A stretch of DNA of 64,000 nucleotides from Deltaproteobacteria bacterium GWA2_45_12 (GTDB taxonomy: Bacteria; UBA10199). Made by a program: the position numbers and the translations under genes. The notes under the pieces are model-generated. The model was given only the letters and a program-made list of their open reading frames with translations, had not been told where the DNA came from and did not search any database. Below are positions 1-64,000 of this stretch, one piece after another; the first letter of the stretch is position 1; the number at the start of each line of letters is the position of its first letter. The stretch spans positions 29,624 through 93,623 of the forward strand of contig MGPH01000052.1 of NCBI GenBank assembly GCA_001797365.1. Direction: 5' to 3'.

Positions 1-901
1 CGCTGGCTGCGGCTGTACAAGAAGGAGTCAGCGACGCTGAAAAAATCATGGGGCGGCCAAAATGTTTGATGAAGTGGATGATTTTTTTGTCTCCGGCCAC
101 AAAACCACCGGTAGAGGCCAAGCTTTTGCTAAAAGTTCCCACGATTAAATCGACCTGATCCTGAACTCCAAAATGATGGGTTGTTCCACGCCCTCCCGGC
201 CCCAGCACACCCAAACCATGGGCATCATCAACGGCGATGCGTACTTTGTGTTTTTTGGCCACGGCGATCATTTCAGGCAGGGGAGCCAAGTCACCTTCCA
301 TGCTGTAAACTCCATCGACAAAAACAATGGGCCCCTTGTCTTCAGGAATTTCGGATAAAATCCGGTCCATGTCGGCCACATCGTTATGTTTGCACTTGAT
401 GGTTTCCCCATCCATGAGGCGGCATCCATCGTGAATACTGGCATGAGCAAAGCGGTCAACCACAGCCACTGCATTTTTCCCCACAAGGGCTGTCAGCATT
501 CCCAAATTAGCCTGGTACCCTGTTGTAAAAACCAGGGCCGCTTCTTTACCCAAAAATTTGGCAAGTTTTTCTTCGAGTTCGTGATGGATTTCCAAGGTGC
601 CATTTAAAAAACGGGAACCCGTCATCCCGGTTCCATATTTTTTGATGGCTTCGATTGAGGCTTCGCGAACCTTGGGATGAGTGGTCAAGCCCAAATAATT
701 ATTGGACCCCAACATCACCACTTCCTTCCCCTTATAGCGCGCAACCGGACCCTGATTTTCTTCCAAGGCTTGAAAATAGGGATAGAGCCCTGTTTGTTCG
801 ATCATTTCAACCAGGTTCCAGGTAAGGGCCTTTTCAAAAATATCATGCCCCCCCTTTTCAACCTGCTTGGTCCAGTCTGTTATTTCGTCTTGAAGATCCA
901 T
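1..901 (-). CDS. Alpha-oxoamine synthase, serine palmitoyltransferase or KBL type (C-terminus outside window)
   Basis: PLP-dependent enzyme that condenses an amino acid with an acyl-CoA thioester. About 300 N-terminal residues are visible, starting from ATG at 901. Seen: SNNYLGL, YGTGMTGSRFLNGTLEIH, the cofactor Asp in VDDAHGLGVLG, and the Schiff-base Lys in GTFSKSLASTGGF near residue 257, all standard for the family. The stretches KHNDV and RPMIFSASLTPS look more like bacterial serine palmitoyltransferases than like glycine C-acetyltransferase or BioF. The next gene upstream is a classical SDR rather than a threonine dehydrogenase, which also argues for long-chain base (sphingolipid-type) synthesis. 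Family is certain; substrate is inference. The product should be cytosolic or membrane-peripheral. Confidence 0.85.
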   Translation of the reverse strand, partial: MDLQDEITDWTKQVEKGGHDIFEKALTWNLVEMIEQTGLYPYFQALEENQGPVARYKGKEVVMLGSNNYLGLTTHPKVREASIEAIKKYGTGMTGSRFLNGTLEIHHELEEKLAKFLGKEAALVFTTGYQANLGMLTALVGKNAVAVVDRFAHASIHDGCRLMDGETIKCKHNDVADMDRILSEIPEDKGPIVFVDGVYSMEGDLAPLPEMIAVAKKHKVRIAVDDAHGLGVLGPGGRGTTHHFGVQDQVDLIVGTFSKSLASTGGFVAGDKKIIHFIKHFGRPMIFSASLTPSCTAAAS

Positions 902-911
902 AAAAATATAT

Positions 912-966
912 GTAGGGGAGCAATTTATTGCGCCCACAATACGGGCGTCATGAATGTCGCCCCTAC
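912..966. repeat. Dispersed palindromic repeat, GTAGGGG/CCCCTAC family
   Basis: Starts GTAGGGG and ends CGCCCCTAC, with an inner cgcccaca/gggcg pairing. It fills the gap between the SDR gene and the oxoamine synthase gene. The same outer ends recur at about eight other places in the window, mostly between genes. Confidence 0.7.
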
Positions 967-967
967 C

Positions 968-1729
968 TCAAAATACAAACAACCCCATTCCCCCATCCAC
1001 CTGAAACACCTGCCCCGTGACGTAACTTGAACGTTCGGAACACAAAAAAGTGACAACATCGGCCAATTCCCGTGTTTCACCAAAACGCCGCATGGCGGTG
1101 GCTTCTTTCATGCGTTCAAGCATGTCGCCGCGCAACCCTTCCATGGCCATCTGACTTTTGATCACACCGGGGGCCACAATATTTGCGGTAATATTGTAGC
1201 GTGCGCCTTCCAGCGCCAAAGATTTCCCCAAACCGATGACCGAAGCCTTGGTGGCAGAATAACTTGTTTGCCCCAACCCTCCCATGGTGCCTGCAATGGA
1301 AGCCATCATCACAATGCGCCCCCATTTTTGTTCCACCATGTGGGGCCATACGGCACGGCTTACATTGGCCGTCCCAATTAAATTAACCTGAACATCCCGA
1401 TTCCATTTTTCAACGGGAATGCTTAAAAACATGCCCACCGTCGTTAAAATGGAGGCATTGTTGACAAGAATCTGAACGGGTCCAAGTTCTTCCTTAATTT
1501 TTTGAACCGTGGCCGAAACCTCTTCCATCTTCGAAATATCACACACATAACCCTTGGCTTGGGCCCCTTTATCCGTGGCCATTTTGATTGTTTTATCCGA
1601 TGGGCGCACATCAATAACGGCAATTTTGCAACCACACTCAGCCAAGGCTAAAACATCCGCCCGCCCCAACCCATTCCCCGCAGCCCCCGTCACAAGGGCC
1701 ACTTTATCTTTAATTCCATAGTCCACCAT
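968..1729 (-). CDS. Short-chain dehydrogenase/reductase, FabG-like
   Basis: NAD(P)H-dependent classical SDR of 253 residues. Seen: nucleotide-binding TGAAGNGLG near the N-terminus, NNAS where NNAG is usual, catalytic Ser in MMASIAG, and the YSATK active-site pair. The ATG at 1729 is preferred over a GTG two codons earlier because a strong G-rich Shine-Dalgarno stretch sits just upstream. It precedes the alpha-oxoamine synthase gene on the same strand. If that enzyme makes 3-ketosphinganine, this would be a natural 3-keto reductase. A general 3-oxoacyl-ACP reductase is the alternative. Family call is firm, substrate unknown. Confidence 0.85.
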   Translation of the reverse strand: MVDYGIKDKVALVTGAAGNGLGRADVLALAECGCKIAVIDVRPSDKTIKMATDKGAQAKGYVCDISKMEEVSATVQKIKEELGPVQILVNNASILTTVGMFLSIPVEKWNRDVQVNLIGTANVSRAVWPHMVEQKWGRIVMMASIAGTMGGLGQTSYSATKASVIGLGKSLALEGARYNITANIVAPGVIKSQMAMEGLRGDMLERMKEATAMRRFGETRELADVVTFLCSERSSYVTGQVFQVDGGMGLFVF

Positions 1730-1803
1730 AAACACCCCCCCTTAAAAAGATGTAGTCTTATTGAAATTGGAAGGGAAACGTCAATGGTTATTTTGGCACC
1801 TCT

Positions 1804-3771
1804 TTAAGACCGGCGCACACGAGGGACAGGAATACTATGCTGTTGCATAAGCGTCCGAATACGGGGCAGAAGAGTTCGTCGTGATATTTCATCATCAAAA
1901 TAACGGGCAAAAAAAGAATAAAGCGCCCTAAGATAAAGGCCGGATTGCGCAACAGTAAACCCCCGGGCTTCAATATTTAGAAATTGAGTTAAATCCCGGG
2001 CTGGATTCGCACCTTCCCTTTCTTCAAAATAAGACAGCCATTCCCAAAAATAATGATTGAGCTTTCGATGCAGATAAGCCCATTCCTTTTCATGACCATT
2101 GAGGAAAACATAGGCTTGAATGATGTAATGAAGAGCTCCTTTCCCTTGAAAAAAGGCCATGGCCAAAAGAATACCGCCCAAGATGTTCTTCCTTTCCTCA
2201 TCTGGATAAATAGCTCCGTGAATCATGATTTGTTCCATAAGATCGCGTCCTGTTTCATCTGAAACATTCTCATCTACGGCGAAAAGCGCCCTTAAACGCA
2301 ATTTTTCCAGCGAGCCAACACGTCCAACCAGCGTTCTCTCATAAAATTGCAGGGATTCTTCATATCGCAACCTGAGCGTTTCCATCCTTTTATCAAAAAT
2401 CGCTTCCAATGTCCCAAAATCCTTGCCCTGAATTCGTTTTCGGATCCAGGCTAAAACATCCAAAGTTATCCGCACTCGATCCCCTATCCCTACCCAGAGA
2501 ACACGGGAATAATCTTGAAAACGGGTGTGCCAGGAAAACTCATTTCCATAGGGTTCCACTTCAAGAGGATGGGCAAAAACATCCGGGGTAGAATAAATTG
2601 ATTCATGAACATCCAACAATCCTAAAACAAGATCCAATTCTCTTTCTCCAAAATGGGGACGATGCTTGGCCATGACCACAAGGAGGCATTCGATATAAAG
2701 GGGGAAATAAAAGGTGCTTTCAACTTCGTCCCTAAAAATGATCCCCCAGCGGGAAAAAGGACGATAAGCCTCAAGCGAACAAGGTTCATCGGGAAGTAAG
2801 CCACAAATGAATTCTGCAAAACCTCTTTCGATCTCCCGCCATTTATCTTCGCAGTCGGCGGGCACATCCCCATGATTTTGTGCCACCTGTTCCATAAGAG
2901 GGGCATCCTCCCGCAATAAATCTTTCATCATGGCATACAGTGGATCAAAAACCCCTTTGGTTAAATAGCACGTGTTCACCCTATTCCTTACATTTACAAG
3001 CTCTTGCTGATAGGGACACGGTCCTAGGGTCTCCAAAAAAGCATCGAGAGCTTTAAGAGCAAATCCGAATCGAGCAACATTGGAGATTAACCTTAATTTT
3101 TTTGTCCAACTCAATCGGGAAAATGTGTTTTCAAGAGCGATGAGAATGAATCGTTGTTGCCTATCGTAGACTTGTTCTACAGCGTCATCCAACAAACCTA
3201 AATTTTCATGGATGATGCGAAGATGTTCTTCCATATCTTTCCAAAAAGTGGTTGGGCGAACTTCGGGTAATGGTTCTTGTTCAGGGCGGGGTATGGTGGC
3301 AGCAATTTCATCCAAAGTCCGCGTGATCCCCCCCTCCAGGCCATAATGAAACAACTCAAAAAGATACTGCCCTAACAAAACCATGCGTTCTTCCTGCCCC
3401 AGCGCTAAGTTCAGACGCTCCCAAGAAACGGAATCAGGAACGGGCCGTACATCGAAGTTGTTTGGGTGAGAATGCTTGGCTTTACTGCCATAAACGGGTT
3501 TTAAACCACCTTCTTCGTCATTGGGGATTTGTTCCCACCATGGAAATAGATTGGGAGAATGCATTTCTATCGGCGAAGAAGGAGGCTCGAAATGAATGGG
3601 GGGGGACCGGTCGTGATACCCCTCCTCAAGTTTTGAAAGTCTAAGAGATCCGTAGGGCAAAAAATAAACAGGAGCATGAGGATGTTGAGGTTTGGGTGTC
3701 GCAACTCCAAAACCGATCATACGCGAAAACCCTAGACTTGGGCCCATGACTCTGTAGAGGGAAATAGTCAT
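1804..3771 (-). CDS. Large protein of unknown function
   Basis: A 655-residue product with no domain I recognise. There is no signal peptide or membrane segment. The first 100 residues are rich in Pro, His and basic residues and look unstructured; the rest is mostly charged amphipathic helix with regular Leu/Arg/Glu spacing, suggesting a helical-repeat fold. It stands alone on the minus strand between gpsA (64 bp upstream) and the SDR gene. Other orphan proteins in this window also pair a Pro/Arg/Gly-rich head with a folded body, so it may belong to a lineage-specific set. No function is proposed. Confidence 0.6.
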   Translation of the reverse strand: MTISLYRVMGPSLGFSRMIGFGVATPKPQHPHAPVYFLPYGSLRLSKLEEGYHDRSPPIHFEPPSSPIEMHSPNLFPWWEQIPNDEEGGLKPVYGSKAKHSHPNNFDVRPVPDSVSWERLNLALGQEERMVLLGQYLFELFHYGLEGGITRTLDEIAATIPRPEQEPLPEVRPTTFWKDMEEHLRIIHENLGLLDDAVEQVYDRQQRFILIALENTFSRLSWTKKLRLISNVARFGFALKALDAFLETLGPCPYQQELVNVRNRVNTCYLTKGVFDPLYAMMKDLLREDAPLMEQVAQNHGDVPADCEDKWREIERGFAEFICGLLPDEPCSLEAYRPFSRWGIIFRDEVESTFYFPLYIECLLVVMAKHRPHFGERELDLVLGLLDVHESIYSTPDVFAHPLEVEPYGNEFSWHTRFQDYSRVLWVGIGDRVRITLDVLAWIRKRIQGKDFGTLEAIFDKRMETLRLRYEESLQFYERTLVGRVGSLEKLRLRALFAVDENVSDETGRDLMEQIMIHGAIYPDEERKNILGGILLAMAFFQGKGALHYIIQAYVFLNGHEKEWAYLHRKLNHYFWEWLSYFEEREGANPARDLTQFLNIEARGFTVAQSGLYLRALYSFFARYFDDEISRRTLLPRIRTLMQQHSIPVPRVRRS

Positions 3772-3834
3772 ATAATTTTAAAAGAATATTGTCCTTATCG
3801 CCACGAAGGGCCATAAGTTGCTCTAAAAACAAGA

Positions 3835-4854
3835 TCATTCAATCCCTTCCATCTCATCTTTGAGGGCACGGGAAAGAATTCCTTTAAGGGCTTCGGAGGG
3901 GGGGAGGTTTTCATAGAGGATAAGATAAATATGTTTTGTGTTGGGCATGTCTACGGCATGTTTTTTTGCCAAGAGATAAGCCGACTTAGCCGTGGCCACC
4001 CCTTCCACCACGCACTTCATGTCTCGAATAATGTCGGGAAGCTTTTGGCCCCTTCCCAAAAGAAGGCCCGTTTTTCTGTTACGCGACAAATCCCCCGTAC
4101 AAGTTAAAATAAGATCCCCCAAACCGGACAAGCCCGAAAAAGTCAAGGGATCGGCCCCCATTTTGACTCCCAGCCTTGTCATCTCGGCCAAGCAGCGTGT
4201 CATCAGACCCGCACGCGTGTTCAAACCAAACCCAAGCCCTTCGGCAATGCCTGTTCCTATGGCCATCACATTTTTAAGGGCGCCCCCCAATTCAGTCCCC
4301 AAAACATCATCCCCGGTATAAAGCCGGAAAGTACGGGCCGAAAGAATTTCTTGTAATTGTTTAGCCACGCCCGGATTGGAAGAAGCGATCACAGCCCCTG
4401 TCGGTTGCCCCGCCACCAGTTCTTCGGAAAAAGTGGGGCCTGATAAAACGGCAAAACGTTTTTTGATATGTAACCCAAAAATTTCCTCAAAAATAACAGA
4501 AGGTGTGACCAAGGTTTCCTGCTCAATTCCCTTGCATGTGTTCACAAAAAGGGTTTTTTCATGAATGGAACAAGCCGATCCTTTTTTTAAAACAGCCCTT
4601 AAAAACTGGGTCGGGATTGTAAACACGACAATGTCCTTGTCTTCCATGGCGGAGGATAAATCTTCTGTCGCTAAAATATTTTTAAGATTGAGATTGGATA
4701 AATAACACGGATTTTTTTGGGAAGTATTGATGCCACTTACAATTTGGACATCCCTGGCCCAAAGAGTTACACGATGCCCTTTTTGGCTCCAAATGGAAGC
4801 AAGGGCTGTTCCAAAACTTCCGGCCCCAATAATGCCAATGGAGAGTCTGTGCAT
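3835..4854 (-). CDS. gpsA: Glycerol-3-phosphate dehydrogenase [NAD(P)+]
   Basis: Reduces dihydroxyacetone phosphate to sn-glycerol-3-phosphate, the backbone for phospholipids. At 339 residues it has the usual family length. Seen: Rossmann motif GIIGAGSFGTALA at the N-terminus, the KGIE segment, LSGPTFSEELVAGQPT, and the C-terminal-domain stretch ALKNVMAIGTGIAEGLGFG with the catalytic Lys, followed by NTRAGLMTR. The ATG at 4854 follows a GGAGGAG Shine-Dalgarno that is itself the edge of a dispersed repeat. Cytosolic enzyme; recognition is secure. Confidence 0.97.
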   Translation of the reverse strand: MHRLSIGIIGAGSFGTALASIWSQKGHRVTLWARDVQIVSGINTSQKNPCYLSNLNLKNILATEDLSSAMEDKDIVVFTIPTQFLRAVLKKGSACSIHEKTLFVNTCKGIEQETLVTPSVIFEEIFGLHIKKRFAVLSGPTFSEELVAGQPTGAVIASSNPGVAKQLQEILSARTFRLYTGDDVLGTELGGALKNVMAIGTGIAEGLGFGLNTRAGLMTRCLAEMTRLGVKMGADPLTFSGLSGLGDLILTCTGDLSRNRKTGLLLGRGQKLPDIIRDMKCVVEGVATAKSAYLLAKKHAVDMPNTKHIYLILYENLPPSEALKGILSRALKDEMEGIE

Positions 4855-4862
4855 AATTCATC

Positions 4863-4915
4863 TCCTCCCCTTTGTTCCGCAAACGGAATCCCGCTATGCG
4901 GTGATAAGGGGAGGA
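4863..4915. repeat. Inverted repeat of the cctcccc/ggggagg family, upstream of gpsA
   Basis: Outer arms TCCTCCCC and GGGGAGGA enclose tccgcaaacggaatcccgct and a gcgg loop. The same core (cggaatcccgct or its close variant, inside CCTCCCC/GGGGAGG arms) occurs inside murF near 43230-43296. Read on the minus strand, the arm provides the Shine-Dalgarno sequence of gpsA. Confidence 0.65.
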
Positions 4916-4944
4916 TTAAGGTGGGGTAGATGGCGTTTGGAAGG

Positions 4945-5568
4945 TCAATGGTGTTTCTTGCCTGCCAGTTTTTTTACCGCCGAAAAAATCAGGAGCCAGG
5001 GCATGTCATTTTGGTGGGTCATCACAAAACCGTTTTTGCGCAGATAGGTTAAAAGTTCAATCTGGTCATACATGTGATGATACGGATGATTAAACAACTG
5101 CTGCAATACAAAACCCATTCCCGGCATGGTGAAGGTTTCAATGCTATAATCGCGCATCAGCAAAACACCCCCATATTTCAAAACCCGATGCACTTCACGG
5201 ATGGCCTTGCGCCAGTCTTCCAGGTGATGCAACAGATCGATCATGATGACGGCATCAAAACTTTCATCCTCAAAAGGAAGCTTGCACACATCAGCTCGTT
5301 GAAAAATAAGATTGGTGGGATTATCCGCTTCACTCTCAGCGCGGGCCACACGTTGGGGGTCAATGTCTATGGCTATATAATTTAGGCATTTAAGTTTGGC
5401 CGAAAGATAACGCGCCGTTTCCCCCTTATTGCAACCCACTTCCAGAATGGAAGCCCCGCGGGGAATGCGTGACCACTTTAATAAAATGGGAAGATCAAAA
5501 ATACGACGCGTCCAGTAGTGTATGGGGATTTTATCCAAAACCTGCGCTACAATGGCGGGAGTATTCAT
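4945..5568 (-). CDS. Class I SAM-dependent methyltransferase
   Basis: A 207-residue methyltransferase of the Methyltransf_11 type. Seen: motif I ILEVGCNKGETARYLS near residue 38, acidic strand IAIDIDP, motif IV-like DAVIMIDLLHHLEDW, and the VLKYGGVLLMRDY post-motif strand. The substrate cannot be told from sequence. Its ATG overlaps the TGA of the upstream pterin dehydratase gene as ATGA, so the two should be translationally coupled. The C-terminus is Lys/His-rich (KKLAGKKHH). It is the last gene of a PilZ, pterin dehydratase, methyltransferase run. Confidence 0.88.
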   Translation of the reverse strand: MNTPAIVAQVLDKIPIHYWTRRIFDLPILLKWSRIPRGASILEVGCNKGETARYLSAKLKCLNYIAIDIDPQRVARAESEADNPTNLIFQRADVCKLPFEDESFDAVIMIDLLHHLEDWRKAIREVHRVLKYGGVLLMRDYSIETFTMPGMGFVLQQLFNHPYHHMYDQIELLTYLRKNGFVMTHQNDMPWLLIFSAVKKLAGKKHH

Positions 5569-5840
5569 GCCAACGCCTCAATTTCTTCCAAAAGCTTCAA
5601 ATCTTTTTCGGTAAGGCCCCCCTCGGTGTGGGTAAACAATTTTATTTCCACACGATCGTAGGCCACCCTAATTTCGGGATGATGGTTCATTTCCTCTGCA
5701 GGGTCAACCAGCTTATTGACAAACACAATAGCCGTAGGGAAATTGGCAAAACGAAATTCTTTGGTGAGTTTTCCATCCAAAATTTTCCAGCCCTGAAAAC
5801 GCTGGATTTTTTCACGAATGGTAAGGGGGGTGAGGATCAT
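5565..5840 (-). CDS. Pterin-4a-carbinolamine dehydratase
   Basis: Dehydrates 4a-hydroxytetrahydropterin, recycling the pterin cofactor of aromatic amino acid hydroxylases. The 91-residue length is typical. Seen: the signature EEMNHHPEI with the paired active-site His, followed by the strand VEIKLFTHTEGGLTEKD. It begins immediately after the stop of the PilZ gene (TAA-ATG) and ends by ATGA overlap with the methyltransferase gene. No aromatic amino acid hydroxylase is in the window, so its partner is elsewhere, or it serves another pterin role as in many bacteria. Confidence 0.93.
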   Translation of the reverse strand: MILTPLTIREKIQRFQGWKILDGKLTKEFRFANFPTAIVFVNKLVDPAEEMNHHPEIRVAYDRVEIKLFTHTEGGLTEKDLKLLEEIEALA

Positions 5841-6212
5841 TTAATGAAAATTGGTTTTAATAAAACGGTCGATGGCCAGGATATTGTCGTCGTATAAACC
5901 TTTAAACTTGATGGCCACGCCTTCCTGGCCAGGCGTATAAGAAGTGCCAAACTGGCAGCGCGCCACATGGCCATAAACCCGGACCGGTTTTTCGGTGTCG
6001 GGAAGATGAACAATCATTTCAATTTCCTGGGGAGGTTGCGTGTCATGGGAAACAACGCCTTCTCCAATGGGCACAAACATTCCTCCACAGCTAATGTTTG
6101 TGGCTGTGGTGTCAATGCGCTTTCCATCGATGACTAAATTAACATCAAGATCGACATCCAACCTTCGATGGTTACGCTTTTCCGGGTGGGACAAAAAACG
6201 GGATTCTTTCAT
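5841..6212 (-). CDS. PilZ domain protein
   Basis: A 123-residue single PilZ domain, the common cyclic-di-GMP receptor fold. The two ligand motifs are visible: an Arg-rich stretch (RNHRRLDVDL) near residue 13 and NISCGGMFVP, matching the (D/N)xSxxG element. The C-terminus carries VAIKFKGLYDDNILAIDRFI, typical of the closing strand and helix. It heads a tight three-gene run with pterin dehydratase and methyltransferase. Predicted cytosolic and c-di-GMP responsive; output is unknown. Confidence 0.85.
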   Translation of the reverse strand: MKESRFLSHPEKRNHRRLDVDLDVNLVIDGKRIDTTATNISCGGMFVPIGEGVVSHDTQPPQEIEMIVHLPDTEKPVRVYGHVARCQFGTSYTPGQEGVAIKFKGLYDDNILAIDRFIKTNFH

Positions 6213-6386
6213 AAATGGGCCTCCCTCTAAAAAGGCAATGATAGATTTACAAAATTATTCCCCCTCTCGTCAACGCTTTAATCTAGACAAGGTGCGTCAT
6301 AATCGTTGTTAGTCGCTTTTTTCATTTCAATATTCTCATTGGACATGGTGAGCTTTAGTCGAACCATCACTCGGCATTTACGCCAT

Positions 6387-6414
6387 GTAGTGACAGGTCG
6401 CGACCTGTCACTAC
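6387..6414. repeat. Perfect 28-bp palindrome
   Basis: Two 14-bp arms, GTAGTGACAGGTCG and its exact reverse complement, with no spacer. It lies three bases past the stop codon of the ZIP transporter gene, so it may act as a transcript 3' end hairpin. There is no U-tract, so it is not a classic intrinsic terminator. The remainder of the 6213-6417 gap shows nothing recognisable. Confidence 0.75.
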
Positions 6415-6417
6415 TCA

Positions 6418-7155
6418 TTAATAATGTGGCAGAAAAAAAGTGACCAGGCTCATAAGAACCACACCCAAAAGAAAGGCGAAAAGATTTTGAATGCGATGTT
6501 CCCCCACCCGATGCACTTCAGGAAGAAAATCGCTGGTGGCAATGTAGAGAAAGGTTCCCAAACTCAGTGACAAGGCCAGTCCACTGCCCGTTTGAGAGTG
6601 CCCTTGAAGCAGAGCCATTGAAATAATGGCGCCAAAAGGAATCACACTTCCAAAAAGAAAAAGGAAAAGAACAATTTTTCTGCGACGCCATCCAGCCCGC
6701 CGCAAAATACTGGCCAGCGAAAAACTAGAAGCCACCTTGTGCGCCATAATGGCCAAAAAAACCAGCCACGCAAGGTGGTTGCTTACAACAAGGGCGGCTC
6801 CCAGGGCAAAGCCATCAAAGAGGGTATGCACCATCATGCCTGCAAAAGCAGTCACCCCCATGTGGTGATAGTTGCAATGGCTTTCTTCGCAGGGGTGGAC
6901 CATCACAAATTTTTCAAGCACAAACAGGCCCACAAAACTAAGAAGAATGTACAACCCGACCGATCGGGGCTCGGCCCGTTCCAGCGCATCGGGCAATAAA
7001 TGGAGGAAAGCCGTGGCAATCAGAACCCCCGCACTAAAACTGACAAAGCGATGCAAGTGCCCCTGTTCCCATCGCGAAAGAAGCGGAACAATCCCCCCGG
7101 CCATCGTAAGCACGATGGCCAAAACACCTAGAATGAAGATTTGGGGAAAAACCAT
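6418..7155 (-). CDS. ZIP family metal transporter
   Basis: A 245-residue inner-membrane protein with about eight hydrophobic segments. It would import divalent metal, most likely Zn2+ or Fe2+. Seen: HLLPDAL at the end of the second segment, a His/Cys-rich loop (HPCEESHCNYHH) that may bind metal, the TM4 signature HTLFDGFALGAA, and the TM5 signature MAHKVASSFSLA, where the usual HExP is replaced by HKVA. The altered TM5 motif removes the standard metal-ligand Glu, so selectivity may differ from model ZIPs. It sits between two PilZ genes. Confidence 0.9.
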   Translation of the reverse strand: MVFPQIFILGVLAIVLTMAGGIVPLLSRWEQGHLHRFVSFSAGVLIATAFLHLLPDALERAEPRSVGLYILLSFVGLFVLEKFVMVHPCEESHCNYHHMGVTAFAGMMVHTLFDGFALGAALVVSNHLAWLVFLAIMAHKVASSFSLASILRRAGWRRRKIVLFLFLFGSVIPFGAIISMALLQGHSQTGSGLALSLSLGTFLYIATSDFLPEVHRVGEHRIQNLFAFLLGVVLMSLVTFFLPHY

Positions 7156-7188
7156 AAAATTCCAAAATGCCCTATTAATGAAGGTGAA

Positions 7189-7593
7189 TTAAGAAAGAGC
7201 GATGCGCTCAACGGTATCCTGATTGATAAGCTGGGTGAAAAGATTGATATTATCCACATCGCTCTCTTCTTTTTTGATAAAACCACAACCAATTTCATAA
7301 AAAGGATCCAGCTCGCAACTAACAGGCTTGGACCACATCACCCGCGCCATCACGTAATTGCCCGACTTGAGAATGCGCGGCATTTCCAATTCAACATCGG
7401 CCAAAAAATGATCCTGCAAATAAACCAAAACCAGATCTTCTTTTTGATAGGGCCTGTTCGAACGAAAACAAAAGCCTTCCGCCGAAACATTTTTTGAAAT
7501 GACAATGTTCTTGTCGATTCTTTTGGGTTCAACAAGGGATAAAACTCTTTGTTGGGCCCTTAAGGCCAGACGTTGATATTTACGTTTTTCCAT
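7189..7593 (-). CDS. PilZ domain protein
   Basis: A 134-residue protein that is essentially one PilZ domain. Seen: N-terminal RKYQRLALRA (RxxxR-type motif) and NVSAEGFCFRS (NxSxxG). The body is beta-strand-rich (LVLVYLQDHFLADVELEMPRIL). It is the second PilZ gene within 2 kb. It differs from the first across most of its length, so it is not a recent tandem duplicate. Its stop is 33 bp before the ZIP transporter gene on the same strand, so co-transcription is plausible. Confidence 0.82.
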   Translation of the reverse strand: MEKRKYQRLALRAQQRVLSLVEPKRIDKNIVISKNVSAEGFCFRSNRPYQKEDLVLVYLQDHFLADVELEMPRILKSGNYVMARVMWSKPVSCELDPFYEIGCGFIKKEESDVDNINLFTQLINQDTVERIALS

Positions 7594-7638
7594 TTTTTTA
7601 AGAGATTAAGAGAAATTTTCAGGATCTTGATTCTCACT

Positions 7639-7700
7639 GTCATCCCCGAGTGCTTTTATCGGGGATCCATGGATTCCCGACAAAAACGCTCGGGAATGAC
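7639..7700. repeat. Dispersed inverted repeat, GTCATCCCCGA/TCGGGAATGAC family
   Basis: Outer arms GTCATCCCCGAG and CTCGGGAATGAC, with inner arms CGGGGATCC and GGATTCCCG, form a long imperfect hairpin. This resembles the widespread bacterial repeats built on GTCATTCCCG. It fills the gap between the PilZ gene and the small coiled-coil gene. Confidence 0.7.
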
Positions 7701-7729
7701 ATTACATATAATTTGGCGCGAGTATAATT

Positions 7730-7978
7730 TTAGGCGCGATAGGATGCAAGGTGTGATTTTATTTTTTCGAGTTTTTCCGATAATTGATTGAGCTTTTGAT
7801 CCAAATTAATTTGGGATGATTTTAAAAAATCAACTCCACAAGCCAGCCTTGAACCGGTTAAGGCATGTTTTGAAACACGATGGGCATGTTCATGGATTTG
7901 TTTCCTGACTTCTTCTACATCATGGGACACATTTTGGGTTTGCTCATCAAATAGCTGGGCTAATTCTGTCGATTCCAT
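7730..7978 (-). CDS. Small coiled-coil protein, unknown
   Basis: An 82-residue acidic/basic mixed protein starting MESTELAQLFDEQTQNVSHD. The second half (NLDQKLNQLSEKLEKIKSHL) has clear heptad spacing and should form a coiled coil. The central part is His-rich (IHEHAHRVSKHAL). There is no signal peptide or membrane span. An AAGGAGTTTTGT stretch precedes the ATG and gives a good ribosome site, which supports it as real. Function unknown. The next 200 bp upstream are AT-rich and show nothing else. Confidence 0.6.
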   Translation of the reverse strand: MESTELAQLFDEQTQNVSHDVEEVRKQIHEHAHRVSKHALTGSRLACGVDFLKSSQINLDQKLNQLSEKLEKIKSHLASYRA

Positions 7979-8179
7979 ACAAAACTCCTTGTAGCCTAAA
8001 TCATAAGCAAACCCAATGCCAAAAAAACAAAGAATACCAATAAATTATCCTCTTATTTTTTAGATATTTAAGAAATATCCCCCCATGATCGTCTCAGACA
8101 CATCGGAACTTTTTGCCTAGATTCTCAAACTGGAACTGCCCAAATTTTATAACTTCCCGAAGTCCTCTCCTATAATTCA

Positions 8180-9667
8180 TCATTTATATTCCACCAAAAG
8201 TACCCGATGATTGAGCATGGGGTTCACCGGTTGCTGATCATCAAATATGAATGTGTTGGCAATAACAATCGCTTTCCCATTTCCAAAGAGATGAGCAAAT
8301 TCCAATCTCTTACTTGGGTTGTCATCCCGTATAACTTTGACCTTTGGAGTGATAGGGTTGCGTTGCTTGGGGAAGTAAAAGCTGGCATAAATTTCTCCGA
8401 CCGTCGCCAATTCCCCCCATGCCATTAAGGCATTTTCATTGGGATTAGCCGATAATTCAATCCGCCAGATGTGGGCAATGCCCGAGCCCGATTGAAGCTG
8501 AGTTACCAAAAGTGGATTGGTCCAATCATCCCCTCCGTCGTACGTTCTAAAAAAAAGAGAAGAGTCAGTAAAAAGAGTCCTATTTATCGGGTCTCGGGTA
8601 TTAATCAAATACAAATTATATGTTAAATCATTGTGGGCATTCTCCATCTGAAACTCAATTTCCTCTCCTACTAAAGATGTAAGCCAGTGGGCGCTGTTAA
8701 CAGGGTCATCTTCTTCCATTCTCACTGTGGCAACCGTTTCATTTCTATTTGCTCTATTCGCACGGGATTTAACCATCCCTAATAAGGTATCTTCGTCATG
8801 ATATTCGAGCCCCTCAAATCCACCACCAACATTATTTGGATCCACCAAGACCTGGATATCCAATGGATCGGCTTCCCAAACTCCCAAAGAATTTGAAAGA
8901 TATAGGTTACGAGTAAGGCTAAGGGCAAGATTCCCTCGAGTACTAAGAGCAGCACTAAACCAATCCGTTTCATCTGCCATATGAATAGGTGCATCACACT
9001 GGTCCCATGAACACCTTATGGAAAAGACGCCCACGTCCTCGGAAGAGACAATAAGGGTGTAAAGGGGAGGTTTCGAATTATGCATGAAAATATAGTGCGG
9101 AAAAACATCACTGTTATTATTAACCCCCTCATTCAAGACAACGGGCGGTGACCAAGCCACATCATTACTGCGTTTGAAGGAAATCAACACATGGGGCTTA
9201 TTGGCCCCTGCGGGCATGGTTTTGCTTGTCCAAGCGATGATCGAATTTCGATGCTTATCGACATAAATTTCTGTGGAATAATCTGGGTCATCCCAACACC
9301 CCATAGAATTATAGAATTCCTCATGAGGTGGATTTAACGGAACAGGGTTGGACACTTGTCCATTTTGATAGGTCGTCACATATAAGATCTTTGTTATACA
9401 GTCGATCTGCAGAATCTGGCAGAATTCGGAATCATTACATGCGGCACCGGCAAAATAAACATTATTGGGGTTAACCAAGGCGGCATTTTGTTGCAAAGGG
9501 ATGGGGGCTTTCCATGTTTTTGCATCCCTGACAGGCAGGTTTACACGCACGTCTATTGGATTTCTGCCCTCTATTCTTTGCTGCCTAAATGGGTTAGCCG
9601 CATGAACTGCCCAAGTATTCAGGAATATAACTCCCGCCATCATCATTATTTTTAACCAATTTTTCAT
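8180..9667 (-). CDS. Secreted protein, probable beta-propeller, unknown function
   Basis: A 495-residue protein with a clear Sec signal peptide (MKNWLKIMMMAGVIFLNTWAVHA, cleavage after AHA-like site). The mature part is rich in Trp, Asp, Asn and aromatic strands, with recurrent phrases such as NSIIAWTSKT, SLFFRTYDGGDDWTNP and NALMAWGELA. These resemble Asp-box/BNR-type sialidase propeller blades (the SxDxGxxW-like FRTYDGGDDW is the best match). No catalytic residue can be assigned. Likely periplasmic or extracellular. It is preceded by a TCTCCTTTTT complement, giving an AAGGAGA Shine-Dalgarno. Confidence 0.7.
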   Translation of the reverse strand: MKNWLKIMMMAGVIFLNTWAVHAANPFRQQRIEGRNPIDVRVNLPVRDAKTWKAPIPLQQNAALVNPNNVYFAGAACNDSEFCQILQIDCITKILYVTTYQNGQVSNPVPLNPPHEEFYNSMGCWDDPDYSTEIYVDKHRNSIIAWTSKTMPAGANKPHVLISFKRSNDVAWSPPVVLNEGVNNNSDVFPHYIFMHNSKPPLYTLIVSSEDVGVFSIRCSWDQCDAPIHMADETDWFSAALSTRGNLALSLTRNLYLSNSLGVWEADPLDIQVLVDPNNVGGGFEGLEYHDEDTLLGMVKSRANRANRNETVATVRMEEDDPVNSAHWLTSLVGEEIEFQMENAHNDLTYNLYLINTRDPINRTLFTDSSLFFRTYDGGDDWTNPLLVTQLQSGSGIAHIWRIELSANPNENALMAWGELATVGEIYASFYFPKQRNPITPKVKVIRDDNPSKRLEFAHLFGNGKAIVIANTFIFDDQQPVNPMLNHRVLLVEYK

Positions 9668-9772
9668 ATCTCCTTTTTCACTTTTTCAAATGTAAGATAA
9701 GAAAATCCATTTCCTCAAATCCCCCAAAAAAAAATAAATTTTGCAAGCTTCACCAAAAGTAGAATTAGACGC

Positions 9773-11257
9773 CTATAATTTCTCCAAAAACTCCGCCAAG
9801 GTGCGCACCATCACACCGGTGCCGCCTTTTTTCTCGTATTCGCGAGGGGCATCCGTCCAGGATGGGCCGGCAATATCGAGGTGGGCCCATTTCATGGAGC
9901 CAACAAATTCCTGCAAAAAGAGACCGCCGTTGATGGTCCCCCCGTATGGGCCACCGATATTTTTAAGGTCGGCAATGGGGGATTTAAGATCGTTTTTGTA
10001 TTCGTCGGCCAAGGGAAGTTCCCACAATTTTTCCCCGGTTTTAAGGCCGCAAGATATCAGGGTATCCACCAATTTTTTGTCATTACCCATGATGGCTGAA
10101 ATGCGATCTCCCAGCGCCACCAAACACGCTCCTGTCAAGGTGGCCAGGTCAATGGTGTAGTGCGGGTTTTTCTTTTGGGCATAGACAAGGGCATCGGCTA
10201 AGGTAAGCCGCCCTTCGGCATCGGTATTTAACACTTCAATCGTTTTGCCGTTGGAAGCTGTCACCACATCGCCCGGCCTTTGGGATTTGGCATCCGGCAT
10301 GTTTTCAGCGGCAGCCACAAGCCCCCATACTTCAACCTTGGGCTTTAGTTGGGCAATCACAGACATAAGCCCTATCACCGCGGCGGCCCCCGACATATCG
10401 TCCTTCATGGTTTCCATGGATTTTGGGGGTTTTAAAGAAAGGCCTCCCGAATCAAAGGTAACGCCCTTGCCAATAATCACCACTTTTTTCTTGGCACTGC
10501 CGGTGGGCTTGTAGTGCATTTCAATAAAAGCCGGGGGATGGATGCTCCCCTGGGCCACACCCAAATAGGCTCCCATTTTCATCGCACGAATTTGGGGTTC
10601 TTTGTAAACAACAGTCTTGATGCCCTTTAAGCCTTGCGCCATTTTGGCCAGATCAAACGGGGCCATGTCTGCAGCGGGCGTATTGATAAGATCCCGCGCT
10701 AAACGAGCTCCTTGGGCCACAAGCTCTCCACGTTCCAATCCCCTTTTTACCTCAGCGACTTTTTTAGGGTCGGGACACAAAAGCGCCACCTCTTCCACCG
10801 TGGGCGAATCCTTGGGTAATTTTTTGTATCGACTAAACTGATAGGCGGCAAGCCCCATGCCTTCTACCACGGCTTGCACACATTCCCCTTTGGAGAAAAC
10901 GCCCAAATGCCCCCCATGCGCGGCAGTGACAATCTTTGAGGCCCTGATTTGTAAAGCTGTCTGATAGGCACTTGCGGAGGCTTTGCGAACTATTTCAAGA
11001 TTAAAATTTTTCTTTTCGCCCAGACCCACAATCAAGACATAATCCGCCGACAGTTTTTTCCAGGTATTGATAAGCTTGGTTTGACCTGCTTTACCTTCAA
11101 ATTTTTCCTGTTTTAAAACTTGCTTGATAAACCCGCCTGTTTTTTTATCGAGCTTGCCTAAAAATGAGTGGGTATCTACCTCACCATCGTGCATATTAAG
11201 CACCAAAAGATGGGTTTTAAGAGTCTGGAAATCGCGTGTTTCAACGGTAAAGCGCAT
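9773..11257 (-). CDS. pepA: Leucyl aminopeptidase (M17)
   Basis: Cytosolic dinuclear-metal aminopeptidase that releases N-terminal residues from peptides; some homologues also bind DNA. With the ATG at 11257 it is 494 residues. That start follows GGAGGG five bases away; the frame stays open 22 codons upstream but without support. Seen: metal-ligand stretch GKGVTFDSGGLSLKP, the M17 signature NTDAEGRLTLADAL near residue 341, and DLATLTGACLVALG. The N-terminal domain is divergent, as usual for the family. The 105 bp after the gene hold nothing else recognisable. Confidence 0.96.
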   Translation of the reverse strand: MRFTVETRDFQTLKTHLLVLNMHDGEVDTHSFLGKLDKKTGGFIKQVLKQEKFEGKAGQTKLINTWKKLSADYVLIVGLGEKKNFNLEIVRKASASAYQTALQIRASKIVTAAHGGHLGVFSKGECVQAVVEGMGLAAYQFSRYKKLPKDSPTVEEVALLCPDPKKVAEVKRGLERGELVAQGARLARDLINTPAADMAPFDLAKMAQGLKGIKTVVYKEPQIRAMKMGAYLGVAQGSIHPPAFIEMHYKPTGSAKKKVVIIGKGVTFDSGGLSLKPPKSMETMKDDMSGAAAVIGLMSVIAQLKPKVEVWGLVAAAENMPDAKSQRPGDVVTASNGKTIEVLNTDAEGRLTLADALVYAQKKNPHYTIDLATLTGACLVALGDRISAIMGNDKKLVDTLISCGLKTGEKLWELPLADEYKNDLKSPIADLKNIGGPYGGTINGGLFLQEFVGSMKWAHLDIAGPSWTDAPREYEKKGGTGVMVRTLAEFLEKL

Positions 11258-11420
11258 AATCCCTCCAAAAAATGGGTATGATTCAAAGAAGTTAAGTTTA
11301 ATGCAAGCCGGCCCCCTTTCCAAGTATTTCTTTGTTTAATTCTAAAAGAGGCCCAGCAATTTTTCTTTTTGGTTGCAAGAAAAATTTCTTCATTTTTTTT
11401 CAAAAATCACTCTTATGCTA

Positions 11421-11449
11421 TTGACATTTTTTTTTAGGCTTCCTAGAAA
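11421..11449 (+). promoter_or_regulatory. Probable sigma-70 promoter for the tetR operon
   Basis: TTGACA at 11421-11426 and TAGAAA at 11444-11449 are separated by 17 bp. The spacer is mostly T. It would give a roughly 135-nt leader before tetR. No clear TetR-type palindrome was found beside it. The rest of the 11258-11592 gap is AT-rich up to the repeat at 11505. Confidence 0.5.
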
Positions 11450-11504
11450 ACTTGTTAAATGTAGCTCGCTCGTGCAATCTGTACGTGGTAAAAAACCCCG
11501 TCAG

Positions 11505-11585
11505 GAAATCTCCCACCCTAGGCCCACAGGGCCGGTGAGGGGGAGGCTCTAGTGGCTGTGCCACTGGAGGGGGCGACGCGAGCCC
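11505..11585. repeat. GC-rich dispersed repeat before tetR
   Basis: A GC-rich block with nested inverted repeats (tagtggctgtgccacta and ccctaggcccacaggg). Its right end, CGACGCGAGCCCCT preceded by GAGGGGG, recurs in inverted orientation near 32384-32404 between ftsQ and ddl. It would lie in the 5' leader of the tetR operon. Confidence 0.55.
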
Positions 11586-11592
11586 CTAAAAA

Positions 11593-12249
11593 ATGAATCG
11601 CCGCAAGAGGGAAGAACTCATCCTTATTTCTGCACTTAAAGTTTTAGCGCGCCAAGGCTATGCGGCTACGTGCGTGGCTGATATCATCGACGAAGCCCAG
11701 GTCGCCCGTGGAACTTTTTATCTTTATTTCAAAAGCAAACAAGATTTGTTCCATGCATTGCTCGACGGATTCTTCACGCAAATAAATAGCGAGTTCACCA
11801 AAATTTCCGCCGACGTTTTTTTAAACGAAATAGATCCAGCAAATAATTTACGGCAACAACTCACGGGGATTATTTCAACCTTGACCAAAAATCGCCTTTT
11901 AGCAGAGCTTATTTTTAAACAGGTGCATACGCTTGAAGCTGATTGTCAGGCAAAAATTAGTTTGTTTTTAGATCAGACAACCCAGGTCATCGAAAGCACC
12001 ATTCAAGCCCGGGTGCGTTCGGGGGAGTTCCGGTTTGTCAATGCGAAATCAGCGGCTCGTAGCATTATCGGTTCGGTCAAAGAGGCCGTTTTCCACTGGC
12101 TGACGCGTGAACCATTTGAGTTTGAACAAAACCTTTCTGGAATGATCGATTTTATTTTGGCCGCCCTTCTTCCACCGCTTTCAACCCATGCCATGGCTGG
12201 GGAAGCCCAAAATGCCAATGCACGCATCAGTGTTGGCAATCTGCATTGA
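11593..12249 (+). CDS. TetR/AcrR family transcriptional regulator
   Basis: A 218-residue dimeric repressor type. The N-terminal helix-turn-helix is clear: LARQGYAATCVADIIDEAQVARGTFYLYF (in two pieces, recognition part VARGTFYLYFKSK), around residues 17-50. The C-terminal ligand domain is unassigned. It starts an operon with an aminotransferase (overlapping by a TTGA junction) and a long-chain acyl-CoA synthetase. By analogy with FadR-type TetR proteins, a fatty acyl-CoA ligand is plausible, but this is inferred from neighbours only. The start is set by the ATG after the GC-rich repeat; no good Shine-Dalgarno is seen. Confidence 0.9.
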   Translation: MNRRKREELILISALKVLARQGYAATCVADIIDEAQVARGTFYLYFKSKQDLFHALLDGFFTQINSEFTKISADVFLNEIDPANNLRQQLTGIISTLTKNRLLAELIFKQVHTLEADCQAKISLFLDQTTQVIESTIQARVRSGEFRFVNAKSAARSIIGSVKEAVFHWLTREPFEFEQNLSGMIDFILAALLPPLSTHAMAGEAQNANARISVGNLH

Positions 12250-13454
12250 TTTTCGTGTCATCGGTTAACGCCATTGAAAAAACCTACCGCGAGCTTTTAG
12301 CCAAACAAAAAAACGTTCTTAAACTTTTTTCAGGGAATCCAGCAGAGCACGGAATTTTGTTTCCCCCGAAACTTTTCAAAGAAGCTTATCTCCCCTATCT
12401 TGATAAACTTGATTACAACCCCCATCCAAAGGGCTCCTTGGAAGCAAGGGAAGCTATCGCAAGGTATTACAAAAGACATCATCATCTGGCTAACCCTGAA
12501 CATATTATTCTTACCTCAGGCAGCAGTGAGTCTTTCTTTTATCTTTTTTCACTCCTGGCCCAACCTGGCCAAACCATCCTGGCACCCACACCTTCTTATC
12601 CACTCTTTGAATCCATTGCCGCCATGGCCCATGTATGCCTGGATTTTTATCCCCTGGATGAAACGGACAATTGGAGCATTGATCTGGAAGCTTTAAGGAA
12701 AAAAATAACGCCGCAGACAAAAGCCCTCATCCTTGTTTCTCCCAATAACCCTACAGGAGCAGTTATTGAGGGAAACCAGATTGATAAAATTGTGGCCTTG
12801 GCCAATGAACATGGTGTGGCCCTTATTTGTGATGAGGTATTTTCCGAATTTTATTTTGGCCAAAACACTTTCCCCCGTCCTGCTTTTTTGGCGGAGCCTG
12901 CCCTGTGTTTTACCTTAAATGGGCTCTCTAAAATGCTGGCGCTGCCATCGATGAAACTTTCGTGGATTCTTGCGACAGGGCATTCTGAAAAAGTAATCCA
13001 AGTCCTCGATGCCCTTGAAACCATGGCCGACACATTTTTAAGCTGCCATACCGGGATTCAAAAAGCCCTGCCCTTGCTGCTGAAAAAATCGGAACTCTTT
13101 GTCGCTTCTTATCATCAGGAAGTCAAAAACAGGCTGGCCCTCGCTTTAGATCTTTTAAACCATCCATCCATTGATTTGATCCCTCCGCAAGGCGGGTTTT
13201 ATCTCAGTTTCAAAATAAAGACCCCGCACATCCCTTTTGGCCTTTCTTCATGGGAAGATGCCCAAGAGCATTGTGTCATTAGCTTTATGAAGGAAAAGGG
13301 CGTTTTTATTCACCCGGGTTATTTTTACGATTTAAACAAGGGGCTTTATTTTGTGATTTCGTTTTTGACGGAACCCACCTCTCTACGCCATGGTCTGGGG
13401 CACTTTAAGGATTGGATGACCCAAGAAACCCTTGATTCTTGCTCCGGAGTATAG
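12246..13454 (+). CDS. PLP-dependent aminotransferase, class I/II
   Basis: A fold-type I aminotransferase of about 400 residues. Seen: GNPAEHG near the N-terminus, the cofactor-stacking region TSGSSESFFY, SPNNPTG with the conserved Asn, CDEVFSEF with the Asp that pairs with the pyridine nitrogen, and the Schiff-base Lys in LNGLSKMLALPSMKLSW. The substrate is not identifiable; alanine or aromatic aminotransferase-like enzymes are closest by feel. The likely TTG start at 12246 overlaps the tetR stop (TTGA), implying translational coupling; a GTG at 12255 is the alternative. Middle gene of the tetR-fadD operon. Confidence 0.88.
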   Translation: MIFVSSVNAIEKTYRELLAKQKNVLKLFSGNPAEHGILFPPKLFKEAYLPYLDKLDYNPHPKGSLEAREAIARYYKRHHHLANPEHIILTSGSSESFFYLFSLLAQPGQTILAPTPSYPLFESIAAMAHVCLDFYPLDETDNWSIDLEALRKKITPQTKALILVSPNNPTGAVIEGNQIDKIVALANEHGVALICDEVFSEFYFGQNTFPRPAFLAEPALCFTLNGLSKMLALPSMKLSWILATGHSEKVIQVLDALETMADTFLSCHTGIQKALPLLLKKSELFVASYHQEVKNRLALALDLLNHPSIDLIPPQGGFYLSFKIKTPHIPFGLSSWEDAQEHCVISFMKEKGVFIHPGYFYDLNKGLYFVISFLTEPTSLRHGLGHFKDWMTQETLDSCSGV

Positions 13455-13466
13455 CAGTAAATTTGA

Positions 13467-15416
13467 ATGCCTCCAGCCGCACGTCCCCAAAAAAATCATG
13501 AAGATTGGAAAGAATCGCTTCTTTATTATTTTCAGTCGGATTTGGCTCTGGATTTGGACCAGCAAATTTCCATTCCAAAAATACTGACGCGCGTTCTAAA
13601 ACAGTATGGCCAAAAAACAGCGCTTCAGGAAAAAGTGGATGGCCGTTATGTTCCGATTTCCTACCTTGAAATGGTTAATCACGCCCGGGCTTTTGCAAAA
13701 TCAGTTATCGAAGACAAAATTCCCCCACAATCGACAATCGCCCTTTTGTTGGGCAATTCCCCGGCCTGGGTTTACGCCGATTTGGGAACGCAGTTTGCCG
13801 GCGGCATTACGGTCCCCATTTATCACACCCTGGTTCCTGAAGCGATCAAGTACATTTTAAATGATTCACAGGCCAAGATGATTGTGATCGAAGACGATCG
13901 TCAGCTGGAAAAAATCTTGGCCATTGAAAAAGAACTCCCCCATTTACAAAAAATAATCGTTCATCAACCAGGGGACATCACTTTCGATTCCAAAATTGTC
14001 AGCTTCAAACAGTTTCTGGAAAACGGCTTTGAAAGTGCCATTGCCGATCACGAAATAGACAACCGTGTAAACGACATCAAGCGCGACCATCTGGCGAGCC
14101 TTGTTTACACCAGCGGAACCACGGGCAATCCCAAGGGGGTCATGCTGACACACCGGAATTTTCTTTCCAATGCCTATGCCATGCTCTCGATCACCAAATA
14201 CAATTACCGGGACCGGTTTCTTTCGGTATTGCCGCTTTCCCATGTTTTTGAACGCACGGGGGGCTATTACATGCCCCTTCTATGCGGCGCCAGCATTGGT
14301 TATGCCGAAAGCATTCAAACCATGGAAAAGGATTTTGGCGAAATTAAACCCACGGTATGCTGCGTCGTCCCGCGCATTTTGGAAAAACTTTACGAAAAGA
14401 TGAATGAAAATTTTGCAAGCCTGGGTCTTGTTCAAAAAACCATCTTGAACTGGTCTTTTAAGGTGAGTGACAAAGTGTGGGCCTATCTTGACAAAAAAAA
14501 CAAGAGTGGGGAAGCTGACCGGCGGTTTCGCCATCGTCCAGAAGATAGATGGGATGAGTCTTTCAGTTTTTGGGAAAAGCCATGGCTGACCCTCCAGCAT
14601 TGGTTGGCCCATTTTTTGGTTTACCGAAAAGTGCAGGCCCGTTTCGGGGGAAAATTACGCATGTTCATTGCCGGAGGCGCCGCCCTTTCGCCCAAGATTG
14701 CCGAGTTTTTTAAAAAATTCCACATCATGGTTTATGAAGGTTATGGGCTTACGGAAACCAGCCCGGTGATCGCCTTTAATTACGAATCAAAATACCGGCC
14801 CGGAACCGTGGGAAAACTTTTACCCAATATCCAGATCAAATTTTCAGAGGAAGGTGAAATTCTGGTCAAGGGCCCCAGTGTGATGGCGGGCTATTTCAAC
14901 AAGCCCAAGGAAACCCGTGAGGCTATTGATGAAAATGGCTGGTTCCACACCGGGGATGTGGGTTGTTTTGATGACGGCAATTATCTGAAAATTACCGATC
15001 GCATCAAGGAACTGATTGTCTTAAATACGGGTAAAAAAGTGGCGCCCCTTCCCATTGAACAAAAAATGGCCCTTTCCCCCTTGGTGGCTCAGGCCATGCT
15101 TGTGGGAAATAATGAAAAATATATCGCCTGCCTTATTTTCCCCGCCATCGAAAAAATAAAATCACTGGCCAAAAAAGAGGATTTAAAAGGGGAAGTGCTG
15201 GAAAATTTGTGTGAAAATGAAAATATCCGCAAGCCATATATGGATATTGTGCATGCCATCAATGCGGAACTTTCTAATTTTGAGCAAATCAAAAAATTTG
15301 AACTGGTGCCCTACGACTTGGCAAAAGATCACGAAGTTCTCACCCCCACCTTAAAATTAAAAAAGAAACTCGTCGCGCAGAAGTTTAAAAGTTTGATCGA
15401 AAAGATGTATGCGTAA
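13467..15416 (+). CDS. Long-chain acyl-CoA synthetase (AMP-forming)
   Basis: Activates fatty acids to acyl-CoA through an acyl-adenylate, at the inner membrane face. Full length at 649 residues. Seen: P-loop-like YTSGTTGNPKGVMLTHRNF near residue 215, the YGLTETSPVI motif, GWFHTGDVG and the hinge region ITDRIKELIVLNTGKKVAP with the C-terminal-domain Lys. The long insertion KSGEADRRFRHRPEDRW in the middle resembles the eukaryote-like FAA1/ACSL subgroup common in delta-type bacteria. It follows the aminotransferase by 12 bp. Repressed or induced with it by the TetR regulator, presumably. Confidence 0.93.
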   Translation: MPPAARPQKNHEDWKESLLYYFQSDLALDLDQQISIPKILTRVLKQYGQKTALQEKVDGRYVPISYLEMVNHARAFAKSVIEDKIPPQSTIALLLGNSPAWVYADLGTQFAGGITVPIYHTLVPEAIKYILNDSQAKMIVIEDDRQLEKILAIEKELPHLQKIIVHQPGDITFDSKIVSFKQFLENGFESAIADHEIDNRVNDIKRDHLASLVYTSGTTGNPKGVMLTHRNFLSNAYAMLSITKYNYRDRFLSVLPLSHVFERTGGYYMPLLCGASIGYAESIQTMEKDFGEIKPTVCCVVPRILEKLYEKMNENFASLGLVQKTILNWSFKVSDKVWAYLDKKNKSGEADRRFRHRPEDRWDESFSFWEKPWLTLQHWLAHFLVYRKVQARFGGKLRMFIAGGAALSPKIAEFFKKFHIMVYEGYGLTETSPVIAFNYESKYRPGTVGKLLPNIQIKFSEEGEILVKGPSVMAGYFNKPKETREAIDENGWFHTGDVGCFDDGNYLKITDRIKELIVLNTGKKVAPLPIEQKMALSPLVAQAMLVGNNEKYIACLIFPAIEKIKSLAKKEDLKGEVLENLCENENIRKPYMDIVHAINAELSNFEQIKKFELVPYDLAKDHEVLTPTLKLKKKLVAQKFKSLIEKMYA

Positions 15417-15442
15417 TTGTCAGAACATAACCTCATGGGTTT

Positions 15443-15548
15443 GTTTTAATCCCCTACGCTCGTTGGCGCAGGATGCGCGTCTTGCCGGGTCAAAACCCTC
15501 CGCCTTAGGAGAATCTTCCAGGGCTTCTGGGGTTGATACCCTTGATCA
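15443..15548. repeat. Dispersed repeat of about 105 bp, copy 1
   Basis: Shares CCCCTACGCT, GTTGGCG, AGGATGCG, CTTGCCG, GTCAAA, CCCTCCGCCTTAGG, GAATCTT, CCAGGGCTT and TTGATCA, in the same order, with a second copy at 49626-49738. It contains the stop codon and last codons of the ATPase gene at 15505, so that protein's tail is repeat-derived. Confidence 0.7.
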
Positions 15549-16851
15549 AAAATTGTGGCATCGGCAAAATGGGAATGCCATCGTTGGCTCCTTCCTGGTT
15601 TTGAGTGAGGATAATGGAGTTGGGGTGCTTTTTTAATTCGGAGAGGTCCCACGATTTCAGTTGCTTCGTCCATTTGACTTCGATGGCAAGGGTTTGCTTG
15701 GGCTGCACGGCGATCACATCGATTTCTCCTTTTCCCTTCCAATAATAAGTGGGGCCTTTTAGCTTGAAAGCACCAGCCACAACTGATTCCGCCTTGATCG
15801 GTTCGTTCTCGATTGTGTGGTTCCAAAGTCCCTCCCTGTGGAGCCAGCGTTCGACGGTGTTCATAATGAAGGGATCCCAAAAATGGATCTTGCGGGCTTT
15901 TTTAGGAAAGCCGATCTTTTTATTCTGATCAAAAGCTTGGAGGGTGAACAAGACATCCATCCGTTCCAAAAGATTGCAATAGTCAATGAAGGTTTCCTTG
16001 CTGATTTCCCCCATCCTTTGGGCCAGCGAGGAGTATGTGACCTGGGAGCCCAAGGTTTCCCGGACCGTCTTTAAAACACCCAAAAGAATGGAGAGTGATT
16101 TGCCCCTTCTTTCCATGTCCCCCTGGATCCATTGTTCGTAAGTGATGTAAGTGGCCTCTTTGATACTTCCATTTTTATGGAAGTCATTGATGGTTTTGAG
16201 GTGCCCCCCGCATTGGAAATAATCTTTGAGGAGTGAAAGGAGTTGGGAGGGATCAGGATGTTCCGTAAGGATTAAGTTCGGGTCGATTAACCGGACATAG
16301 TCAAAGAAGGTGAGGGGGTGAAGATGAAAATCCGTTTGGGAAGCTTCCCCCCTCCTGCCGGGAAAACGGCTTGCGGCTTCCTTAAGGATGACATTGTCCG
16401 ATCCGGTGATGATGCAAAAGCCCCGGCGAAACCAACCTTCGTCGGCAAGAGCTTTGATGGCCCGGTCCCAATCTTTGACGAAGGTGACTTCATCGAGAAC
16501 AAGAAGAAAAAGAGGGGAGTGTCGGGAAATTTCTTTCAGAAGCAGTCGAAGTTTTTGACCCAGTTGAATGTGCGTGTCGATTTGATCGCAAGGAAGGTAA
16601 TAAATGGATTGGGGAGGAAATCGTTTTGTGACGAGAAGCTCTTTTAGGAGAAGTTTGGTGGAGGTTGTTTTGCCGATTTGGCGCCCTCCCGTTAAAAGAT
16701 AAATGCCCGGAGCTTGCCAATCGATTTTTCGCCACCAATCCATGGGATGAACCAAGGGGGTTTCGCTTAAGGGACTTAAGTGGGGATCATGTTTTAAAAA
16801 CAGATCCATCCCTTTTAAAAATAGGTTATGGTTAGAATATTCATCAAACAT
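15505..16851 (-). CDS. AAA-type ATPase of the DUF4143 group
   Basis: A 448-residue P-loop ATPase. Seen: Walker A TGGRQIGKTTST near residue 56, Walker B-like LFLLVLDEVTFVKDW near residue 115, sensor-type IITGSDNV, then a middle winged-helix-like part (TYSSLAQRMGEISKETFIDYCNLLERMDVLF). A C-terminal nuclease-like fold follows (KAESVVAGAFKLKG, then GEIDVIAVQPKQTLAIEVKW, a PD-(D/E)XK-like E-x-K). This domain order is typical of the AAA_14/DUF4143 family, whose role is not established. The ATG at 16851 lies just 6 nt after a probable -10 box, with twin palindromes upstream. Isolated gene, likely autoregulated. Confidence 0.85.
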   Translation of the reverse strand: MFDEYSNHNLFLKGMDLFLKHDPHLSPLSETPLVHPMDWWRKIDWQAPGIYLLTGGRQIGKTTSTKLLLKELLVTKRFPPQSIYYLPCDQIDTHIQLGQKLRLLLKEISRHSPLFLLVLDEVTFVKDWDRAIKALADEGWFRRGFCIITGSDNVILKEAASRFPGRRGEASQTDFHLHPLTFFDYVRLIDPNLILTEHPDPSQLLSLLKDYFQCGGHLKTINDFHKNGSIKEATYITYEQWIQGDMERRGKSLSILLGVLKTVRETLGSQVTYSSLAQRMGEISKETFIDYCNLLERMDVLFTLQAFDQNKKIGFPKKARKIHFWDPFIMNTVERWLHREGLWNHTIENEPIKAESVVAGAFKLKGPTYYWKGKGEIDVIAVQPKQTLAIEVKWTKQLKSWDLSELKKHPNSIILTQNQEGANDGIPILPMPQFLIKGINPRSPGRFS

Positions 16852-16857
16852 TTCAAT

Positions 16858-16911
16858 ATATTATATTTATAAGACAAATTTGTCTATTACATATTAGACA
16901 AATTTGTCTAA
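16858..16911 (-). promoter_or_regulatory. Promoter with twin palindromic operator for the 15505-16851 ATPase
   Basis: Two copies of the 14-bp palindrome AGACAAATTTGTCT lie at 16872-16885 and 16896-16909, 24 bp centre to centre. The distal copy extends to an 18-bp palindrome. On the minus strand TAGACA (16886-16881) and TAATAT (16863-16858) form a -35/-10 pair with 17-bp spacing, so the proximal palindrome overlaps the -35 box. The -10 box ends 6 nt before the ATG, predicting a nearly leaderless mRNA. Confidence 0.7.
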
Positions 16912-17169
16912 AAACTCTTCCAACCGCCCTTACAATTAAGGTTGCTGTAAAAACCACTTATTTTTTAAGTATTTAAAAAGACGCAACTTTTTTACCCCTT
17001 TGCCGAAAGAGAGTTATTAATAAAAGTTGACGATTCAATGATGGATGTCATTTTTATTTGAAAATGAAGAAGGCAAAAACGGGCAAGTCGACCCATTCAT
17101 TGGACTTTCAACTCGTTTCGAAAAACAAAATTTATGGGTGTATTTTTAAAATTTGGTGGGGGATTGGGG

Positions 17170-19572
17170 ATGAAGGCCACCAATCCATTTTTGGGAGGGG
17201 CACTTCCTAGATTCCAAACAGGGTCCGTGGGGCACTTTCACTCTCCAAGACCAACTCCCGCATTTATTCCTGCTCAAATAAAACCCCAAACTCAGGCAGC
17301 CGCAAACTTTATTCTTCCAAGCCATTTTTATCCTCTTGAGGGTCTGACAACTGAAATCTACCCTGATGCCCCCCCGTTTACCCTGCGGGCCAAACCGAAA
17401 AAGGAAAAAGACACCCATCACGCAAATTATCTTCAAGGCCGCGAAGCTCTTTTTCAATCTTTAAGAATTTTGGAAGATTTAGCGACCCACACCCGTCCCC
17501 CCCAATACACCCGGGCCCAACTAGAACGTGTCCAAGCCGCCTTAAAAACTTTCGAAGCTACTGCCCAAGCCATTCACTTTGCCTACACACGTGGTGGGGT
17601 TAATGAATACAGTACCCTTGAGCGCGCTCTCGATATTTTTTACTACATGCAAAGACAAACTCCCGTTGAAGATCGAACGAGCGTTCTCTTTGAAGGCATC
17701 ATGCTTGGATTTAACCTGGGCAACATCAATAAAATAGACACCTCTTATGATTTGGGCACGGTAGTGAAACTGCTTATTTATAATTTTGCCGGCATTGAAG
17801 CTAAAAAAAGAGGGGGCAAACTTTTGGGTATTTGGGGAACCAACACCGCTGTGTATGGGGTGAAGGCTGATGAAATGGAAGATTTTCATCGGGATGTTAT
17901 TTTGTCCGTACTTGGATTTGTAGGTCAAGACCAGGCCCTTTCACCCACAGACACAAACAATCTCCGCTTGGACATTGCCAAACTCATGGGCAGGGATGGG
18001 TTAAGCACCCATCAGCTTACAGGGTGGGCGGAACTTGTTGCAGGAGGATCAGAGAGTCTTGGCCTGACTGCCGGACATGCTGCTTATAATATACCCCTGG
18101 ATGCAAACCATGGGGAAGCCGAAGTTGAAATGATCAAATTTTTGGCAATTTTGGCTGAAAGCGAAAAAAAATCCAAAGACTCCGGGCGCATTCCGGTGGA
18201 ACTTGTGGTCACACCCGAAACTCCCTTAAGCATGCGCCCCTTGCTGGCCACACCCAAGGTCATTGCGGCAAATACAGAGCAACCCATTTCCGAAAAACTG
18301 GATCCACACGGGCTTACTCCCATTGAGGCACTCCCAACCCCCGCTGAAATAGGCCGCCCAACACTTACCCCTGAAGATATCCACCAAGGGCGCCTTCCCC
18401 GTCCCAATCACGATGGGAAAAGACTCATTGTAGTGGCTAATGAAGCACTAGACCCTGTTTCGCGTCTTTTGGCTTTGTTGGATTCTGAGAATCCCCAAAC
18501 TCAGGCACTGGCGGCGAAAGCTCATCAGTATTTGGCAAACCCTCATTTGAAAATTTTGGATACCGAAGGTCAACCCATGCAAGTGAATGCAGATGCTTTA
18601 CTTGATGTGATTTATCAACGCTCCCTTGAACAAGAACGTTTCCCGGGCATTTATCGCATCAATGTTTTTGCCAATGCGGCCACACGCCTTTTTGGCGATG
18701 ATGATTTTTACATCCAAATGGCGGAATATCGCGATTATTACGGCCACAACATGAATAACCCCGCAGATCCGGGTGACACCATGCATCGGCTCACCATGGA
18801 TATTTTGGCCGAAGGTTATCAGGCCAACGGAGTGGAAGTTATTTTGGGAACCCAAGGGGGCGATGAGATTTTTATCGCCATGAAAGCCACAAGGACCAAC
18901 GGGGAAAAGCTTTCTTCAAAAGAAATCGGAATCATTTCAAATTATATTTGCACCCATTTCGAAAGGATTTTCTTTAAAGTAAGACATGGCATGACAAGTA
19001 AAGTGCCCCCGCTTCCCGGTGGCATTTACCAAGGACGCGGTTATTGCCTTAAAGAAGAAGGTGGCCATTACCAGGTTTTCTATCAGGGGAAGGATATTTC
19101 CACCGATGAAATGCTAAATTTCATTTCTGCCATTGGAGAAGCTCATGGGATTTTGTACGATCAACTTGAAAGCATCAGCAAAGTAGCCAGCCTTTCCAAA
19201 ATAGCCGATGTCGAACGATGGTGCATTTATGAAAAAATGGCACCCGATGGACAAAAGCTTACCATTGCTCTGGCTCCCGGCACACCTGTACCTGCAGATT
19301 ATGTGGCAAAACAAATCTCTCTTTCCACCACACTCACCCCGGCTATCTTAATACCAAAGGGAAGTTCCCCAAGCCTTGTAACCATGGCCATGAAAAAAGT
19401 GGGTGATCTAGCCGATGAAATGAAACGCATGGCCGAAGACAGACCTAGCACACCGGACAATCCAAACAATTATTCGCCGGTTATCGATTTCGGCTGGCAT
19501 CCCTTCGATGACCTGGAATTAGAAGTCCCTTTTATTTCAGAAACGGATTGGTACTTCAGCCCTACTGGGTAG
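17170..19572 (+). CDS. Large protein with a degenerate GGDEF-like domain
   Basis: About 800 residues from the ATG at 17170, which follows a GGGGGATTGGGG ribosome site; an in-frame ATG 12 codons earlier is less likely. The first 70 residues are Pro/Gln-rich and unstructured. A helical region follows, then a Pro-rich linker near residues 340-420. The C-terminal third reads YYGHNMNNPADPGDTMHRL, then LGTQGGDEIFIAM at residues about 560-572. This matches the D-x-YGH...GD...L...GGDEF layout of diguanylate cyclases, with GGDEI in place of GGDEF. I infer a diverged GGDEF fold, possibly a nucleotide sensor rather than a cyclase. No signal peptide. The 16912-17133 leader shows AT-rich DNA only. Eighteen bp separate it from the hydrolase gene. 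Confidence 0.65.
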   Translation: MKATNPFLGGALPRFQTGSVGHFHSPRPTPAFIPAQIKPQTQAAANFILPSHFYPLEGLTTEIYPDAPPFTLRAKPKKEKDTHHANYLQGREALFQSLRILEDLATHTRPPQYTRAQLERVQAALKTFEATAQAIHFAYTRGGVNEYSTLERALDIFYYMQRQTPVEDRTSVLFEGIMLGFNLGNINKIDTSYDLGTVVKLLIYNFAGIEAKKRGGKLLGIWGTNTAVYGVKADEMEDFHRDVILSVLGFVGQDQALSPTDTNNLRLDIAKLMGRDGLSTHQLTGWAELVAGGSESLGLTAGHAAYNIPLDANHGEAEVEMIKFLAILAESEKKSKDSGRIPVELVVTPETPLSMRPLLATPKVIAANTEQPISEKLDPHGLTPIEALPTPAEIGRPTLTPEDIHQGRLPRPNHDGKRLIVVANEALDPVSRLLALLDSENPQTQALAAKAHQYLANPHLKILDTEGQPMQVNADALLDVIYQRSLEQERFPGIYRINVFANAATRLFGDDDFYIQMAEYRDYYGHNMNNPADPGDTMHRLTMDILAEGYQANGVEVILGTQGGDEIFIAMKATRTNGEKLSSKEIGIISNYICTHFERIFFKVRHGMTSKVPPLPGGIYQGRGYCLKEEGGHYQVFYQGKDISTDEMLNFISAIGEAHGILYDQLESISKVASLSKIADVERWCIYEKMAPDGQKLTIALAPGTPVPADYVAKQISLSTTLTPAILIPKGSSPSLVTMAMKKVGDLADEMKRMAEDRPSTPDNPNNYSPVIDFGWHPFDDLELEVPFISETDWYFSPTG

Positions 19573-19590
19573 AACGGGTCTTTGTATCTT

Positions 19591-21189
19591 ATGACAAACA
19601 TCAAAATCCCCAATCCAACACTGGCAGCCGTTGAAAGAACCATCAAGTTGATGGACGAAAACAATTGGCCCCATGCCATGGATGTTTCAGATATTGCTGA
19701 TCCCGAAATACAAAATATTGCGACCCAGTTCGACCCCCAAGCCCATGAACTAACCCAGGCCGATTTGTTCAAGCTTCTTATCCAAGTAGAGCAAGGTCAA
19801 AATGTGCGGGATCCCTATCTCAACCAAAACGATTATCTGGCCTCTCACAGATTGCGCGAGGCCCTTAACTTACCCACAATGGATCCAAATGGCGTGACAC
19901 TTTCCTTTCACACTTTTGAAATTTCGCGCGGGACACAAATAGGGGCCACCACAATCCAACCACAAAATATTTCCAACCCACCCCTTGTGTTTTTTGGAGG
20001 CCTTTTGCACAAGGCCGCCGTCTATCTTCCTTTTTTAACAGAATTGGCCAAGGCCCAGGGACGTACCATCCATGTAGTCAGCCTGCCGGGCATGGGAGAA
20101 AGCGGGCTTAAACACGGAGAGTCTGTTACTCACCAACTTATGGTGGAAGCCGTTTGTAAAACCGTCCACGAACTCATTCCCGCTGACTCTTCGGTAGCCC
20201 TGATGGGGCACAGCTTGGGGACAATTCCCCTTCGCCACCTCTACCATCATCAGAAACTTTTGGACCGCAAGGTGGAACAATGGGTTTTAGTCACCCCTAG
20301 CCCCGCTGAAAGAGAATATAAGGCGGGATTATTTTTACATCCCACCTTTGCCGCTGCTTCCGGAATAGAACCCATGGTTCTTGGGAAAATAAAGCCCACC
20401 CTGCTTCCCCACTTCCTCTTCAATAATCACCCCGAAGAAGAAGCAGAATGGTTGGACAAAATTGTGGGGCGCGAAGAATTTCCCGTTGGATTTTTTAATC
20501 AGATGGAAGTTGTCATGGCTATTGACCAAGAACCTCTTCTGGAATCTGTGAAAAAGGACCCTAAACTTAAACTAGTCTTTGCCGCCAACGACCGTTTAAT
20601 CCCTCTTGCCAATCCAGAGATGTGGAAACGCTTTAGAAATGTGCATGTTCTAAAGGGAGCCGATCATTGTTTTATCGCCGGGAAGGAGTCATCAAAACAT
20701 TGGGTAAACGATATTAAAAATATTCTTGATCAAGGGGATTCCCGCCCTCCTCTTGAAGAAGAAAATCTTTATCCCCATACAAAATTGGCACTGGGAGGAA
20801 CATCGGGTATGGACACCCACGGCACCCTCATCGCCGGCGGAGAATTAAGTGCCACCCTCGCCCTTTTGCCAAATCTGGCAGGGATTGCCGCTCTTCTTCC
20901 TCAAATCCGTATTGAGGATTTTGAACGTTTCCGCACTCCCGGATTTGCCCAAGTTGGTTTGGATATCGCCCCCGATGCCGATGGGCATATAAGCGTCTTT
21001 ACAGGTGGACAAGCCGGTTATGATGCCTTTCACAGTCAATTCGTCCCTCCCCAAATTCTTGCCGAACTGCGATATACCATTGTGGGGGCGGCAGGAATCT
21101 ACGCCCAGATAGCGCAGGAAGTGTTGGCCCCCCTTAATCCACAAAACATCACGGGAACTTTTGGGGCAAGAATGTCGGGACTTAGGTGA
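19591..21189 (+). CDS. Alpha/beta hydrolase with extra N- and C-terminal regions
   Basis: A 532-residue protein. The central region (about residues 120-380) is an alpha/beta hydrolase: oxyanion region VFFGGLLHKAAVY, nucleophile elbow MGHSLGT near residue 206, acid in FAANDRLIP, and base in GADHCFIAG. The first 110 residues and the last 140 (after about residue 390, with GGTSGMDTHGTLIAGGELSA) match nothing I know. The hydrolase may act on an ester or amide; substrate unknown. Likely co-transcribed with the GGDEF-like gene. The ATG at 19591 is preferred over a TTG three codons upstream. Its 3' end overlaps the convergent nucleotidyltransferase gene by 8 bp. Confidence 0.8.
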   Translation: MTNIKIPNPTLAAVERTIKLMDENNWPHAMDVSDIADPEIQNIATQFDPQAHELTQADLFKLLIQVEQGQNVRDPYLNQNDYLASHRLREALNLPTMDPNGVTLSFHTFEISRGTQIGATTIQPQNISNPPLVFFGGLLHKAAVYLPFLTELAKAQGRTIHVVSLPGMGESGLKHGESVTHQLMVEAVCKTVHELIPADSSVALMGHSLGTIPLRHLYHHQKLLDRKVEQWVLVTPSPAEREYKAGLFLHPTFAAASGIEPMVLGKIKPTLLPHFLFNNHPEEEAEWLDKIVGREEFPVGFFNQMEVVMAIDQEPLLESVKKDPKLKLVFAANDRLIPLANPEMWKRFRNVHVLKGADHCFIAGKESSKHWVNDIKNILDQGDSRPPLEEENLYPHTKLALGGTSGMDTHGTLIAGGELSATLALLPNLAGIAALLPQIRIEDFERFRTPGFAQVGLDIAPDADGHISVFTGGQAGYDAFHSQFVPPQILAELRYTIVGAAGIYAQIAQEVLAPLNPQNITGTFGARMSGLR

Positions 21190-21877
21190 TAAAACGATTG
21201 GTAATAATCTTCTGCCCTGCCGCATAGGCGCGCCGAACCACTTCTTTCCAATGAGTATAGGGAGATTGAAGCGCTTTATAGCGGCTTAAATCCGTCTGCA
21301 AAAGATCCCAGGGTTTGGGTTCGGCTAGCTGAATGGCCAGTTGTTGGCTGATCGAATTATCTTCCCGTTGGGGATAGAGGCGATCCAACGAATCAAGGGC
21401 TTCAAGAGCTTTTGAAACCCCCAGCCGATCAAAGAGAGCCACAAAATCAATAAAATCCCTTGTCGTGTTGCGCCGCACAACCAGATAGGCTTTAATCCGA
21501 AGCATTTCCTCGAGGGTGGGAATTTTCAAACCCCGAACAATCGTTGTTTCTAAAGGAGCCTTACGAATAAGTTGTCTTAACCCGGTTCGAACCCCCTGAA
21601 AATGCCCCAAAATAAGAACCGGCGGCTCCAATCTTTTCGTGCGCCAGCCCGCTTCTTTTTCCACTTCTTTCAAAATATTTTGAAATCGTTTTTTTAAATC
21701 CGTAAATACATGGTCAGCATCCAAAGAAATGCGATGGCCAGCATGGAGGGATGCCGCGGTCCCCCCCACAAGAATGCATTCGGGGAAATGGGACTGAAAC
21801 ACCATTTGAACGGAGAGAAGCTTTTCCCATTCGGGAAGATCGTCTATTTTTTGAGTGGTTTTTCCTTTTTTACTCAT
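21182..21877 (-). CDS. Nucleotidyltransferase-fold protein, toxin-like
   Basis: A 231-residue protein from the ATG at 21877. Seen: LVGGTAASLHAGHR followed by SLDADHVFTD, giving the G-G...D-x-D layout of the DNA polymerase beta nucleotidyltransferase fold, as in AbiEii/MenT-type toxins. Then RTGLRQLIRKAPLETT and the basic ARG-rich IKAYLVVRRNTTRDFIDF, typical of that group's C-terminal helical part. Its start overlaps the stop of the upstream 129-residue gene as ATGA. A two-gene operon with an operator-like palindrome fits a type IV-like toxin-antitoxin module. The biochemical activity is inferred from fold only. Confidence 0.72.
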   Translation of the reverse strand: MSKKGKTTQKIDDLPEWEKLLSVQMVFQSHFPECILVGGTAASLHAGHRISLDADHVFTDLKKRFQNILKEVEKEAGWRTKRLEPPVLILGHFQGVRTGLRQLIRKAPLETTIVRGLKIPTLEEMLRIKAYLVVRRNTTRDFIDFVALFDRLGVSKALEALDSLDRLYPQREDNSISQQLAIQLAEPKPWDLLQTDLSRYKALQSPYTHWKEVVRRAYAAGQKIITNRFIT

Positions 21878-22263
21878 GGGGGCAGCCCTCGTGCACGGAT
21901 TAAAAGCCCCTTCCACAGGGAAACAACCCCGTAAATTTCTGTCGAGCCCAAAACCTTCTCCAACGCTTCTGCCGAAGGGCCAAAGGGATGCTCCGAAACT
22001 TTTTGATAAAGCTCCCCCCATGCCGCAAGTGAACCTTCCGAAAGAATTTCTTCGAGATAGACGGGATCATCCCACCCGGATTGAGAGAGGCGGGTGCTGG
22101 TATGAACCGAAAGAGTGGATGCCGATTTTCCCCATCGAGCCTGGGCTGCTTTGGCTGCAATGGCCAACCGATGCTTAGCCGACAAACGCGCCGCCCGCGC
22201 CTTCCCCCCTTGCTTTCCCCATTGCTGAAAACGGTCTTTGACTTGTTTGGAAAGGTGAGCCAT
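21874..22263 (-). CDS. Putative antitoxin partner with GGKARAARLS motif
   Basis: A 129-residue protein. The N-terminal 45 residues are basic and contain GKQGGKARAARLS and IAAKAAQARW, a motif that recurs at the N-termini of small bacterial proteins and looks nucleic-acid binding. The C-terminal part (DPVYLEEILSEGSLAAWGELYQKVSEHPFG) resembles the helical regions of proteins encoded beside nucleotidyltransferases. It is the first gene of a pair, with a perfect palindrome covering its promoter, so it could be the autorepressing antitoxin. Function is inferred from context. Confidence 0.65.
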   Translation of the reverse strand: MAHLSKQVKDRFQQWGKQGGKARAARLSAKHRLAIAAKAAQARWGKSASTLSVHTSTRLSQSGWDDPVYLEEILSEGSLAAWGELYQKVSEHPFGPSAEALEKVLGSTEIYGVVSLWKGLLIRARGLPP

Positions 22264-22269
22264 AACCGG

Positions 22270-22299
22270 ATGATATGCTTACCCGGTAAGCATAGTCAA
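22270..22299 (-). promoter_or_regulatory. Promoter-operator of the nucleotidyltransferase pair
   Basis: On the minus strand TTGACT (22299-22294) and TATCAT (22275-22270) are 18 bp apart. The spacer is almost exactly a perfect inverted repeat with arms TATGCTTACC and GGTAAGCATA around one central base (22274-22294). Only 6 nt lie between the -10 box and the ATG at 22263, so the transcript should be leaderless or nearly so. Confidence 0.72.
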
Positions 22300-22385
22300 G
22301 CCGATATTTGGGACTGCTCAATGTTAGAAAAAAAGCTGATTTTTTAGCAACATCTCTTCATTTCTACCGAAAATAATGGGTATCT

Positions 22386-24332
22386 ATGGTTTACTTTAAC
22401 ACTTTTGAAAAATGTCTCCCTGCATTACCGCAATTGATATCAGCCGTGCCTGAAGTTGTAATTTCTCCAGGGATGGTGGGGGTTGTCATGGCTGCCCCTC
22501 CCGTTAAGGCCAAGGAGTCAAAAGCCCCAACTTCAATTACAGCACGGCCCCCCATAGGCCTTTCTCCCCAGGACCAGGCTGATTTTCAGAGGCTTTCCAA
22601 CCGGGTGCATTTGATCTTGGCTGATTTGAAAGCCTTTACGTCAACTCCTTTTTTTAAAAAAGTAAATAAAGCTGTCAATGAAGACCGCGTAAAAATGAGT
22701 CAAACGGCTGCACTATCGTCCTACTTACGCAGTGAGCAGCCTTATTTTGAATGGTTCTTTCAGGGCCAGCTTCAGGATGTTCAAACCCTCTTCTCCCTAG
22801 GGGCCACCGAACTCGCAAGACAAAGACTCACGGATCTCCTTTTATTAACACGTCAGCTTAAAGCTCTACCCCCTGCTCTTGTCTACACTGTGGAACAATT
22901 AACCTTACCCTATGTTCTAAGCGTAAAAGGGGATGCTGTAAAAAACTTGTCTGCCAAGTTATTGCCTAGGATAGATGCCGGCGGATTACGTCTACCACGT
23001 CCCACCGCCGAGGATCTATTGTGGACCCAGGCGGAAATAGAAGCGTGGCAGTATGTGGAGAGCGAAGGGCTAAAATTGGCCAGTGCCATTCCTGCCAAAG
23101 ATAAACCAATATCCGAAAAAGAGGCGCGTGAAATATTAGCAAAATTTGGTGTTCCCCAAGATCGTGTTCACTGGAACGCAACTGAAACCGTCTATTTCCC
23201 CAATGATTTATCAAACTACGAAGCAGAGGGGCTTACAAAATTTAATTTTTATAAAGGGCATTTTTATTTCAAAAACCCGATTCAGAAATCCCCCCTTATG
23301 TTTAACTACATGGTCTACGCTGCCGAAAAAAAGGGCCTAATCGCAACCCCCTTATCAACACCTTTAGGAACGCGCCTGGCACAAAGTTATATCCGTAATT
23401 ATCAGTTACAAATTTTAATCTATTATTTTTTAACAAACAAAGGGCAGTTAATTTCATCTGACAAGACAACAACCGAGCAGGGGTATAAAGATCTTCAGAC
23501 TGATCCCAATGTCATCAGCCTTGGCCTGACACCCGAAAAAATTCGGGCTCCTCATTCCCCTAACAGCAATGTAAAAACGTTGGAGACAGCGTCAGCTGTT
23601 CCCTCCATGGCGGCCTTATCAAAGGCCCAACGCATTGAGGAAATAGGTTATGCCAGTAACGGCTCGCTAAGTTTCACAAACCCGCCCCCCGAATTGGAAA
23701 CCATTTTTAAACTCGTAAATAATATTCCCGCGGGGCCCGCACTCTCGATAGGTTCTGGGGAAGGCCCGGAAGCCCTGGCCTTGGCCTCAAAAAAATTACC
23801 CGACGGATCTGCCTTGTTCACCAGGGTGGATGCTCTCGACTTTTCTTACGTGGCCACCCAGCGCGTGGCAGGCCTTCATGGAAAAGTGCCAAATTTAGTT
23901 CCCATTCAAGCCATCCGTGGAGATGCTAGCGCTTATTCTTATTCACCGAACACGTATTCATTCATCACCGCCATCAATCTTTTGGAATACCTTCCTCCCC
24001 AACAATGGGCCGGTTTTTTTAAGAAAACCTCGGCGGCCCTTCTTCCAAAAGGAGAACTTTATATTGTAGTCGATAAGGCTTCCGGGGCAGGATACACCGA
24101 AGTATCCCAAAGAGAAGGTGCCAGTCTGAAGGGAACAACTCTTTCCTTGAAATTTGGGTCTGAGGTTCAGACAAAACACTTTTTTACCAAAGACGACATT
24201 AATCAACTACTTGATCAAACAGGCTTAAAAAAAGATGGCCAATATGAAATAAGCATCACCGAAGGCGCTTTCGCCAATGAAAAAGGGGATAACCCCTTTG
24301 AGGCCTTCGTCATCCGCATTAAAAGGAAATAA
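22386..24332 (+). CDS. Unknown N-terminal region joined to a class I methyltransferase domain
   Basis: A 648-residue protein. Residues about 60-400 are helical and unrecognised, with an unstructured Pro/Ala/Lys-rich stretch near residues 35-65. The last 200 residues form a methyltransferase-like domain: SIGSGEGPEALALASKKL near residue 455 as motif I, VDALDFSYVATQRV, and a motif IV/post-motif run TAINLLEYLPPQQWAGFF ... LLPKGELYIVVDK. The motif I Gly pattern (GSGEG) is acceptable for SAM binding. Two bp separate its stop from the next small gene. Substrate unknown. No signal peptide is convincing. Confidence 0.68.
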   Translation: MVYFNTFEKCLPALPQLISAVPEVVISPGMVGVVMAAPPVKAKESKAPTSITARPPIGLSPQDQADFQRLSNRVHLILADLKAFTSTPFFKKVNKAVNEDRVKMSQTAALSSYLRSEQPYFEWFFQGQLQDVQTLFSLGATELARQRLTDLLLLTRQLKALPPALVYTVEQLTLPYVLSVKGDAVKNLSAKLLPRIDAGGLRLPRPTAEDLLWTQAEIEAWQYVESEGLKLASAIPAKDKPISEKEAREILAKFGVPQDRVHWNATETVYFPNDLSNYEAEGLTKFNFYKGHFYFKNPIQKSPLMFNYMVYAAEKKGLIATPLSTPLGTRLAQSYIRNYQLQILIYYFLTNKGQLISSDKTTTEQGYKDLQTDPNVISLGLTPEKIRAPHSPNSNVKTLETASAVPSMAALSKAQRIEEIGYASNGSLSFTNPPPELETIFKLVNNIPAGPALSIGSGEGPEALALASKKLPDGSALFTRVDALDFSYVATQRVAGLHGKVPNLVPIQAIRGDASAYSYSPNTYSFITAINLLEYLPPQQWAGFFKKTSAALLPKGELYIVVDKASGAGYTEVSQREGASLKGTTLSLKFGSEVQTKHFFTKDDINQLLDQTGLKKDGQYEISITEGAFANEKGDNPFEAFVIRIKRK

Positions 24333-24334
24333 TC

Positions 24335-24886
24335 ATGAGTAAACCAAGCCCCATCCATCCATCCCCTTCTCAACACACCCCCCCACCTCCATCTGCCTCC
24401 CCGGCACCTCCTGTATATGATTACATTCAAGACATTGGTGTAAATAAAGAGGGACAAGCCGTTTTTGTTTCGGTGGTTTCAACAACAGGTAGCGGGCCTA
24501 AAGATTGCACTGTTAGTACATGTTCCTTCCTCACTCTCGGCCGGGATCCCACAAATCAAGAATTCAAAATGATGGATGGATCCATTGGACCGTTGGATAA
24601 AAATTTCGCCGTGCGGATGTTCCAGAAAGCCGATGATCTCTTAAAATTTGTTCGCAATGCCTGCACCGATCCGGTCTCTCTCCAAAACTTTCCCGAGGTT
24701 TACAAATCTTCTGATTTGGAATGCCTTAAAGATAGTCCCAATAGCCTTATGTGCACCATAGATCATCAACCCGCTGTGCATATCAGTGGCGATGGTGTTC
24801 CCAAACTTTCAGATGCAACAAATAGATGCACGGCCCACCGTCTTAAACCATGGGAATTGCATCCTGGGCCTAGAATTGACTTATAA
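24335..24886 (+). CDS. Proline-headed small protein, unknown
   Basis: A 183-residue protein that begins two bases after the methyltransferase-tailed gene and so is almost certainly co-expressed. The first 27 residues are nearly all Pro/Ser/His/Ala and must be disordered. The rest is a small domain with five or more Cys (CTVSTCSF, ACTDP, LECLKD, MCTIDH, RCTAH), suggesting disulfides or metal binding, although no signal peptide is visible. I recognise no family. Confidence 0.55.
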   Translation: MSKPSPIHPSPSQHTPPPPSASPAPPVYDYIQDIGVNKEGQAVFVSVVSTTGSGPKDCTVSTCSFLTLGRDPTNQEFKMMDGSIGPLDKNFAVRMFQKADDLLKFVRNACTDPVSLQNFPEVYKSSDLECLKDSPNSLMCTIDHQPAVHISGDGVPKLSDATNRCTAHRLKPWELHPGPRIDL

Positions 24887-24899
24887 GCGGAGTGCTTAA

Positions 24900-25610
24900 T
24901 TAATCCAGCCTATAGGTTTCCTGTTCTGAAAACACCTTCACATATTCCTTGGTGAGTTCACATTTTACATACTTAAGATGACCAAAATCTTTTTGAATGG
25001 CTTCCCGATTAAAAATGGGGATGCAAATGCCATCCTTATCGCGGGCCGATGGTGCTTTTAAGATATGGGCTTTATGGGCCTGAAAATCCTTGGCGAGTTT
25101 TTGACAATAAGAATACCCCGATGAGTCCTTTGAAGTAAGAAGGCTCCGATCAAGATTCTTATTGCGAGTTAAGTCCCCACAGTATTTGGATTGCACTTTA
25201 AGGCCGATCACCCGACGGGTGATCGGTAAAACCTTTTTTCCCTCCAACTCTTCCTTATAAAAATAATGAACAGCGTGATACAGTGCCTCTTTTAAGGCCG
25301 TCACTTCGGATTCAGCAGTGTAGAGCACGGCCCACGTGCCATCTGAAAAACGGGAGGAATACCAATTTTCGGGCTTAAATTTTTTTGAGATTTCCTCACC
25401 AATGAACTCGTCAATGGATCTTTTAAGAACCCTTTCTGCAGGAGATTGCATGATCGGCACCGAAGAATCATGATAGTAGAACTTTTTTAAAATCTCTTGG
25501 GCTTCATGGGATGGCGCAATATCATCGGTGAGTTCTTGGCTTGGACTCAAAGAGGCAATGTTGCGGAAAACATTTCCTTCATAATGGATAAGTTTAACGG
25601 GTTCTTTCAT
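24900..25610 (-). CDS. RES domain toxin
   Basis: Toxin half of a Res-Xre type II toxin-antitoxin pair; characterised members degrade NAD+. With the ATG at 25610 it has 236 residues. Seen: FRNIASL near the N-terminus, the hallmark WYSSRFSDGTWAVLYTAESEVTALKEALYH with the conserved Arg, Tyr and Glu, and later SYCQKLAKDF with a conserved Ser/Tyr region. Its start lies 17 bp inside the antitoxin gene, the usual coupled layout. It is longer than minimal RES toxins, with extra N-terminal sequence before the core. Confidence 0.85.
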   Translation of the reverse strand: MKEPVKLIHYEGNVFRNIASLSPSQELTDDIAPSHEAQEILKKFYYHDSSVPIMQSPAERVLKRSIDEFIGEEISKKFKPENWYSSRFSDGTWAVLYTAESEVTALKEALYHAVHYFYKEELEGKKVLPITRRVIGLKVQSKYCGDLTRNKNLDRSLLTSKDSSGYSYCQKLAKDFQAHKAHILKAPSARDKDGICIPIFNREAIQKDFGHLKYVKCELTKEYVKVFSEQETYRLD

Positions 25611-26001
25611 GATCCAAATAGCAGCGTATGGCGTGGATACCTTCTTTGCCGTCTTCAAGCATGACATCAAGAGCCGAATACCCTCCAAAACGTTCCCGTT
25701 TTACTTTGACCCATTCATAAACCGCGCTCAGGTTGTTGGGAAAAAGAATTCGAAGAGATTTGTGGATATTGATCAAATCGATGATCCGCTCTAACTTGTC
25801 ACGATCGTTATCCAAAACCGTGGCTCCTTTACGCATACTCTCTAACTTCGTTCTTTTTTCCTTGTAGTTCCATCCCAACAATTGGGCTTCCTCTTCCCTC
25901 TTTAACTGCCACTTTTGGGTGAGATTAAAAAAGGTCTGCGCCAATATTTCTCTTGTTTTTTCAGCACCAAATTCTGTTTTTGTAATAGGGTTTAATTCCA
26001 T
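25594..26001 (-). CDS. Xre/MbcA/ParS family antitoxin
   Basis: A 135-residue antitoxin. The N-terminal half has a helix-turn-helix-type region (LKREEEAQLLGWNYKEKRTKLE), expected to bind the operon promoter. The C-terminal half is the MbcA/ParS toxin-binding domain: ERIIDLINIHKSLRILFP, then FGGYSALDVMLEDG and the closing IRCYLDHERTR that plugs the RES active site in known complexes. It is transcribed first, and the toxin start overlaps its end. A short relic of a very similar gene lies at 57988-58068. Confidence 0.88.
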   Translation of the reverse strand: MELNPITKTEFGAEKTREILAQTFFNLTQKWQLKREEEAQLLGWNYKEKRTKLESMRKGATVLDNDRDKLERIIDLINIHKSLRILFPNNLSAVYEWVKVKRERFGGYSALDVMLEDGKEGIHAIRCYLDHERTR

Positions 26002-26109
26002 GGTTAAGAGCTTAGCGCATTTATATGCTTAATCAAACATAAAATAGTATTTTAAAACTAATTATATGAATTTATTGTATTTTTTATAAGTATAAATGCG
26101 CAAGTCTTT
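26002..26109 (-). promoter_or_regulatory. Intergenic region with candidate res-xre promoter and inverted repeat
   Basis: AT-rich spacer between ftsK and the antitoxin gene. GCGCATTTATA at 26015-26025 is repeated in inverted form (TATAAATGCGC) at 26091-26101. On the minus strand TTGATT and a weak TAAGCT, 16 bp apart, precede the antitoxin ATG by 7 nt. This is a plausible autoregulated promoter, weaker than those of the other accessory genes here. Confidence 0.4.
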
Positions 26110-28470
26110 TTACTCCCCACCCCCCATCGCCGAAACAAGCACCTGGCGGTGGCCGGCGCCGGTGGCGGTGCTGACGATACCTTCGGTTTCCATGCGTTCA
26201 ATCATACGGGCGGCACGGTTATAGCCCACGCGGAGTTTTCGTTGAACCATTGAAATGGAGGCCTGGCGTGTTTCAGTCACAATGGCCACGGCTTGGTCGT
26301 ACAATTCATCGGCTCCTTCTTCCCCTTCAATATCAAGGCCCCCTTCGGGTTCCACAGGTTTTAAAATGGTTTCATCATAAACGGGTTTTGCCTGTTTCCT
26401 TAAATAGTCAACAATGCGCGTGACTTCTTCATCAGTGATGTAGGCCCCATGCACACGCAGCATCCGGGAAGTGCCGGGCGGCAAAAACAGCATGTCCCCA
26501 TGGCCAAGCAAACGCTCAGCCCCCATGGTGTCCATGATGGTACGTGCATCATGTTTGGATGAAACCTTAAAGGCAATACGCGAAGGGAAATTGGCCTTGA
26601 TGATTCCCGTGATCACATCCACCGAAGGGCGCTGTGTGGCCAAAATGAGATGGATGCCGGCAGCCCGCGCCATTTGGGCCAGACGTGTGATGGCTTCTTC
26701 AACATCGCGACCGGCCACCATCATCAGGTCGGCCAGTTCATCGATAATAATGACGATGTAAGGGAGTTTGTGTTCATGTTCAATTTTATCCTCCCCCGCA
26801 ATACTTTCATCGCCCAGTTCCTTGATTCTTTGGGCTTGGCGGCTGATCAAGTCTTTCTTTTCGATTTTACGGTTGTAGTCCTTGATATTCCGGGCATTGA
26901 CATCGGATAATTTTTTGTAGCGGCCCTCCATTTCACGCACAGCCCAACGTAGCGCCAGCGTGGCCTTTTTGGGCTCGGTCACCACGGGAAGCAGAAGATG
27001 GGGAATGTTTTCGTAAATGGAAAGTTCCAGCATCTTGGGATCCACCATGATCAACCGCACTTCTTCAGGTGTGGCCTTGTATAAAATGGAAAGGATCATC
27101 GAATTAATGGAAACCGATTTCCCTGAACCAGTGGCTCCGGCCACAAGCAGGTGCGGCATTTTGGTCAGGTCGGCAACATAAGGGATTCCTTCAATATCCT
27201 TCCCCAGGGCAAAAGTGAGTTTCGAATCGCTTTTCTGGAATTTTTCATCGGCGATAACATCCTTAAGCCATACGGTTTCGCGTTCGTTATTGGGAATTTC
27301 AATTCCCACCGCCGCTTTGTTCGGCAGCGGGGCCACAATACGGACCGATCTCCCGCCCATGGCCAGGCATAAGTCATCCACCAAGTTTGAAATTTTGGAA
27401 AGTTTAACCCCGGAAGCCGGCTGGTATTCGTACATGGTGATGACCGGCCCCGGATGAATTTCTGTCACTTGGCCTGTCACATTAAAATCGAGCAGCTTTT
27501 TTTCAAGCAGGCGCGCATTCATCTTCAAACTTTCTTCATCAATAAAAACTTCTTTTTGGTCTTCAGAATCCAGGAGATTCAAAGGAGGAAGCTTGTAGTC
27601 CTTGGACATGTTCTCCAATTCCAACTGGGGAGAGACAGCTTTGCGCTTTTTATCAACGCGATCCAAAATTTTCGGGCCATCGGCTTCCTCATTTAAAATT
27701 TTGGAAGGCAAAGGCGATAAAGCTTGGGAAGCTGATTCCACTTTGGGAATAGAGGTAAAGCCGGGCTTGTCTTTGCTTATTTTCAACCCTTCAATTCTAT
27801 CTTCTTCTTTTTTCTGTTGGGATCTCTGTTCCTTCCATTTGTGGATGCGTTTTACAAATCGTGCCCAATAAATCCGGATTTGTTGGAATATTTTTTCAAC
27901 AATCGGTTTGATGAACAAAAATGTTTTTCGTAACAAATGAGTGACGGAGAAATGAGTGGACCATAAAAAAGTAAGGATGGCTCCCACAACCACCAAAAGA
28001 TAGGTGCCTGGATGACCCAAATAAGTAATTCCAAAACGAGCGACAATTCCACCGAGCAAACCACCTGCATCCATTGAATCACGGCCAAAATGTAGCTCAC
28101 CCAAAGTCATCTGGCAAAGGACTGAAACAAAAACAACAAACGCGAACGAAGCGGGAATTTCGTACAAAGACAGTTTGCGACGAACCCCTGAAAACAAAAG
28201 AGCCGCCATAAACACCAGAAAAAAGCCGACCAAATAGGCCCCAGCCCCAAACAAGAACAAAAGAAAATCCCCCAAATAGGCCCCCAAAATACCGCCCCAA
28301 TTATGAATGATTTTTTTGGTTGTCAGGCTTAAAAAAGAAGGATCCGTGGAACTGTAAGAAAAAAGGCTTAAGTAGATGAAAACCCCAAAAGCCAAAAAGA
28401 TAAGCGCCCATATTTCACGTTGAAACAGGGTAAATTCATCTTCCTGGGTTGTACGAATTTTACGAGTCAC
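26110..28470 (-). CDS. ftsK: DNA translocase FtsK/SpoIIIE
   Basis: Septal motor that pumps chromosome ends through the division site. It has about 786 residues from the GTG at 28470. The frame stays open to an ATG at 28557, but that extension is encoded by a dispersed repeat and is unlikely to be translated. Seen: four N-terminal membrane segments, a charged linker, Walker A VAGATGSGKSVSINS near residue 444, Walker B YIVIIIDELADLMM near residue 577, ATQRPSVDVITG, and a C-terminal winged-helix gamma domain (SISMVQRKLRVGYNRAARMIERME), which reads KOPS-like polarity. It lies downstream of ftsZ, beyond a repeat. Confidence 0.95.
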   Translation of the reverse strand: MTRKIRTTQEDEFTLFQREIWALIFLAFGVFIYLSLFSYSSTDPSFLSLTTKKIIHNWGGILGAYLGDFLLFLFGAGAYLVGFFLVFMAALLFSGVRRKLSLYEIPASFAFVVFVSVLCQMTLGELHFGRDSMDAGGLLGGIVARFGITYLGHPGTYLLVVVGAILTFLWSTHFSVTHLLRKTFLFIKPIVEKIFQQIRIYWARFVKRIHKWKEQRSQQKKEEDRIEGLKISKDKPGFTSIPKVESASQALSPLPSKILNEEADGPKILDRVDKKRKAVSPQLELENMSKDYKLPPLNLLDSEDQKEVFIDEESLKMNARLLEKKLLDFNVTGQVTEIHPGPVITMYEYQPASGVKLSKISNLVDDLCLAMGGRSVRIVAPLPNKAAVGIEIPNNERETVWLKDVIADEKFQKSDSKLTFALGKDIEGIPYVADLTKMPHLLVAGATGSGKSVSINSMILSILYKATPEEVRLIMVDPKMLELSIYENIPHLLLPVVTEPKKATLALRWAVREMEGRYKKLSDVNARNIKDYNRKIEKKDLISRQAQRIKELGDESIAGEDKIEHEHKLPYIVIIIDELADLMMVAGRDVEEAITRLAQMARAAGIHLILATQRPSVDVITGIIKANFPSRIAFKVSSKHDARTIMDTMGAERLLGHGDMLFLPPGTSRMLRVHGAYITDEEVTRIVDYLRKQAKPVYDETILKPVEPEGGLDIEGEEGADELYDQAVAIVTETRQASISMVQRKLRVGYNRAARMIERMETEGIVSTATGAGHRQVLVSAMGGGE

Positions 28471-28487
28471 GAAAATAAGAAAAAATT

Positions 28488-28582
28488 GTAGGGGTGCCCC
28501 CTCTATTTTCACTAGCGTAGGGGCGCTTGCTTGCTGCGCCCTGTTCGGGCCAATCATGGGCGCAGCAAGCGGGCGCCCCTAC
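28488..28582. repeat. Dispersed palindromic repeat, GTAGGGG/CCCCTAC family, ftsZ-ftsK gap
   Basis: The core runs from GTAGGGGCGC at 28517 to GCGCCCCTAC at 28582, with the inner pair CTTGCTGCGCCC/GGGCGCAGCAAG giving a long hairpin. A second partial GTAGGGG start lies at 28488. It occupies most of the gap between ftsZ and ftsK and covers the alternative upstream start of ftsK. Confidence 0.75.
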
Positions 28583-28602
28583 AGAAGATTTTTGGTATTC
28601 CT

Positions 28603-30069
28603 TTAATCAGCCCGCCTGCGAATGAATGCCGGGATGTCATATTCATCATCCAAATCATTCATTCCTACTTCCGTTGCGATTTTTTTGAGATCGGCCCCTT
28701 CGTCAGTTTGAGCGGGAATATGAAAAGAATATTTTTCGGTGGTTGTTTGACTTACTTCCTGAACAGCCACCGTTTCCATGGGCTGTTGACGAGGAATACG
28801 AAAATCAGCCACGCTGGTTGAAACAGGGGTGGTTGTCAAAGCCATGGCTCCTTCGGGCCGCCCAGAAAACGAAAATGGGGTTCGCCCCATAGAGATTTTA
28901 GGTGCGGCTTGGGCCGGCGCTGAAGAAAAACTTGCCTGACTTGTTGAAGGAGGAGGCGTGGGTGTTTCACGTTCAACAGGGGCAGAAATAGGCTGAGAAG
29001 AGGGCGTCGATACAGGCTCTGGAGCTTTGCTGCGTTTGTATTGATCCCAGCTGCGTAATACATACGGAGTTTGTTTTTCACTCTGACTTGTTTCCAAAAC
29101 CTTACGATCGCTTTCACGATTAAAACCGGTGGCAATCACCGTCACACGAATTTCGTCTTTCATTTTGTCATCAATGACAGCACCAAAAATAATATTGGCA
29201 TCTTCATGGGCCTCTTCCTGGATGAGTTTTGAGGCTTCATTTACTTCAAACAAGGTCATGCTAGACGAACCGGTGATATTGAGCAAAATTCCCATGGCTC
29301 CTGAAATAGAAACATTTTCTAAAAGAGGGCTTGATATGGCCTGCCGGGCCGCATCGAGGGCCCTGTTTGGACCATATCCAATACCCGTACCCATAAGAGC
29401 CATGCCTGTTTCCTTCATCACGGTTTTTACATCGGCAAAATCAAGATTGATCAACCCGGGAATGGTAATGAGATCGGAAATCCCTTTAACAGCTTGCAGT
29501 AAAACATTATCGGCCATTTTAAAGGCGTCGAGCATGGGGGTGTCTTTTCCACCCACCATTAAAAGTTTTTCATTGGGGATGGTAATCAGCGTATCGACTT
29601 CTTTTTTGAGGGCATTAATCCCCATTTCGGCCTGACGCGCCCTTTTTTTACCTTCAAAAGCAAAGGGTTTGGTCACAACGCCCACCGTAAGAGCCCCAAT
29701 TTCCTTGGCCGCTTTGGCAATAACAGGAGCGGCCCCCGTCCCCGTGCCGCCTCCCATCCCTGCAGTCACAAAAACCATGTCCGAGCCCACAAGGGACTCA
29801 CGAATGATCTCCAAACTTTCAACGGCGGCTTCACGCCCTACATCCGGATTGGCCCCGGCCCCCAAACCGCGCGTTTTGTCAGCCCCCAACTGGATTTTTG
29901 TATGAGCTTCACTGGTGCGCAATACCTGCACGTCGGTATTGGCCATGATAAATTCAACCCCTTCAAGCTTGGAACGGATCATCGTGCGAACGGCATTGCC
30001 GCCCCCACCGCCCACACCAATTACTTTTATTTTTGCTGAAAAATCGAGGCTGTCTTCAAATTCAAACAT
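28603..30069 (-). CDS. ftsZ: Cell division protein FtsZ
   Basis: Tubulin-like GTPase that forms the cytokinetic ring. It has 488 residues from the ATG at 30069, which has GGGAGG just upstream. Seen: [24 protein letters not shown], the GTP-binding [10 protein letters not shown] near residue 105, and the T7-loop region [11 protein letters not shown]. The C-terminal linker is long (about 150 residues, Pro/Ser/Thr-rich), ending in [15 protein letters not shown]. This is a canonical C-terminal peptide that docks on FtsA. Last of the core dcw genes. Confidence 0.98.
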
Positions 30070-30091
30070 AGGGCCTCCCATGAAAAGTTAT

Positions 30092-30186
30092 GTAGGAGCG
30101 AACCTCGCCTGCCCGCCTTCGGAGGGTGTTCACCCGCGATATGGGCGATTACCCTCCTAAGGCGGGCAGGCAAGAATCGCCCCTAC
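30092..30186. repeat. Dispersed palindromic repeat, GTAGGGG/CCCCTAC family, ftsA-ftsZ gap
   Basis: Starts GTAGGAGCGAACC and ends ATCGCCCCTAC, with inner arms GCCTGCCCGCCTT/AAGGCGGGCAGGC. It spans nearly the entire gap between ftsA and ftsZ, so it is transcribed in the dcw mRNA. Confidence 0.75.
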
Positions 30187-30198
30187 ACAAAAGATTTT

Positions 30199-31425
30199 TT
30201 AAAATATTTCAACGATCCAACTCTTCATTCGTTGTTTCACTTTTCCATAAACCCCATCATCCTTCACTTTGAACCGGGTTTGATGTAATTGCCTGGCCCC
30301 ATAGAGAACCAGCCCAACCCCCGTGGCATACATCGGGCTTTTTACCACGTCAATAAGTCCTCCAATCCCCTTGGGAGCCCCCCGCCTGACGGGAAAATCG
30401 AGTACCTGCTCGGCTAGTTCGGGCATTCCTTCCAAAAGAGTGGCACCTCCAGTCAAAACAATCCCGGAGGCAATGGCTTCTTCGAAACCAGAACGCGAAA
30501 TTTCTTGTCTGACAAGCGAAAAGATTTCTTCTACGCGGGGCTCAATAATTTCGGTCAGAATTTGCCTTGATAAAATCCGGGACTTTCTCCCCCCCACCGA
30601 GGGGACCTCGATAGTTTCATTTTTTTGCACCATCGCCCCCAAAGCACAACCATATTTTTGCTTAAGTTTTTCAGCTTCAATGGCAGGGGTTCTTAAGCCC
30701 ACGGCAATATCATTGGTGATGTGATTGCCTCCGATAGTGAGGACGGATGTATAAACCAGGCTCCCCTGGGAATAAATGACAATATCGGTTGTCCCCCCTC
30801 CAATATCCACCAAAACCACACCCAAATCTTTTTCATCGGGGGACAAAGCAGATTCACTGCTGGCCAATGGTTCCAAAACCACATCGTTCACGTTAAGCCC
30901 ACACCGATTGGCACATTTGACTATGTTTTGCGCTGAACTCACCGCTGCAGAAATGATATGGACCTTGGCCTCTAATCTTATTCCCGACATGCCCAAGGGT
31001 TCACGAATACCGTCTTGATCATCAACAATAAATTCCTGGGGAATAACGTGGATCACCTCGCGGTCCATGGGGATGGCCACAGCCTGAGCCGCATCAATCA
31101 CACGGGCTATATCGCTTTCGCCCACTTCCTTGTTTTTAATGGCCACAATGCCGTGACTGTTAATCCCCTTGATGTGTCCTCCGGCAATCCCTGCGTAAAC
31201 AGAAGTGATATCACAACCGGCCATAAGCTCGGCTTCTTCGATGGCTCGCTTGATTGATTCAACCGTGGCCTCAATATTAACGACAACCCCTTTTCTTAGG
31301 CCCCGCGATGGGTGCGACCCAATGCCGATAATATCGATGCCATCGTGGGTTAGCTCCCCGACGATGGCACAAATTTTTGTTGTGCCAATATCCAAACCAA
31401 CAACAAGCTTGTCTTTTCTGGCCAT
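30199..31425 (-). CDS. ftsA: Cell division protein FtsA
   Basis: Actin-like ATPase that tethers FtsZ to the membrane. At 408 residues it has normal length. Seen: phosphate-1 loop VGLDIGTTKICAIVGE at the N-terminus, phosphate-2 LVDIGGGTTDI, adenosine motif IVLTGGATLLEGM and the family-specific 1C region. The C-terminus KVKQRMKSWIVEIF is the amphipathic membrane-targeting helix. Good Shine-Dalgarno (GGGAAG) before the ATG. It lies between ftsQ and ftsZ as in most proteobacteria. Confidence 0.98.
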   Translation of the reverse strand: MARKDKLVVGLDIGTTKICAIVGELTHDGIDIIGIGSHPSRGLRKGVVVNIEATVESIKRAIEEAELMAGCDITSVYAGIAGGHIKGINSHGIVAIKNKEVGESDIARVIDAAQAVAIPMDREVIHVIPQEFIVDDQDGIREPLGMSGIRLEAKVHIISAAVSSAQNIVKCANRCGLNVNDVVLEPLASSESALSPDEKDLGVVLVDIGGGTTDIVIYSQGSLVYTSVLTIGGNHITNDIAVGLRTPAIEAEKLKQKYGCALGAMVQKNETIEVPSVGGRKSRILSRQILTEIIEPRVEEIFSLVRQEISRSGFEEAIASGIVLTGGATLLEGMPELAEQVLDFPVRRGAPKGIGGLIDVVKSPMYATGVGLVLYGARQLHQTRFKVKDDGVYGKVKQRMKSWIVEIF

Positions 31426-31462
31426 GTTGTTCTTCCCTCTTTCTTTTGGATGTAAAAGAACC

Positions 31463-32359
31463 CTACCGCGAGTTGGTGGTTGTCGACATGTTTTCTACAC
31501 CATTCTCATCAGAGGGTAGCTCTTCAGTTTTTTGCAAACGGGCAAAAATTTTATCTTCACCATTTAAATCAATTTCCTGAAAATAATTCCGGGTTTCCTG
31601 CATTTTAGCCACAAGCCCCCCCCAGGCTTTTTGACGTTCTGGGTAAGCATGGGGCCCAAAATAAATTTTCAAACCTATCTTTGACGACTCGTGTTGAACA
31701 TGGGCTGTTATTCCTGCTATCCCCTGATACACAACACCCTTTAGCTTGAAAGGAGCATTGACCCCGTCAGCAATAAATGATTTTAGAAATGCAAAAGCTT
31801 CATTGACTTTTGCCCTGTAATATCGTGGAAATTTTCCCAGCCCCGCTTTTGTAAAACCGTAAATCCGGGGAAAGTCAGTTGCATCTTCCGGTCCAAGTTT
31901 TTTAAAAACCGCCCCTTCGTGACTTAAGTAGTAAAAAATTTCTTTTCCGGCGTCTTCCACCACCAAAAGGGCCACCGGTTCAAACAACTCGACATGAACA
32001 ACAAGCCCTTGGGGAAATTTTCGCCTTACTTGAACATCACGTACCCACGGAAAGCGTTTGATGTTCTCCCGAATTTGTCGAAGATTAACACAAAACAAAT
32101 TTTTGCCATAGGGAATTTGTGCCAATTTTTGAAAAAATTCTTTTGGATAGGCCTCTGAATCGGAAATGAGTTCAATTTCTTTCAGGGCAAAATAAGGGGA
32201 GCTCCCAAAAAAATGGACAAGCCCGGCCAAAACAAGAACGGATAATGAAAACCCTCCCACTAAAATGAGCCAACCCACCCATCCCCTCTTTTGCCTGTAA
32301 AGAGGAGCTTTGCGGACCACCCTTCGGTTCTCGGTATTTTTCCAGAATAGTAATTTCAT
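31463..32359 (-). CDS. ftsQ: Cell division protein FtsQ/DivIB
   Basis: Bitopic divisome scaffold that binds FtsL and FtsB. It has 298 residues: a basic cytoplasmic tail (RRVVRKAPLYRQKRGW), one membrane span (LILVGGFSLSVLVLAGLVHF), then the POTRA domain (FALKEIELISDSEAYPKEFF ... VNLRQIRENIKRFPWVRDV) and the beta domain (VRRKFPQGLVVHVELFEPVAL). Position between ddl and ftsA supports the call. No ftsB is visible in the window. Confidence 0.92.
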   Translation of the reverse strand: MKLLFWKNTENRRVVRKAPLYRQKRGWVGWLILVGGFSLSVLVLAGLVHFFGSSPYFALKEIELISDSEAYPKEFFQKLAQIPYGKNLFCVNLRQIRENIKRFPWVRDVQVRRKFPQGLVVHVELFEPVALLVVEDAGKEIFYYLSHEGAVFKKLGPEDATDFPRIYGFTKAGLGKFPRYYRAKVNEAFAFLKSFIADGVNAPFKLKGVVYQGIAGITAHVQHESSKIGLKIYFGPHAYPERQKAWGGLVAKMQETRNYFQEIDLNGEDKIFARLQKTEELPSDENGVENMSTTTNSR

Positions 32360-32383
32360 GGTTGGATGGAAAAAACTATCATA

Positions 32384-32475
32384 GGGGCTCGCGTCGCCCC
32401 CTCAACGCGCCTGTGGCGCTTAAGTAGATTCCGGCAAGAGACGCGAGCAACTTAAGTAAGCCCGTGGGAATCTAC
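32384..32475. repeat. GC-rich dispersed repeat, ftsQ-ddl gap
   Basis: Begins AGGGGCTCGCGTCG followed by CCCCCTC, which is the inverse of the right end of the repeat before tetR at 11505-11585. Further inner repeats (gtagattcc/ggaatctac and acgcgagcaacttaagtaag) suggest a composite. It fills the gap between ddl and ftsQ. Confidence 0.55.
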
Positions 32476-32484
32476 TGTGAAATC

Positions 32485-33378
32485 TTATCCCTCTAAAATC
32501 TTTTCACACAAATCCTCAAAGCTCACGCCCACACAGGCCGCTGCTTTGGGAAGTAACGAGGTTTCTGTCATGCCGGGAATGGTATTTACTTCCAGAAAAA
32601 GGGGGTTACCATTTTGCAACATGAAATCAATGCGAACTCCCCCGCTACATCCAAGAACACGGTTTATTTTTTCGCTTAAAACGTGCAACTCTTTTGTCAA
32701 AACTTCATCTATAGGTGCGGGCACCTTGTACTCGGTTTGTCCCTTGGTGTATTTGGATGTGAAGTCATAAAAACCCGACTTGGGAACCACTTCAACTACG
32801 GGAAGGGCTTGTCCATTAACCACCCCCACCGTCACTTCACGCCCCTGGATATATTCTTCAACGAGAATGATTGAATCAAAAGCAAGCGCTACTTCCAAAG
32901 CCCCCGCCAACTCTTCCTTTTTAAAAACCCTTGAAACCCCGATGGTTGATCCTTCCGTATTGGGCTTGACGATAACCGGGAAAGGGAGAGGAAATGTTTG
33001 AACAAACCAAGCCACGTCCTGTCCCCTGGAAAAAACGGCTTGCTTGGGCATGGGAATTTGATGGGAACCCAGGAATTCTTTGGTAGCCACTTTGTCAAAA
33101 CAGATAGCCGAAGTAAGAACTCCACAACCCGCATAGGGAAGGCCCACTGTTTGCAAAAAACCCTGCATGGTTCCATCTTCCCCACCCTTCCCATGAAGAG
33201 CCAAAAAAACTTTTTGGGGGTTAAAAGCCAAAAGATCTTTCACAAAATGGGGACTTTGAGGATCAAACTCTCCCACATCATGGCCCTTGCGTTTTAAGGC
33301 CAAAGCCACAGCGCCACCCGAACGAAGCGAGATTTCACGTTCTTTGGAGATGCCTCCTTTTAATACGGCTATTTTCAT
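32485..33378 (-). CDS. ddl: D-alanine--D-alanine ligase
   Basis: ATP-grasp enzyme making the D-Ala-D-Ala dipeptide for MurF. It has 297 residues. Seen: KGGISKEREISLRSGGAV, the region LHGKGGEDGTMQGFLQTVGLPYAG (in two halves around residue 62), FPVIVKPNTEGSTIGVS for ATP binding, the GREVTVGVV strand, and the C-terminal EVNTIPGMTETSLLP carrying the metal and dipeptide-binding residues. The Tyr in LPYAG classes it as D-Ala-D-Ala rather than D-Ala-D-Lac. Cytosolic, within dcw between murB and ftsQ. Confidence 0.97.
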   Translation of the reverse strand: MKIAVLKGGISKEREISLRSGGAVALALKRKGHDVGEFDPQSPHFVKDLLAFNPQKVFLALHGKGGEDGTMQGFLQTVGLPYAGCGVLTSAICFDKVATKEFLGSHQIPMPKQAVFSRGQDVAWFVQTFPLPFPVIVKPNTEGSTIGVSRVFKKEELAGALEVALAFDSIILVEEYIQGREVTVGVVNGQALPVVEVVPKSGFYDFTSKYTKGQTEYKVPAPIDEVLTKELHVLSEKINRVLGCSGGVRIDFMLQNGNPLFLEVNTIPGMTETSLLPKAAACVGVSFEDLCEKILEG

Positions 33379-33387
33379 GATTGATTT

Positions 33388-33446
33388 GTAGGGGCCAAAA
33401 GAGGGCGAACACTCTCCTGAGGCGGGCAGGCAAGGTTCGCCCCTAC
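33388..33446. repeat. Dispersed palindromic repeat, GTAGGGG/CCCCTAC family, murB-ddl gap
   Basis: GTAGGGG at the left end, TTCGCCCCTAC at the right, with CTGAGGCGGGCAGGCAAGG inside, closely matching the repeats at 30092 and 46808. It fills the murB-ddl gap and covers the last bases of murB. Confidence 0.72.
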
Positions 33447-34459
33447 GTGTCCTCTCCTAAAATTTTTACTTCTGTTTCCAACAACACACCTGTTTTTTCC
33501 TTCACCTTATCGCGAACCAGATTGATAAGAACAACCACATCTTTGGCAGTGGCCTGTTTTTCATTCACAATAAAATTGGCATGCTTTTCAGAAACCCGCG
33601 CCCCACCCACGCGCACTCCCTTTAGGCCGCACTCTTCAATAAGTTCCCCCGCCTTGGAAACGACTTCCCCTTTTTTGGTGGATTCCGGATTTTTAAACAC
33701 AGAGCCTAAACTGGGGTAATTAAGTGGTTGGGTTTCAGCACGCACTTTTTGATAATTCCTGACTGTTTCTTCCACTTCTTGGGGATCTTTTTTGGTTAAA
33801 CGAAAAATTCCGGAAAGGATAATCGCTCCACGCGGAAGTTTTAAATGGCGATAACCAAATTCAAGCTTGTCCCGTAAAACCGTATGAAGGGTTCCTTGGA
33901 CATCCAAAAAAGTAATTTCACGAACAATGTCTTTTATTTCAATACCCCGGGCCCCGGCATTCATGAAAATGGCCCCTCCCATTGTCCCAGGGATACCAAT
34001 AAGAGATTCACAACCAGACAGGCCTTTTTCAGCGGCCATTTGAACAAAAGCCGAAATTTTAACCCCCGCTTCACAAAAAATATCGGCAGTTTCTTCATTT
34101 TGAGAGACAATTTCCTGTTTTTGTAAACTTAAAGAGGTGATGACAAATCCCCTGATCCCCGCATCCCTTACCAAGGTATTGCTTCCCGCCCCCAATAACA
34201 TCACGGGCAAATCTTCTTCCGTGGCAATTTTGAGGACGGCCTTTAAATCTTCAAGGTCAATAGGCTTTAAAAAAACATCCGCCTGACCCCCAATGCGAAT
34301 GCTGGTGTGGTTCTTCATGGGTTCGCGATAATTCGTGGTACCGCGAAATTCGCGGGCTAACCGGTCACGCACCTCATCCTTAATGACAACGGCCTTGGCT
34401 TTGGAGGAGGCTGCCCATTTTTTCAAAATTTCTTCTTTCCAGTCAGGTTGTAGATCCAT
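33443..34459 (-). CDS. murB: UDP-N-acetylenolpyruvoylglucosamine reductase
   Basis: FAD enzyme that reduces enolpyruvyl-UDP-GlcNAc to UDP-MurNAc. About 338 residues from the ATG at 34459; a GTG at 34480 with AAGGA upstream is the other option. Seen: KNHTSIRIGGQADVFLKP at the start of the FAD domain, LLGAGSNTLVRDAG, GCESLIGIPGTMGGAIFMNAG (split), the catalytic Ser in YPSLGSVFKNP, and SEKHANFIVN. The YPSLGSVFKNP arrangement marks a type II MurB. Both possible starts overlap the 3' end of murC, so translation is coupled. Confidence 0.95.
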   Translation of the reverse strand: MDLQPDWKEEILKKWAASSKAKAVVIKDEVRDRLAREFRGTTNYREPMKNHTSIRIGGQADVFLKPIDLEDLKAVLKIATEEDLPVMLLGAGSNTLVRDAGIRGFVITSLSLQKQEIVSQNEETADIFCEAGVKISAFVQMAAEKGLSGCESLIGIPGTMGGAIFMNAGARGIEIKDIVREITFLDVQGTLHTVLRDKLEFGYRHLKLPRGAIILSGIFRLTKKDPQEVEETVRNYQKVRAETQPLNYPSLGSVFKNPESTKKGEVVSKAGELIEECGLKGVRVGGARVSEKHANFIVNEKQATAKDVVVLINLVRDKVKEKTGVLLETEVKILGEDT

Positions 34460-35828
34460 ATTTTTTAAATTGTTTCGCACATTCCTTGCCTATTTTTGTC
34501 ACATCTCCGGCTCCAAGCGAGAGAAGAATATCACCAGGCGCCACCCATTTCAAAACATCATTTACCAAATGAGCTGTTTTTGGAATATAGCGCACTTGTT
34601 CCCCCAAATTTTTCTTTAAACCTTCTACCAGATTTTTTGAATGAACCCCCGAAATGGGAGCTTCGCCCGCCGGATAAATATCGGTGACAAGTAACAGGTT
34701 GGTAGAATCAAAAGCGGCCATAAACTCTTTAAACATGTCGCGCGTCCGTGTGTAACGATGGGGCTGGAACAATGTCACCAAACGTCCCGTATAAGCACCA
34801 CGAATGGCTTTGAGGGTGGCTTTTATTTCTTCAGGGTGATGCCCATAATCATCAATCACCGTATAATGATTGTTTTGGAGCAAAACCTGACAACGCCTTT
34901 GGACTCCTTTGAAATTTTTCAGGGCCTTTATCGCCTTGACCAAAGGAATGCCCAATTCCCACCCCACCGCCAGGGCTGCCAGGGCATTAAGCACATTGTG
35001 ATGTCCGATAAGATGGAGGGAAACCCGCTTCTTCTTTTCACCAAAAACAACAAAGTCAAAATCGATGTGCCCGTTTTTTGAATCAATATTTTCAGCACGA
35101 AATTGGGCTTTTTCAGAAAAGCCGTAGGTTAAAACCCGCTTTTCGATTTTTGGAAGAAGTTCTTCAATCACCGGATGATCCACACAGACAACGGCCACAC
35201 CATAAAAAGGGATTTTGTGAATGAATTCCAGATAGGCTTTTTTAACACGATCAAAACTTTTATAAAAATCCATGTGCTCGGGGTCAATATTGGTGACCAC
35301 CGCAATGGAAGGAGAAAGTTTTAAAAAGGACCCGTCGGATTCATCGGCCTCGGCCACCATGAATTCCCCCTTCCCCAACCGGGCGTTTGAACGAAGACTG
35401 TTGACCTTGCCCCCGATAATCATGGTGGGATCATACCCCCCATAATGAAGCACACTGGCCACCAAGGAAGTGGTGGTCGTTTTTCCGTGGGTTCCGGAAA
35501 CGGCCACGCCATACTTGGAAAAACGCATGAGCTCAGCCAACATTTCAGCCCGACCGATAATGGGAATATTTCTGTTTTTGGCTTCGACGACCTCGGGATT
35601 GGTAGGCTTGATAGCCGAACTGGTCACAACAACTTCAGCCTGGACAACATTATCTTTTTTATGGCCGTAAAAAATCCTGGCCCCTTTTGATTTAAGCCGC
35701 CGGGTAAGAGGGGAAGGTTTTAGGTCGGAACCGCTGACGGGATAGCCAAGGTTAATCAAGACCTCGGCAATACCACTCATGCCAATGCCCCCAATGCCTA
35801 CAAAATGAATTCGATGTTTTTTGTACAA
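34443..35828 (-). CDS. murC: UDP-N-acetylmuramate--L-alanine ligase
   Basis: Adds L-Ala to UDP-MurNAc, the first Mur ligase step. The best start is TTG at 35828 (after an AGAAAGGGA ribosome site), giving 461 residues and beginning YKKHRIHFVGIGGIGMSG, the standard MurC N-terminus. The frame is open further upstream, but that part is repeat DNA. Seen: P-loop VSGTHGKTTTTSL near residue 113, EADESDGSF, and the C-terminal DDYGHHPEEIKATL and FQPHRYTRTRD. Overlaps murB. Confidence 0.97.
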   Translation of the reverse strand: MYKKHRIHFVGIGGIGMSGIAEVLINLGYPVSGSDLKPSPLTRRLKSKGARIFYGHKKDNVVQAEVVVTSSAIKPTNPEVVEAKNRNIPIIGRAEMLAELMRFSKYGVAVSGTHGKTTTTSLVASVLHYGGYDPTMIIGGKVNSLRSNARLGKGEFMVAEADESDGSFLKLSPSIAVVTNIDPEHMDFYKSFDRVKKAYLEFIHKIPFYGVAVVCVDHPVIEELLPKIEKRVLTYGFSEKAQFRAENIDSKNGHIDFDFVVFGEKKKRVSLHLIGHHNVLNALAALAVGWELGIPLVKAIKALKNFKGVQRRCQVLLQNNHYTVIDDYGHHPEEIKATLKAIRGAYTGRLVTLFQPHRYTRTRDMFKEFMAAFDSTNLLLVTDIYPAGEAPISGVHSKNLVEGLKKNLGEQVRYIPKTAHLVNDVLKWVAPGDILLSLGAGDVTKIGKECAKQFKKYGSTT

Positions 35829-35838
35829 ATTCCCTTTC

Positions 35839-35971
35839 TTATCCCCCTTTTCCGCCGAAGGACGGATCAGTCCTTTGGCTGAAAAAAAGGGGGAATCAAA
35901 GGGGGATTTTACCCGTACAAAACGGGCTCTGAAGTCAAATCCCCCTGTGTCCCCCTTTTTCAAAGGGGGAT
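35839..35971. repeat. TCCCCCTTT/AAAGGGGGA repeat block between murC and murG
   Basis: Several nested copies of TCCCCCTTT and AAAGGGGGA, including AATCCCCCTGTGTCCCCC near 35938-35956. The same repeat type occurs at 40919-41011 between murD and mraY. The left part forms the leader of murC. The right part encodes the last residues of MurG (LLSPFEKGGHRGI). Confidence 0.7.
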
Positions 35972-37080
35972 AATAATTGATCCACAACCAGTTTTGCTGC
36001 ATCCGGACGCGATAAAAGTCTTGCCGCTTGTCCCATGCTTTCCAAGCGAGTGGTGTCTTTTAGCAGGCTGGCGATCATTTCGGCAAGCTTTTCGGGAGTG
36101 CTGTTTTTTTGTTCCAACAATAAAGCCGCTCCTGCATCAACAAAAATACGGGCATTGGCCCTCTGATGGTCATCGGCAGCAAAGGGATAGGGCACCAAAA
36201 TGGAAGCAAGTCCCCAGTTGGACAAATCCGTTAATGTCCCTGCACCGGAACGGGCAATAACAAGGTTGGCTTTGGCATAGTAATTTTCAAGATCATGAAT
36301 AAACGCACAAACTTCAGCGTTTATTTTCATCTCCGCATACGTCTTACGAACAAGAGCTTCATCGGTAGGTCCCGCTTGATGGATTATTTTTAAGCCCGGA
36401 AATTTTTTTGAAATCAAACCAAATGCCTGCATGACACTCTCGTTAAGAGCATGCGCCCCTTGGGAACCCCCACAGACAAGGAGGGTTATCTCCGGATATT
36501 CTGTAGGGACAATCCTAGGATTGTCCCTACCCGATTCATCATGGCCCAACATGGCAGGCAATCGACTTCTCAATACCGGGTTCCCCGTGATCCTTACTTT
36601 TTCTTTTTTGAAATAAGAACCTGCCACATCAAAAGCCAAAAAAACTTTTTTGGCAATTTTTCCCAACCACCTGTTTGTCAAACCAGGGATGGCATTTTGA
36701 TCAACAATGGCTGTAGGAACCCTGCAAATCCAACCGGCCACCACCATGGGGCCGGAAGCATACCCTCCAATGCCCAAAACAGCCGTTGGCCTGTACCTGG
36801 CCATAATCCATAAACTCTTTACAAGGGCTAAGGGCAAAAGCACCAATGTCTTTAACCGTACCACAACACTGCTTCCCTTTAATTTGGAAACAGGAACGGT
36901 CTCAAGCTTATATCCATAATGGGGCACCAAATTTTTCTCCAACCCGTAGTTGGTCCCAACAAAAAGCACCTCACCCCCGCGAGCGCACCAGTCTTCGGCT
37001 ACAGCCAAGCCGGAATACAAATGCCCCCCTGTTCCTCCCCCTGCAATGAGGAGAAGGGATTGTGTTTGTGGATTGGTCAT
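35935..37080 (-). CDS. murG: UDP-GlcNAc:lipid I GlcNAc transferase MurG
   Basis: Membrane-peripheral GT-B enzyme converting lipid I to lipid II. It has 381 residues, slightly long. Seen: IAGGGTGGHLYSGLAVAE at the N-terminus, GIGGYASGPMVVA, DQNAIPGLTNR, the donor-site LLVCGGSQGAHALNES, and RSGAGTLTDL. Two oddities are visible. Residues about 184-193 (RDNPRIVPTE) are encoded by a perfect 28-bp palindrome at 36503-36530. The C-terminal tail and stop codon come from another repeat. Both spots are loop or tail positions by family comparison, so the enzyme is probably active. Confidence 0.96.
   Translation of the reverse strand: MTNPQTQSLLLIAGGGTGGHLYSGLAVAEDWCARGGEVLFVGTNYGLEKNLVPHYGYKLETVPVSKLKGSSVVVRLKTLVLLPLALVKSLWIMARYRPTAVLGIGGYASGPMVVAGWICRVPTAIVDQNAIPGLTNRWLGKIAKKVFLAFDVAGSYFKKEKVRITGNPVLRSRLPAMLGHDESGRDNPRIVPTEYPEITLLVCGGSQGAHALNESVMQAFGLISKKFPGLKIIHQAGPTDEALVRKTYAEMKINAEVCAFIHDLENYYAKANLVIARSGAGTLTDLSNWGLASILVPYPFAADDHQRANARIFVDAGAALLLEQKNSTPEKLAEMIASLLKDTTRLESMGQAARLLSRPDAAKLVVDQLLSPFEKGGHRGI
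36503..36530. repeat. Perfect 28-bp palindrome inside murG
   Basis: Arms GTAGGGACAATCCT and AGGATTGTCCCTAC with no spacer. It lies in frame between the two Rossmann domains of MurG, where homologues usually go straight from the LGHDE-like region to the ITLLVCGGSQG strand. Its ends resemble the GTAGGGG/CCCCTAC family found between genes. Confidence 0.8.
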
Positions 37081-37144
37081 AAATCAAACCGGAGGGGGCT
37101 ATTAAGCCCCTGTTCTCTCACACCAATGGAATCTTGCATGGTGT

Positions 37145-38356
37145 TCAATCAGTTTTAAGTTGCTTCAGTTCTCGACGAAGTTCCGCTTTAAGTTCCGCGA
37201 CTGTGGGCAAATTAAGTTGATAATGCCTGGTAAAGATATTTTTCTCTTTCTTGTCTCCAAGCAGATACTTCACCATAGCATCGTTTTTATCGGCACAAAG
37301 AATAAGCCCCAATGTGGGAGCATCGCCTTGACTACGGCGTTCCATGTCAAAATAATTTACATACAACTGCAATTGGCCCAGGTCTGCATGTGTCAGCTTT
37401 CCCGTTTTGAGGTCAATCAGGATATAGCATTTCAGAATGGTGTGATAGAAAACCAGATCAACATAAAAATGATCGCCGTCCAGCGTCAGTCTTTCCTGAC
37501 GTGCCACAAAAGCAAACCCTTTGCCCAATTCCAAAAGAAAATTCTGAAGGTTGCCGAGGAGAGCCTGTTCCAAATCAGATTCAACAAGTTTGTGGGATTC
37601 CGGTAGACCCAAAAATTCTATCATGACCGGCTCTTTGAAAACATCGGCCGGTTTTTGTATGATTTGACCTTTGGTCGCGAGTTTCATGACGCCACGTTTG
37701 TCTTTGCTAAGAGCCAGACGTTCATACAAGAGGCTGTTGATTTGGCGTTCTAGCTCACGGGCACCCCAATTGTTTTGAATGGCCTCAATTTCATAGAAAG
37801 CGCGGGCTTGCAGAGACTCTACACGAAGGAGTGTTCGATAATGTGTCCAAGACAAATCAACACTGATCTTCCCAGGTTTCCAAGAAATGGTACGCGGTAC
37901 GTTCCGTTTCCCGATTACAGACAATCTGTGTTGGGGTTCAGATTTGGTACGCAGTGCGTTCCAAATCATTGATTCGGGCAAAAACTCAACATACTCGATA
38001 TAAAATTTCCGCATGAATCTCAAATTACGAGCAGAATAACCTTCGCCATACTCTTTTTGTAAGCGTCTCGCTAATATGTTTAAAATTGCCCCACCATACG
38101 CAGCACGTTTTGCACCCTGTTGCTCCTCTTCGACAATTTCACGCCCAACCAGCCAATTGGCGATAACTTGCGTTGTATTCACCGAACGGGCGACATTCGA
38201 ACGTGCCAATTCAAGAATTTGCCGGATACGTTGATAAAGATTGGCATGCTTTGCGGTCATGTTTAGCTGGTCTCCATCCCACACTTGAGAATTGGTTTTA
38301 TTCCTATCAGCACCCGAACCTGTTTCGAATATGTATTCGAGAAAAGCATTCTTCAC
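37145..38356 (-). CDS. DUF1016 (YhcG-type) PD-(D/E)XK nuclease
   Basis: A 403-residue protein if it starts at 38356; an ATG at 38260 (MTAKHANLYQRIRQ) would give about 371. The N-terminal DUF1016_N domain is clear: NWLVGREIVEEEQQGAKRAAYG ... YGEGYSARNLRFMRKFY (two pieces). The C-terminal domain carries the nuclease core: DGDHFYVDLVFYHTILKCY, then ILIDLKTGKLTHADLGQLQLYVNYF, that is D...(D/E)xK plus QxxxY. Such proteins often accompany restriction or defence genes. Here it interrupts the dcw cluster between ftsW and murG, same strand. It is flanked upstream by an imperfect inverted repeat (38359-38411). Confidence 0.9.
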   Translation of the reverse strand: MKNAFLEYIFETGSGADRNKTNSQVWDGDQLNMTAKHANLYQRIRQILELARSNVARSVNTTQVIANWLVGREIVEEEQQGAKRAAYGGAILNILARRLQKEYGEGYSARNLRFMRKFYIEYVEFLPESMIWNALRTKSEPQHRLSVIGKRNVPRTISWKPGKISVDLSWTHYRTLLRVESLQARAFYEIEAIQNNWGARELERQINSLLYERLALSKDKRGVMKLATKGQIIQKPADVFKEPVMIEFLGLPESHKLVESDLEQALLGNLQNFLLELGKGFAFVARQERLTLDGDHFYVDLVFYHTILKCYILIDLKTGKLTHADLGQLQLYVNYFDMERRSQGDAPTLGLILCADKNDAMVKYLLGDKKEKNIFTRHYQLNLPTVAELKAELRRELKQLKTD

Positions 38357-38358
38357 TA

Positions 38359-38411
38359 GTAACTCGTCGCTCGTAATACGGGTTCATGGATTTACAAGCG
38401 ACTAGCAACTA
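38359..38411. repeat. Imperfect inverted repeat between ftsW and the DUF1016 gene
   Basis: TAGTAACTCGTCGCTCGTAA on the left pairs with TTACAAGCGACTAGCAACTA on the right with four mismatches. It looks like another dispersed repeat family and marks one edge of the DUF1016 gene. Confidence 0.55.
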
Positions 38412-38412
38412 T

Positions 38413-39546
38413 TCATTCCCCTTCCGTGTCCATCGAAATATTTAAAAGAATTCCCACAATCAAAAACGAAACCAACATGGAGGAACCCCCATAACTTATA
38501 AAGGGAAGTGCCAATCCCTTCGTGGGAAGCAGGCCCATCACAACACCCATATTGATAAAAGCCTGAACCCCAATGAGACTTGTCAAACCAAAAGCCAGAT
38601 AAAGCCCGAATAAATCGCGCGACTTTAAAGAAATAAGAAACCCCCTAAATATGAAGAACACAAACAGGGAGACGACAAGTAAAACCCCGACTAATCCCAA
38701 TTCTTCTCCAACCACCGAAAAAATGAAATCGGTATGGGCTTCCGGCAAATAAAAAAGCTTCTGTTTTCCTTCCCCAAGACCTGCCCCCAAGAGACCTCCT
38801 TCTTTAAAGGCAACAAAGGATTGAATAATCTGAAAACCAAAATCGAGTTGATATTTCCATGGGTCCAGAAAAGCCAGGATCCTGCGACGTCTAAAATCAA
38901 CGGAGAAAATAAGAAAATAAAGGGCCGGGATGGAAAGTAAAAAAGCCCCCGCCAAGTAGGAAAGCCGGGTCCCTGCGATAAAAAGCATGAGAAGAACAAT
39001 GATGCCCAGGGTAAGGGCGGCTCCCAAATCTTTTTGGGCCAAAATAAGCAGAATATAAACACTGCTGATTAAAATGACCGGCAAAAAACCCGTGCTGAAT
39101 TCACGAATTTTTTCCTGTTTTTTAGCCAGCGCATACGCCACAAAAATAATGACGGATAACTTGGTCATTTCAGAAGGCTGAAAAGAAAAAGGTCCCACAT
39201 ACAACCAACGATGAACCCCCTCTGAAGCCCCCCCATGGCCAAAAAACAGGACAACAATTAGAAGAACCAAATTAAGAAACAAAAAGGGATAAACAATTTT
39301 TAAGTAAAGACGATACGGAATTTTTTTGACCAACAACATAAGAAAAAACCCCATCACCACAAACAAGACTTCTTTCTTAAGATAATAATAACTGTCGTTA
39401 TAATGGGCCTGGGCCGAAACAGCGCTACTTGAAAACACCATGACCATGCCGATAAGCACAAGCAAAAGGGTCACAAACAACAAATACACATCAAAGCGCT
39501 GATAATGCACATGGGACTTTGTATTTTTGTTGTTGTTAAAAAACAT
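38413..39546 (-). CDS. ftsW: Septal peptidoglycan polymerase FtsW (SEDS)
   Basis: Polytopic inner-membrane glycosyltransferase that works with FtsI. It has 377 residues and about ten hydrophobic segments. Seen: YLLFVTLLLVLIGMVMVFSS, the SEDS signature FQPSEMTKLSVIIF, ILAQKDLGAALTLG carrying the catalytic-region Asp, and the closing GLALPFISYGGSSMLVSF. Its gene order after murD is standard; downstream the usual murG is displaced by the DUF1016 gene. No clear Shine-Dalgarno before the ATG. Confidence 0.96.
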   Translation of the reverse strand: MFFNNNKNTKSHVHYQRFDVYLLFVTLLLVLIGMVMVFSSSAVSAQAHYNDSYYYLKKEVLFVVMGFFLMLLVKKIPYRLYLKIVYPFLFLNLVLLIVVLFFGHGGASEGVHRWLYVGPFSFQPSEMTKLSVIIFVAYALAKKQEKIREFSTGFLPVILISSVYILLILAQKDLGAALTLGIIVLLMLFIAGTRLSYLAGAFLLSIPALYFLIFSVDFRRRRILAFLDPWKYQLDFGFQIIQSFVAFKEGGLLGAGLGEGKQKLFYLPEAHTDFIFSVVGEELGLVGVLLVVSLFVFFIFRGFLISLKSRDLFGLYLAFGLTSLIGVQAFINMGVVMGLLPTKGLALPFISYGGSSMLVSFLIVGILLNISMDTEGE

Positions 39547-39555
39547 AAAAATGTA

Positions 39556-39579
39556 AGGGCGCTTCGCGAAGCGCCCCTA
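39556..39579. repeat. Perfect palindrome carrying the murD stop codon
   Basis: AAGGGCGCTTCG and CGAAGCGCCCCT form 12-bp arms with one mismatch at the outer end. Read on the minus strand, the right end (39579-39577) is the TAG that stops murD. It belongs to the GTAGGGG/CCCCTAC group by its ends. Confidence 0.7.
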
Positions 39580-40914
39580 GCAACAATCCCCCATCCCCCT
39601 TACCAATTCCTGAAAGTGATTCCCGCGCTGGGCATAGTTTTTATAAAGATCAAAACTTGAACAGGCGGGAGAAAAAAGCACGGTATCCCCACTCTTTGCC
39701 ACACGATACGCCTCGCTCACCACTTCAGGCATGGTGGGAACCACTTTCTTATTTTCAAAAAAAGAAAAGGCCTTGGCGATTTTTTCACGCGCTTCCCCAT
39801 AAATGATAAGGGCCTTCACCTTATGTTTGACCATGGCATAGAGCGGATTGTATTCCCCCCCTTTGTCTCGTCCTCCCAGAATAAGAATGACATTCTTGTC
39901 AAAAGAAGCCAGTGACATCACCACAGAACCCACATTGGTGGCCTTGGAATCATCATAAAAAGAGATCCCTTTAAAACAACCCACTTTTTCCAAACGATGG
40001 GGCAGTGCCCTGTATTTTTTCAATCCGGATAAAATGACGGAGTAGGGCACATTTAAAACCGTTAAGGACAAAATGGCTGCAAGCATGTTTTCCTGATTGT
40101 GCAAACCCGAAATGGGCATTTCGGATAGCTCGTATCGGAACTCTGTCCCTTTCCATCGCACCACCATGGTGTTTTTTTCAACAAAAGCCCCTTCGGGAAA
40201 TTGATTGACCAAGCTAAAGGGAAGTTTTTTTGCCTTTGTTTCCATCAAAACACAATAAGGGTCGTCCGCATTATAAATAAAAAAATCATCGGCTGATTGG
40301 TTTTTGGTCACAAGGGCCTTGGCATCGGCATAAGCCTGCATGCTTTCATACCGTTCTAAATGATCGGAGGTGACATTAAGGACCACGGCTACTTTTGGCT
40401 TGAAATTTTCAACGGTTTCCAACTGGAACGAACTGGCTTCCAATACATAATAGTCCTTGGGAGATTCGTTCACAGCCGTAATAAGCGGGGTTCCTATATT
40501 CCCTTTAAGACCAGAAGAATATCCCCCCTCTTGAAGGATTGTTTGAATTAAAGAGACTGAAGTTGATTTGCCATTAGTCCCGGTGACTGCGATCAGTTTT
40601 CCTGAAAGTTTTTGCGAGGCAAACTCCATTTCTCCCGTGACCGGAATGTTTTTCTTTTTGGCCAGAGCCACCCACTCCCGTGTCGGAGGAACACCCGGAC
40701 TGATAAAAAATTGTTTTGCATCATCAAAAACCGTTTTTGGAATATCCCCAAAATAGAATTGGGCGGCCTTCCCCACATATTTTTCTTTTACTTTTTGAAA
40801 AATCTCTCTTGAAACTTCTTCAATGCCCACACAGGGCTGTCCCAAGCTTATAAAATAATCCAAAAGGGATTCGCCCGTAATCCCCAAACCAACAATAACG
40901 TTTTTTAAACTCAT
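39577..40914 (-). CDS. murD: UDP-N-acetylmuramoyl-L-alanine--D-glutamate ligase
   Basis: Adds D-Glu in the third cytoplasmic wall step. It has 445 residues. Seen: N-terminal VIVGLGITGESLLDYF, P-loop AVTGTNGKSTSVSLIQ near residue 112, LEASSFQLETVENF, NVTSDHLERYESM, and the C-terminal FYDDSKATNVGSVVMSL and ILGGRDKGGEY. The reading frame ends with GDCC and a TAG supplied by a palindromic repeat. Standard position between mraY and ftsW. Confidence 0.97.
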   Translation of the reverse strand: MSLKNVIVGLGITGESLLDYFISLGQPCVGIEEVSREIFQKVKEKYVGKAAQFYFGDIPKTVFDDAKQFFISPGVPPTREWVALAKKKNIPVTGEMEFASQKLSGKLIAVTGTNGKSTSVSLIQTILQEGGYSSGLKGNIGTPLITAVNESPKDYYVLEASSFQLETVENFKPKVAVVLNVTSDHLERYESMQAYADAKALVTKNQSADDFFIYNADDPYCVLMETKAKKLPFSLVNQFPEGAFVEKNTMVVRWKGTEFRYELSEMPISGLHNQENMLAAILSLTVLNVPYSVILSGLKKYRALPHRLEKVGCFKGISFYDDSKATNVGSVVMSLASFDKNVILILGGRDKGGEYNPLYAMVKHKVKALIIYGEAREKIAKAFSFFENKKVVPTMPEVVSEAYRVAKSGDTVLFSPACSSFDLYKNYAQRGNHFQELVRGMGDCC

Positions 40915-40918
40915 TTAT

Positions 40919-41011
40919 TAAATCCCCCTGTGTCCCCCTTTGCTAAAGGGGGATAATACGGGGCCCCCGTATTTTTCCCCCTTTATAAAAGGGGGATTAA
41001 GGGGGATTTTT
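40919..41011. repeat. TCCCCCTTT/AAAGGGGGA repeat block between mraY and murD
   Basis: AATCCCCCTGTGTCCCCC and several AAAGGGGGAT units in both orientations, including CCCCCTTTATAAAAGGGGG near 40979-40997. It matches the block between murC and murG and fills the mraY-murD gap. Confidence 0.7.
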
Positions 41012-41019
41012 AAATTGCT

Positions 41020-42096
41020 TCACCTTAACTTCAGTGTCGCCAATGACAAAAGGGCCAGCACAAAAGAAAGAATCCAAAATCTCACAATAATTTTTGGCTC
41101 GCTCCAGCCCTTAAGTTCAAAATGATGATGCAGGGGCGCCATGCGAAAAATTCTCTTTCCCGTCAGCTTAAAGGAAATCACCTGCGTAATCACCGAAAGG
41201 GTTTCCATCACAAACAACCCCCCCACAAGGACAAGAAGAATTTCCTGTTTGGCAATCAAGGCCACAAACCCCAACAAGCCCCCCAATCCCAAGGCCCCCA
41301 CATCGCCCATGAAAATTTCAGCAGGGTAAGCGTTAAACCATAAAAACCCGATGCACGCCCCCACAACGGCCCCGCAAAGCACCGCCAATTCGCCCGACTC
41401 TTTGACAAAAGGAATCTGCAAATAATTGGAAATCACTACATGCCCCACCACATACACCAAAAATCCATAGGTCAAAAAAGCCGTCATGGAAGGAACAGCG
41501 GCCAAACCATCCAAACCATCAGTTAAATTAACGGCATTGGCAGCGCCCACCACCACAAAGATGGTCAAAAACAGGTACCAAAAAGAAAGATCGGGCTGAA
41601 CTTGTTTTAAAAAAGGAACATACAGCCGCGTATCCAGCCCCTTGTACCCATAAATAAAAAGAGCTGCTGACAGGCAAATGAACACTTCCAGAATAATTTT
41701 ATAGCGTCCGGCAAAACCCTTGGTATCGCGCTTCATCACTTTTTTGTAGTCATCGACAAAACCAATGGCTCCCATCCCCACAAAAACATACAAACTCACC
41801 CCCAAATAGTCGCTTCCCCAATTGCCCCATAAAAACACCGAAAACAAAACCGAAACAATAAGCAAAAGTCCCCCCATGGTGGGGGTTCCCTTTTTTCCCA
41901 AATGGGCCTGGGGACCATCCATACGAATGGTTTGCGCCATTTGCCTGTTTTTTAAAAAACGAATCCAGGGTTTGCCGCAGACAAGATAAAAGAGCATCGC
42001 CGTTAATAGCGCTGCAAAAGTGCGAAAGGTGATGTATTTGACAACATTAAATCCCCCGAAAAATTCATTTAAGGGATATAGAAAATGATAAAACAC
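41020..42096 (-). CDS. mraY: Phospho-N-acetylmuramoyl-pentapeptide transferase
   Basis: Inner-membrane enzyme that makes lipid I. It has 358 residues and about ten membrane segments. Seen: DGPQAHLGKKGTPTMGGLL near residue 55, FVDDYKKV with the catalytic-site Asp pair, NAVNLTDGLDGLA, FNAYPAEIFMGDVG, and MAPLHHHFELKGWSE near the C-terminus. It starts with GTG at 42096, which shares one base with the murF TAG (TAGTG), so translation is coupled. Confidence 0.97.
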   Translation of the reverse strand: MFYHFLYPLNEFFGGFNVVKYITFRTFAALLTAMLFYLVCGKPWIRFLKNRQMAQTIRMDGPQAHLGKKGTPTMGGLLLIVSVLFSVFLWGNWGSDYLGVSLYVFVGMGAIGFVDDYKKVMKRDTKGFAGRYKIILEVFICLSAALFIYGYKGLDTRLYVPFLKQVQPDLSFWYLFLTIFVVVGAANAVNLTDGLDGLAAVPSMTAFLTYGFLVYVVGHVVISNYLQIPFVKESGELAVLCGAVVGACIGFLWFNAYPAEIFMGDVGALGLGGLLGFVALIAKQEILLVLVGGLFVMETLSVITQVISFKLTGKRIFRMAPLHHHFELKGWSEPKIIVRFWILSFVLALLSLATLKLR

Positions 42097-43508
42097 TAGC
42101 CCATCCTTTCTTTTAAATAGTCAACAACCCGCTCCATGCGAATTCCCCGCGATCCTTTGACAAGAACGACATCCCCCGGAACAAGCAAGGTTTGCAGTTT
42201 TTGATTCAGGCTTTCGACATTGTCAAAAGCATGGGCTTGGGACTCATTAAAACCTTTTGCCAAATCCTTTGCATGATCTCCCAAAGCCAAAAGAACTGAT
42301 ATTCCCAAATGACGAGCGGCATTTCCCGTTTTTTGATGAAGAGAAGAACTTTGAGCTCCCAATTCGAGCATCTCTCCCAATACGGCAATTTTGCGCTGTG
42401 TGGGATATTTAAGGGAAAGTGCTTTTAACGCAGCATGTGTCGAACTGGGATTGGCATTGTAGCAATCGTTAACAAGCACAATGTCCTTTTTCAATCGGGT
42501 TTCAGCACCCCTTTTTTCTCCAAGGGAAAAACCGGATATACCTTTCTGTACCTGTGATTCCGACAATTTTAACAAGGAGCAAACCGCCACACAGGCAAGC
42601 AGGTTGGAAACATGGTGCTCTCCCGTTACAGGCAGGGTCAAATTCCATTTTCCCAAGGGTGTTTTGACGCAAACTTCTGCGTCATGGGTTCTGTAGGAAA
42701 CTTTTTCGGCACAAATATCGGCTGATGGAGAAAATCCATAAGTCAGTTTTTTGGCCCGAGTAGGCATGGCCCTAATGAAAGGATCGTCTTCATTGACCAA
42801 GGCATGCGCTGAAGGGGAAAGATTTAAAAAAAGTTCCCCCTTGGCTTTGGCCACTCCTTCCAAACTTCCCACTCCTTCCAAATGAGCCGCTCCCACATTG
42901 GTGATAAGCCCCATCGTGGGGCTGGCAATTTCGGTAAGCCGGGCAATTTCACCAAAAGCATTCATCCCCATTTCAATAATGGCCACATCACATTCTTCTT
43001 CCAACTGAAACAAAGTCAGAGGGACCCCCACAAGATTGTTCAAGTTTCCTTCTGTCTTGTGAACTTTAAAATGGGACTCCAAACACAAAGAGAGCAGTTC
43101 TTTTGTGGATGTTTTCCCACTGCTCCCTGTAATGGCAATGACGGGCTTTGTAAACTTTTTCCGCCAGACATGGGCCATATCCCCCAGAGCTTTGAGAGTG
43201 TCAGAAACATGGATGATAATGTTCTTATTCCCTCCCCCTTGTCCCGCGTAGCGGGATTCCGGTACGCGGAAAGGGGGGAGGGCCAGGGAGAGGGTGATAT
43301 CCGAAACCAAAATCCCCTTGGCCCCCTTTTTTATGGCGTCTTCCACAAATTGATGCCCATCAAAATGGGGGCCGACCAAAGCACAGTATAAATCGCCCGC
43401 CTTCAGCGTGCGTGTATCGGTGGAAATACGGGTGATAACAGATTGGGGATCACCGGCGAGAAGGGTTCCACCGGTAGCCTTAAGAATTTCTTGAACAAAT
43501 AGTTGCAT
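42096..43508 (-). CDS. murF: UDP-MurNAc-tripeptide--D-Ala-D-Ala ligase
   Basis: Adds the D-Ala-D-Ala made by Ddl. It has 470 residues. Seen: ISTDTRTLKAGDLYCAL in the N-terminal domain, P-loop AITGSSGKTSTKEL near residue 126, EMGMNAFGEIARL, NDCYNANPSSTHAAL, and LGEMLELG. Residues about 71-93 (LSLALPPFRVPESRYAGQGG) are an insertion encoded by a dispersed inverted repeat (43230-43296). Around it the sequence continues as a normal MurF N-terminal domain. One-base stop/start overlap with mraY. Confidence 0.96.
   Translation of the reverse strand: MQLFVQEILKATGGTLLAGDPQSVITRISTDTRTLKAGDLYCALVGPHFDGHQFVEDAIKKGAKGILVSDITLSLALPPFRVPESRYAGQGGGNKNIIIHVSDTLKALGDMAHVWRKKFTKPVIAITGSSGKTSTKELLSLCLESHFKVHKTEGNLNNLVGVPLTLFQLEEECDVAIIEMGMNAFGEIARLTEIASPTMGLITNVGAAHLEGVGSLEGVAKAKGELFLNLSPSAHALVNEDDPFIRAMPTRAKKLTYGFSPSADICAEKVSYRTHDAEVCVKTPLGKWNLTLPVTGEHHVSNLLACVAVCSLLKLSESQVQKGISGFSLGEKRGAETRLKKDIVLVNDCYNANPSSTHAALKALSLKYPTQRKIAVLGEMLELGAQSSSLHQKTGNAARHLGISVLLALGDHAKDLAKGFNESQAHAFDNVESLNQKLQTLLVPGDVVLVKGSRGIRMERVVDYLKERMG
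43230..43296. repeat. Dispersed inverted repeat inserted in frame in murF
   Basis: Arms CCTCCCCCTT and AAGGGGGGAGG flank GTCCCGCGTAGCGGGATTCC and a ggtacgcgg loop. The core resembles the repeat upstream of gpsA (4863-4915). It adds roughly 22 codons to murF without breaking the frame. Confidence 0.75.
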
Positions 43509-43518
43509 ATTACTCGTT

Positions 43519-43580
43519 CCCTTCGACTTCGCTCAGGGACCGGTCATCACTCGGGGTGGTCCCTGAGCGGAGTCGAAGGG
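43519..43580. repeat. CCTTCGACT...CAGGG inverted repeat between murE and murF
   Basis: CCCTTCGACTTCGCTCAGGG on the left pairs with CCCTGAGCGGAGTCGAAGGG on the right, around a 22-bp loop. It contains the murE stop codon and encodes the tail PSTPLRDHPE of MurE. The same repeat type is common across many bacterial genomes. Confidence 0.8.
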
Positions 43581-45070
43581 CCGAGGTGCTCTCTCACAAT
43601 TTCCTGGTCCGAAAAAGGGAATTTTTGGGTTCCTATAATCTGATAATCCTCATGGCCTTTTCCTGCAATCAAAACTACATCATCCTTTTTGGCCAGAGTA
43701 AGGGCTTTCTCAATGGCTTTTTTACGGTCCGGCTCAACAAGATAACCCTTTGCCTGACTATAAGGAGACATTCCAGCCCGATTAAGGCCCGGAACAATGG
43801 CGTCAATAATGGTTTCAGGATTTTCTGTTCGTGGATTATCCGAAGTTACCGCCGCCACATCAGCAAGGCTTCCCACTTCATATCCCATTAAAGGCCTCTT
43901 GCCCGGATCCCTATCCCCCCCGCATCCAAACACAGCGATTATTTTGCCCGGAGCCAGCGCTTTCAATGTGGTCAAAACATTTTTAAGGGCATCAGGGGTA
44001 TGGGCATAATCAACAAAAACAGAAAGTCCCGCCTTGTTTGCTATTTTTTCAAGGCGCCCCGGGGGCGGTTTGCATCCAGAAAGACCTTTTTGGATTTGCT
44101 TCAGATTCAATCCGGAATGAATCCCCAACTCAACACAGGCTAAAACATTGGCCACGTTAAAAAGCCCCATAAGCGGAACACAAACGTCTAAAACACCGAG
44201 TGAAGTACGAAGACGGCCTTCAAAACCATCCAGGCTTAAAGAATATTTTTCGGGATAAGTTTGATTTATTTTTGTAAATCCATAACTGATGTTGGGTATT
44301 TTTTTTTGCTCCAATATCTTCAAAAGCTTTTGTCCGTAAACATCATCGCCATAGACGATAGCCACCCGATTTTTTTTGGAACTTTGATTCAAACACGAAA
44401 CAAACAGTTTTTCCTTGGCCTTGTAATAATTTTCCAAATCCCTGTGAAAATCGAGGTGGTCCTGGGTTAAATTTGTGAAAACGGCAGCATCAAAATCCAA
44501 CCCATCCACGCGATGCAGATCGAGGGCATGGGAAGAAACCTCCATGCACACATGAGAGACTTGGGCCTGTTTCATTGTCAAAAAGATTTCCTGTAAATCG
44601 CGCGATTCCGGTGTGGTTTGGTCGCTGGGCCAAACTTTGTTGCCAAAACGGGTATTGATGGTTCCCACCACTCCTGTTTTATAAGAGGCTTCTTTCCAGA
44701 GACTTTCGGCCAGATAGGTAAGGGTGGTTTTTCCATTGGTGCCGGTAACACCGGCCACATACATTTTTTGGGATGGATACCCAAAGTAGACTTCCGACAA
44801 CAAAGCAAGAGCGCTTCGCGCGTTGGCAACCCGTATTTGAGGCAGATTTATATTTTCAAAAAACTCCCCTTCAAAAACGACGGCAGAGGCTCCTTGCGCC
44901 ACGGCTTGGAATACATAGGCCCTGCCATCTGTCTTAAACCCGGGGATGGCCACAAAGAGCGCCCCTGGTTTTACTTTTTTTGAATTATATTCGACACCAC
45001 TTACCTCGATATCCGTATTCCCGCGTGTTTTGAGTGGGAGACAGTTTTTCAGCAAGGTTTCTAGTTTCAT
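43547..45070 (-). CDS. murE: UDP-MurNAc-L-Ala-D-Glu--meso-diaminopimelate ligase
   Basis: Adds the third peptide residue. It has 507 residues. Seen: SKKVKPGALFVAIPG, P-loop GVTGTNGKTTLTYLAES near residue 108, MEVSSHALDLHRVDG, DYAHTPDALKNVL, and VTSDNPRTENPETI. The DNPR motif is the meso-DAP specificity marker, pointing to DAP-type peptidoglycan. Its start overlaps the ftsI stop (ATGA). The C-terminal LGPSTPLRDHPE is repeat-encoded and should be dispensable. Confidence 0.97.
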   Translation of the reverse strand: MKLETLLKNCLPLKTRGNTDIEVSGVEYNSKKVKPGALFVAIPGFKTDGRAYVFQAVAQGASAVVFEGEFFENINLPQIRVANARSALALLSEVYFGYPSQKMYVAGVTGTNGKTTLTYLAESLWKEASYKTGVVGTINTRFGNKVWPSDQTTPESRDLQEIFLTMKQAQVSHVCMEVSSHALDLHRVDGLDFDAAVFTNLTQDHLDFHRDLENYYKAKEKLFVSCLNQSSKKNRVAIVYGDDVYGQKLLKILEQKKIPNISYGFTKINQTYPEKYSLSLDGFEGRLRTSLGVLDVCVPLMGLFNVANVLACVELGIHSGLNLKQIQKGLSGCKPPPGRLEKIANKAGLSVFVDYAHTPDALKNVLTTLKALAPGKIIAVFGCGGDRDPGKRPLMGYEVGSLADVAAVTSDNPRTENPETIIDAIVPGLNRAGMSPYSQAKGYLVEPDRKKAIEKALTLAKKDDVVLIAGKGHEDYQIIGTQKFPFSDQEIVREHLGPSTPLRDHPE

Positions 45071-46797
45071 CTCTTTTTCTCTGCATCACCTTCCCGTCCC
45101 AAGGCAAGTTTTATATGTTCCGGAGGAACCCCAGCATAAGCCAGTGCATCCTGCGCAATTTTACGGAAAGTGGGCGCCGCCACGGCACCGCCGGTATGAA
45201 GGGGATGGGGGGAATCGTAAACCACATAAATCATGAACTCAGGATTGTCGGCAGGCACAAAACCAATAAAAGAACTGACATAATCATGCTCATCATAGAC
45301 CTTTGTTTGAACATTCACTTTTTGGGCCGTCCCTGTTTTTCCTGCCACAGTATATTCATCAAGCCTGGCCAGTTTCCCCGTACCACCGGGTTGGACCACG
45401 CCTTTCAAGGCATTTTTTAAGACAATAGCCGCATCTTCCTTTAATGCCTGGCTTGCCACTGTCGCCATGTTTTCGATAATGGTCACACCACTTGAATCAA
45501 CAATGCGGTGCACCAGATAGGGCTTCATCCTGATCCCTTTGTTGGCAATGGTTGCATAAGCCTGGGCCATTTGCATTCCGCTCACAGTCAAACCCTGACC
45601 AAAGGCCATATTGCTAAAATCAATATCCTTCCATTTTTGATAGGGAGCCACAGAGCCACGTTGTTCCCCGGGAAGTTTCAGATTGACGGCCTGGTTAAAG
45701 CCCAGATCAAACATGGTGTCGTAAAATACTTTTTTGCCCGTTTTTAAAGCCACTTTGGTAATCCCGATGTTGGAGGAAACCTTGACAATTTCGGCAAGTG
45801 AAAGAGAACCGTAATTTTCGTGGTCGTGAATGACACGTTTGCCAATCACATACGAACCATTCTCACAAAAAAACTTGTCGTTGATATTCACTTTCCCCGA
45901 GTTAAGGGCTGAAGCCGCCAAAATGGCCTTGAAGGTGGACCCCGGTTCGTAAGTATCAACCACGGCATGGTTCTTCCAGTTGTCCATGCTGTATTCCCAG
46001 TACACATTGGGATTAAAGGTGGGGTAATTGGCCATGGCCAGCACTTCCCCCGTTTGGGGGTTAAGGATAATGGCAAAGCCGCTTTTGGGATTATATTGCT
46101 TGGCTGTTTCGGTAAGATATTTCTCGGCGGTATATTGCAGGTTCGCATCCAAAGTCAGGTGAATGTCATGGTAATAATCCTGGCTCTGAACGGGTGTATA
46201 AAAACGGCCACGGGCATCTTTTTCGGCAATCACTTCATCAGAGCCCGCACGCAAGAACGAATCCATGGAAAGCTCAATCCCCGCCAAAGCCTTGGCATCA
46301 TAACCCACCGAGCCAAGTACGGCTCCGGCCAATTCTTTATTGGGATAAAAACGCCGATACTCCGGAACAATGGAAACACCTTTCAGTTTTAGATCCTTTA
46401 TTTTTTGCCCTGTTTCAAAAGCCAGACGTCTGGCCACCCATTCAAATTTTCGTCCTTCACGAATTTTGGAGGAAATTTTAACCGGGGGTATTTTTAAAAT
46501 GGCTGAAAGTTCTTTGACGATCTGATTTTTGTCTTCTATTTCAGAAGGGTGAATGGCCACAGAGGCCACCTGCACATCAAGGGCCAAGGCATTCCCATTG
46601 CGGTCATAAATGGTCCCCCGTTTAAATTGTACGGGAAGGGTCGTTTGATATTGTCTGCGGGCTAGGTTTTTAACACGGGCATTCTCAAAAATCTGCAATT
46701 GATAACTACGGAATAAAATAAGGCCCAAAAAAAGCACAAAAAAAGTGCTAATGATGAGAATGCGAAGCTTGATCCATTTAATTGAGGTCCATTCCAT
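45067..46797 (-). CDS. ftsI: Division transpeptidase FtsI/PBP3
   Basis: Class B penicillin-binding protein that cross-links septal wall. It has 576 residues. Seen: one N-terminal membrane span (ILIISTFFVLFLGLILF), the pedestal RGTIYDRNGNALALD, active-site SxxK in EPGSTFKAIL near residue 284, SxN in KVSSNIGITK, and KTGT in VAGKTGTAQKV near residue 484. No C-terminal PASTA domain is present, unlike SpoVD-type proteins. Overlaps murE by four bases. Confidence 0.96.
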   Translation of the reverse strand: MEWTSIKWIKLRILIISTFFVLFLGLILFRSYQLQIFENARVKNLARRQYQTTLPVQFKRGTIYDRNGNALALDVQVASVAIHPSEIEDKNQIVKELSAILKIPPVKISSKIREGRKFEWVARRLAFETGQKIKDLKLKGVSIVPEYRRFYPNKELAGAVLGSVGYDAKALAGIELSMDSFLRAGSDEVIAEKDARGRFYTPVQSQDYYHDIHLTLDANLQYTAEKYLTETAKQYNPKSGFAIILNPQTGEVLAMANYPTFNPNVYWEYSMDNWKNHAVVDTYEPGSTFKAILAASALNSGKVNINDKFFCENGSYVIGKRVIHDHENYGSLSLAEIVKVSSNIGITKVALKTGKKVFYDTMFDLGFNQAVNLKLPGEQRGSVAPYQKWKDIDFSNMAFGQGLTVSGMQMAQAYATIANKGIRMKPYLVHRIVDSSGVTIIENMATVASQALKEDAAIVLKNALKGVVQPGGTGKLARLDEYTVAGKTGTAQKVNVQTKVYDEHDYVSSFIGFVPADNPEFMIYVVYDSPHPLHTGGAVAAPTFRKIAQDALAYAGVPPEHIKLALGREGDAEKKR

Positions 46798-46807
46798 AAT
46801 GGAATCG

Positions 46808-46855
46808 GTAGGGGCGAACCTTGCCTGCCCGCCTAAGGAGGGTGTTCGCCCCTAC
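46808..46855. repeat. Dispersed palindromic repeat, GTAGGGG/CCCCTAC family, ftsL-ftsI gap
   Basis: GTAGGGGCGAACCTTGCCTG on the left, GGGTGTTCGCCCCTAC on the right, with gcccgcctaaggag inside. The right end supplies the TAG stop codon of ftsL (46854-46852 on the minus strand). Confidence 0.8.
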
Positions 46856-47199
46856 GGCAGGGTCTGAATTTGTTCCGGCTTTAGCGGCGCCATTTTTAAT
46901 TCATTGATGGCCATCTGTTCTAATCTTTGAGGGGATTTAAGTGTTGCCGCTTCCAGTTTTAATTTTTTATTTTCTTCTGCAAACTGATGCTGACGGCTTT
47001 TAAGCATGTTTAGTTCATACCCGTATTCAACAATTTGAACCCGCGTCCAGATATAAAACAGGCTTAAAATGGCCATGAAAGCCACCAGGAAAAGTATTCG
47101 AAACAAAAAACGTGTTTTGACAAAATCGTCCTTGGTAAACACCCGCTGGCGACGAACAAGATCAGAACCCATCATGGAAGGTGAAAATACGCGTGACAT
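46852..47199 (-). CDS. ftsL: Cell division protein FtsL
   Basis: Small bitopic protein of the FtsQLB complex. It has 115 residues: basic cytoplasmic head, one membrane span (FLFRILFLVAFMAILSLFYIW) near residues 31-51, then a heptad coiled coil (YELNMLKSRQHQFAEENKKL) and a conserved tail (RLEQMAINELKMAPLKPEQI). The call rests on topology and place between rsmH and ftsI. The stop codon lies in the repeat that follows. Four bases separate it from rsmH. Confidence 0.9.
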   Translation of the reverse strand: MSRVFSPSMMGSDLVRRQRVFTKDDFVKTRFLFRILFLVAFMAILSLFYIWTRVQIVEYGYELNMLKSRQHQFAEENKKLKLEAATLKSPQRLEQMAINELKMAPLKPEQIQTLP

Positions 47200-47203
47200 G
47201 AAT

Positions 47204-48082
47204 TTAGAATGTCCTTTCTATGATCCTTAATTTGGCACTTCTGCTGCGAGGATTATTTCCTATTTCTTCCTCACTGGGTGTGACCGGTTTTTTTGTGATC
47301 ACTTTCCAGTCCCCCTTGGCCATTTCCCTGAAAAAAATTTTAACACGCCGGTCTTCCAGCGAATGAAACGAAATAATGGCCGCCCTTCCTCCTTTTTTAA
47401 GAAGACTTGGCAATGCTTTTAAAAGAGCTTCAAGTTCCTGGACTTCATGGTTTACCGCTATGCGCAGAGCCTGAAACACCCGCGTCGCCGGATGAATTTT
47501 TTGTCCCCGATACCATCGCCCCAACACCCGTTCGCACAACCCCCGCAGATCCGCTGTGGAATGGATGGTTCCCTGGAGATAGTCATGCTTTAAAGCAACT
47601 GCGATTTTGCGCGAGTAACGTTCTTCCCCCAGCGTATAAAAAAGATTGGCCAGTTCTTCTGCGCTCAAATCATCAATAAGATCCAAAGCCGATCTTTCAC
47701 GCCGTACATCCAGCCGCATATCCAGGGGGGCTGTTTCCTTAAAACTGAAACCATATTCGGCACTCTCAAGCTGAAAGCTTGAAAAACCCAAATCAGCAAC
47801 CAACCCATCGACGGGTTCCATCGTTTTTTTTTGTAAAAGAGCCCCTAGTTCCGAAAATCGTGCATGCAATACACACACGCGGGCATCGCCCTTGAAAATA
47901 TCCTCCAATTTTTCAACTGTGCGCCAGTCGGCATCAGCCACATACAGCCGGCCATTCTTACCCAGATTCTGGACAAGTTCCCTGGCGTGCCCACCCATCC
48001 CGCCTGTGGCATCCAGATAAACCCCATCCGGCCTGACCTGCAGGGCTTGTATTGTTTCTTTTAAAAGAACACTAATATGCAC
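47204..48082 (-). CDS. rsmH: 16S rRNA (cytosine1402-N4)-methyltransferase
   Basis: Also called MraW; methylates C1402 of 16S rRNA. It has 292 residues from a GTG at 48082. Seen: HISVLLKETIQAL, SAM motif YLDATGGMGGHARELV near residue 22, LVADLGFSSFQLES, DMRLDVRRERSALDLI, and FHSLEDRRVKIFFRE, then NPRSRSAKLRIIER at the end. Five bases follow the stop of the STAS gene, with no independent Shine-Dalgarno, so it depends on upstream translation. Confidence 0.97.
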   Translation of the reverse strand: MHISVLLKETIQALQVRPDGVYLDATGGMGGHARELVQNLGKNGRLYVADADWRTVEKLEDIFKGDARVCVLHARFSELGALLQKKTMEPVDGLVADLGFSSFQLESAEYGFSFKETAPLDMRLDVRRERSALDLIDDLSAEELANLFYTLGEERYSRKIAVALKHDYLQGTIHSTADLRGLCERVLGRWYRGQKIHPATRVFQALRIAVNHEVQELEALLKALPSLLKKGGRAAIISFHSLEDRRVKIFFREMAKGDWKVITKKPVTPSEEEIGNNPRSRSAKLRIIERTF

Positions 48083-48087
48083 AAAAT

Positions 48088-48537
48088 TTAATGCACCAAA
48101 AACGAGGAGCTCTTTGGTTTTTTGTCCGTGGTTTCTTTATCCATTGTAAGATTGGCCACGTCTTTTAAGCTCATCACCGATGCATCTGAAAAAACCGAAG
48201 GCGATTTCAAAAAACTTAAAATGGCATCTGCCAAGGTTTCGTAGTCGCGCAAATATTGATCAGCCCCGGTAAACTGCATCATGTTTTTGGTTTCACGGCT
48301 GGGTTTTACCAGGCACAGATCCCCTTCTATTCCCTGCAATAATTTGGCTTCATGGGCCCAATGCTGTACGGCTCTGAAGTGCACGTGATCTACATTGGCC
48401 AGGTCGAGAACGATTTTTCTGTGGTCACAATTTTTAAGCGAATGAAAAACTTCGCGAATATACTCAACTTCTAAAAGTGAAATTTCGCCGTATAAATGCA
48501 AAACGGAAATGTCCTGCACCTTGATAATGTCAAACAT
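48088..48537 (-). CDS. STAS domain protein (anti-anti-sigma-like) inside dcw
   Basis: A 149-residue protein. The first 105 residues form a STAS domain: IKVQDISVLHLYGEISLLEV, then KIVLDLANVDHVHFRAVQHW where the loop normally reads DS(S/T)G. The phosphorylatable Ser/Thr is replaced by HFRA, so switching by a serine kinase seems impossible. A 45-residue Ser/Lys-rich tail follows. It has a strong GGGAGG ribosome site and sits between mraZ and rsmH, normally adjacent. Partner unknown. Confidence 0.85.
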   Translation of the reverse strand: MFDIIKVQDISVLHLYGEISLLEVEYIREVFHSLKNCDHRKIVLDLANVDHVHFRAVQHWAHEAKLLQGIEGDLCLVKPSRETKNMMQFTGADQYLRDYETLADAILSFLKSPSVFSDASVMSLKDVANLTMDKETTDKKPKSSSFLVH

Positions 48538-48566
48538 GTTTACCTCCCTCTTTTAGAAGTAAAATT

Positions 48567-49007
48567 TCATAGGCCCAAATCACCGAGCCCTGCCTCATCG
48601 GACGTTACATGCTGTTGCGACTTTTCAAATTCTTCGTTCCAACGGTCTTTCGACCAGACTTCAATTCGTTTGGTCATCCCGACAAAAACAATATTATTTT
48701 TCAGCCCTGCATAATCACGCAAAGTGGGGGGAATAAGAATGCGCCCCTGCTTGTCGATGGGGCATTCGGTGGCAGCTGAAATAAAAACACGCTGAAGCGC
48801 TTTGACTTCTTTTTTGAATTGGGGAAGTGCAGCCACTTTATTTTCAATGGTCTGCCATTCTGCAAAGGGATAAGCCCATAAACAATTGTCAAAATTGGTA
48901 ATGATAAGGCGTTCATCGTAGTTGGTGATGAGAATCTCACGAAACTTGGACGGAATGGAGGTGCGTCCCTTCGTATCAATTGTATGTTCAAACCTACCTC
49001 TAAACAT
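48567..49007 (-). CDS. mraZ: Transcriptional regulator MraZ
   Basis: Ring-forming AbrB-like regulator of the dcw operon. About 146 residues from the ATG at 49007, beginning FRGRFEHTIDTKGRTSIPSK, the canonical N-terminus; the frame remains open upstream without support. The second repeat of the DxKGR motif is ECPIDKQGRILIPPTLRDYA near residue 85. Then VFVGMTKRIEVWSKDRWNE. First gene of the dcw cluster. Two MraZ-type boxes in its promoter imply autoregulation. Confidence 0.96.
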   Translation of the reverse strand: MFRGRFEHTIDTKGRTSIPSKFREILITNYDERLIITNFDNCLWAYPFAEWQTIENKVAALPQFKKEVKALQRVFISAATECPIDKQGRILIPPTLRDYAGLKNNIVFVGMTKRIEVWSKDRWNEEFEKSQQHVTSDEAGLGDLGL

Positions 49008-49025
49008 TTTTAATTTCCCACTTTG

Positions 49026-49073
49026 GTACGGGCGATTCACGCCGTGCCTGCCTTAGGCAGGAATCACTCCTAC
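49026..49073. repeat. Diverged GTAGGGG/CCCCTAC-type repeat in the mraZ leader
   Basis: GTACGGGCGATTC on the left, AATCACTCCTAC on the right, with tgcctgccttaggcagg as inner hairpin. It lies in the 5' leader of mraZ, between the MraZ boxes and the start codon. Confidence 0.55.
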
Positions 49074-49074
49074 C

Positions 49075-49132
49075 TTTTACCACTTTATCCCACTATTTGG
49101 GCAGATTAAACCAAGGAACGGGAAACTGTCAA
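49075..49132 (-). promoter_or_regulatory. dcw promoter with two MraZ boxes
   Basis: On the minus strand TTGACA (49132-49127) and TTTAAT (49110-49105) are 16 bp apart. Just downstream, AGTGGGATAA (49094-49085) and AGTGGTAAAA (49084-49075) are tandem 10-bp direct repeats, matching the spacing and TGGG core of known MraZ sites. They sit at the expected transcription start, where bound MraZ would repress. Confidence 0.75.
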
Positions 49133-49221
49133 GGCAAATACTCAATCAGATTTGATTTAAATTATTAAAATTAAAGACTTTTTTTGTTTGAAATTAAAAT
49201 TTTGGCCGCCCCTAAAAGAGA

Positions 49222-49293
49222 TGTGGATAAATAAACTCCTTTTAACTTATTTATTCTATTGGGATTTGAATATTTACCCACAACTTATCCACA
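49222..49293. other. Cluster of three DnaA boxes in AT-rich DNA
   Basis: Perfect TTATCCACA at 49285-49293 (+) and its complement TGTGGATAA at 49222-49230 (-). TTACCCACA, one mismatch, lies at 49274-49282 (+), two bases from the first. The surrounding 49140-49340 is AT-rich with no gene. This could be a DnaA-titrating or regulatory cluster beside the dcw promoter, or part of a replication origin. Confidence 0.6.
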
Positions 49294-49344
49294 GAAGAAC
49301 AAAGAAATAAGAAAAAAGGCGAAATTTTAGGGAAATGGTTTTTT

Positions 49345-49614
49345 CTACCGGATAAAAAAATCCTGAAATTCTCCCGTGGCAGGAGCTTGCGAAATTTTTA
49401 CTTCTAATACATGGGCTAAGGCCGGTCCACGATGGCACCAAGCTACAAAAGCTTCAATTTTTTCCGGCTTGCCTTCAACGACGGCCTCCACACTTCCATC
49501 AAAACAATTGCACACCCAACCTGTTAATCCCAAACGTAAACCCTCGCGAAGGGCACTGGCCCGATAGCCCACGCCTTGGACACGACCTTTAATTTTAAGA
49601 ATACACCGTTTCAT
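49345..49614 (-). CDS. Acylphosphatase
   Basis: Small cytosolic hydrolase of acyl phosphates such as carbamoyl or acetyl phosphate. It has 89 residues, as in the family. Seen: KGRVQGVGYRASAL with the phosphate-binding loop and catalytic Arg, then LTGWVCNCFDGSVEAVVEG with the catalytic Asn position (N in CNCFDGSVE). Lies alone on the minus strand between the DnaA box cluster and a dispersed repeat. Confidence 0.93.
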   Translation of the reverse strand: MKRCILKIKGRVQGVGYRASALREGLRLGLTGWVCNCFDGSVEAVVEGKPEKIEAFVAWCHRGPALAHVLEVKISQAPATGEFQDFFIR

Positions 49615-49625
49615 ATTTTATTTAT

Positions 49626-49738
49626 CCCCTACGCTTGTTGGCGTAGGATGCGAGCCTTGCCGAGTCAAAGCCCTCCGCCTTAGGCGGAGAATCTTGGGTC
49701 CAGGGCTTGCCTTGGGGTGCATACCATTGATCACAAAA
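49626..49738. repeat. Dispersed repeat of about 110 bp, copy 2
   Basis: Same block order as the copy at 15443-15548: CCCCTACGCT, GTTGGCG, AGGATGCG, CTTGCCG, GTCAAA, CCCTCCGCCTTAGG, GAATCTT, CCAGGGCTT, TTGATCA. This copy is wholly intergenic, between the acylphosphatase gene and the small secreted protein gene. Confidence 0.7.
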
Positions 49739-49810
49739 CCAAGTTTGAGAAAATTTTTTTGAAAAGGGGCCCCTGTACAAACAAATCGTCTTATGACATG
49801 TCTTTAACTC

Positions 49811-50275
49811 ATGAAGTTATTCATTCTTTTAATCTTACTTTGTATCACTTTTGTGTCTACTTCCTTGGCTTCAGATTCCATCCAGTCGGGCTTAAGCGAG
49901 GAGCAATTAATTCGTCTTAAAGGCCAACCCTATTATCAGACAGAGCATTATTCACACAAAAAAGGGGAACAGGTATGGCTTTATACCAAAAAAAAAGAAG
50001 ATAAAACTGTCGAAGAGAAAAAAATAATCGACTCCGAAACCCAATGGCCCACCCTTTACCGCAAAACGGTTACACGAACCTGCGATGTGGGAGATGTTTT
50101 TATGGAAGTATCGCAAGGAGTCGTCAAAAGCGTCATTCCCGCAAATGCCGCGATGGCTTATGGCCCTTGCGTGATTGCTACCCTTGAAGAATTCCTTCCC
50201 ATCGTGGATGGCAAACCCTCCGAAGTCCGATCCAGGAAAACGACGAAAACTGCTCTGGAAAAAAACGGGAAATGA
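49811..50275 (+). CDS. Small secreted protein, unknown
   Basis: A 154-residue protein with a Sec signal peptide (MKLFILLILLCITFVSTSLA). The mature part has two Cys (RTCDVGD and YGPCVIAT) likely in a disulfide, a Lys-rich middle (KKKEDKTVEEKKIID) and a strand-rich core. It resembles small periplasmic SmpA/OmlA-like or DUF2845-type proteins by feel (SEEQLIRLKGQPYYQTEHYS; the xxGxP pattern), but no firm call is made. The last eight codons plus stop lie inside the 28-bp repeat that recurs at 53931. Confidence 0.7.
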   Translation: MKLFILLILLCITFVSTSLASDSIQSGLSEEQLIRLKGQPYYQTEHYSHKKGEQVWLYTKKKEDKTVEEKKIIDSETQWPTLYRKTVTRTCDVGDVFMEVSQGVVKSVIPANAAMAYGPCVIATLEEFLPIVDGKPSEVRSRKTTKTALEKNGK

Positions 50276-50278
50276 AAG
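50251..50278 (+). repeat. 28-bp direct repeat, left copy
   Basis: Starts TGCTCTGG and ends GGGAAATGAAAG; identical to 53931-53958. The copies start exactly 3680 bp apart and bracket the two-gene cassette 50366-53843. This copy is the 3' end of the secreted-protein gene and includes its TGA. The short 50279-50365 stretch beyond it holds GTGCCAGGAAC, related to other GTGCCTGGCAC motifs nearby. Confidence 0.85.
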
Positions 50279-50365
50279 TGAAAATTTTAAACTTACACGC
50301 GTGCCAGGAACATTTGCAGGTTCTTGCTTAACTTGGGCATTAATGGATAACCCCTGCAACTTAAC

Positions 50366-51412
50366 TTATCGCAACATGCTGGTGCCATGGAGGATGTCGT
50401 CGAGCATTTTTTTTGTTTCATTTAACGTAAAAAGTTTTGTTGGATCAGCACCGGGAAAGTGAAAAATAAATTGGGGTTCTTGGAAGCGCGTTGCTTGTGG
50501 ATAAAATTCTTTTGCTGTTTTGCTATCAACCCATAAAAATTGTACCCAGCCTGGATATTTTTCTGCAAAAGTTTTAAATTGCTCTAATGTATTTTTTTGT
50601 TTTGATGAAGCCCCTGCTGAGAAACCAACAATGGTGATGCCCTTATCATAGGAGGTTCCCAAGGTTTCAATCAATGTTACCAGATCTGTTACAGATACGA
50701 TGCTTCGCGGAAATGGATCTGGTAAAGTTTCTGTGCCAAAGCCGCGATCAACAAATTGTGCCCCGCGCAAAAATACCATGCCACGATGAGCAAATCGAGA
50801 ACCTTGAATACTCGCCTGACCTCGCCAAAACATGCTTTGCTGTGAATCGTTCCCTGTTTGTGCCCCACGATAACCGAGTGCTGCGCTGTCGGTAAAATTG
50901 TGAAGAGCAGTTCCATCTGCATCTTGTCCAGAGTAGGCAAGCGCAAGATCGTTTGGATCCAACATATGTTGAACACCGATAATATTTGCTGCGCCGCATT
51001 CTTCAAAACGCATCACTCTTTGCGCTTCCGGAGGAATATTCCCTAATTCTTGTATGATGTCGGTTAATTTAAGCGCGCCAATCTGATGCTCTTTGCCTTC
51101 CCCACCTCCGTGCCCATTGGAGACAAATTCAACCGCAACATCTTTCCAAAATGCAGGGCCTTTTCCAGCAGTATCGAGCGCGACAATTTTTTGAATGACA
51201 TCGTGCAAATCTTTCAATTGATTGCCACGACATTGCACGGTGGCATTGCAAAAATCATATCTATTTCCGGCTAAAAGATAGACGGAATCATAACCTGCTG
51301 CCTTCCATGCGTCGGTCAGTTCGTGTTTGACTCCTGAGTCGAGAACGGCAACAGCATCACGATTTTGATCTGTTCCATCAAAAATAATTCCGATGCGAAT
51401 AAGTTTACTCAT
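50366..51412 (-). CDS. Hydrolase-like protein with FDGT and GFSAG motifs (DUF2235-like)
   Basis: A 348-residue protein. Seen: IRIGIIFDGTDQNRDA at the N-terminus, VEFVSNGHGGGEG in the middle, and KGITIVGFSAGASSKQ near residue 270, a possible GxSxG nucleophile elbow. The FDGT opening plus GFSxG layout recalls DUF2235-type alpha/beta hydrolases, some of which are type VI secretion phospholipase effectors. Similarity is loose, so activity is only suggested. No signal peptide. It starts 8 bp inside the upstream 812-residue gene, so the two are coupled, and both lie inside the 28-bp repeat bracket. Confidence 0.6.
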   Translation of the reverse strand: MSKLIRIGIIFDGTDQNRDAVAVLDSGVKHELTDAWKAAGYDSVYLLAGNRYDFCNATVQCRGNQLKDLHDVIQKIVALDTAGKGPAFWKDVAVEFVSNGHGGGEGKEHQIGALKLTDIIQELGNIPPEAQRVMRFEECGAANIIGVQHMLDPNDLALAYSGQDADGTALHNFTDSAALGYRGAQTGNDSQQSMFWRGQASIQGSRFAHRGMVFLRGAQFVDRGFGTETLPDPFPRSIVSVTDLVTLIETLGTSYDKGITIVGFSAGASSKQKNTLEQFKTFAEKYPGWVQFLWVDSKTAKEFYPQATRFQEPQFIFHFPGADPTKLFTLNETKKMLDDILHGTSMLR

Positions 51413-53843
51413 TTGGCACCTTTTCTTCTACACGCTTTCCGTGCCCTGATATACCACTGGTTCCGGTAATGTGAATCTGATACGTTGGCGTCTCGGATTT
51501 CTCTAAATTGAGCATGATTTTTTGGCGATATTTTTTCCCATTAACGGTACTTGTGATTTGATGGGTTGGTCTTATGTAATCATAGAATAGAGGCTTGAGT
51601 GAATAATTTGCCGTTGGAGTTAAAAATGGAATCTGAAATTGAAGATCCCATTCGTTATGACTTGTTTGTTTTACTTTTGTAATGGGAATGTACATTTTGA
51701 GATTATCTGGTCCTTGCAACTCAAAGGTCATGCGCTTAACGGATTTTTCGTTAAAGGAGAGCAAATCAAGATCACCAGGAACTTCGGGGATTGTCATATG
51801 TAAGGTTGTGGTCTCGCCTGCTTGCAATTCTGATTTGGCAAGCTTCCACTTCATGGAATGGTTGCGTTCAAAGTCGTCAACAGAAACTGAATCAATGGGG
51901 GAGTTCTGGGGAGGGGGCTCTTTTGCTGGTCGTAAATGAGGATCTGGATAATTGATCCCTTTCAAATAGGGAATATCAAGAAAAGCATTGATCGAAATTT
52001 GCCATTCACCAGCAGGGGCAGTGGGCAACTTAAAACTCAAAGTTCCTGCGACATGGAGTTTTTTGTTTCCATTTCTATAATCCCACCAACGGTCTTGTCG
52101 ATCGAACAGCAATGGAATTTTTAAGCGGCGTTTATTTTCCACCACATCCAAACGAGCTGTGCCAATTTCTTGAAAGCCTTCGAAATAAATATCCCCAGAT
52201 GCTATTGCTTGAACAAGAACGTCGTCAGTATCCGAAGACTGCACTTCCAATATGGTCCATGGAAATGGAGCTGGATATTTAGGCAGTTGTAGGCTCAAGG
52301 CATCGAAAGGGCTTGTTGCTTGGGGTGGTAAGGTAAAGGGGAAACTGATTCGTGCTTGTTTCCCCCCTGCAGTCACCACATCAAAGGCTACGTTGAGCTG
52401 TGCATCCTTCAATTTAAAAAAATGCTGATAGGGAAGAGTAAAAGTGTAGGCGGAAGAATCTTTTCCTTCACTTTTTTGTGCCATAAGGTTTTGGAAATAA
52501 TAAACCCTTCCAATTTTTGTGTTGCTCTCAAGATAGACTGTCATGTTTAATTTATTGGGCAACTGCAAGGCATCTTTTTTTGTTGGCGCTGGATTGATAA
52601 TGTTGACTTGAAATGTAATTTTATCGTTGGCTGTCTGCAATGGTGCCACTTTGAACACAGTCGCTTGTGCTGGTTCAGGAATAACGACTTCTCCAGTGAC
52701 TGGAATGTTTAATCGGAAACCCTTACTTTTTTCTTCAAGAACAACAACGGCACTTTTTTTTTCAACAACAACAACGGCAGCTTGTTTACGAATGTAGCTT
52801 GCTCCATTCAATACATAAGTGCCGGGTTTTGTCCAAGGCAGGATGGCTGATAAGCTATAATAAAGGCCCTTCTCTCCGGGCACGGGCTTAAAAGGTGACC
52901 AGCTTCTTTCTACGACTTCTCCAAGGCCCCCCTGGATGTTTATATCAGTAGCAATATTAGCTTGGACTATGGAATGAAACTGCCACGGAACATCTGATGG
53001 TAGTTGAATAAAAATGCCAATATATTTTTCTGTAACAAAGGGAGTTCCTTTCGCTTTGTTGTCTAAGGCCATGGTTGCCAGTTCCTGAAGAGTTTTTTCC
53101 GGAATGACAACCTCGCCTTCTGGTAGTTGAATGATTTTCGAAGAGACTTCCTGAGTTTGAGCAGGTTTAGTTGTTTCAAGCTTAGGTTCAGCCTTGGCAG
53201 CCTGTTGAGGTTTATTCAAGAGCGCTTCAAAAACATAATGTCTCTGGCCTGCCACTTCATGTTCGAGAAAATATTCCATACCTGAAAAAAGTTGCTGGCC
53301 CACACGGGTCGATTCATTTTCTTTCCAGCCCGCTTCCAAAGCGCAGAATGCTGTTGCGTTTTTTGTTTTGGTTTGGTCGCGCCATGTCGACCAAAGTGGA
53401 GTGCAGAGAAAATCAGGATTGTTATAATAAGGGACAAAACCATCAGCTAAGACATAGCTGCTGCCGTTTCGTTCATAGACAACATAATTTTTGAGCCACC
53501 CAATGACTTCTGCAAATTTATGCTCGCGATATCCAATGGAAGCTGTCTGAAAAATTATTTTTTTGAAACGCTTTTTTAACTCCTCTCCCCCGTACGTTTC
53601 TAGCGTTTTTATGAACGAGCTGATGGTTTCTGCTTCAACCCCATAAGCGGCAATGCGATCCCTCAAAATATAAAAAAGGTTACTTTTGGCGTTAGGGTTA
53701 TTTTGCTGCGCTTTGATAAATTGCTCATCAGCTGTGAATCGAGCGTTCCAATCGATGGGAGGCAGGGGACTGTCTTTCGGCGTTATTTGCTTATAAACCG
53801 CCGTTACTGCCTTTTCAGTCACTTTTAAGGATTTTTCTACCAT
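51405..53843 (-). CDS. Large beta-rich protein of the two-gene cassette, unknown
   Basis: An 812-residue protein with no signal peptide and no family I recognise. Residues 1-210 are helical with many aromatics (DWNARFTADEQFIKAQQNNP). From about residue 240 to the end the sequence looks like consecutive beta-sandwich domains (GEVVIPEKTLQEL, GEVVIPEPAQATVFKVAP as two similar phrases; long amphipathic strands thereafter). The duplicated GEVVIPE phrase suggests related domains. It is the first gene of the cassette and overlaps the hydrolase-like gene. A structural carrier or secreted-effector delivery role is possible, but not shown. Confidence 0.6.
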   Translation of the reverse strand: MVEKSLKVTEKAVTAVYKQITPKDSPLPPIDWNARFTADEQFIKAQQNNPNAKSNLFYILRDRIAAYGVEAETISSFIKTLETYGGEELKKRFKKIIFQTASIGYREHKFAEVIGWLKNYVVYERNGSSYVLADGFVPYYNNPDFLCTPLWSTWRDQTKTKNATAFCALEAGWKENESTRVGQQLFSGMEYFLEHEVAGQRHYVFEALLNKPQQAAKAEPKLETTKPAQTQEVSSKIIQLPEGEVVIPEKTLQELATMALDNKAKGTPFVTEKYIGIFIQLPSDVPWQFHSIVQANIATDINIQGGLGEVVERSWSPFKPVPGEKGLYYSLSAILPWTKPGTYVLNGASYIRKQAAVVVVEKKSAVVVLEEKSKGFRLNIPVTGEVVIPEPAQATVFKVAPLQTANDKITFQVNIINPAPTKKDALQLPNKLNMTVYLESNTKIGRVYYFQNLMAQKSEGKDSSAYTFTLPYQHFFKLKDAQLNVAFDVVTAGGKQARISFPFTLPPQATSPFDALSLQLPKYPAPFPWTILEVQSSDTDDVLVQAIASGDIYFEGFQEIGTARLDVVENKRRLKIPLLFDRQDRWWDYRNGNKKLHVAGTLSFKLPTAPAGEWQISINAFLDIPYLKGINYPDPHLRPAKEPPPQNSPIDSVSVDDFERNHSMKWKLAKSELQAGETTTLHMTIPEVPGDLDLLSFNEKSVKRMTFELQGPDNLKMYIPITKVKQTSHNEWDLQFQIPFLTPTANYSLKPLFYDYIRPTHQITSTVNGKKYRQKIMLNLEKSETPTYQIHITGTSGISGHGKRVEEKVPNE

Positions 53844-53930
53844 AGATCATTGAATGCATAGCCACCCTATAACAGTTATCGGTAGATTTTTGGGAAAGTT
53901 GTTAGATAACAAGACGTTTGTAACAAGGCG

Positions 53931-53958
53931 TGCTCTGGAAAAAAACGGGAAATGAAAG
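53931..53958 (+). repeat. 28-bp direct repeat, right copy
   Basis: Identical to 50251-50278. This copy is non-coding and lies between the cassette and the 1260-residue surface protein gene. Just outside it the sequence differs from the left copy on both sides, so the repeat is sharply bounded. Upstream of it 53874-53917 shows GTTATC/GATAAC inverted motifs. Confidence 0.85.
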
Positions 53959-53966
53959 CGATACGG

Positions 53967-56900
53967 CTACACTTCATTTTTGTTCCAACGAATTAGAACA
54001 ACAACGCCACCAAAAAATATCATGATCAAAAACACGGCTGATTTCCCCTCGGTTGATGGCAAAAGGGAACATCCCCCACCGCTTCCCGCCGAACCCGAAC
54101 TTCCTTCATCATCCCCTTCCCCAATAGCTCCACCATCATCCCCCTGAACAGCTCCCAGGAAACCGTTTCCGACAACGGCAAAATCGGTGAGATGGTTTTG
54201 ACTAAACGAGATGGTATCGGTGCTCCCATTAATTGTGGAATTGTTGATCTGCGTATAGGTTCCTGCAGAATCATCATAATAACTGGGTTCAATATCTCCC
54301 GTGGTAAGGCCCATGTTTTCAACCTGGGTGTTGTTGAAAGCAAGGGTGAATGTAGCGGGAGAATTCAATTGCGTAATGGCCACGTTGTTTTCATCAAAAG
54401 CATAGACAGAATAAGCGTAAAACGAAGCAGGTATCTTATTTGAGGTAAAGGGAGTGATGGTGATATCAACATTGACCGTCACCGTCTCATCGGCATCCCC
54501 CAAGGATCCTTGGGGAAAGAAAAACGATGTCCCGTCTGAAAGTTCAATAGAAACCGATTGGGTGGAAGCATCCGTCACCGTCATGCTTTTTGATTCAGGA
54601 ACGGTGGCCACATGATCCACTGCCAAAGTTCCCGTTCCCCCCTCGGCCGTACAGGTGACTGAAGTTGCCTCCGAAAGATAAATGGCATTGGCCACCTTTT
54701 TATGAGCCACACAATACCAGGTGTCATCGGTCGTGCAGGGAACAGTCGCTTGTCCACTTTCATCGGCGGTGGTTTCAAAGGACCCACCCTGGGGAGAAAA
54801 ACAATCAATGGTGCTGTAAGCCACAGGGCTCGAAGAAGCTGATTCGTCAGCATTGACAACCGCCTTTAAAGGAGTGGGGGCCTTCGATCGCCCGGCACCC
54901 ACGATCAAAGCTCGAACGGACTTTAAAGAAATCGAAGCCGCCACCTCATCTTCGGTAACCGTTATCAGGGTGGATCCGTCAGGCTCCTTAAAAGAAAGGC
55001 TTACTGAAGATGTCTGGTTGGCCACAACCGTGACTGCTTGTTCTTCAGGGTTATTCAACGATTCATCAATTTTCATGCTGTTGGGAACATGGGCATTGAC
55101 ATAATAAACAGTGCCCGAACCAGCCGCCGCACTGACATTGAGATTGCACTGACCATTTGCGTCCGTTTGACACCAACCCGAGCCGAAATTCCGCTGATAA
55201 TCATTAGCCCCTTCTTGCGCCGAAGAATAGGGATTGGCCTGAACGGTGACATTGGATCGACCACTGCCGTCCAAATCCAAAACAGTCACCTGAATGGTTC
55301 CCGTTTTTAAGAGAGTGATATTTTGGGCGACGGTTCCCGATGAACTTACCGTCACGGTGCTTGTCGTTGTTCCTGAAGAAGCCGAGGCCCAACCGCTTGC
55401 CGGATTGATCCAGTAACCCAACATCCATTCCCCTTCCGAAAGATCACAGGAAAAGCTTGAAGTGGTTGCCGTACAACTTCGATACATTTTACCCTTGGTG
55501 GCATAGACAGAAATATAGCCCGTATCGGAAAGATCAACGGCATCCCCATCGCCATCGACATAGGCTCCCGAAACAGCATTCTCAATAATCGGAGCCATGG
55601 TTATATTGACCGAACCCACTCCATCGCTGCAGGTGCCGATTTCTTCGGAATCCCCGACATAATCCGAATCATAAAACCATACATTGAATGAATACTCTGT
55701 TCCTTCCTGAACTTTGACGATCCCCGTTCCCGATTGCAACCAGCCCCATATGCCATAAAAATAATCCCCCGATCCAAAAGAAGTAGGCGTTGCATCGACA
55801 CTTCCGGAAACAGTGGAAATGATATTCCCGTTTGAATCAACCGCATTGACCGTCATGGAACAATCGCAGGTTGGAAACGTAAAATTGAGTGTTTGGCTCC
55901 CGCTGGTCGCTGTAACAGCCTGCATTCCCTCGTTACTGTAATTGCAGATGTCGGTATTGGATCCATCCCATGTATTAGCTGAGGCCGTCACATTGTAAGT
56001 TCTTCCTTCAACAGCATACACGGTATAAGTTCCATCATCGGCCGTTTCGGTCCAGAAATAATCCCCTGTATAAGTGGAACCACTATAGCTATTTCCATTG
56101 ATGTAGGCCTGAATCCCGTTTCCATCGCCATCGGTCACCCTTCCCGTAATTTGGGATGTTTTTTCTTGCATGACCAAACTAACTGAAGTGGTTTGGTTAG
56201 AACTTACCGTCACTTCCTGGCTTGTTGCCGCCAGATCTTGCCGATCCCATGGGGGATAAACCGACACGGTATAGGTTCCCGCCGGTAGAGTGGTTGTAAA
56301 AGCGCCACTAGAGTTGGTTTGGGCGGAAGCATACACCTGGGTTGAACTGGCAGTCCCCCCACTCACGGTAGCTGCCTTGACAACGTTAGCACTTACCGAT
56401 GCGGATGTTTGACCAGAAATTTGGTAGGCATTAATACTCACCCAGATATTGGCCAGTCCCGAAGATCCGTCTGTGACAATGCCCGACAAAGTGGCATCGT
56501 TTTCAAGAAAGGTCAGCGTTACATCAATGGGCTCGTTATCGCTTTCTTCAACAACGACGGTTGCCTGAGGGTAACCCGTTGCATCACAAGAATTCCAATT
56601 GAGGCAATAAGCCGAACACATGTAGGTTCCCGTCCCCACATCCAGTTCGTAAATTCCATTGCTTGACTCATAGTCAGATACATAATCCCAGGCTCCCCCT
56701 TGCTGATAGCATGATACCGACATCCCACTGATGATGGCCCCATCCCCCGCATATAATTGCACATGAATATCCTTGTCCTTAACCTGGTAGGCCAATTCGG
56801 CATCCACCGTTGTATCTGAAGAATTGACCGTGACATAAGTACTTGGATTTCCCGAATAGCTGCATGGCCATGTGTTGCAATAGGAAGAGCAATAATAAGT

Positions 56901-57749
56901 GCCTTCTGTTACTAAAATTTCATACAGACCCGCATCGGAAGCCTCCGACGTGCTTGAATAACCCCATGGGGATGCTTGCTGACTGCAAGAAACCGTCATT
57001 CCATCGGTCACTTCCTCACTTCCGGCTGTCACAGCGATACGGATTGTCTTGTCCTTGACGCTTGCTGTCAGTGCGGCTGTGGCGGCATCACCCCCATCGG
57101 TAACAGTAACAGTAGCCTGACTAAAATTGCTATAGGGACATGAGCTGCCCTGATTATTCCAGTAAGTCCAATCACAATAGGCGTAACAGGTGTAAGTCCC
57201 GGGTGTAGAATTCAACACATAAACACCCTCTGTGGACTCATCAATCCAGGCATAACCCCAAGGCGAAGAGTTTTGGGAACATGAAACATCCATTCCCTCT
57301 GTAACAGGAGTGCCTCCTGCGCTTAGCGTCACCTCGATGGTTTCATCCTTGGAGATAAACTGAAGATTTTTTTCCTGAGTCTGGGCACAATCAATAGAAA
57401 CGGATTCATAGCTTGTGCTACTTGAAGCCGAGGAATTACCCCACTGATAGGCGTACACTTCGCAAGAACTCCAGCTGTAACTCGAATAAGTAGAAGAGCA
57501 GGGATTATAAAAATCATCGCTTGACTCAAACTCATATTCTCCATTTGAATTTGTTTGGGTCCAATCTGAAGAATAAATCCACCCAGACCCACGGCAGGAA
57601 AGACTTACCGAGGCACTTCCCGTATAAGCCTCATTATTAAATTGAACCTGACCTTGAAGATAGACAGAAGCGTAACCATCAAGGCTAAGGCTAAAAACAA
57701 AAACGAGAAAAAAGACAAAAATCCCCCAAATCCTTTGGATAGATCCCAT
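53967..57749 (-). CDS. Large surface protein with Cys-rich repeats and a C-terminal sorting-type tail
   Basis: A 1260-residue exported protein: signal peptide (IWGIFVFFLVFVFSLSLDGYA), then about four tandem 85-95 residue repeats built on a GM-x-VSC-x-Q core with PWGY, ESxxGxYE and GTYxCxxYC. Next come several carboxypeptidase-regulatory-like beta-sandwich domains (GIVTDGSSGLANIWVSINAY, GRVTDGDGNGIQAYINGNSY), a Ser/Thr-rich region, and a ZU5-like stretch (VSIELSDGTSFFFPQGSLGD). It ends GSAGSGGGCSLLPS, a membrane span (AVFLIMIFFGGVVVLI) and RWNKNEV, a Cys-TM-basic tail like MYXO-CTERM-type sorting signals. Likely surface anchored; adhesin or structural role inferred. Confidence 0.82.
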   Translation of the reverse strand: MGSIQRIWGIFVFFLVFVFSLSLDGYASVYLQGQVQFNNEAYTGSASVSLSCRGSGWIYSSDWTQTNSNGEYEFESSDDFYNPCSSTYSSYSWSSCEVYAYQWGNSSASSSTSYESVSIDCAQTQEKNLQFISKDETIEVTLSAGGTPVTEGMDVSCSQNSSPWGYAWIDESTEGVYVLNSTPGTYTCYAYCDWTYWNNQGSSCPYSNFSQATVTVTDGGDAATAALTASVKDKTIRIAVTAGSEEVTDGMTVSCSQQASPWGYSSTSEASDAGLYEILVTEGTYYCSSYCNTWPCSYSGNPSTYVTVNSSDTTVDAELAYQVKDKDIHVQLYAGDGAIISGMSVSCYQQGGAWDYVSDYESSNGIYELDVGTGTYMCSAYCLNWNSCDATGYPQATVVVEESDNEPIDVTLTFLENDATLSGIVTDGSSGLANIWVSINAYQISGQTSASVSANVVKAATVSGGTASSTQVYASAQTNSSGAFTTTLPAGTYTVSVYPPWDRQDLAATSQEVTVSSNQTTSVSLVMQEKTSQITGRVTDGDGNGIQAYINGNSYSGSTYTGDYFWTETADDGTYTVYAVEGRTYNVTASANTWDGSNTDICNYSNEGMQAVTATSGSQTLNFTFPTCDCSMTVNAVDSNGNIISTVSGSVDATPTSFGSGDYFYGIWGWLQSGTGIVKVQEGTEYSFNVWFYDSDYVGDSEEIGTCSDGVGSVNITMAPIIENAVSGAYVDGDGDAVDLSDTGYISVYATKGKMYRSCTATTSSFSCDLSEGEWMLGYWINPASGWASASSGTTTSTVTVSSSGTVAQNITLLKTGTIQVTVLDLDGSGRSNVTVQANPYSSAQEGANDYQRNFGSGWCQTDANGQCNLNVSAAAGSGTVYYVNAHVPNSMKIDESLNNPEEQAVTVVANQTSSVSLSFKEPDGSTLITVTEDEVAASISLKSVRALIVGAGRSKAPTPLKAVVNADESASSSPVAYSTIDCFSPQGGSFETTADESGQATVPCTTDDTWYCVAHKKVANAIYLSEATSVTCTAEGGTGTLAVDHVATVPESKSMTVTDASTQSVSIELSDGTSFFFPQGSLGDADETVTVNVDITITPFTSNKIPASFYAYSVYAFDENNVAITQLNSPATFTLAFNNTQVENMGLTTGDIEPSYYDDSAGTYTQINNSTINGSTDTISFSQNHLTDFAVVGNGFLGAVQGDDGGAIGEGDDEGSSGSAGSGGGCSLLPSTEGKSAVFLIMIFFGGVVVLIRWNKNEV

Positions 57750-57927
57750 ACCCTTCCCCCTTCAAGCACCCCGTGAAATATTCCCTATTCTATAGACAGT
57801 CATTTTTTTGAACAACATAAAAGATGAGTCAATGTTTTTTTGACGCTTAATTTTTAGTAATTTTAAGTGTTTAGGAGAAATAAAAAATTTCACATTTTAA
57901 GAAGGGAAATGAAAACACCCCCATTTG

Positions 57928-57978
57928 AGGGCGAATACAAGATTCGCCCGTACGGGCGATCCTTGTGATCGCCCTTAT
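57928..57978. repeat. Palindromic repeat beside the antitoxin relic
   Basis: GGGCGAATACAAGATTCGCCC forms one hairpin (in two halves), followed by GGGCGATCCTTGTGATCGCCC as a second. These resemble the GTAGGGG/CCCCTAC family interior. The 57750-57927 stretch before it is AT-rich; it should hold the promoter of the surface protein gene, but no strong pair of boxes stands out. Confidence 0.55.
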
Positions 57979-57987
57979 TTGCTGCCA

Positions 57988-58068
57988 AAGGATGCGGAGG
58001 GATTTGTGGATATTGATGAGGTCGATGATTCGTTCGAGCTTGTCGCGGTCATTGTCCAGGACGGTGTC
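57988..58068 (-). pseudogene. Relic of an Xre/MbcA-type antitoxin gene
   Basis: The minus strand translates to VLDNDRDKLERIIDLINIHK followed by SLRIL, matching the intact antitoxin at 25594-26001 over about 27 codons with almost no amino acid change, while the DNA differs at roughly a quarter of positions. Homology ends abruptly on both sides, against a palindromic repeat on the left and a GTGCCTGGCAC motif on the right. It cannot make a functional protein. Confidence 0.75.
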
Positions 58069-58082
58069 TTTTTTTCAACCCT

Positions 58083-58096
58083 TTGCCCACGTGCCT
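58083..58096. repeat. GTGCCTGGCAC motif, copy 1
   Basis: TTTGCCCACGTGCCTGGCAC ends near 58099 and matches TTTGCCCGCGTGCCTGGCAC at 60010-60029 with one difference. GTGCCTGGCAC is an odd-length palindrome. Related forms occur at 50301-50311. Confidence 0.5.
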
Positions 58097-58144
58097 GGCA
58101 CAATAGCGGGATAAGTTTCATCCATAAGTTCTAGAATCGTTTCC

Positions 58145-59839
58145 CTAGAAAGGCCCGTGCCTTGGCTTAGCTTTTGGGCGTAAGCCCTCATCCAATCTAT
58201 TGTCCAAATAATAACATTGGAGCTGCTTGACGCTAAAACCCGTAACTTCGGAGAGGAATTCAAGCAATTGGCGGGAGGGCACTTTTTCAAGACTGACATA
58301 GCAAAGAATCGCCTTAAGATTTATTTCGTACTGGCCACTTGGGGACTTGAATTTTCTCTCCATATCAAGAGCCACCTCATCGCCTTCTAAAAGCCAATCA
58401 AGAATCCTTCTTGGTATTTCATGATGCTCTTTGGCTCTTTGATCAAGCCTGGCCACATAAGCCGCATGGGTGCGCGTGGGAAGGTATAGCTCATGGCCTT
58501 CCCGCTCGGTCCAAGAGTGAGTCAGATGGGGAATGAAGGCTGCACGATTAAAAAGGGAAAAAAGGATATTCGGATCAAGGTCCAACGTCCCCGCAACGCA
58601 TTCCAAAAATGTTTTGTCAGGTCTTAATTGCTGGGGGGTCCAACGAGTCAATTTCCATAACCTGTTTTTAAGATGATTCTCATCGGTTCCCCGTGGGTGC
58701 CCCTGCCTACGGATGATCTCGTCCTTCAACCGTTGCACACTCACCGGCCAGCTTTGAGCGCGTATGCGCTGCAAAACAAGTTCTGTGGGTGAGTCGCCAT
58801 AAATTTCGACAATAAGTTCGGCGATTGGACGCCCCCCGGCTTGCAGGCGGGCATAGGCCGTTGTTGTTTCGTTTGCGGCAACAGCCTCTGTCCCCACCGC
58901 CTTGTCTTGAGTAACCATAAGTGCTTGAGCTTGGCTTCTCCTTATGGATCTTGCAGAGGGAGGACGAGTACGAGGTTCTTTGGAATATTTTTTGGGTGGT
59001 AATTTCTGTGGCTGGGATGGTGCAGACATTCGTGCCCGTTCTTTATGACGCTCTGGACATTGGTTCACCTGTTCCATGTAAAATTCAATGACAGCAGCTC
59101 CGTATAAAAACTCGATGACAATTTTTAACTCTTCATCGCTAAAATCTTTTAGGGAAGCCAGATCAACAACGCGTGGCTCCTTTGGTAGCTTTTGGGATAA
59201 TGCCCGGATGATGATTTGAGCTTGGCGAGGCGGGTAACAAACCCACACCATCCCCTGAATAAAGGGACTATTGGAATTCTTAAAAGAGATGTGTGACCGC
59301 GTGGCCCTATCAGGCAAGGCTAAAACACGTTTCATTCTAACCAACGCTATCAATTCCTGATACATGGGAGGATTGGGACCCTCGGTTCCCCGAAGGCTTT
59401 CGATGATAAAGCGGGCCTCATCTTCAGGGGTACGGCGGGCTTCCGTGGGATGAAAGGCGCTCTCCATTGGGCTTACAGCCGGGGATCTTGATGGCGCACC
59501 AACATCATCTTGAGCCAGTTCAAGCCCTTCCACACTTCCCCAAAAAAAACGCGCTCTTTTTTGAAGCAGATCGGGCCCACTCCCATTCAGAGGGGAAAAA
59601 AATATCCCGTTACTACTCAACCCAAGAGCTTGGCCGGTACCAAGAGACAGAACAAAATTTTCGCCCAACTTGGGTTGGTAGCCCGTTTTCTCTAATGCCC
59701 GAAAGGCTCGATGTTTTTGCCAAGCAGGGGTTTGCCCCACCCTACTTCGAGGGCCTTGTCCTCGCGAACCAAATTGAGGAGCCGATGTAAACCTTGAGGA
59801 CAAGGCCAGCCCTCGAGGAAATGCAACAATTTTGAACAT
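58145..59839 (-). CDS. Orphan protein with FPRGLALSSRF head, unknown
   Basis: A 564-residue protein without signal peptide. The first 130 residues are Arg/Gly/Ser/Pro-rich and disordered. The middle has a basic Pro/Arg/Ser linker (PPKKYSKEPRTRPPSARS). The C-terminal 200 residues are helical (TTAYARLQAGGRPIAELIVEIYGD, then helix-turn-helix-like stretches such as PSRQLLEFLSEVTGFSVKQL). I recognise no family. The final 20 residues (DEGLRPKAKPRHGPF) lose helical character, while a neighbouring frame over 58075-58190 continues a protein-like run (LSRETILELMDETYPAIV), so a late frameshift is possible. The 5' end is duplicated at 61384-61478. Confidence 0.55.
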   Translation of the reverse strand: MFKIVAFPRGLALSSRFTSAPQFGSRGQGPRSRVGQTPAWQKHRAFRALEKTGYQPKLGENFVLSLGTGQALGLSSNGIFFSPLNGSGPDLLQKRARFFWGSVEGLELAQDDVGAPSRSPAVSPMESAFHPTEARRTPEDEARFIIESLRGTEGPNPPMYQELIALVRMKRVLALPDRATRSHISFKNSNSPFIQGMVWVCYPPRQAQIIIRALSQKLPKEPRVVDLASLKDFSDEELKIVIEFLYGAAVIEFYMEQVNQCPERHKERARMSAPSQPQKLPPKKYSKEPRTRPPSARSIRRSQAQALMVTQDKAVGTEAVAANETTTAYARLQAGGRPIAELIVEIYGDSPTELVLQRIRAQSWPVSVQRLKDEIIRRQGHPRGTDENHLKNRLWKLTRWTPQQLRPDKTFLECVAGTLDLDPNILFSLFNRAAFIPHLTHSWTEREGHELYLPTRTHAAYVARLDQRAKEHHEIPRRILDWLLEGDEVALDMERKFKSPSGQYEINLKAILCYVSLEKVPSRQLLEFLSEVTGFSVKQLQCYYLDNRLDEGLRPKAKPRHGPF

Positions 59840-60009
59840 GATGATCTAATTCGGCAAGGAGGGAAAAAGGTTGCTATGAGGAAAATTCTAAATCTGTCCA
59901 CTCATGTGTACAAAAAATCGGTTTTGACTCTTAAAAAGAGCATCTTTCCCTTTTTTATGTCGAAAAATGCCACCATCTATGGCTGGAATCATGACTCAAA
60001 AATTGGGGC

Positions 60010-60029
60010 CTTTGCCCGCGTGCCTGGCA
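60010..60029. repeat. GTGCCTGGCAC motif, copy 2
   Basis: TTTGCCCGCGTGCCTGGCAC, ten bases past the stop of the second ATPase gene. The 59881-60009 stretch to its left is AT-rich with no gene. Confidence 0.5.
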
Positions 60030-60039
60030 CCAACCCTTT

Positions 60040-61332
60040 TTAGCGCTCGTTTTTCAAAAGCCATTTCCACAGAGGCGTGAAATGAATGACATGTTTTCCT
60101 ATTTTCTCCCCCCCTTCTTCTTCTTGTGTGAGGATGAGGCCTTCATTGAGCTTTAAAGCTTCCAAGCACAGGATCAGGGAGGTCACTTCCCTTTTTCTCG
60201 TTTCAAGACGTAAAGAATCCCAGCAAACTTGGATCGCTTGGGTGGGGTTGCCCGATTGGGTAAGGACAAAATCAACCTCCTGGTGTTTTTCGTTCTTCCA
60301 ATAAAAAAAATCCAAGAGGGAATCTTTTGTCTTTTGCCCCAGCAAATGCAGGAAAACCATGTTTTCGGCAAGGTGGCCATCCCCCACTTTACGCCCACTG
60401 ATAGCGCCTGCCAGCCCCATGTCGATACAATAAATTTTGCGTGGGCTTTTGTTACGTTCCTTCAATTTATGTGAAAATCTTTGGACAAGGAAGAAGAGAA
60501 AGGCGTCCTCCAAATACCCTGAAAACCTCTCGGCGGTGTTCGCATTGATGGAGAGGAATTTTTCAATGGAGTTGAAGGTGATTTGGCTTCCACAGTGGGT
60601 GGCATAAAAAACGGCCATTTTCCTCAAGTCTTCTCCTTTGCGGATTTTGTAACGGCGGATCAAATCGCGGTGGATGAAGTCATCAAAATAATCCAGGAGA
60701 ATTTCCCTTTTGGCTTCGGAAAAAACCACTTCCGGAAATCCCCCGAATTCCATCATTTCACGCAGGAGGTTCAAATAATCGAAAGACTTTGGATTGTCCC
60801 CGAGGCGGATGCCGGCCAACTCTTGAAAAGAAAAAGGCAGCACTGTCATGGTAAGATGTCGGCCGGTGAGGGAGGTTGCCAACTCTCCGCTCAATAATTT
60901 CGCGTTGGATCCCGAAAGGATGATTTTTGCCTTATTCAACTCATGAAAAGTGCGCACCCATTTTTCCCATTGGGGGATTTCCTGGATCTCGTCCAACAGA
61001 AGGAAGGGTTTGGCAGGAGGCTTCAAATGGGATTGGTAGGTGTTCCATATTGTTTCGAAGAGGAAAGGATCTTCAGTTTCTAGGCGGGGGTCTTCGAAGT
61101 TGATCATGAGCATTTGCGCCGGATTGACTCCAGTTTGAGCATTCTGAAACATCCATTGGCGCATCAGATAGGATTTTCCAGCTCGTCGAGGGCCTGTGAT
61201 TACAACCACTTGATTTGTTTGTGTCAATTTATGAAGGTATTGAAAGTAAGAAGAACGTACGGAGCCTTGAGGGAGAGGATGCTTCCATAAATTCCAGTCA
61301 TCAAGAATAGGCAGTAACTGATTTGATTCCAT
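60040..61332 (-). CDS. AAA-type ATPase of the DUF4143 group, second copy
   Basis: About 430 residues from the ATG at 61332. The frame is open to a TTG at 61371, but the extra codons would be the operator palindrome itself. Seen: Walker A VVITGPRRAGKSYLMRQ near residue 43, Walker B FLLLDEIQEIPQW near residue 105, KIILSGSNAKLLSGEL, RHLTMTVLPFSFQELAG, the DUF4143-type middle, and the C-terminal nuclease-like NEKHQEVDFVLTQSG. It is clearly related in layout to the 15505-16851 protein but diverged. Isolated gene lying between a truncated and an intact copy of the FPRGL gene 5' end. Confidence 0.87.
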   Translation of the reverse strand: MESNQLLPILDDWNLWKHPLPQGSVRSSYFQYLHKLTQTNQVVVITGPRRAGKSYLMRQWMFQNAQTGVNPAQMLMINFEDPRLETEDPFLFETIWNTYQSHLKPPAKPFLLLDEIQEIPQWEKWVRTFHELNKAKIILSGSNAKLLSGELATSLTGRHLTMTVLPFSFQELAGIRLGDNPKSFDYLNLLREMMEFGGFPEVVFSEAKREILLDYFDDFIHRDLIRRYKIRKGEDLRKMAVFYATHCGSQITFNSIEKFLSINANTAERFSGYLEDAFLFFLVQRFSHKLKERNKSPRKIYCIDMGLAGAISGRKVGDGHLAENMVFLHLLGQKTKDSLLDFFYWKNEKHQEVDFVLTQSGNPTQAIQVCWDSLRLETRKREVTSLILCLEALKLNEGLILTQEEEGGEKIGKHVIHFTPLWKWLLKNER

Positions 61333-61333
61333 G

Positions 61334-61371
61334 TATGTGGTAAAAATAGACAATTTTACCACATAAGTCAA
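61334..61371 (-). promoter_or_regulatory. Promoter-operator of the 60040-61332 ATPase
   Basis: Perfect inverted repeat TATGTGGTAAAA (61334-61345) and TTTTACCACATA (61354-61365) around 8 bp (ATAGACAA). On the minus strand TTGACT (61371-61366) and TATTTT (61348-61343) are 17 bp apart, so the palindrome covers spacer and -10 box. The -10 box ends 10 nt before the ATG at 61332, giving almost no leader. Confidence 0.7.
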
Positions 61372-61436
61372 TTTTTATCTTTGATAAACCTTGGGGACAA
61401 GCTTAGCCCTCGAGGGAATGCAGCCATTTTGAACAT
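61368..61436 (-). pseudogene. Truncated 5' end of a FPRGL-type orphan gene
   Basis: Begins FKMAAFPRGLSLSPRF after the ATG at 61436, close to FKIVAFPRGLALSSRF at the start of the 58145-59839 gene, then runs into IKDKN and a stop at the ATPase operator. The DNA match to 59788-59880 extends through about 40 bp of upstream sequence to 61478. It is the cut-off head of a second family member. Confidence 0.65.
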
Positions 61437-61637
61437 GATGATTCTCATTCGGCGAGGAGGGAAAAAGGTTGCCATGAGTTTTTTTGAGTAGGCAAAAATG
61501 GACCACCAAAAAGAGAAAAAAGGGCCATTTTTGACGATTTTTTGGTTCATGATGAGTCAAGTCACCCGCCGCATTAAAAAACATTAAAAATATTAAATAC
61601 TTAGCCTGTAAGATAAGGCCGGCCTTTGGCCCATTCC

Positions 61638-61652
61638 TGGCACTTTTATTGC
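61638..61652 (+). promoter_or_regulatory. Sigma-54 promoter
   Basis: TGGCAC at 61638-61643 and TTGC at 61649-61652 with exactly 10 bp between the GG and GC dinucleotides, matching the -24/-12 consensus. It lies about 60 bp before the ATG of the LamG/Calx-beta protein. GGCCGGCCTTTGGCC just upstream is partly palindromic. An enhancer-binding activator would be needed; none is in the window. The 61479-61620 stretch is otherwise AT-rich and shows no gene. Confidence 0.72.
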
Positions 61653-61714
61653 TCTCTTATAGGGAGAATCCGTCAACTAAAACCCTGCCAGAGGCAGGCA
61701 AGCAAGGGAGAGCT

Positions 61715-64000
61715 ATGTTGTCTGCTATTTTAAAGCTGACTCGCAAATACCAGATCCTCACTTTTACTCTTATTTGTTATTTGTCGAGTTCCCTCATTTA
61801 TATCCCTGTAGCGCAAGCCGTAACACTGACCGACAACGACAACGGCGCAGAAGAATTTGGCGCTGGTGCACATCAGGCCACACAGTGGGATGCGGGAAAT
61901 AGTTGGATTGAACTGAGCGGTGCAAGCTTGGCTCTGCCTGATGATGGGAGTTCAACTGACTGGTTTGACATGACGAACAATGAACTTTTGCTTCATATGG
62001 AGGAGGCAAGTGGAAACCCTGTGGATGATTCGACTACGAATGCAACATGCACAGCCACAAGTCTTACTTACAGTGCCACAGGAAAATTGAGCAATGCTAT
62101 CGATTTCAATGGATCGAGCTCCTATGCGGATTGTGGCGACCAGGCAGCGTTTTCTTATACAGAGGGAGGGGGTAACCCGGATGCACCATTTAGTGTTTGT
62201 ACTTGGATGAATAGCGATACTGACCAAACATCCATGATGGTTTCAAAAATGACTACAGGTGCATACGAGTGGCAGTTTGGTACCACTACAGGTTACGAAA
62301 TTCAATTTTATGTTTATAGTAGTGTTTCAGCCTATGTTGGCGGAGTAACATCCGCTTATAATTATTCTCCTGATACATGGTATCATGTTTGCGGAACATA
62401 TAGTGGCAGTGGAACTACTGCAGGTTTTAAGATCTACATAAATGGAGCTAGCGCCAGCTTAGCAGGTGGTGCATCGAGCTACACAGCCATGTCAAATACC
62501 GCAGCCCCTTTGCAAGTTGGAAGGCAGAATATTTCAGGTTCTTTGGCCTACTTTAATGGTATTTTGGATGAAGTTGCTGTTTTTAGCGAAGAGCTATCGG
62601 CCACTGACGTACAAGATATTTACAATGCCGGTGCAGGTCTTGGAGGGGCTTTCACTTCTCGCATTATGGATGCTGGCGCTTCCACTTCATGGTCAACTTT
62701 CACGTGGACGCCGCAGCGCCCTACTTACAAAGAATTGCCAAATAATGCTGCCACTGAAACAGCTTATAGCGCTGGTAATGTTGACATGGCGAATAATGAA
62801 TTACTTTTTCATATGAATGAAAGCTCTGGCAATCTTACTGATGATTCTGGAAATGGTAATACTGGAACCATTACAGGAGCCACATTAGGTACCGCCGGCA
62901 AACTCAATACAGCTTTAAGTTTTGATGGCAATGATTATGTAACAACATCAACTTTGGATACGATGGGGGCAACTACTCGAGGAACTATAACTCTGTGGGC
63001 AAAATGGACTACGGCAGATGGGAATGAACGGCCGTTAGTAAATGATGACGGAGCTGGATACTTTACACTTTCACTCAATCAGGGCACTAGCACTGGTAAT
63101 AAACTACAATTTGCAACTTACGAAAGTAGTGCCGCAAATTGGATCCAGGGAGCCACTACTATTCAGGCAGGGCAATGGTATTTTGTAGCAGCAGTCTGGG
63201 ATGATACAGGAACAAATAAAATTTATCTCAACGGTGTGGAAGATGCGACTGGAACTGGGCATAATCCACAACTTGGCACTACAGCCATAAGATTAGCGAA
63301 ATGGGGCAGTGACTATTTCTCTGGAGTGATGGATGAAGTTGCCTTTTTCAGCGAAGCGCTCACCGCAACAAAAGTAGCTGATATTTACAAACGCCGCGCC
63401 CAGCAACTGAAATTTCAAGTTCGCTCGTGTAATGATGTGGCTTGCAGCGGAGAATCTTGGAGTGATTATTATAGTGAACTGACCGACTCCGACTTAGGCC
63501 TGCCTTCTATTACTCTTGGTGTAGCTGACAACCAATACTTTCAATATCGCGCCAAGCTTGACACGAATAACGCAAGCTACTCCCCAGAAATGAAAAGTGT
63601 TTCTATTACGAATGCTGCAACCCCTACCATTACTCTCACGGTCGATAACGCCAATATTGCTGAAGCTGCTGCGGTTGCCACCTTTACGGCCACGGCATCT
63701 GCAACTTCGGCAAGTGACATGACGGTAAACTTTTCGTTTTCAGGTACGGCTGCTTTGACCGATGATTACACCAAATCCGGCACTTCGTGTACGATTACTG
63801 CCGGCAACACGGCCTGTACGGTGACCGCCACAGCCGTGCAAGATACCTTAGATGAAGCCAGTGAAACTGTGATCGTTGATATTAGTTCGGTGACCAATGG
63901 TACGGAATCAGGTACGCAACAGCAAACGACCACGATTACGGATGATGACGCGACACCAAGTTTGAGTATTGATGACGTAACCGTGACCGAAGGAACGTCG
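61715..64000 (+). CDS. Secreted LamG and Calx-beta domain protein (C-terminus outside window)
   Basis: At least 762 residues, open to the window edge. An AAGGGAGAG ribosome site precedes the ATG. A hydrophobic N-terminal export signal is present (FTLICYLSSSLIYIPVAQA). Two LamG/concanavalin-like jelly-roll domains follow, each starting with a near-identical phrase (MTNNELLLHMEEASGN and MANNELLFHMNESSGN) and ending in LDEVAVFSEELSATDV or MDEVAFFSEALTATKV. Then a fibronectin-like stretch and a Calx-beta domain (ITLTVDNANIAEAAAVATFT ... ALTDDYTKSGTSCTI). A further Calx-beta begins at the edge (LSIDDVTVTEGTS). Likely a large carbohydrate-binding, Ca2+-stabilised surface protein under sigma-54 control. 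Confidence 0.85.
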   Translation, partial: MLSAILKLTRKYQILTFTLICYLSSSLIYIPVAQAVTLTDNDNGAEEFGAGAHQATQWDAGNSWIELSGASLALPDDGSSTDWFDMTNNELLLHMEEASGNPVDDSTTNATCTATSLTYSATGKLSNAIDFNGSSSYADCGDQAAFSYTEGGGNPDAPFSVCTWMNSDTDQTSMMVSKMTTGAYEWQFGTTTGYEIQFYVYSSVSAYVGGVTSAYNYSPDTWYHVCGTYSGSGTTAGFKIYINGASASLAGGASSYTAMSNTAAPLQVGRQNISGSLAYFNGILDEVAVFSEELSATDVQDIYNAGAGLGGAFTSRIMDAGASTSWSTFTWTPQRPTYKELPNNAATETAYSAGNVDMANNELLFHMNESSGNLTDDSGNGNTGTITGATLGTAGKLNTALSFDGNDYVTTSTLDTMGATTRGTITLWAKWTTADGNERPLVNDDGAGYFTLSLNQGTSTGNKLQFATYESSAANWIQGATTIQAGQWYFVAAVWDDTGTNKIYLNGVEDATGTGHNPQLGTTAIRLAKWGSDYFSGVMDEVAFFSEALTATKVADIYKRRAQQLKFQVRSCNDVACSGESWSDYYSELTDSDLGLPSITLGVADNQYFQYRAKLDTNNASYSPEMKSVSITNAATPTITLTVDNANIAEAAAVATFTATASATSASDMTVNFSFSGTAALTDDYTKSGTSCTITAGNTACTVTATAVQDTLDEASETVIVDISSVTNGTESGTQQQTTTITDDDATPSLSIDDVTVTEGTS

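Follow-up and report, generated by a model that had tools for sequence, protein, structure and literature searches.

What do two overlapping genes encode when the promoter in front of them is filled by an inverted repeat? This is the question raised by the 64,000-nucleotide stretch of DNA analysed here (the window), in which a basic protein of 129 residues (P1; 21874–22263, minus strand) precedes a 231-residue nucleotidyltransferase (NTase) of the AbiEii/MenT type, DUF1814 (P2; 21182–21877, minus strand). A preliminary description proposed an autorepressed toxin–antitoxin (TA) module under a leaderless promoter, and direct reading of the sequence agrees with the layout that it gave. TTGACT-18-TATCAT lies at 22299–22270 on the minus strand, with the −35 hexamer at 22294–22299 and the −10 hexamer at 22270–22275. 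The spacer is filled by a perfect 10-1-10 inverted repeat, TATGCTTACC-C-GGTAAGCATA (22274–22294), which is symmetric at 20 of 21 positions and whose right arm shares the first bases of the −10 box. That box ends 6 nt (22264–22269, minus strand) ahead of the P1 start codon, ATG at 22263–22261, and the P1 stop and P2 start overlap as ATGA (21874–21877, minus strand), which is predicted to couple their translation. Because the gap between the −10 box and the ATG is only 6 nt (5–7 nt in relatives), there is no room for a Shine–Dalgarno leader, and the transcript start predicted from the position of the −10 box falls at or next to the ATG, which would make the mRNA leaderless.

The hexamers alone mean little, since about 1.9 promoter-like sites of this kind are expected in shuffles and one is found in 20.9–22.7 kb; their significance comes from conservation. 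The dyad pattern, allowing up to three mismatches, matches once in the window against a shuffle mean of 0.01, and TTGAC-N19-TAnnAT also matches once. The dyad, which was recovered by a pattern search and a separate scan and is absent from the seed-7 repeat listing, is single-copy in the 2.46-Mb genome by pattern search, and a dispersed repeat was rejected on this count. The possibility of an RNA element was likewise rejected, because a palindrome between −35 and −10 precedes every RNA that this promoter could start. A crude test found a leaderless-type promoter at 0 of the 37 longer open reading frames in the window.

Loss of the palindrome in front of homologous pairs had been named as the result that would overturn the TA reading. 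Relatives were drawn from 46 genomes of a single class, which in this set makes up the entire phylum; we take it to be GTDB UBA10199, and its named members are groundwater 'Deltaproteobacteria' metagenome-assembled genomes (MAGs). Fifteen intact pairs are found, in only about 14–15 of the 46 genomes, with P1 and P2 together at all 15 loci; P1 relatives are 41–58% identical (about 48%) and P2 relatives 63–76% (about 70%). All 15 pairs keep TTGAC-ATGCTTACCCCCTAAGCATA-nnAT, 5–7 nt ahead of the P1 start. TTGAC is invariant and fixed in position; a left arm of CTTA type, a centre rich in C, the invariant right arm TAAGCATA and TAnnAT follow, so that the conserved core reads CTTA-CCCCC-TAAGCATA, and every copy has an 18-nt spacer. 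Pairwise identity over the 30-nt operator–promoter is 0.84 versus 0.25 in the upstream flank (15 pairs), and mean information is 1.62 versus 0.16 bits per position. The palindrome is thus kept, and with it the autorepressed TA reading is supported, but its perfection is a property of the window copy: relatives are symmetric at only 10–16 of 21 positions, and the C5 centre is itself asymmetric.

The operator is also specific to the pair. A search of the 46 class genomes with up to three mismatches hits 14 genomes, once in each, and no controls; 13 of these sites are at the pair and one (L037) is ahead of a decayed P1. A regulon beyond the pair was rejected on this basis. The search missed one locus, L010, where the 19-bp core faces the opposite way to the promoter in an exact inversion; a dyad bound by a dimer should tolerate this, and the inversion fits a dimer site. 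Around the pair, tblastx of 1.5–3 kb flanks revealed no obvious neighbours in common; the matches are mostly short and scattered, with weak matches of 38–100 residues common to the flanks of L011, L030 and L013. At L019–L029, more distant AbiEii relatives from within and outside the class, neither a convincing P1 relative nor such an operator was seen; the best P1-like match has an E value of 0.058 (L025), and L026 is exceptional as a decayed copy of the module. Plasmid carriage was rejected, as neither P1 nor two further heads matched any plasmid searched; phage carriage was likewise rejected, as P1 had no match among phage records and P2 and the operator had none in viral contigs.

P2 matches Pfam AbiEii (PF08843) at 5.1e-7, above the cut-off, and its AlphaFold model (pLDDT 91.6) has among its best Foldseek matches JHP933 (7.6e-6), MenT1 (5.5e-5) and MenT4 (2.8e-4). 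All four DUF1814 motifs are present (GG38–39, R49, D53-A-D55, K129, R136 and R140-D-F-I-D144), and S51 and the MenT-like catalytic residues D53, K129 and D144 are kept. AbiEii loses its toxicity when its counterparts of these motif residues are mutated (PMC3985639). MenT1 is phosphorylated at T39, two residues before D41 (PMC11375011, PMC10435456), and S51 of P2 occupies the equivalent position two residues before its DxD.

P1, by comparison, falls in no described antitoxin family, as the preliminary description had suspected of this partner. Neither it nor its 14 relatives fall in a Pfam family, P1 has no NCBIfam or PADLOC match, and a search of the PDB with its profile recovers no chain, not even MenA1; the sole match is of its motif region to the uncharacterised phrog_2384. 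The predicted structure (pLDDT 83.5) consists of a two-helix hairpin carrying GGKARAARLS, the GGKARA head (residues about 6–43), and a four-helix C-terminal domain (about 67–124); it has no significant structural match in the PDB or BFVD and no recognisable DNA-binding fold, both of which count against the autorepressor reading. A literature search with the GGKARA motif string returned only histone and other unrelated papers, and no paper describing a P1-type partner was found in a search that fell short of most subscription journals. The papers on AbiEii and MenT found in this search describe partners of the COG5340, COG4861 and MenA1 types.

Two known systems bear comparison. Like AbiE (AbiEi–AbiEii, a type IV TA system), the pair is bicistronic, with the putative repressor first and a DUF1814 NTase with motifs I–IV second, and inverted repeats lie over the promoter (PMC3985639, PMC7319586). 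In contrast to AbiE, P1 is not detectably a winged-helix protein of the AbiEi/COG5340 type, a single compact dyad of 19–21 bp sits inside the spacer in place of two 23-bp repeats, and the promoter is placed for what would be a leaderless start. With MenAT1 of M. tuberculosis the pair shares the predicted MenT1-like fold with its catalytic DxD, K and D, a small antitoxin that is not AbiEi, and a serine or threonine at the phosphorylation site, two positions ahead of the DxD (PMC11375011). MenA1, however, is without a DNA-binding domain, and MenAT1 is reported not to autoregulate (PMC11375011); that some MenA antitoxins behave in this way counts against autorepression here. Because P1 falls outside AbiEi, we place the pair as a DUF1814-type TA module with an undescribed class of repressor–antitoxin.

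A further indication of which member is the toxin comes from damaged copies. P2 is affected at four loci of this pair (type A), in a small sample of MAGs in which some lesions could be assembly errors: D53A at L009, an 11-residue deletion across the catalytic loop at L010, the loss of about 117 N-terminal residues at L017, and a 5-residue insertion in the catalytic loop of an orphan P2-like gene at L013 (genome G006). P1 and the operator are kept at the first three and both lost at L013; genome G033 has, at L026, a broken second copy of the module. Every apparently intact P2 at the loci examined had P1 beside it. P2 decays more often than P1 and the operator, and we infer that this unevenness is the mark of a toxin, which would lend indirect support to neutralisation by P1.

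The same loci bear on the idea that the operon is regulated but not toxic, with P1 only controlling a housekeeping or defence RNA-modifying enzyme. The orphan gene at L013 speaks for such an operon, but its catalytic loop carries the insertion, and the other lesions strike the catalytic core while P1 and the operator stay intact. The patchy distribution in the class, with no obvious shared flanking genes, also argues against housekeeping, and we regard a non-toxic operon as unlikely. A reversal of roles, as in HEPN-MNT systems, would make the NTase the antitoxin and P1, which is small, all-helical and adjoins an NTase, the toxin. P1 lacks the HEPN motif, however, with no invariant histidine and no R-x4-6-H among the invariant columns of 15 sequences, P2 is a full-length DUF1814 protein rather than a minimal NTase (MNT), and it is P1 that is conserved and P2 that decays; this reversal is barely credible. 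Finally, a dyad that fills an 18-nt spacer in all copies invites comparison with MerR, in which case P1 would activate by remodelling a promoter with a slightly long spacer rather than repress it. Such a spacer would be 19–20 nt, though, the near-consensus TTGACA/TATAAT promoters of L011 and L034 would be strong unaided, and P1 has no MerR match, all of which makes activation very improbable. The pair is probably a bicistronic autorepressed NTase TA module in which P1 represents an undescribed repressor–antitoxin class.

The GGKARA head extends beyond this module. A P1 profile search finds it in other short proteins of the same genomes, ahead of two further NTase types. Type B proteins (60–88 residues) overlap or adjoin an NTase of about 178 residues at 17 of 19 loci, and all 19 carry a spacer dyad, CTTA[GC]CG[CG]TAA, mostly at the same short distance from the start; the window genome itself has one such locus (contig C32). 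The two exceptions are L097, where no NTase was found and the head is damaged, and L093 (G004:C31), where the type B gene and its intact operator are followed by a different NTase-like reading frame and a 72-residue one, a possible partner swap. Type C proteins (about 150–170 residues) precede a DUF6036 NTase, a family on which our literature search found no paper. At one such pair, L167 (G221:C59), the NTase has D-x-N for D-x-D (TLDVNL), possibly a natural catalytic lesion. A type C pair in G163, outside the class but in the same domain, has the type A core CTTACCCCCTAAGCATA, and operator-like dyads are seen as CTTACCCCCTTAGTATA in G252 and as TACGTACCC..GCGTA/TACGTA in G221 and G074. A search of 385 genomes with the pattern CTTACCCCNTAAGCATA gives seven sites, each of them at a GGK gene (six of type A and the type C gene of G163), and none in controls.

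The operator therefore tracks the head rather than the kind of NTase, and it is mainly for this reason that we would assign DNA reading to the head. With slightly better than even confidence, we suggest that the GGKARA head is a small DNA-binding domain, sequence-specific and so far undescribed, that reads GCTTA/TAAGC-type half-sites and has been joined to various toxin-neutralising tails serving three or more NTase families (AbiEii, AbiEii/DUF2204-like and DUF6036). Leaderless autorepressors with spacer operators may thus form a superfamily that spans phyla. The head by itself does not denote an antitoxin, since some proteins that carry it have no NTase next to them.

Several other occurrences of the head were noted. 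At L065/L101 (G006:C24) a P63C-domain protein (PF10546) carries it as a fusion, and at L169 it begins a 333-residue protein inside an IS-like element. TAGTGGGTCAGTTTGAA occurs in inverted pairs, 2.3–3.5 kb apart, flanking an IS1-like transposase gene (family judged by eye) at L169 (G087), L170 (G269) and L171 (G202), and also at L064, L098, L105 and L138; these are likely terminal inverted repeats, and L169 and L170 each have a gene for a short protein with a GGKARA tail immediately within one of the ends. In the viral contigs L138–L140, CTTAGCGCTAAG, the type B operator core, stands ahead of a GGKARA-tailed protein. Elsewhere in the window, about 2.7 kb from the module, a second TA pair (24900–26001, minus strand) combines a RES-domain toxin (PF08808, 3e-16) with an Xre/MbcA/ParS antitoxin (PF09722, 4e-6) encoded ahead of it. 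Two 28-bp perfect palindromes at 6387–6414 and 36503–36530, of outer form GTAG[TG]GACA...TGTC[AC]CTAC, are possibly the ends of a small mobile element.

As a working model for the DUF1814 module, drawn from the sequence and the predicted structures, P1 would be the first product of an mRNA with a short leader or none, and a P1 dimer would bind the dyad between −35 and −10 through its two-helix head. Because the dyad occupies the spacer, the bound dimer would exclude RNA polymerase and so block transcription. The C-terminal domain of P1 would neutralise P2, which ATGA coupling may keep in limited amounts, dependent on translation of P1; were P1 lost, P2 would stall growth by nucleotide transfer to RNA, most likely tRNA.

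NTase toxins of the DUF1814 type are widespread and their antitoxins diverse, and to our knowledge several of these antitoxins have no known regulator. The GGKARA head would offer a single motif, tied to a defined DNA target, that links several NTase families, DUF6036 among them. As the short operator pattern found GGK-head genes in the 385 genomes without a false match, it may be used to find further systems.

Follow-up and report, generated by a model that had tools for sequence, protein, structure and literature searches.

Caspase-type proteases are kin of the enzymes that execute cell death in animals, and their bacterial homologues have been studied as proteases of the stress response, of toxin-antitoxin systems and of immunity. 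To our knowledge, the partners that switch on bacterial caspases are known for few of them. In the literature that we searched, bacterial caspases were connected with toxin-antitoxin pairs and with conflict systems. The orthocaspase MaOC1 of Microcystis aeruginosa, for example, is associated with a toxin-antitoxin pair situated between identical direct repeats, and the protease cleaves the antitoxin (PMC7935541). The repeats in that organism are 152 bp long and fence the toxin-antitoxin pair, not the caspase (PMC7935541). Here we describe a gene pair lying between two copies of a much shorter repeat in a 64-kb stretch of DNA (the window) from the draft genome of Deltaproteobacteria bacterium GWA2_45_12 (2.46 Mb, 68 contigs, 95% complete). 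The smaller product, of 348 aa, is most likely a diverged clan CD caspase homologue with a predicted His101/Cys139 dyad; its thioredoxin domain appears to be dead, and the larger product is most likely its dedicated partner. The features of the locus are collected in Table 1.

Table 1. Features of the repeat-bounded gene pair and its left flank (positions in the window)
Feature	Position	Strand	Basis or remark
Intact 154-aa secreted-protein gene, its 3' end carrying the left repeat (target gene)	49811..50275	+	
Left repeat copy, TGCTCTGGAAAAAAACGGGAAATGAAAG	50251..50278	+	holds the last codons and the stop of the secreted-protein gene
Gene of the predicted 348-aa caspase-like (clan CD) protease homologue with degenerate C-terminal thioredoxin-like domain	50366..51412	-	
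Thioredoxin-like C-terminal domain, about residues 235-348	50369..50710	-	alignment, profile, PDB matches
Putative caspase-like domain (residues 1-165, approximately) of the 348-aa product	50918..51412	-	predicted secondary structure, Foldseek, alignment
Codon of predicted catalytic Cys139 (FEECGAAN)	50996..50998	-	invariant in 8 homologues
Codon of predicted catalytic His101 (NGHGGGEG)	51110..51112	-	invariant in 8 homologues
Gene of the 812-aa partner protein	51405..53843	-	
87-bp leader of the gene pair with palindrome TTGTTAGATAACAA, candidate promoter or operator	53844..53930	-	read from sequence
Right repeat copy, TGCTCTGGAAAAAAACGGGAAATGAAAG, exact	53931..53958	+	

Exactly two long ORFs (348 and 812 aa) were present between the repeats, in agreement with the preliminary description, which had reported two coupled minus-strand genes; they overlap by 8 bp, so that their translation is probably coupled. 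As had also been stated there, no recombinase was found within the cassette. The leader contains TTGTTAGATAACAA as a perfect palindrome, with a further TAACAAGGCG near the right repeat. The gene to the left had been taken for a disrupted one, which we could not uphold, because the 154-aa gene is intact and has its own stop inside the left repeat copy, and its homologue in another genome (G003; 55-57% identity) is of equal length and stops at the corresponding position. Beyond the right repeat (53967-57749) there is a gene for a 1260-aa secreted protein with carboxypeptidase-regulatory-like repeats, with homologues encoded by 8 further genomes of the phylum, at no more than 51% identity and in varying contexts.

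The two copies of the 28-bp sequence are identical and lie 3680 bp apart from start to start, exactly as first reported. This was the longest exact direct repeat in the 64-kb window, and a chance origin was ruled out by simulation, since the longest exact repeat in 60 order-3 Markov windows did not exceed 19 bp (mean 16). When up to 3 mismatches were allowed, the 2.46-Mb genome had just 2 copies of the site, and the reversed-pattern control had 0. When about 356 kb of this genome were surveyed, the other long repeats were, as judged by eye, dispersed palindromes, tandem arrays or intragenic repeats; the genome-wide count and this survey ruled out a genome-dispersed repeat family for the 28-bp sequence. 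A dif/Xer site was rejected as well, the repeat matching the E. coli dif at 9-10 of 28 positions with a half-site symmetry of 2 in 11. One of the dispersed palindromes of this genome, GTAAGGGCAATTCATGAATTGCCCTTAC, is REP-like and was seen at two loci (L022, 4239 and 8526; L040, 4485 and 9207).

Among 60 related genomes, relatives of both proteins were found in G032 only, a groundwater metagenome assembly labelled Deltaproteobacteria, where the two genes stand side by side, with order and orientation as in the window and a 2-bp gap between them. The identity between the pair members of the window and those of G032 was 28% and 32%. The two proteins were thus together in both known carriers, and a pairing kept in such distant members supports a functional unit. 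A profile of the 812-aa protein matched 2 of 385 genomes, namely the window's genome and G032, and a profile of the 348-aa protein matched the same two only among 46 genomes of the phylum. Searches of genome contigs gave no relatives with the 812-aa protein and the G032 contig only with the 348-aa alignment. Both proteins were absent from relatives in the same order as the window's genome, and searches of phages, plasmids and viral contigs yielded no relatives of the pair. The gene pair is very rare and patchy. No comparable repeat flanks the G032 pair, so that the genes also occur without it; the preliminary description had named such a carrier among the findings that would speak against it, and this counts against the repeat as a part of the system. 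A gene for a VWA (and HEAT-like) protein runs divergently from the G032 pair at a distance of 45 bp (L019, 7591-9084); it has no counterpart beside the pair of the window.

The 348-aa protein gave no match in scans against Pfam and NCBIfam, including none to the C11, C13, C14 and C25 family profiles. Its FDGT and GFSAG strings, both of them present, had been read as hydrolase-like, which would make the pair a secreted-lipase-like alpha/beta-hydrolase effector, with GFSAG as the nucleophile elbow, and its carrier or immunity partner. However, GFSAG (263-267) is not conserved, being VCYNL in G032, and it aligns with LFAAS directly before the CGAC of thioredoxins, whose cysteines correspond to S269 and Q272; in addition, no hydrolase family was matched in Pfam, NCBIfam or PHROGs, and the Foldseek matches were caspases. 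An alpha/beta hydrolase was thus ruled out by the unconserved GxSxG and the fold evidence, and we regard the effector reading as highly improbable. Fold and profile evidence pointed instead to a caspase followed by a thioredoxin, so that the earlier view that neither protein could be assigned holds for the 812-aa protein, which has no family, and fails for the 348-aa one.

The caspase-like reading had been suggested before the fold search by the pairwise comparison of the small proteins of the window and G032, in which G-H101-G and E-C139 were kept and GFSAG was not. In an alignment of eight sequences (the two pair members and 6 caspase-thioredoxin proteins), 10 columns were invariant in 8/8, among them G100-H101-G102, R132 and C139, where "invariant" has to be read against the small number of sequences, only two pair members being known. 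According to the predicted secondary structure, the His follows strand 92-101 (beta-3) and the Cys follows strand 131-139 (beta-4). Caspases made up the whole top 20 of the Foldseek matches of the 348-aa model in the PDB (best E 2.2e-4), and PIG-K and legumain came further down the ranking, although these matches are weak when taken alone because the mean pLDDT of the model was 41. Profile-profile alignment (hhalign) of the pair with the 6 caspase-thioredoxin proteins gave a score of 61.4 (E 6e-8), collinear over 266 columns, as compared with 19.9 for the reversed profile and a maximum of 23.9 in 60 column shuffles. The thioredoxin part scored 41.1 and the caspase part 23.1, about as much as the best shuffle. 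By profile, the caspase half thus does not reach significance on its own, and its assignment draws on the collinear alignment, the invariance of the dyad and the fold matches. Profile searches started from the pair and, independently, from PF00656 reached the same ORFs in two genomes (G025 and G012), which are caspase-thioredoxin fusions; PF00656 gave no match in the window's own genome.

Judging from these residues, the 348-aa protein would have proteolytic activity. Its function may have shifted, since the context of the Cys motif is unusual (FEECGAAN as against D-x-C-x-S/G-G) and both the thioredoxin site and the EF-hand-like site have degenerated, and the same features would suit a pseudo-protease, that is, a non-catalytic caspase-like scaffold regulating the large partner. 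We consider this unlikely, because both residues of the dyad, like the GHG and R132, have been kept without change in members that are highly diverged.

The C-terminal part had weak but consistent sequence matches to PDI and thioredoxin in the PDB (E 0.02-0.15), an independent hint of the thioredoxin domain. The alignment showed that the CxxC active site is absent from this domain of the window protein, with S269 and Q272 in its place, and that the EF-hand-like loop is degenerate. The C-terminal thioredoxin domain of the small protein of G032 is also dead, and this protein has an extra N-terminal thioredoxin-like domain with CKAC. The thioredoxin fold of the window protein appears to be redox-dead.

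The 6 caspase-thioredoxin reference proteins matched the Pfam models Thioredoxin (6/6), Peptidase_C14 (3/6) and C13 (2/6), and when the phylum was searched with a profile of such proteins, about 20 long matches took in the caspase region, besides many ordinary thioredoxins. Several of the caspase-thioredoxin proteins encoded at loci L077, L078, L079, L080, L086 and L135-L139 have long C-terminal extensions, some of them HEAT-like; the HG...C dyad and CxxC are present in most, and the proteins are widespread in the phylum. The literature searched held no description of a caspase-thioredoxin fusion. The window protein shares with the caspase-thioredoxin(-HEAT) proteins the collinear succession of caspase, EF-hand-like loop and thioredoxin. 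It differs from them in having no CxxC, a degenerate loop and an extra conserved segment at about 194-235, and, unlike it, the family members examined had no such partner gene. In the tree, which was rooted at the midpoint only, the window and G032 proteins made up a long-branched group of their own (100/100). The best reading of these sequence comparisons is that the 348-aa protein arose from the caspase-thioredoxin proteins that are common in the phylum, or is a sister to them. Profile searches found no intact canonical copy in the window's genome. A decayed canonical remnant was seen on the same contig outside the window (C52:3789-4043, L039), consisting of an 84-aa piece that contains VTGHG and, after it, HEAT-like debris.

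The 812-aa partner had no family match in Pfam or NCBIfam. Its model (pLDDT 36) showed helices over residues 1-120 or so, with beta strands beginning at about 395, and Foldseek returned complement/macroglobulin and other multi-domain beta chains at a TM of about 0.1; the protein probably consists of a helical N-terminal part and beta-sandwich domains. Neither protein had an evident signal peptide or TM segment, and 0 families of the PADLOC-DB models were matched by either protein or by their homologues. As this model is worse than that of the 348-aa protein, the role of the partner is argued from operon logic, and coupling and pairing suggest that it may be a sensor, scaffold or substrate of the protease.

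An exact repeat that overlaps the 3' end of a gene fits a site-specific insertion, and a repeat in this position with cargo between the copies is the arrangement of a cis-mobilizable element, with a putative att function. According to this explanation, the copies would be attL and attR, and the insertion would have been mediated by an integrase encoded elsewhere. The rare and patchy occurrence of the pair agrees with it, and the window's genome has three tyrosine recombinases, of which the one on contig C5 (a 379-aa ORF), the most diverged of the three from the Pfam model, is preceded by an excisionase-like small ORF. This stretch (L128, 8161-9580), with its small HTH/excisionase-like ORF and the 379-aa integrase, could be an integrated element. 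Nevertheless, no third copy of the 28-bp site was found at up to 3 mismatches anywhere in the genome, including beside the C5 integrase, and no att-like repeat was found around this integrase; moreover, the site has no palindromic core and is not dif-like, and the G032 copy of the pair has no repeat. In our judgement a cis-mobilizable element is possible but rather doubtful.

The repeat could also be the relic of a one-off illegitimate event, such as a local duplication or repair-template switching with duplication of 28 bp, the genes being resident or anciently acquired. The base composition of the cassette, which had been proposed as a check, was only mildly atypical (tetranucleotide distance in the 75th percentile, GC in the 9th); GC3 of the 348-aa gene was in the 0.6th percentile and codon usage was ordinary. 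This near-normal composition and codon usage, the lack of a recombinase and the G032 pair without a repeat are in favour of such an event. On the other hand, the repeat is still exact, which calls for a recent event or for maintenance of the repeat; the lack of both proteins in relatives of the same order is a further argument against it. We judge a one-off event to be a serious candidate, falling slightly short of probable. An empty site with conserved flanks was not found in the compared genomes, which were no nearer than the same order. The secreted-protein gene was found without the cassette, as had been suggested for a check, but its one close homologue, in G003, has different neighbours, and homologues of the 1260-aa neighbour occur in other contexts in G023, G018 and G032. 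Mobility of the cassette is plausible and unproven.

Taking together the observed repeat, pairing, domain homology and dyad conservation, we infer for the biological function and the insertion of the pair a mechanism that we hold to be moderately probable, namely that it is a two-protein caspase-type module in which the partner would act as sensor, scaffold or substrate, and that a recombinase or a rearrangement brought it to its place at a gene's 3' end. The two proteins would be made in a fixed ratio via translational coupling, and the 812-aa protein, most likely a dedicated sensor, scaffold or substrate, would hold the protease inactive. On a trigger, the protease would cleave the 812-aa partner or another target, and the cleavage would probably serve a cytoplasmic stress or defence response. 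The pair would have arrived by an insertion at the 3' end of the gene in which the 28-bp sequence was either duplicated or brought along; the agent would be a site-specific recombinase, supplied in trans or lost afterwards, or else the insertion would go back to a one-off rearrangement. A bolder version of this proposal, to which we give little credence at present, is a horizontally moving two-component caspase module, in which the dead thioredoxin would be a docking surface and the beta-sandwich sensor or substrate a leash, carried by a recombinase-free cassette whose 28-bp sites would preserve the 3' end of the target.

The pair is a compact operon that combines an invariant predicted dyad with a dedicated partner, and caspase-thioredoxin fusions abound in its phylum. 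If the partner were a substrate or sensor, it would provide a two-gene test case for the control of bacterial caspases, and for whether such modules move on minimal repeat-bounded cassettes.

Compared with the bacterial caspase homologues (orthocaspases and metacaspases, MEROPS clan CD, PF00656/PF01650), the 348-aa protein is alike in its predicted beta-alpha order, with the His after strand 3 and the Cys after strand 4. It differs from them in having no Pfam match, an unusual Cys motif and a dead thioredoxin domain, and in being coupled to a large partner with no known family. Cis-mobilizable elements (CIMEs) and att-flanked islets resemble the cassette in having direct repeats at a gene's 3' end that enclose cargo but no recombinase, whereas a related integrase/att pair was not found in the window's genome and the mobility of the cassette is putative. 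As compared with the MaOC1 locus, the repeat of the window is only 28 bp long and contains a gene end, and ParDE-like proteins were not found; nonetheless, each of the two loci has a caspase homologue associated with a repeat-fenced gene pair.

Follow-up and report, generated by a model that had tools for sequence, protein, structure and literature searches.

PADLOC carries PDC-S01 as a 'phage defence candidate', a single-gene ATPase with a PD-(D/E)XK domain, and the available text of PMC12988326 places it fourth in frequency among the defences of all prokaryotes, with validation pending; the accessible parts of PMC13356809 likewise report its prevalence and its unvalidated state. The ATPase studied here is a member of this family by its match to the PADLOC PDC-S01 profile (1.3e-105) together with the Pfam domains AAA_14 (7.5e-35, above the cut-off) and DUF4143 (1.8e-26), and it differs from the description in missing the E-x-K of the nuclease motif. 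Regulation of PDC-S01 is not described in the available text of PMC12988326, and what we add is a family-wide proposed operator. The type IV toxin-antitoxin system AbiE is autoregulated, AbiEi and Rv2827c each binding to inverted repeats within the promoter that drives them (PMC7319586, as far as its available text goes), and the locus described here resembles AbiE in that a defence-type gene has inverted repeats, as a single set or two sets, in its promoter. There, according to the same text, the repeats are bound by the system's own product, a small antitoxin, whereas here no partner gene was recognised and the large ATPase is the candidate binder. The arrangement sought in toxin-antitoxin operons, a palindromic operator overlapping the promoter, is present in candidate form at this gene. 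Repressors of defence islands are also known, namely WYL-domain regulators (PMC9122601) and RptR (PMC12255303); the likeness lies in the regulation of defence genes, and 'inverted repeat' is a frequent term in the available text of the WYL paper (PMC9122601). In what is available of these two papers, however, the regulators are separate genes, whereas here we propose an effector acting on itself. We found no report on operators of DUF4143, PDC-S01 or AAA_14 genes in a literature search over a collection of mainly open-access papers, bioRxiv preprints not among them.

The gene lies in a window, the whole stretch of 64,000 nucleotides that was analysed, whose relevant features are collected in Table 1. 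Read on the minus strand, the upstream region runs TTGACT, TATGTGGTAAAA-TTGTCTAT-TTTTACCACATA, a single C and the ATG at 61332. The two arms, TATGTGGTAAAA and TTTTACCACATA, are complementary at 12 of 12 positions and stand 8 nt apart, and the palindrome extends from the first base past the -35 hexamer to 1 nt short of the ATG, spanning the promoter spacer and the -10 box. The promoter itself consists of TTGACT, 17 nt, TATTTT (a weak -10 box, 4/6) and a further 10 nt to the ATG. The palindrome scored 13.5, whereas the 83-nt region after dinucleotide shuffling scored 6.4 ± 1.3 and equalled it in 0/300 trials, confirming the first-pass annotation's description of a palindrome laid over this promoter. 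An upstream TTG start at 61371, chosen by the ORF caller, is unlikely because, in an alignment with five homologues, the start at the ATG of 61332 is invariant.

Table 1. Features of the window, numbered from its first letter
Feature	Positions	Strand	Basis
First AAA_14-DUF4143 ATPase of the window	15505..16851	-	Pfam, PADLOC profile
Tandem palindromic operators (proposed), first ATPase	16872..16910		AGACAAATTTGTCT at 16872-16885; TAGACAAATTTGTCTA at 16895-16910
AbiEii-like nucleotidyltransferase ORF	21182..22021	-	Pfam AbiEii 9.8e-07
ORF overlapping and upstream of the AbiEii-like ORF, where an AbiEi antitoxin would lie (judged from position alone)	21874..22263	-	No Pfam match
Palindrome TATGCTTACC-C-GGTAAGCATA before the AbiE-like pair	22274..22294		Sequence
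AAA_14-DUF4143 ATPase gene (PADLOC PDC-S01), 430 aa from ATG	60043..61332	-	Pfam, PADLOC profile, conserved start
Proposed operator: perfect 12-bp inverted repeat, 8-bp spacer	61334..61365		Arm pairing, shuffle p=0.0033, sole exact genome site
-35 hexamer TTGACT of the window ATPase	61366..61371	-	Promoter scan
-10 hexamer TATTTT of the window ATPase	61343..61348	-	Promoter scan, position counted on sequence

A relaxed pattern search of the host genome returned one exact site for this operator, making it single-copy. A regulon was considered and rejected: the three sites with 3 mismatches are at background (4 forward matches versus 5 for a reversed control pattern). No small partner ORF was found before the window ATPase, and no recognised regulator gene directly adjoins it. 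On the same strand, ∼200 nt downstream, lies a 564-aa ORF (58145-59839) without a Pfam match.

Two other loci of the window also carry palindromes ahead of their genes. At the first ATPase the tandem palindromes are perfect and of the TAGACAAATTTGTCTA type, and a TAGACA-17-TAATAT promoter ends 6 nt ahead of the ATG; the proposal that both ATPases share one layout with different palindromes thus holds. The motif TAGACAA, offered as an element common to both regions, falls in an arm at the first ATPase and in the spacer at the window ATPase, and we give it no weight. The 'nucleotidyltransferase pair' of the first-pass annotation is the AbiEii-like ORF behind the ORF at 21874-22263, preceded by a palindrome of its own. 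Elsewhere in the window, a RES-domain ORF (24900-25688) adjoins an Xre/MbcA/ParS-type antitoxin ORF (25594-26001), forming a RES-Xre toxin-antitoxin pair (window 24900-26001).

The host genome (2.46 Mb, 68 contigs) encodes 20 AAA_14 ATPases above the cut-off, 16 of which carry, within 80 nt upstream of the start codon, an inverted repeat that reaches p≤0.04 against shuffles, and the operators of the 20 are nearly all different in sequence. As controls we used 181 genes from ∼399 kb of the host genome plus the window, with the window ATPase excluded. An inverted-repeat score of at least 12 was reached by 13/20 ATPases versus 33/181 controls, the latter figure reflecting the many GC-rich intergenic palindromic repeats of this genome; the palindromes of control genes are mostly such repeated elements. 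When only AT-rich arms were counted the comparison became 13/20 versus 6/181, and against AT-matched upstream regions 13/20 versus 3/47. A sigma70-like promoter ending -2 to 12 nt before the ATG was present at 8/20 ATPases versus 4/181 controls, and Shine-Dalgarno (SD)-like motifs at 1/20 versus 36/182 (a control set that includes the window ATPase). Tandem sites were recognised by eye in six of the host ATPases (L023, L026, L029, L030, L033 and L034). The L038 palindrome, 35 nt upstream, is less typical, and L036 is borderline, its p value being 0.027 in the host-genome scoring and 0.060 in the 161-gene scoring described below because the shuffles differ. The GC-rich repeats, of TGTAAGGGCAATTCATGAATTGCCCTTACA type and GGTCACTGAGCGGAGTCGA type, are frequent before unrelated genes in L077-L096, for example upstream of L077:10353-11075; any search of the host genome for palindromes has its counts inflated by them. 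Strong palindromes also occur in 2/4 non-ATPase controls with a near-leaderless promoter, where they likewise lie on the promoter; these two are the HTH_3/Xre regulator gene L088:17194-17652 and gene L085:2203-2934, the second having sub-threshold kinase/HipA-like matches only.

Beyond the host, we scored 161 unique ATPase genes, of which 80 had p≤0.02 and 94 had p≤0.05 (among the matches listed). The set comprises the host 20, five loci from further genome contigs and, for the rest, ATPases from the phylum's 46 genomes; it was reduced from 186 ORFs by dropping five without Walker A, four without a start, and the rest as duplicates or as lying near a contig edge, and the phylum sample is the best 100 further matches by E-value among those listed. 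In the complete ATPase sets of two further genomes, 28/46 (G039) and 15/30 (G034) reached p≤0.05, and 16/30 Omnitrophota ATPases reached p≤0.02 (one entry dropped). The counts at p≤0.05 were 5/20 for IMG/VR homologues (three duplicates dropped) and 1/6 for plasmid homologues, and a search of viral contigs with profile A1 found no relative. The symmetry is confined in position, with 143/243 ATPases (59%) at p≤0.05 in the region from -80 to +3, compared with 35/242 (14%) from -163 to -80, 25/240 (10%) from -246 to -163 and 17/243 (7%) from +20 to +103. Where a sigma70-like promoter is present, the palindrome overlaps it in 51/55 genes, and the median distance from -10 to ATG in the 55 palindromic genes is 7 nt. 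In a tree of 196 distinct proteins (those <330 aa and four duplicates dropped) the 111 palindromic members are spread unevenly: some clades are nearly all palindromic (9/9, 7/7 and 9/10), the L028/L024 clade is so in 3/19 (Fisher p=1.7e-4), and the nearest clade of the window ATPase has a scored palindrome in 2/9, one at p=0.05. The pattern is therefore widespread in the family but not universal. We also looked for the opposite picture, with most homologues having long leaders and no symmetric element, and it did not occur.

The first-pass annotation had seen in these loci a common palindrome-on-promoter style of selfish or defence-type genes. The style is indeed widespread in the ATPase family, in the host genome, its phylum and the Omnitrophota, and the AbiE locus and the two control genes are consistent, with the ATPases, with the idea that autoregulated, defence-like genes share one style. 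The label 'selfish' is not supported, and ends of a mobile element were rejected, half-sites downstream of the genes being not above shuffles (3/104 versus 2/104).

The sequence changes between relatives bear on whether the symmetry itself is kept. Over 280 gene pairs, 308 double changes were compensated versus 101 uncompensated (75%), whereas in wrong registers, slid by 1 to 3, only 18-34% of double changes keep pairing; because the pairs here and in the protein-operator comparisons are phylogenetically non-independent, we read this share as strong and not as a P value. A common block was present at -60 to 0 in 46% of the 56 pairs with 45-60% protein identity and in 62% of the 24 pairs with at least 60% identity, and at -120 to -60 in 0% of either group. 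Homologues across genomes thus keep the operator block within unrelated flanking DNA, and operator similarity climbs with protein similarity. In individual cases, L055 and L056 have identical arms and different spacers, L022 of the host and L057 both carry TGTCGA-N6-TCGACA, L201 and L228 show changes on both arms, and ATGAAATTTCG arms occur at L150 and L215 in the host's phylum and at L259 in the Omnitrophota. Within the window clade, L100 has TGATAAA/TTTATCA versus TGGTAAA/TTTACCA at the window ATPase, at nearly the same position, a single case noted by eye with p=0.095 for L100.

From these patterns we infer, with a probability of about 0.7, that the palindrome serves as an operator for negative autoregulation, the window ATPase binding at the near-leaderless promoter of its own gene and repressing it. 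The ATPase, probably as a dimer or higher oligomer, would bind the inverted repeat over the promoter spacer and -10 box and so exclude RNA polymerase; the near-leaderless layout would place the operator directly on the polymerase site. Repression might be relieved by the ATP state or by a stress or infection signal, the nucleotide state being the natural guess. Related ATPases would do likewise at operators of their own sequence, often at two tandem ∼30-bp sites joined by TT, the GTC-TT-GAC junction then doubling as the -35 box TTGAC, and recognition would fall to the C-terminal half of the protein, made up of the winged helix and the DUF4143/PD-(D/E)XK-like domain. That the operator is single-copy in the genome fits a dedicated regulator better than a global one. 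These considerations suggest that each ATPase, in a family suspected of fighting viruses, switches its own gene off until it is needed. Counting against self-repression are the low frequencies of palindromes in the nearest clade, the L028/L024 clade, the plasmids and IMG/VR.

The palindromes might alternatively be operators for other transcription factors, either host regulators or silencers, which we consider unlikely. Binding by the ATPase itself is made uncertain by a winged helix that resembles the STAND type, and a block could be conserved through another protein. However, 20 operators that are almost all different would require about as many dedicated regulators, and the window ATPase has no recognised regulator gene directly beside it. 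In addition, the block stays with the ATPase across genomes while its flanks are unrelated, and its similarity follows the ATPase sequence.

How the ATPase might read DNA was considered on an AlphaFold model built from 27 sequences (pLDDT 91.6, pTM 0.90), which supersedes one from 6 sequences (pLDDT 68.9). The model has an AAA core, a winged-helix arrangement (helices 233-245, 253-260 and 264-276 with strands 280-283 and 298-302) and, following it, an alpha-beta C-terminal domain; the Walker A residues are invariant in the alignment of the window ATPase with its homologues. Its best solved relatives are the archaeal AAA+ ATPases 2qen of P. abyssi (Z 17.8, rmsd 3.9, 264 residues aligned) and 2fna, SSO1545 (Z 16.9, rmsd 4.2, 263 aligned), with the STAND-type CED-4 (Z 16.0) and NLR proteins behind them. 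All share the AAA core and winged helix over residues 19-313, but the alignment stops at about residue 313 and leaves the DUF4143 domain uncovered; the match list is filled by the AAA part and says nothing on PD-(D/E)XK matches. By the model, then, the winged helix resembles those of STAND proteins and archaeal ATPases; the nSTAND3 profile matches below its cut-off. A STAND winged helix is often an internal regulatory or switch domain instead of a DNA binder, and for this reason the C-terminal domain has to be taken seriously as the part that might read DNA.

In the palindromic genes, the correlation between operator similarity and protein identity is r 0.56 for the C-terminal half and 0.33 for the N-terminal half (difference by bootstrap, 0.11 to 0.38); in these comparisons the operator is tied more closely to the C-terminal half, which holds the winged helix and DUF4143, than to the AAA half. 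Length-matched windows gave 0.43-0.50 for DUF4143 stretches, 0.40 for the winged helix and 0.25-0.37 for AAA and lid windows; the winged helix and DUF4143 did not differ significantly. The idea that operator specificity evolves with each ATPase is borne out insofar as the operator changes with the protein and the C-terminal half tracks it better than the AAA half does; covariation with the winged helix in particular is not distinguishable from that with DUF4143, and the winged helix as sole determinant is unsupported. Sharing of blocks within and between genomes differs in one of six identity bins, at 50-60%, where a block is common to 0/7 same-genome pairs versus 46% of 41 pairs (p=0.012); among more similar proteins, a pair from one genome with 63% identity does have a common block. 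The larger idea of the first-pass annotation is partly supported, being right in outline and stronger than first seen, with the parts on the winged helix and on insulation not established.

A quite improbable alternative is that the PD-(D/E)XK-like domain uses the palindrome as a target or for self-recognition, be it as a nuclease site, an integration target or the end of a mobile unit, and that the palindrome's overlap with the promoter is a by-product. Enzymes of this fold often read palindromes, the windows in the C-terminal domain give the highest values for operator similarity, D...E-x-K is kept in 143/196 relatives, and conservation ends abruptly upstream of the block. The window ATPase, however, keeps D354 but has Q-x-C in place of E-x-K, as do five homologues, and so does not carry the full catalytic set of D plus E-x-K, yet it has one of the clean palindromes; its subfamily may have lost cleavage. 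The absence of an excess of downstream half-sites, the near-constant overlap with the promoter and the single-copy operator also speak against such a site. A variant of self-repression, doubtful but with some chance of being right, is that the nuclease-like DUF4143 domain and not the winged helix reads the palindrome. The protein would then be a one-gene sensor, repressor and effector resting on its own promoter as a decoy site, and nucleotide exchange or infection would free it, setting off synthesis and action together.

A role of the palindrome as RNA, as a transcription terminator or a 5'-leader hairpin, is very improbable and was rejected. A scan did mark the plus-strand sequence at 61334-61365 as terminator-like, but no plus-strand ORF of at least 80 aa outside the ATPase gene ends there; with 10 nt between the -10 box and the ATG, most of the window palindrome would be untranscribed, and in the 55 palindromic genes, too, the predicted transcript begins past most of it. 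That the symmetry arose by chance in AT-rich DNA, or belongs to repeats widespread in the host genome, is hardly credible: the GC-rich repeats and the high-scoring controls lend this some colour, but it is already contradicted by the dinucleotide shuffles, the AT-rich and AT-matched controls, the positional controls and the compensatory changes.

For a family reported among the most abundant candidate defences and with no validated mechanism, in the available text of PMC12988326, a probable DNA site offers a first biochemical handle, on which DNA, which nucleotide and which domain are involved. The proposed operators also give a handle on how cells control 20-46 copies of such an ATPase, and the many natural protein-operator pairs with compensatory changes are material from which recognition rules could be read. 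If DUF4143 does read the palindrome, dozens of paralogues (46 in G039), each with a private site, would form a large natural repressor-operator set. G039 (L117, L284-L312 and L342-L357) is itself an extreme expansion, with its 46 AAA_14 ATPases in 2.2 Mb, many of them preceded by distinct palindromes.
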